Below are positions 1-12,750 of a DNA stretch of 12,750 nucleotides, piece by piece. The position numbers and the translations under genes were made by a program. The stretch is from Bacillota bacterium (lineage in GTDB: Bacteria > Bacillota > Bacilli > Alicyclobacillales > Alicyclobacillaceae): the NCBI GenBank assembly GCA_021820805.1, contig JAKADF010000038.1, positions 1 through 12,750 on the forward strand, written 5' to 3'. The notes under the pieces were generated by a model. The model searched no databases. It was given only the letters and a program-made list of their open reading frames with translations, and was not told where the DNA came from. Position 1 is the stretch's first letter; each line of letters opens with the position of its first letter.

Positions 1-1
1 T

Positions 2-103
2 CTCGGCGATTGTTGTGGTGTTTTGAAAAAGTCAAGAGCTTCTTTCTATTTTCGTAAAGTTTTTAATGCGGACGAATTCCAAATTCATACAGCAACTGCA
101 TAA
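2..103 (+). CDS. Possible 3' end of an unidentified gene (partial)
   Basis: Reading from base 2, one frame stays open for 33 codons and stops at TAA 101-103. The peptide has a mixed, protein-like composition and ends in DEFQIHTATA. The other two forward frames hit stops early. I do not recognise the family, and a run this short could be chance. If real, it is the tail of a rightward gene that begins outside the window and ends 65 bases before the SelW-like gene. No terminator hairpin is evident between them, so read-through is possible. Confidence 0.3.
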   Translation, partial: LGDCCGVLKKSRASFYFRKVFNADEFQIHTATA

Positions 104-168
104 CGCATGTCTATATATAGTATAAGTCTATAATTGGATCAATAATTCATGAAGGGATGAGCTATTAC

Positions 169-417
169 ATGAGTGACAAAGCAGCAGTTAAAATCCAATA
201 TTGCACTTCTTGAGGCAGCTATTTAAAAGAAGTCACCCGGGTGGTGGCCGAATTGCTGGCACAACGACATGCACAAATTTCTGATCTTGTATTGATTCCG
301 TCAAGTGGCGGGGTTTTCGATGTTTCAGTGGAAAGTAAATTGATATTCTCCAAAAAATCATTGAAGCGATTCCCTCAAGAAGGCGAAATATTACGTCTGT
401 TTGAAGAATCTTTTTGA
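169..417 (+). CDS. SelW/Rdx-family thioredoxin-like protein, candidate selenoprotein (in-frame TGA at 211-213)
   Basis: This reads as an 82-residue protein if the TGA at 211-213 is decoded as selenocysteine (U15). It starts at ATG 169, preceded by a GAAGGGATGAG ribosome site at 151-161, and ends at TGA 415-417. The N-terminus reads IQYCTSUGSYL, the redox motif of the SelT/SelW/SelH (Rdx) family, where bacterial homologues normally have CxxC. The rest matches the family pattern: a helix (residues 19-32), then an LIPSSGGVFDV strand-turn-strand (44-54), a KLIFSKK segment (59-65) and RFPQEGEI (69-76). Length is typical of bacterial Rdx proteins (about 75-100). Both sides of the TGA belong to the same domain in the same frame, so a random nonsense hit is unlikely to land exactly on the redox residue. 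A SECIS-like hairpin lies at 232-248. Expected role: a small cytosolic thiol/selenol redox protein. The alternative is a pseudogene, or a Cys codon TGC or TGT read as TGA by sequencing error. Confidence 0.85.
232..248 (+). promoter_or_regulatory. SECIS-like hairpin downstream of in-frame UGA
   Basis: GTCACC (232-237) pairs with GGTGGC (243-248): six pairs including one U-G wobble, closing a five-base loop CGGGT (238-242). The stem begins 18 bases after the TGA and the loop 24 bases after it. Bacterial SECIS elements lie inside the coding region just after the UGA, with a short GC-rich stem and a small apical loop carrying a G near its 5' side, which SelB recognises. This hairpin fits that layout. 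Bacterial SECIS sequences are poorly conserved, so structure and spacing are the only support. Confidence 0.6.
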
Positions 418-449
418 TATTGAATACAAGAATACAAATAGTAAGAAGG

Positions 450-480
450 CCCGCTAGTCGAATTGGCTGACGGGTTTTTT
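450..480 (+). terminator. Rho-independent terminator of the SelW-like gene
   Basis: CCCGCTAGTC (450-459) pairs with GGCTGACGGG (465-474), with one C-A mismatch and two G-T wobbles. The loop is GAATT, and a run of six T follows (475-480). It lies 32 bases after the SelW-like stop codon. It therefore closes a short transcript and separates this gene from lipA. Confidence 0.85.
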
Positions 481-633
481 CATGTTAAGTTGGTGGATTT
501 TGCGCTTTCAGTTGTACCGAGTCTGTGATTAGTTTGTTAACCATGTTAATTCCAGGGTGAACTTTTACCGGCGTAATAAGTTATAAGTGGATTCTAATTC
601 GAATATTTGTAATTTGGAAAGGTGGGAGAGAAA

Positions 634-1632
634 ATGGCAGATAAAGAGGCGGTCTTACGGCAACTTGAGCGAGAACGAATTCGAAAAGAAAAAGCAGCGT
701 CCCGCCCAGAGTGGTTAAAAATCACTGCCCGTCCAAATGAAAAATACCAGGAAATAAAAGGAATTATGCGTGGGAGAACACTACATACTGTTTGCGAAGA
801 GGCTCACTGCCCAAATATTTTTGAATGCTGGGGGAGACTCGGTACAGCAACCTTCATGATTCTTGGCGATACATGCACTAGAAATTGTAGGTTTTGTGCA
901 GTGAAAAGCGGTCGACCGAGTGAAGTAGATCGTGCAGAACCGGCGCGTGTGGCTGATGCGGTATTAGCAATGAATTTACGACACGTCGTTGTAACAAGCG
1001 TTGATCGCGATGACTTAAGCGACGGTGGTGCATCTATCTTTGCTGCTACAATTTTAGAGATTCGTAAACGGATACCGACTTGCGGGATTGAAGTACTCAT
1101 TCCTGATTTTGCGGGTAACTGGGATGCCCTTAAAACAGTTGTAGACGCATCCCCCGATATCCTTGACCATAACATCGAGACAGTTAGGCGTCTAAGCGAT
1201 TCTGTTCGTTCGAAGGCTAAATATAATCAATCCCTTGAAGTGCTTAGGCGAACGAAAGAAATGAGGCCAGATATTCGAACAAAATCGAGTATCATGGTTG
1301 GCCTTGGAGAAACAGTAGATGAGATTTTTGAAACGATGGATGATCTACGATCTGCAGGGGTTGATATCGTTACTGTAGGACAATATCTACAACCTACTAA
1401 ACAACAAGTATTAGTAGAGAAATTTTATACGCCTGAAGAATTTAAACAAATTCGTATTGTTGGAATGAAGAAAGGTTTCAAACATATTCAGGCTGGACCC
1501 CTCGTTCGTACTTCATATCATGCTTATGACCAGGTACTACGTGCTGAAGGATTACCACTGCAGTCCCTTTCTCAGGAAGAAAAAGAACGTGTAATAGAAG
1601 AGGACAATACGGGAAAGGTGATTCATTCATGA
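634..1632 (+). CDS. lipA: Lipoyl synthase LipA
   Basis: This radical-SAM enzyme inserts two sulfur atoms into the protein-bound octanoyl chain to make lipoate, acting in the cytosol on lipoyl domains of 2-oxoacid dehydrogenases or GcvH. The 332-residue product has both cluster motifs. The auxiliary-cluster set is C54-x4-C59-x5-C65 ([12 protein letters not shown]), and the radical-SAM set is C81-x3-C85-x2-C88 (CTRNCRFC). The RTSYHA motif near residue 292 keeps the serine that ligates the auxiliary cluster in LipA. Length is normal for the family. I chose ATG 634 because AAAGGTGG (618-625) lies about 8 bases upstream. An in-frame GTG at 622 would put the start inside that ribosome site. The stop overlaps the lipB start (ATGA, 1629-1632), so the two are translationally coupled. 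The 150 bases upstream must hold its promoter, but I could not pick a convincing -35/-10 pair. Confidence 0.97.
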
Positions 1633-2291
1633 TTCAAGCAACATGGGTTTCACTTAACAAAAAAGAGTATGACGATGCACTTGTAATCCAAAACAAAAAA
1701 GCAGAAAGCTTATTAGAAGATAAGAGTAATGAACAAACCATTTATGCAGTGGAGCATCCACCAACAATCACAATTGGTCGATCTGGTACACGAGAACATA
1801 TTATTGCGTCTGAGGATGAGTTAAATAGAATTGGAATGAAAATTTACGAAGTTGATCGTGGCGGAGATATTACTTATCATGGCCCCGGCCAACTAGTTGT
1901 GTACCCTGTTCTGCATTTAAAACCGTGGGATAATGATGTTCGAAAGTACGTATACATGTTGGAAGAAGTCGTAATTCGTTCCCTCCGGGAAGCAGGGATT
2001 AGAGCAGAGCGTGCAGAGGGACTCCCAGGGGTTTGGATTGGTAATAAGAAAATTTGTGCTATTGGAGCAAGAGCAAGGCGCAGAAGAAGCCGCGAATTTG
2101 TAACATCGCATGGCATTGCTTTGAATGTTAATACGAATCTTGAGCATTTTAGCACAATTATTCCATGTGGGCTTTCAAATAAGGGCGTGACGTCAATCTC
2201 ACAAGCTTTATCAACAGAGGTCACATTACCAGAATGGGAACAACGTTTGCGGTTCATGTTTTCGGAAATCTTTCAAATGAGCTTTGCATAA
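1629..2291 (+). CDS. lipB: Octanoyl-[ACP]:protein N-octanoyltransferase LipB
   Basis: LipB moves the octanoyl group from acyl carrier protein to the target lysine of a lipoyl domain, and LipA then sulfurates it. The 220-residue product shows [12 protein letters not shown] (42-53), [13 protein letters not shown] (77-89), the catalytic lysine region KKICAIGAR (K141) and the acyl-accepting cysteine in PCGL (C180). These are the hallmarks of the LipB type of cofactor transferase. Model Bacilli such as B. subtilis lack LipB and use LipM and LipL instead, so this organism appears to use the direct LipB route. One oddity is that the stretch between CAIGAR and the SHGIALNV motif is about five residues longer than I expect. 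The extra part is arginine-rich (RARRRRSRE, 148-156). The start overlaps the lipA stop by four bases, and 36 bases separate the stop from the next gene. Confidence 0.95.
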
Positions 2292-2327
2292 CAGACAATA
2301 AATCCTTATTTTGGAGGTTTGAGACAC

Positions 2328-2585
2328 ATGTGGAACGTTAAGTTACAGCAATTGGGCGAAAGTGTGGAAGAAGGTACAATCAGTAGATGGTTTAAGAATG
2401 TTGGCGATTTTGTTTCAAAGGATGAGCCACTCGTTGAGGTAATTACAGACAAGGTAAATGTGGAAATGCTTTCGGATTATGAAGGGGAATTGTCAGAAAT
2501 ACTTGCAGGGAAAGGTCAAACTGTTAAAATTGGCCAAGTGATTTGTAGAATCCAAGAGAAGAGTGTGCAACTTTCAGGTAAATGA
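2328..2585 (+). CDS. Stand-alone lipoyl (biotinyl/lipoyl attachment) domain protein
   Basis: The 85-residue protein consists of one E2-type lipoyl domain. It starts LQQLGESVEEGTISRW, has the attachment hairpin ITDKVNVEM with acceptor lysine K42, and ends with the usual GQTVKIGQVICRI strand near 63-75. A full E2 protein would continue with a linker, a peripheral-subunit-binding domain and a roughly 230-residue acyltransferase domain. Here the frame stops (TGA 2583-2585) right after the domain. No convincing remnant of the missing parts was found in the next 260 bases. ATG 2328 is preferred because GGAGGT (2313-2318) lies 9 bases upstream; a TTG at 2319 touches that site. It follows lipA-lipB at short distance, so it is probably co-transcribed and is a likely substrate of LipA/LipB. 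It could be a free lipoyl carrier or relay protein, or the surviving piece of a truncated E2 gene. Confidence 0.88.
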   Translation: MWNVKLQQLGESVEEGTISRWFKNVGDFVSKDEPLVEVITDKVNVEMLSDYEGELSEILAGKGQTVKIGQVICRIQEKSVQLSGK

Positions 2586-2847
2586 TTTTATTGTCAATTT
2601 CTTTCGGAGCGAGCAAGCGTCCGAGAGTGTACTCGATAAGTAAGGCCTGAAGTCCGCCAGACCACGTACAAAGGGCTGTTCTTAAGAACAGTGAAAATGC
2701 AGTTTATCTGTTGTGATTGCTTGAGGCAGCCCCTTGTATAGGAATCGCGATTTGGTCGGCTCCCATTTGTTTGAAAAAAATATTTCAATGATTGCTGGTA
2801 CATAAATAATAAGTGTTGCTTATACCATACAGTACACTTCTACTTCT
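2586..2847. other. Gene-free stretch with a 16-base perfect palindrome
   Basis: No plausible gene is seen on either strand; the short frames here lack ribosome sites and family resemblance. The clearest structure is the perfect palindrome CTGTTCTTAAGAACAG at 2676-2691. It lies between the converging ends of the lipoyl-domain gene and the DUF3231 gene. It could form an 8-bp hairpin or bind a dimeric protein, but no T-run follows, so it is not a standard intrinsic terminator. The stretch could also hold decayed coding sequence. Confidence 0.5.
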
Positions 2848-3402
2848 TTAATGATTTGACGTCGACCCCGGAGCATAGTATAGCGGCGGGATTTTAAGCC
2901 AACCTCGTTTTTTCATAAGTGTTTTTAGGTTCGTACCATATACCATGTGTTCCTGCAGGAATTCGGCCCATATGAGGCCGACATCATTTCGAATGGCTTG
3001 TGCTGCCCCATCTGCGCATGTCTCGATAGCAAGAACGATCTTCATTACAAGGCTGTTTGCAATTTCGTCGTCGGTTAATTTTACACCAAGCGGAACATCA
3101 CTCGGGTTCGATACTGGTTTTGACTCGCTCATGGGCGGCACAGGAATGCCTTCTGTTTGCATGAAACTTACAAGTTGCTCCTTCTGTGATTTGGTCAACT
3201 TTACTGCTTCATGAAGCGCTTGCTTAAGTTCTGGGTCAGATGTACTGTTAATTCCCGCTTCAGAATGAATTTGCGACTCTGACATGAGCGCGACATACTC
3301 CCAACATGCCATCACTTCGCCAACATGAAGAGGGGATTTCGGCTGTGCGTCCGTAAATGATTGAACTACATTTCTAACTGCTTCTAAGATATCCGGCACC
3401 AT
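2848..3402 (-). CDS. DUF3231 family protein
   Basis: The 184-residue protein matches the DUF3231 pattern from memory. This pattern includes PLHVGEVMACWEY (24-36), a helix with TSDPELKQAL, the EGIPVPP turn, the GVKLTDDEIAN segment, CADGAAQAIRNDVG and the C-terminal LKTLMKKRGWLKIPP followed by a Tyr/Pro-rich end. DUF3231 proteins are widespread in spore-forming Bacilli and predicted to be helical bundles; their biochemical role is not established. Many members carry two tandem copies of this unit, while this one has a single copy. The start is ATG 3402, with AAGGGGTG just upstream on the minus strand; the frame stays open for 23 more codons upstream but has no ribosome site there. It is divergent from the SOS operon and shares a 170-base intergenic region with it. 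Nothing links it functionally to repair. Confidence 0.85.
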   Translation of the reverse strand: MVPDILEAVRNVVQSFTDAQPKSPLHVGEVMACWEYVALMSESQIHSEAGINSTSDPELKQALHEAVKLTKSQKEQLVSFMQTEGIPVPPMSESKPVSNPSDVPLGVKLTDDEIANSLVMKIVLAIETCADGAAQAIRNDVGLIWAEFLQEHMVYGTNLKTLMKKRGWLKIPPLYYAPGSTSNH

Positions 3403-3495
3403 ATCACACCCCTTATGATTACTATTTCCCCAGAAGGAACTCTCATGCACATATGATAAATCACGTATCAAATGAACTTAACCACATTTTACATA

Positions 3496-3509
3496 CGAAC
3501 ATATGTTTG
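3496..3509 (+). promoter_or_regulatory. LexA/DinR SOS box 1
   Basis: CGAACATATGTTTG differs from the Bacillus SOS box CGAAC-N4-GTTCG at one position. It overlaps the predicted -35 hexamer (3507-3512) of the promoter for the 84-residue protein and the Y-family polymerase. LexA bound here would block RNA polymerase. Confidence 0.82.
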
Positions 3510-3534
3510 CATTTTTATGTTCTATGCATATAAT
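3507..3534 (+). promoter_or_regulatory. SigA-type promoter of the SOS operon
   Basis: TTGCAT (3507-3512), a 16-base spacer and a perfect TATAAT (3529-3534). Transcription would begin near 3541, immediately before SOS box 2 and about 33 bases upstream of the first ATG. Its position between and overlapping two LexA boxes supports the assignment. Confidence 0.75.
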
Positions 3535-3542
3535 TTTAAACA

Positions 3543-3556
3543 AGAACATATGTTCT
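3543..3556 (+). promoter_or_regulatory. LexA/DinR SOS box 2
   Basis: AGAACATATGTTCT is a perfect palindrome of the GAAC-N4-GTTC type bound by Gram-positive LexA. It lies just downstream of the predicted transcription start. It shares the core GAACATATGTT with box 1, 47 bases away, so the two could be bound together. Confidence 0.82.
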
Positions 3557-3573
3557 GTTATGGGGTGAAAGTG

Positions 3574-3828
3574 ATGGATAGACCTACGGCTGTTCTTCGT
3601 CGGCTTCTTATTTTGGAGTCCATACAGGACTATATAACTCATGAAATCGTTACTTTAAAAGAGCAAATGAGAAATGAAGGACTAAAGATTATTGACCGTA
3701 AAGATAATTTGCAGGATATCTGGATTGAGTACAGACAACTGAATCAATATGATAAGGCAATTTTCATGAAAAAAATGTTGGAAGCAGAGAGTCGAAACCG
3801 TGCTAAGAGAACAGGGATGATAACGTGA
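3574..3828 (+). CDS. 84-residue helical protein of unknown function, SOS operon
   Basis: The protein is charged and largely helical in appearance (LRRLLILESIQDYITHEIV, then a long basic/acidic second half). It has no cysteine, signal peptide or membrane segment. I do not recognise a family. It is not obviously YolD-like, although small genes of YolD or other unknown types often accompany UvrX-class polymerases in Bacillus and its phages. ATG 3574 is chosen because GGGGTGAAAG lies directly upstream (3562-3571) and the predicted transcript begins near 3541. The frame is open back to 3472, but that part overlaps the promoter. Its stop overlaps the polymerase start by four bases (GTGA, 3825-3828), so translation is coupled and expression should be SOS-induced. 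An accessory role to the polymerase is inferred from position only. Confidence 0.8.
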   Translation: MDRPTAVLRRLLILESIQDYITHEIVTLKEQMRNEGLKIIDRKDNLQDIWIEYRQLNQYDKAIFMKKMLEAESRNRAKRTGMIT

Positions 3829-5084
3829 CAGAGTGGATATACGGCCTTTGTGATATGCAATCCTTCTATGCCAGTTGCGAGGTCTCAAGTCGTGAGGAAT
3901 ATGCTGCTCGCCGAAAAGAGTTTGACGATTCTACAGATCCGCCGCTTGTGGTATCTGGAGATCCGAAACGGCGAAGTGGGATTATCCTGGCAGCGACTCC
4001 GACGGCGAAGCGTCTAGGAGTGAGCAACGCGATGCGACTCGGCGAAGCACTGCGCTTAGCACCCCACTTGATTGTGGTTCGTCCACGAATGGGATTTTAC
4101 CTTGAGGTGAGTATACGTATTCAAGAAATCATAAGACTGCATTTTCCACTGCAAGAGCAATTCAGCGTTGATGAAGGTTTCTTTGCGTTTCCATACCCTT
4201 CAAATTTATTCCCTGATCCGATTGACGCAGCACACCGGCTGCAGCAGAAGATATGGGATGAGTTTCGCATTCGGTGTAGGATCGGCATGGGGCCCAATAA
4301 GTGGATCGCCAAAATGAGCAATAACAAGGCTAAGAAAACTCCAGGAGGGATTCTTTGGTGGCGTAAAGAAGACTTCCCCAGGGTTTTGAACAGCCTTCCT
4401 GTAGAAGACATGTGGGGGTTGAAACGACGTGCGGAGGCTTTGAGAAACGAGTTTCATGCTGCGACAATTGGAGACGTTGCAAACATACCCATTGGACGGT
4501 TAAAAGCGCGTTTTGGGGTGTGGGGGGAAATTATCAGCAGGTGGTCTCATGGAGAGGACTATAGCGAGATAAATGCTCAAAGTTACAGTGCACCCCATAA
4601 AGGGTTTTCACATCGTACAACGCTTCCGCGCGACTTCTACGAACGAGATGAGATCACCGTGGTCATGTTAGAACTGCTTGATGAGGTCTGTTATCGGTTG
4701 CGCTCTGCGGGCCAAGCGGGCCGTAGGATTGGACTTGGCTTAACATACGAAAGACTTACTGGAGGCTTCTGGAGGGCAAAGACACTGACCAGGTACACAG
4801 ATTCTCCGGATGAATTATTTCCGGAACTATTATCTCTTCTAGATAAGCATTGGGATGGATTCATGGGTGTTCGTGCTGTGTCTGTAGGCGTTGATATGCT
4901 GGAATTTAGTGATGGCGTACAATTGTCTCTGTTGGAGGACGTCCCGAAGCGAAACGAGTTGTACCGAACTGTTGATCAAATTCGGGAACGATTTGGTGAA
5001 ACTAGTTTGATGCGCGCAGTCAGCCTGACGCGTGCAGGCCAGTTGCGCGATAGAAGCGGCAAGATTGGCGGTCATTATGCTTGA
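3825..5084 (+). CDS. Y-family translesion DNA polymerase (UvrX/UmuC-type)
   Basis: This 419-residue protein is an error-prone polymerase that copies past DNA lesions. The palm motifs are present: CDMQSFYASCE with metal ligand D10, F14 and the steric-gate position Y15, and FSVDEGFF with D116 and E117. The fingers region has the usual GDPKRRSGIILAATPTAKRLGV segment (45-66). The helix-hairpin-helix/thumb segment follows near 190-245, and the little-finger domain spans about 255-365. QLSLL at 366-370 resembles a beta-clamp-binding motif, as expected for Y-family enzymes. Length fits the UvrX/YqjW group of Bacillus (about 410-420) rather than DinB/Pol IV (about 350). It begins with GTG 3825 overlapping the upstream stop. 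Two LexA boxes upstream of the operon predict damage induction. I give no gene symbol because uvrX, yqjW and umuC-like names cannot be separated here. Confidence 0.93.
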   Translation: MTEWIYGLCDMQSFYASCEVSSREEYAARRKEFDDSTDPPLVVSGDPKRRSGIILAATPTAKRLGVSNAMRLGEALRLAPHLIVVRPRMGFYLEVSIRIQEIIRLHFPLQEQFSVDEGFFAFPYPSNLFPDPIDAAHRLQQKIWDEFRIRCRIGMGPNKWIAKMSNNKAKKTPGGILWWRKEDFPRVLNSLPVEDMWGLKRRAEALRNEFHAATIGDVANIPIGRLKARFGVWGEIISRWSHGEDYSEINAQSYSAPHKGFSHRTTLPRDFYERDEITVVMLELLDEVCYRLRSAGQAGRRIGLGLTYERLTGGFWRAKTLTRYTDSPDELFPELLSLLDKHWDGFMGVRAVSVGVDMLEFSDGVQLSLLEDVPKRNELYRTVDQIRERFGETSLMRAVSLTRAGQLRDRSGKIGGHYA

Positions 5085-5094
5085 CGCTAGATGT

Positions 5095-5120
5095 AAAACA
5101 CCACCACAATGTGTTTTTTT
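5095..5120 (+). terminator. Probable terminator of the SOS operon
   Basis: AAAACAC (5095-5101) pairs with GTGTTTT (5111-5117) around a nine-base loop, and the T-run extends to 5120. It begins 10 bases after the polymerase stop. The stem is AT-rich and therefore weak. On the other strand the hairpin ends in four T, so it might also serve the leftward transporter transcript. Confidence 0.5.
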
Positions 5121-5215
5121 GGGAGATATTAAGTGTCACATGTTTCCGAACAAACGGTGGGTATATTACAGTGTTATTTAGCTTAAGAGCATTCCTTATA
5201 GAAAGTGGTCTTAAT

Positions 5216-6124
5216 TCACGATCTAAAGAATGTTGATTTACGGATGTGCTGTAAAAACATACTTTTCTGTTTTATTTTAACGGTCGCAATTAAAACACCG
5301 ATGATAATGACAATGCCTCCTATAATCTGTATGGATGTGACAGGAATTCCAAGCGCCAAGAACCCTACAACCATAGAAATAAACGGCTGCAAATTTGCCA
5401 CAACAGCGACTTGGGTCGCGCCGATTTTGCTGACGGCATTATTCATCAAAACGCTGCAGAATCCTTGTGAAAGAGTTGCGGAAAGAATGCAAACGATCCA
5501 GAAAATAAATGAATGCGGGTAATGCGGCACTCCTTCCACACCGATTGATGTCGGTATGAACAAACAAGTTCCAAGTACGGTTCCATATAGGGTAATAGTG
5601 AGAACATCCATATCTTTTGACAATTTTCGCACCAAAATCATGTTAGTAGAAAGTGAAAACATTGCCGTAAATGAAAAAGCATCTCCAATATTTAAGCGGA
5701 GGTGCGAACCATGCACAACAAGCAAAAAAACACCGAAAATCGCGACAAATGAACCAATCCCATTCAACCATGTAATTCTCTCACGTAAAAATAAAAATGC
5801 TAACGCCGCGGTTGCGACAGGACAAAGGGACATAATAAGTGCTGATTCTGTTGGTGGAATATATCTCATTGCCGTGAAAAAGCAAGCCTGGTTAATCAAT
5901 GTCCCAATAATGGCAGACATTATTAGAAAACCAAACTGCTTTTTATTAATTCTCGTAAACTTACGTGCAATAAGTCCAAAGGTAAGTAGAAAAAGGGAAC
6001 TGAAGATGAGACGCGTCATTGCTAGAAGGACAGAATTTAAATTCATAACAAGCCAGTCACCAGCAATGAAGTTGCTTCCCCAAATAAACACGCTAAAAAT
6101 TAACCCGAAATAAGCAGCAAACAA
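5216..6124 (-). CDS. EamA-family (DMT superfamily) transporter
   Basis: The 302-residue integral membrane protein has about ten hydrophobic segments in two tandem EamA halves. The first half opens with FSVFIWGSNFIAGDW and contains RYIPPTESALIMSLCPVATAALAFLFLRERI, the typical end of an EamA unit. The second half repeats the pattern with NNAVSKIGATQVAVVANLQPFISMVVGF near 227-254. The C-terminus is short and basic. Such proteins export or import metabolites or drugs using a gradient; the substrate cannot be predicted. The start is TTG at 6124, with AGGAGA about 9 bases upstream on the minus strand. No earlier start in the same frame looks better. It stands alone between convergent and unrelated genes. 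Confidence 0.9.
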   Translation of the reverse strand: MFAAYFGLIFSVFIWGSNFIAGDWLVMNLNSVLLAMTRLIFSSLFLLTFGLIARKFTRINKKQFGFLIMSAIIGTLINQACFFTAMRYIPPTESALIMSLCPVATAALAFLFLRERITWLNGIGSFVAIFGVFLLVVHGSHLRLNIGDAFSFTAMFSLSTNMILVRKLSKDMDVLTITLYGTVLGTCLFIPTSIGVEGVPHYPHSFIFWIVCILSATLSQGFCSVLMNNAVSKIGATQVAVVANLQPFISMVVGFLALGIPVTSIQIIGGIVIIIGVLIATVKIKQKSMFLQHIRKSTFFRS

Positions 6125-6156
6125 AGTTTCATCTCCTAACGAATGTATCGTATCAT

Positions 6157-6306
6157 ATGTGTAAGGATTCAGAGAAGAAACTTATAGAGGAAATCATTCT
6201 TATCTTTCAGGAAACAGGAGTCCCAAATGTATTTGTGCATGAGGCAATTCACGACGAGTTTTTGGAGAAATTTATAAACAAAGCCAAACAGAATATCAAA
6301 TCTTAA
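6157..6306 (+). CDS. Small ORF of 49 residues, uncertain
   Basis: The frame runs from ATG 6157 to TAA 6304-6306 and encodes a charged, helix-prone peptide (KKLIEEIILIFQETGVPNV, then a basic end KFINKAKQNIKS). It does not resemble a family I know. The composition is protein-like, but no Shine-Dalgarno sequence precedes the ATG, which weakens the call. It starts 33 bases upstream of the transporter start and points away from it. It could be a real small gene, a remnant, or chance. Confidence 0.28.
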   Translation: MCKDSEKKLIEEIILIFQETGVPNVFVHEAIHDEFLEKFINKAKQNIKS

Positions 6307-6323
6307 TCTTGCTTTGACGATAC

Positions 6324-6383
6324 ACGAAGGCCTGCAAGTTTTAGTCGTAATATTATTCTACGACATGTCCTGCAGGCCTTCGT
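6324..6383. repeat. Long nested inverted repeat (hairpin) after the FAH-family gene
   Basis: ACGAAGGCCTGCA (6324-6336) and TGCAGGCCTTCGT (6371-6383) are perfect 13-base complements. Inside the 34-base loop lies a second hairpin, GTCGTA (6344-6349) with TACGAC (6359-6364), around a nine-base AT-rich loop. The element sits 23 bases beyond the stop of the leftward FAH-family gene. No T-run follows on either strand, so it is not a textbook intrinsic terminator. It may still end the transcript or protect its 3' end. Confidence 0.75.
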
Positions 6384-6405
6384 TACTGTAAATGTATATT
6401 CGCGA

Positions 6406-7242
6406 TTACACGGACTCCTTAACTACATAGTTTCGAAGGGTACCGACATTCTCAACCCATACCTCAACGACATCACCTTCTACGAGGTAACGTGGTGGGG
6501 TCCGGCTGTCTCCAACTCCGCCAGGTGTGCCCGTCGCAATTACGTCTCCTGGTTCCAGTGTAAGACCTTTCGAACAATACACAATAAGTTCCTCAATCGA
6601 GAAAATGAGATCCTTCGTGTTCGCTCTCTGCATGACTTCGTTAGAAACAGTTGTTTGGATTTGGATATTGGAAAGATCAATTCCATCAACTGAAGCGATA
6701 CATGGTCCCATTGGTGCAAATGTATCAAAACTTTTTCCTAAGGTGAATTGACGAAGCGGGGTTTCAAGTTGCGCACGTCGACCTGATACATCATGAAACG
6801 CACAAATGCCTCCAATCGCAGAGCGTGCCTCTTCGCGTGTGGCACGATAGACGCGCTTTCCAATTACGACTGCAAGTTCGCCCTCGAAATCTGGGCGAGT
6901 CTCTTCTATCGGAATAACAATGTTTTCTTCATGTCCAATGAGGGCAGAAGAGAAAATACTAAAAATAACAGGAACAGAGGGTACATCAAGTTCCGATTCT
7001 TTCGCGTGGCTTCGGTAGTTTAAACCAACTGCTAGGATTTTCTTTGGAACAACAGGATGTAATAGTTGGACTTCTGCTAAATCATAAGTTGTGCTAGAAG
7101 AAGTTTTAATGTTTTCCCAAGCCAAATGGGTTGGAACGAAGCCATCTGGTGATGAAGGACCACAGTCGAAAATGGTATTATCATCTTCTAATCGGCCAAT
7201 TCGTATATTTCCGTTTTTAACCTTAAACCTAACCGCCTTCAT
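6406..7242 (-). CDS. Fumarylacetoacetate hydrolase (FAH) family enzyme
   Basis: FAH-fold enzymes cleave or isomerise 2,4-dioxo or 2-hydroxy-dienoic acids using a divalent metal, and are frequent in aromatic ring-cleavage pathways (fumarylpyruvate or acylpyruvate hydrolases, HpaG-type isomerase/decarboxylases). Numbered from the start used here, the 278-residue protein has ILAVGLNYRSHAKESE (69-84) with a candidate catalytic histidine H79. It also has the metal-ligand motif DFEGELAVVIGK (E120, E122), the third ligand D151 in FHDVSGRR, KSFDTFAPMGP (170-180) and GTPGGVG. The usual asparagine before the aspartate is histidine here (HDVS instead of NDVS), a small deviation. Two ATG codons compete. 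ATG 7248 overlaps the upstream stop (ATGA) but lies one base from GGAGG. ATG 7242, used here, has a better 7-base spacing. It is translated after the CMD-family gene and divergent from the ring-cleavage operon, so it probably acts downstream of ring opening. Confidence 0.92.
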   Translation of the reverse strand: MKAVRFKVKNGNIRIGRLEDDNTIFDCGPSSPDGFVPTHLAWENIKTSSSTTYDLAEVQLLHPVVPKKILAVGLNYRSHAKESELDVPSVPVIFSIFSSALIGHEENIVIPIEETRPDFEGELAVVIGKRVYRATREEARSAIGGICAFHDVSGRRAQLETPLRQFTLGKSFDTFAPMGPCIASVDGIDLSNIQIQTTVSNEVMQRANTKDLIFSIEELIVYCSKGLTLEPGDVIATGTPGGVGDSRTPPRYLVEGDVVEVWVENVGTLRNYVVKESV

Positions 7243-7244
7243 TT

Positions 7245-7577
7245 TCATGCCTCCTGTACTTCGCGTAATACTTTCATAGCTTGGACAACCCGTGGGGTAC
7301 CCGCGTATGGAAGAGTCTGTAATATAATTTCTTCAATTTCCTTGTCACTCACCTCAATAGCTTGTAAAGACCGGATATGTGCTTTTACTTGAGGCTCGCA
7401 TCCTCCCAGCGTGATTAGCACGGAAAGTATAATGATCTCCCGTTCACGAATAGAGAGTCCTTCTCTACAATGAATATCGCCAAAAGCAAAGTCGACAATA
7501 TAATCCCCGAGATCCCCCATTCGTTTTAAGAATGAATCTCCACCTGGCTCATCTTTGAGTTCGGCAAGCCTTTTCAA
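7245..7577 (-). CDS. Carboxymuconolactone decarboxylase (CMD) family protein
   Basis: The 110-residue product carries the CMD fold signature: FAFGDIHCREGLSIREREIIILSVLITLGGCEPQ... (in segments, 30-63), then KAHIRSL with H67, EIEEIILQTLPYAGTPR and a helical end. It has the GGCEPQ form (C60) and lacks the CxxC pair of AhpD-like peroxidases. It therefore belongs to the non-redox, decarboxylase-like branch, which includes gamma-carboxymuconolactone decarboxylases and many uncharacterised proteins of aromatic clusters. The TTG at 7577 has AGGAGA 9 bases upstream. A stronger AAGGAGG (7619-7613) lies 8 bases from an in-frame CTG at 7604. Starting there would add nine residues ending in RERG, resembling the ERGL often seen at the N-terminus of this family, so the start is uncertain. 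It is coupled to the FAH-family gene. Confidence 0.88.
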   Translation of the reverse strand: MKRLAELKDEPGGDSFLKRMGDLGDYIVDFAFGDIHCREGLSIREREIIILSVLITLGGCEPQVKAHIRSLQAIEVSDKEIEEIILQTLPYAGTPRVVQAMKVLREVQEA

Positions 7578-7638
7578 GCCACGCTCTCTCCTGTTATTTT
7601 CCAGCTTTAATTCCTCCTTAAATTTTTATAAGTGTTAC

Positions 7639-7667
7639 TTGACTAGATTGTATACATTATATATTAT
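7639..7667 (+). promoter_or_regulatory. Predicted promoter of the catabolic operon
   Basis: TTGACT (7639-7644), a 17-base spacer and TATTAT (7662-7667) form a good SigA-type promoter driving the VOC gene and its followers, leaving a leader of about 100 bases. The region is very AT-rich, and leftward promoter elements for the CMD-FAH pair probably overlap it (for example TTGGAA and TATAAT-like hexamers read on the minus strand). Confidence 0.6.
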
Positions 7668-7670
7668 ACA
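7649..7670. promoter_or_regulatory. Possible operator in the divergent promoter region
   Basis: TGTATA (7649-7654) and TATACA (7665-7670) form an inverted repeat with a ten-base gap. The left arm contains the self-complementary core GTATAC (7650-7655), of the type bound by FadR-subfamily GntR regulators. The repeat sits between and over the predicted -35/-10 of the rightward operon, where a repressor would act. No regulator gene lies in the window, and AT-rich DNA yields such repeats readily, so this is a suggestion only. Confidence 0.35.
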
Positions 7671-7776
7671 CAGTATAAGTCTAATATTAAGAACATTCCA
7701 AAATTAGTATTTAGATTTAATTTAAGACTTGCTATGATGTTGAATTACTCGGTGTGAAGTAAAGGAGGGGGAAAAA

Positions 7777-8718
7777 TTGAAAGCAATAAAATTAAGAAAA
7801 ATTAGTCATGTTGCGTTGAGGGTTTCGGATTTAGATGAAGCTTCAACTCGCTGGCAAGTACAGTTTGGGCTTACAGAAAGGGAGCGAACAGAGACAAGTG
7901 CATTCTTACACTGTGGTTACGAGCCATACTCGTTGGAATTAATAGAAAGCAATAACCCGGGGTTCGACCATACAGCGTATGAGCTTGCGAAAGATGTTTC
8001 GATTGAAGATGCAGCAGAATACTTACATTCATTAAGCGTGCACTTCAGACAAGAGGGGGATTCACTTTATCTGCAAGATTCAGATGGTAATGGTGTAGAG
8101 TTAATGCCTTACTTGACTTCTAATGACTTAAGGCCTGATGTTGCGCGTTCAACGAAACTTCTTCGGGGATTTCGACCAAGAAAGCTTGGCCATGTCAATT
8201 ATCTGACAGGTGAGCTACAAAAACAGGTCCAGTTCTATACAGAAGTTCTCGGAATGAAAATCACAGACAAACTTGGCACAGAAGGTACTTGGTTACACAT
8301 TAATGCGGATCATCATGTAATGGCTCTTGTGAACAAGGGGTATCCGCATATTCATCACTTTGCACTTGAAATGGTGGATTGGGGTGAGCTTCGTGTTGCC
8401 CTAGACCATTTAGCACAGCATGGTCGATGGTTAGCTTGGGGGCCCGTTAGACATGGGCTTGGTAGAAACCTCAGCGCCTATGTTCGTATTGTTGAGGAAG
8501 AATGCTTTGTAGAAATTTTTACAGATATGGAACAATTGGAGGAAGGCCACCAGCCGCGCGAATGGCCAGATGACGCTCATTCTTCAAATGTATGGGGGAT
8601 ACTGCCACCTAGATCATACTTCCGTTTTGATCCTGTAGCTGTTGAATCAGAGCGGCAAGGGCTTGAGGCTCAGGGAATTCCATTACCCGCGTTAGATTTA
8701 GGTATTTATAATCGCTGA
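7777..8718 (+). CDS. VOC-family extradiol ring-cleavage dioxygenase (catechol 2,3-dioxygenase-like)
   Basis: Type I extradiol dioxygenases open catechols next to the hydroxyls using Fe(II) and oxygen. The 313-residue, two-domain protein matches their layout. The N-terminal VOC module (about 7-112) begins KISHVALRVSDL, and the catalytic C-terminal module (about 135-252) begins RKLGHVNYLTG. The expected 2-His-1-Glu iron ligands are present: H139 in GHVNYL, H193 or H194 in IHHFALEM, and E246 in FVEIFTD. H226 (GPVRHGLGRN) and Y235 occupy the places of the conserved active-site His and Tyr. Length is within the usual 290-320. The start is TTG 7777, with AAAGGAGGGG at 7761-7770. It is the first gene of a rightward operon, followed after 42 bases by the hydroxylase. 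The intact ligand set argues for activity; the catechol it cleaves is unknown. Confidence 0.9.
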   Translation: MKAIKLRKISHVALRVSDLDEASTRWQVQFGLTERERTETSAFLHCGYEPYSLELIESNNPGFDHTAYELAKDVSIEDAAEYLHSLSVHFRQEGDSLYLQDSDGNGVELMPYLTSNDLRPDVARSTKLLRGFRPRKLGHVNYLTGELQKQVQFYTEVLGMKITDKLGTEGTWLHINADHHVMALVNKGYPHIHHFALEMVDWGELRVALDHLAQHGRWLAWGPVRHGLGRNLSAYVRIVEEECFVEIFTDMEQLEEGHQPREWPDDAHSSNVWGILPPRSYFRFDPVAVESERQGLEAQGIPLPALDLGIYNR

Positions 8719-8760
8719 ATCATTAAATCATGGTAATTTTTTTAGCTGGGAGGGGAAAGT

Positions 8761-10221
8761 ATGGCAATTGAGCAACAGACTAAGGTTCTGGCGCGTACGG
8801 GAAAACAATTTTTAGACGGACTTGCAAGCAAAAAAAGGGAAATTTGGTTAAACGGAGAGAAGATTACAAATCCGCTCGAACATGAGGCACTTGCATTAAC
8901 CGCAAAAAGTTTAGCAAGGGTGTTTGACCTTCAGCATGAACACGCGGGCGAAATGTTAATGGAGTCGCCTGACGGAGGCGGGCTTGTTAATGTTACCCAT
9001 GTGATTCCGAGATCGTATGAAGATCTGGTAAAAAGACGTAAAGCAATCGAGTTGTCTGCAGCATTGTCCGGGGGCACGATGGGGCGAACACCAGACTACT
9101 TGAATGTAACTTTTGCTTGCTTCGCTGGTAGATCCGATGTTTGGGCGAGGAGAAATAACGAGCGAGGAGCAGAAAACATTGTTGCCTATCAGAAATTCAT
9201 GCGAGACATGGACTTATCGACTACACATGCGCTCATGAATCCTCAAGTAGACAGGACAAAACCAGAAGCTGCACAGGCAGCGGGGCAGGTCGCGCTTCAC
9301 AAGGTTGGAGAGACTAAAAATGGCATTATCGTCCGTGGTGCAAGGATGCTTGCGACGCTTGCAACATTTGCGGATGAACTTACCGTTTATCCAGGGTCAG
9401 ACCTGCGCGCAGAGGACGGAAAGTATGCATTATCCTTTGCAATACCGATGGATGCACCTGGATTGAAGTTTGTCTGCCGCGACAGTTACGGAAAGGTAAG
9501 AGATACCTTTGACTATCCTCTCTCTAGTCGTTTTGACGAGATGGATGCCATGGTCATTTTTGACGATGTTGAAGTTCCGTGGGATAGAGTGTTTCTTGAT
9601 GGAGATACAGTTGGTTATTCAGAGGTTATTACGGACACAGGCTGGCGCGGACACATTATGCATCAAGCATTCACAAGAGCATATGTAAAGCTTTCCTTTG
9701 CATTTGGCCTTGGACACGTGATCGCAAACACTACAGGTGTCGTTCGGTTTGATCACATCCAAGAAAAACTTGGACAGATTTGGAATCTTGTAGAATTGAC
9801 CCGTTCTGCGATTACGGCTGCAGAAGCCGGAGCGCGTCCTGATGCAATGGGTGTTTGGTACCCGGATGACCGGCCATTCTTAGCACTTCGCGGTGAAATG
9901 CCAAAATGGCTGCCAAAGGTGAATGAGCTATTGCAGTTAATTGGCGGCGGCGGTTTTATGCTAACACCTTCTTATGCTGACGTGAATGGTCCGATGAAGG
10001 ATGAAATCGCGAAGTATTTTCAGGCTGCGGGTGCTGATGCTGAAAGGAGAATCCGCCTGTTCCGATTAGCGTGGGATTTCTTTGGCTCTGAGCTTGGGGG
10101 ACGTGGTGAATTATATGAGCGATTCTATTTGTCAGATTCGTGGAGAATGACTGCTCTAGCCTATAAAATCGCAAACAAGGATTTTGCGACGTCGCTGGTT
10201 GAACAGTTTCTGCACGACTAG
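8761..10221 (+). CDS. HpaB-type FADH2-dependent phenol hydroxylase (4-hydroxyphenylacetate 3-monooxygenase family, oxygenase component)
   Basis: Enzymes of this group add an ortho hydroxyl to a phenol using reduced flavin supplied by a separate reductase, giving a catechol. The 486-residue length and acyl-CoA-dehydrogenase-like fold are typical. Visible motifs are WLNGEKITNPLEHEA (29-43), THVIPRSYEDLVKRR (79-93), GTMGRTPDYLN (105-115), THALMNPQVDRTKP (155-168), FDEMDAMVIFDDVEVPWDRVF and LIGGGGFMLTPS. R109, Y113 and H156 have the spacing of the substrate-binding Arg, Tyr and His of HpaB. This supports a true phenol hydroxylase rather than a different acyl-CoA-dehydrogenase-like enzyme. ATG 8761 follows GGGAGGGGAAAGT. 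The reductase (HpaC type) is not in the window. The gene lies between the ring-cleavage dioxygenase and the ADC-family gene, fitting catechol formation just before ring opening. 4-Hydroxyphenylacetate itself is not proven as substrate. Confidence 0.92.
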   Translation: MAIEQQTKVLARTGKQFLDGLASKKREIWLNGEKITNPLEHEALALTAKSLARVFDLQHEHAGEMLMESPDGGGLVNVTHVIPRSYEDLVKRRKAIELSAALSGGTMGRTPDYLNVTFACFAGRSDVWARRNNERGAENIVAYQKFMRDMDLSTTHALMNPQVDRTKPEAAQAAGQVALHKVGETKNGIIVRGARMLATLATFADELTVYPGSDLRAEDGKYALSFAIPMDAPGLKFVCRDSYGKVRDTFDYPLSSRFDEMDAMVIFDDVEVPWDRVFLDGDTVGYSEVITDTGWRGHIMHQAFTRAYVKLSFAFGLGHVIANTTGVVRFDHIQEKLGQIWNLVELTRSAITAAEAGARPDAMGVWYPDDRPFLALRGEMPKWLPKVNELLQLIGGGGFMLTPSYADVNGPMKDEIAKYFQAAGADAERRIRLFRLAWDFFGSELGGRGELYERFYLSDSWRMTALAYKIANKDFATSLVEQFLHD

Positions 10222-10233
10222 GAGGAAAAAATT

Positions 10234-11031
10234 ATGTTAAAAGGTTTTTCAGTTCCGAGGTCACCGGAGGGAAAGGCGGCGCTTATTCCGACACCTCCGT
10301 GGCATTATGCAGGAGATTTTCTCGTCCTTGAATATTGGGCCGACCCAAATGCAGTTAAAGCAGTACTTCCACCGGGCCTTAAACCTTATGACGAGGATAT
10401 GGGTCGATGCGCAGCACTTTTTATCGACTGGCAGTCTTGCACGACAGATCAGACAGAGCTCATTGATCCTGTTCGCTCCCAGTACAAAGAGTTTTTTATC
10501 GTCGTGAATGCTTTATATAAGGGGGAACTTGTAACCTATTGTCCTTATATCTGGGTAGATAAGGATTTTGCGCTTGCACGCGGCTGGGTACAGGGATTCC
10601 CGAAAAAACTTGGGTCTATTCATATGACTCGATCATTTAATGTGGCTTCCAGTGCTGCACCAGTTATCGGTCCTGGTGGGCGATTCGCAGGCACGCTTGC
10701 AGCGAACGACCGCAGGTTGGCGTATGGTGAGGTGGTTTTGGAGCAGAAGAGCGAGGGGGGTCCGACACATAATGATCCACCGATTACGAACGTCAGATAC
10801 TTCCCGAGACTCGCGAGCGATTTCCAGGACAGTCCTGCTGTGAACGAATTGGTTCGAGCAAGAAGCAGGAATAGAGCCATTAGTGAGATTTGGGAAGGAA
10901 CCGCGAAGCTCGAACTGCTGCCCGCGCCAAATGAGGAACACACTGCACTGTTGCCTGTCAAGATGGGGAAAGGCTTTCAATTTTCGTTTGCTTATACAGT
11001 TGACGACTTAGAGACCTTAGAAACATTTTAA
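10234..11031 (+). CDS. Acetoacetate decarboxylase (ADC) family protein
   Basis: The 265-residue protein matches ADC-fold proteins. It has an N-terminal LIPTPPWHYAGDFLVLEYWADP segment (17-38), then AVLPPGLKP (43-51), YKEFFIVVNALYKGE with E86, and GWVQGFPKKLGSI (117-129). The adjacent lysines K124 and K125 correspond to the Schiff-base lysine and its pKa-lowering neighbour in Clostridium acetobutylicum ADC, so Schiff-base chemistry is likely. The ADC superfamily also includes decarboxylases and aldolase/dehydratases acting on other keto acids. Here a role on a ring-cleavage product is more plausible than acetone formation. ATG 10234 has AGGAGG 8-13 bases upstream. It is 12 bases behind the hydroxylase and clearly in the same operon. 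The gap of 55 bases to the next gene shows no terminator. Confidence 0.88.
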   Translation: MLKGFSVPRSPEGKAALIPTPPWHYAGDFLVLEYWADPNAVKAVLPPGLKPYDEDMGRCAALFIDWQSCTTDQTELIDPVRSQYKEFFIVVNALYKGELVTYCPYIWVDKDFALARGWVQGFPKKLGSIHMTRSFNVASSAAPVIGPGGRFAGTLAANDRRLAYGEVVLEQKSEGGPTHNDPPITNVRYFPRLASDFQDSPAVNELVRARSRNRAISEIWEGTAKLELLPAPNEEHTALLPVKMGKGFQFSFAYTVDDLETLETF

Positions 11032-11086
11032 TAGTTTCAGTTAAACATACCTGGGTAGAAGTCGTTCATGAAATGAGGTTGAACAC

Positions 11087-12556
11087 GTGAGCAGTGTCCC
11101 GAACATTCAAAACAATCTGGATATAAAAGGGCAACATTACATTAATGGTAAATGGGTTGAGGCGGAAACTGCAAACTTATTTGAGGTAAGGTCGCCGATA
11201 GACTGGTCAGAACCCATCGCTTATATGGCCAGAGGAGGCGCACCTGATATTGATTTGGCTGTCGAGGCTGCTTACAAAGCCTTTCCATTATGGTCAAATA
11301 TGCGAGCCAAAGAAAGAGGGCAATATCTGAGACGTCTTGCAGAATTAATTGAAGAGAACGTAGAGCGAATTGCTAGGGCAGAAAGTATCGACGTTGGCAT
11401 GTTAGAGCGTTCCTTAAAGGCACGTCTCGTATTTAGAGGGGCGGCAAACTATCGGTTTTATGCAGATTTAGCAGAGAGTTATGAAGAACGCGAGTGGAAT
11501 TCAAATGGAACACAAAATCGTGTGATTCGGATGCCTGCAGGTCCCACGGCAATTATCACACCATGGAATGCGCCATTTATGCTGTCTACTTGGAAAACGT
11601 CACCGGCACTAGCTGCGGGATGCACAGTGGTTCTCAAGCCACCCGAATGGGCTCCACTTACCTGTGCGATACTTGCAGACCTTGTTGATAAAGCTGGATT
11701 TCCAGCTGGCGTGTTTAATGTCGTACATGGGATTGGAGAAGAAGCAGGCGCAGCGCTCGTCAGGAATCCTAAAATTCGACGTATAGGGTTTACCGGGTCT
11801 CCTGAAACGGGACGATTGATAGCTCATGCTGGTGCAGAGAACCTCGTACCACTTACGGCGGAACTTGGTGGGAAGAGTCCACTCATTGTATTTGATGATA
11901 GTGATTTAGAGGCAGCTGCACAAAAAGCTGCAAATCAGTATGACGATGCTGGTCAGGTTTGCTTGGCTGGAACCAGGTTATTAGTGCAAAAGTCTATTTT
12001 TGAGCCATTTTTAGAAATGTTCCATCGCTATACGGATGCCCATATTCTTGGTGATCCGCGCGATAACGAAACAACAATTGCTCCACTGATACATCCGGAC
12101 CATTTAGAACGCGTTGAAGGGTTTGTGAAGCGTGCAGAACAGAACGGCGACCACGTTATCAGGGGAGGAAAACGAGCAAAGATTGGTGGTCTTTGGTACG
12201 AACCAACTCTGATTGTACCGAAGTGTAATGATTCTGAAGTAATTCAGAAAGAAGTATTTGGGCCTGTATTAACGATTCAAACATTCGAGAGTGAAGAAGA
12301 GGCAATTACACTAGCCAATTCCACAAGATACGGTTTGGCAGCTATCTTGTACACCTCTTCGGCAGAACGGGCAAACCGCGTTGGGCGTGCTGTCCGTGCA
12401 GGTACCGTATGGTCGAACTGCTTTTTGGTTCGTGACCTATCCGCACCTTTTGGGGGAACCGGAATTTCGGGGCTCGGCCGCGAGGGCGGAGATTATGCGC
12501 TTGATTTTTACTCTGATTTAAAAACACTTCAAGTTAAGGAGGGAACAACCAAGTGA
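11087..12556 (+). CDS. NAD(P)-dependent aldehyde dehydrogenase, semialdehyde-type
   Basis: The 489-residue protein is a full-length ALDH superfamily member. It has TPWNAPF with N161, the cofactor-binding K184 in VVLKPPEWAPLT, the GFTGSPETG loop (234-242), the general base E259 in ELGGKSP, and the nucleophile C292 in DAGQVCLAG. A late KEVFGPVLTI motif also fits. In ring-cleavage clusters this family oxidises 2-hydroxymuconic or 5-carboxymethyl-2-hydroxymuconic semialdehydes to the acids. The context points to that role, but closely related members act on betaine aldehyde and other aldehydes. The start is GTG 11087, with a modest GAGGTTG site upstream (11075-11081). The stop overlaps the P450 start by four bases (GTGA, 12553-12556). 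It belongs to the rightward catabolic operon. Confidence 0.93.
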   Translation: MSSVPNIQNNLDIKGQHYINGKWVEAETANLFEVRSPIDWSEPIAYMARGGAPDIDLAVEAAYKAFPLWSNMRAKERGQYLRRLAELIEENVERIARAESIDVGMLERSLKARLVFRGAANYRFYADLAESYEEREWNSNGTQNRVIRMPAGPTAIITPWNAPFMLSTWKTSPALAAGCTVVLKPPEWAPLTCAILADLVDKAGFPAGVFNVVHGIGEEAGAALVRNPKIRRIGFTGSPETGRLIAHAGAENLVPLTAELGGKSPLIVFDDSDLEAAAQKAANQYDDAGQVCLAGTRLLVQKSIFEPFLEMFHRYTDAHILGDPRDNETTIAPLIHPDHLERVEGFVKRAEQNGDHVIRGGKRAKIGGLWYEPTLIVPKCNDSEVIQKEVFGPVLTIQTFESEEEAITLANSTRYGLAAILYTSSAERANRVGRAVRAGTVWSNCFLVRDLSAPFGGTGISGLGREGGDYALDFYSDLKTLQVKEGTTK

Positions 12557-12750
12557 GCTTATCAGAAGTTGAGTTACTAAACGTTAATCTAGAACATGAT
12601 GCTTTTGTCGAAAGTGTTCCACATGAGATGTTTGCAAGACTGAGGCGCGAAGCACCTGTCTACTGGTATGACTGGAAGGAAGGAAAAGGTTTTTGGTGTC
12701 TAACGAAGCACGCCGATATCCGTGAAGCACTTAGAAATTGGAAATTTTTT
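12553..12750 (+). CDS. Cytochrome P450, N-terminal part (cut by window end)
   Basis: 66 codons are visible, and the frame is open to the window edge. The protein starts with GTG 12553, with AAGGAGGG (12537-12544) 8 bases upstream. The N-terminus has the layout of soluble bacterial class I P450s: an acidic start, then SVPHEMFARLRREAPVYWYD (21-40), a hairpin with GKGFWCLTKHADIREAL (45-61) and a W-K-F-F where a 'F-S-S' segment would follow. No membrane anchor is present. The heme-binding cysteine and I-helix lie outside the window, so family and substrate cannot be assigned. Its start overlaps the ALDH stop, so it is in the catabolic operon. It may carry out an initial hydroxylation or demethylation of the growth substrate. 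Confidence 0.85.
   Translation, partial: MSLSEVELLNVNLEHDAFVESVPHEMFARLRREAPVYWYDWKEGKGFWCLTKHADIREALRNWKFF

Follow-up and report, generated by a model that had tools for sequence, protein, structure and literature searches.

The window, by which we mean the whole 12,750-nucleotide stretch of DNA that was analysed (contig JAKADF010000038.1, Bacillota bacterium), carries on its plus strand a selW-like selenoprotein gene (169..417) whose in-frame UGA is very probably read as selenocysteine (Sec) by SelB-directed insertion at a hairpin. This reading rests on the conservation of the TGA among relatives, on a covarying hairpin and on a near-exclusive link to selB, and it agrees with the preliminary description, in which the CxxU position of a SelW/Rdx selenoprotein is occupied by Sec. 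In the proposed mechanism, the ribosome would pass the UGA at 211-213 without stopping, and SelB bearing Sec-tRNA-Sec would bind to the hairpin that the mRNA forms at 232-248, leading to insertion of selenocysteine. The product would be thioredoxin-like, 82 residues long and with its redox centre at C12-x-x-U15. SelB-directed insertion is strongly supported by the comparison with relatives, from which Sec insertion in the window's own organism is inferred.

The gene and its annotation

Translation confirmed the 82-codon frame at 169-417, interrupted by a single TGA, that had been claimed. The frame begins with ATG at 169 and ends with a TGA stop at 415-417, and the TGA at 211-213 (residue 15) is the sole in-frame stop between them. 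With this TGA taken as selenocysteine, the redox motif C12-T-S-U15, followed by G, lies at 202..213 (+), with C12 and U15 where they had been placed. Residues of the family flank the TGA: C12 on its 5' side and L42, P44-F50, S61, K62 and R67 on its 3' side are invariant in 18 aligned sequences, which bears out the SelW-type conservation described for both sides of the TGA.

By sequence inspection, a purine-rich putative ribosome site, GAAGGGATGAG, lies at 151..161 (+), 7 bases 5' of the ATG. It is a plausible candidate, with a rather long spacing to the ATG. The gene starts 168 bases from the contig end. Downstream of it come a probable intrinsic terminator, which is a hairpin plus T tail at 444..480 (+), and then lipA and lipB. 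The fold of 415-490 backs the terminator that had been proposed (z of -2.62, with 3 of 200 shuffles equally good), but this hairpin was not among the calls of a simple terminator scan of the window. An Rfam gathering search of the window gave no match, and the 33-residue open stretch at 2-100 matched no Pfam family.

The gene-caller product (P0002) is a 58-aa piece that starts 3' of the TGA. In a search of 5.8 billion proteins there were four matches, namely this 58-aa tail and proteins of 59, 59 and 91 aa, and the latter three align solely with the part after the TGA. In the record of Thermomicrobium roseum (NC_011961.1, L097 3001-3237), the annotated 'Rdx family protein' begins 3' of a TGA that lies in frame at the CxxU position and is without its N-terminal part. 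The expectation that gene callers would miss the gene was therefore correct, and the Thermomicrobium record has the same fault.

Protein family and predicted fold

With C in place of U, the read-through frame matched PF10262 (Rdx) over residues 7-77 with an E-value of 2e-17 (63.6 bits, gathering 22.6) and passed TIGR02174 (SelT/SelW/SelH; 50.1 vs 34.2 bits). It missed the cut-off of NF041051 (SelTWH_Campy), a narrower SelT/W/H model (70.5 vs 88 bits). From these profiles the predicted protein is placed in the broad SelW-like/Rdx family only.

The AlphaFold2 model, made with a Cys stand-in, has a mean pLDDT of 93.5 and the order strand 5-12, helix 18-36, three strands and two short helices. The CxxU centre follows the first strand and comes just before the first helix. 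When the model was compared with the PDB, the first 21 matches were SelW/Rdx chains with TM (query) of 0.80-0.88; MIEN1 and ordinary thioredoxins came after them with lower scores. The solved Rdx/SelW structures 2fa8, 2obk, 2oka, 2ojl, 3dex and 2p0g have the fold of the model, whereas their sequence identity to the window protein is 24-31%. The sequence of 2fa8 matched the window protein with an E-value of 7e-8 and has Cys at the position of the window TGA. The PF10262 match and the SelW-type structural matches together confirm the translated read-through as SelW/Rdx. The product is most likely a thioredoxin-like thiol/selenol oxidoreductase, as predicted from what is known of the family, from which its presumed redox function also follows.

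Conservation of the TGA

When the genome collection was scanned with patterns drawn from the sequence 3' of the TGA, 174 relatives were confirmed, and the best 80 of them were analysed. The CxxU codon was TGA in all 79 readable loci; L068 is unreadable at this codon, the locus being cut by a contig end. Since the TGA is common to 79/79 readable relatives, chance is ruled out as its explanation. The best relative (58%) is L001 in an Alicyclobacillus MAG (genome G001). Judging from record titles, the relatives span Bacillota, Chloroflexi, Neomarinimicrobiota, Gemmatimonadetes, Desulfobacterota-type and other bacteria. Relatives were found in 33 plasmid records, all with less than 60% identity, the best being the TGA-type gene of Thermomicrobium roseum; the viral contigs searched contained no SelW relative.

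A SECIS-like hairpin after the TGA

The putative bacterial SECIS hairpin of the window lies at 232..248 (+), with arms at 232-237 (GTCACC) and 243-248 (GGTGGC) and a loop at 238-242 (CGGGT). All six of its six pairs form, and the loop CGGGU lies 24 nt 3' of the UGA. The bSECIS model given in a 2026 review has a distance of 16-37 nt after the UGA, a small loop and G among the first two loop bases (PMC13188914), and the window hairpin conforms to it in distance (24 nt), loop (CGGGU) and pairing (6 pairs).

Pairing among relatives was counted in A3, an alignment of 62 rows. Twenty of 79 usable loci, mostly near relatives of kept rows, were left out of A3 by hand. As the rows were chosen after some hairpins had already been seen by eye, the count was repeated with the window and every usable locus, and its outcome was the same. 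In A3, the six-pair hairpin with a 5-nt loop had 75.0% of its cells paired vs 60.9% in shuffles, and 57 cells changed on both sides vs 16.5. Covariation was 0.456 vs 0.193 in shuffles, and slid versions reached at most 0.173. RNAalifold recovered 4 of the hairpin pairs from A3 unaided; the outermost pair is formed in just 18 of 62 rows. For the inner five pairs in all 80 usable sequences (79 distinct), 83.8% of cells were paired vs 65.3% in shuffles, and 79 cells were changed on both sides vs 24.9 (maximum 37 in 500 shuffles). Sliding the hairpin out of register in these 80 sequences gave at most 53.9% paired and at most 37 changed cells. Among the 79 distinct sequences, 44 have all five inner pairs, 16 have four, 9 have three and 10 have two, and G occupies loop position 2 in 68. 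Of the 20 rows omitted from A3, 9 form five inner pairs, 7 form four, 3 form three and 1 forms two.

When hairpin energy was tested against codon shuffles in the 80 sequences, the mean z was -1.74, with 73/80 negative. In this test the window had z of -0.44, on a different hairpin. In a separate folding of four stretches from the window, one gave another structure. Single-sequence folding found the energy of the window hairpin not unusual. The support for a SECIS element in the window therefore comes from pairing in register with its relatives, and the energy of the window sequence alone is no evidence for it.

The window protein has one extra residue, S17, after U-G, which occurs in 0/17 relatives of A2, an alignment of 18 sequences, and in 0/61 relatives of A3; its extra codon makes the window piece in A3 3 bases longer. 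An extra residue (U-G-S-Y/F-L; window 226-228 region) is also present in L172 (G229:C305:465-689), the second SelW copy of genome G229. In both the window and L172 the extra codon moves the hairpin by 3 nt.

Distribution and the Sec machinery

We ran A2 as a search profile against 398 genomes sampled evenly across the class of G001, which was taken to be Bacilli on the basis of record titles (L001, Alicyclobacillus; L018/G009, Melghirimyces). There were 60 matches in 56 genomes, and 57 of the 60 had an in-frame TGA; in the DNA, 55 of these carry it at the second redox position alone and 2 at both. A TGA-type copy is present in 54 of the 398 genomes (about 14%). That SelW-like selenoproteins are known from surveys was rightly stated in the preliminary description, the family having been recognized by 2005. 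Its view of them as uncommon among bacteria, and as unusual for Bacilli, is not supported, given these 54 genomes. In the order of G001, SelW matches occur in 6/59 genomes, 4 of them TGA-type.

In the class sample, selB (TIGR00475 over cut-off) is present in 85 genomes. Among the 54 genomes that carry a TGA-type SelW, selB is present in 53, selA in 54 and tRNA-Sec in 52; G170 is without selB, and G140 and G229 are without tRNA-Sec. TGA-type SelW occurs in one of the 313 genomes without selB, namely G170 (Fisher p 3e-42, a value overstated because the genomes are related). Control genomes were over cut-off for selB in 2/14, for selA in 1/14 and for tRNA-Sec in 3/14, and selB was present in 14/14 genomes picked from relative loci. 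The TGA-type SelW of G170 (G170:C5:181788-182021, L169) is accompanied by selA and tRNA-Sec, and selB was not found there; an assembly gap is a possible cause. By these profile matches, many genomes of the sampled class have a Sec-type SelW, and almost all that do also have selB.

It is conceivable that Sec decoding has been lost in the window's lineage, so that the UGA now stops translation and selW is a young pseudogene. The nearest genomes to the window by LipB, G030 (64%) and G045 (63%), have no selB over cut-off, nor do 31/59 genomes in the order of G001, and this speaks for such a relic. selB is present in the other 28/59, and tRNA-Sec is over cut-off in 31/59, some scores being barely above. 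The tRNA-Sec scores of G045 and G030 are 47.2 and 46.8 bits against a cut-off of 47 bits. LipB matches at an E-value of 1e-85 were found in 6/398 class genomes, all in the order of G001, and we take the source of the window to belong to that order. However, G039 (59% by LipB) has a TGA-type SelW together with selA, selB and tRNA-Sec, the window gene has no further stop or frameshift and retains the family-invariant residues, its hairpin is intact at all six pairs, and a TGA-type copy in just 1/313 sampled genomes without selB is hard to reconcile with a relic. We thus regard loss of Sec decoding as very unlikely. The Pol IV-like protein of the window, searched within the order only, has 82% identity in G033 and 79% in G041; both genomes have selB, selA and tRNA-Sec, and neither has a SelW match. 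These two genomes, like G030 and G045, the missing selB of G170, the NF041051 score and the unremarkable energy of the window hairpin, count against the selenoprotein reading.

Copies with UxxU and with cysteine

Two SelW copies, L157 (G228:C12:8282-8518) and L162 (G209:C30:817-1053), have TGA at both redox positions (Y-U-T-G-U-G). Their DNA is 80% identical over 207 bases, both form 5/5 inner hairpin pairs, and G228 and G209 each also carry a CxxU copy. Bacterial SELENOW-like proteins are listed as CxxU proteins with one Sec in the 2026 review (PMC13188914), and the UxxU forms of SelW found in the literature searched are eukaryotic, from amphioxus and Ostreococcus (PMC7539508).

Cys-type SelW was observed at L118 (G054, TGC), L119 (G042, TGC) and L183 (the second copy of G073, TGT). 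G054 retains selA, selB and tRNA-Sec; in G042 a search for the three gave none over the limits used. These Cys copies form only 3, 2 and 0 of the five inner hairpin pairs, whereas the 55 class TGA loci caught by the counting script (54 distinct) form all five; L172 forms 4/5. An intact hairpin in the script-caught TGA loci and a broken one in the three Cys copies make a neat natural control. They also bear on whether the TGA of the window could be a sequencing or assembly error for TGC or TGT, which would make the protein an ordinary CxxC Rdx protein. TGA is one base from either codon and Cys relatives do exist, but the error would have to strike the very codon that is TGA in 79/79 relatives, and the hairpin lost in the Cys relatives is kept in the window, so we consider an error extremely improbable. 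Decoding of the UGA as another amino acid, free of selenium, by a changed code or leaky read-through would open the frame as any UGA decoding would, but its probability is negligible, since TGA ends 8 of the 13 other marked genes of the window as well as selW itself, and the hairpin covariation and the selB link indicate Sec.

Gene order around selW

In 13 of the 54 TGA-type class genomes, selA follows selW on the same strand at a distance of less than 1 kb, and in 8 of the 54 selW is within 2 kb of selB. The order selB-selW-selA on one strand was found in G285 (L147), G379 (L146), G364, G371 (L145) and G387, with gaps of 27-83 bases as measured between profile matches. One could speculate that some members of the class use selW as an integral component of their Sec system, with UGA read-through reporting Sec supply and setting selA expression; we think this unlikely. 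The selW of the window is followed by lipA, so the idea would apply to the relatives and not to the window copy. No mention of a selW-selA link was found in the titles and abstract openings of the literature searched.

A conserved selW-lipA pair was also considered and ruled out in the best 80 of the 174 loci, where the neighbours are not shared. When the other window genes were sought in these 80 loci (E-value of 1e-10, more than half of the length), the only match was the aldehyde dehydrogenase, at 33% in L005.

Other genes in the window

Following lipA and lipB is a stand-alone lipoyl domain of 88 aa (2319-2585, +), which is E2-like and comes without the remainder of E2. A DUF3231 protein with a weak Coat_F match by Pfam is encoded at 2848-3471 (-). 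Within 6406-12750, profile matches gave a FAH-type hydrolase and a CMD protein on the minus strand and an extradiol-dioxygenase-like protein, an HpaB-like monooxygenase and an ADC-family protein on the plus strand, where an aldehyde-dehydrogenase-like protein was named by eye. The gene content of the cluster at 6406-12750 suggests a pathway for the degradation of aromatic compounds. The final frame is truncated at 12750; by eye it resembles the start of a P450, and it has no Pfam match.

Discussion

SelW-like selenoproteins were reported as a family in the Sargasso Sea survey of 2005 (PMC1088965). A 2006 survey counted 10 of them, gave Cys homologs as very few or none in Sec-using organisms, and put the total for Bacillales at that time at 3 selenoproteins (PMC1794560). 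The GOS survey lists 427 Sec and 56 Cys sequences of SelW-like proteins (PMC2398784), and a 2016 survey reports the family in 35 organisms (PMC5029168). Reviews of 2022 (PMC9312934) and 2026 (PMC13188914) describe SelW-like proteins as PF10262 with CxxU. The window gene is like these bacterial SelW-like (SELENOW-like) selenoproteins in its family (PF10262 Rdx), size, CxxU motif, UGA and post-UGA hairpin, and differs from them in its source order and in the extra S17 after U-G.

The SelW of Campylobacter jejuni (CJnc60) is reported to be translated at full length by Ribo-seq and proteomics (PMC11955535). According to that report it has, like the window gene, about 80 residues and a UGA decoded by tRNA-Sec, and it was missed by annotation (PMC11955535). 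The likeness is one of description, and translation of the C. jejuni protein is experimental whereas that of the window SelW is inferred (PMC11955535).

In conclusion, the window gene is a further member of a selenoprotein family that many bacteria were already known to have. This study corrects the annotation of the gene, of which the protein database has just the 58-aa tail. Because Sec-type SelW in the sampled class is restricted almost wholly to selB genomes, finding a TGA in a gene of this family is a good indication that a genome has the Sec trait.
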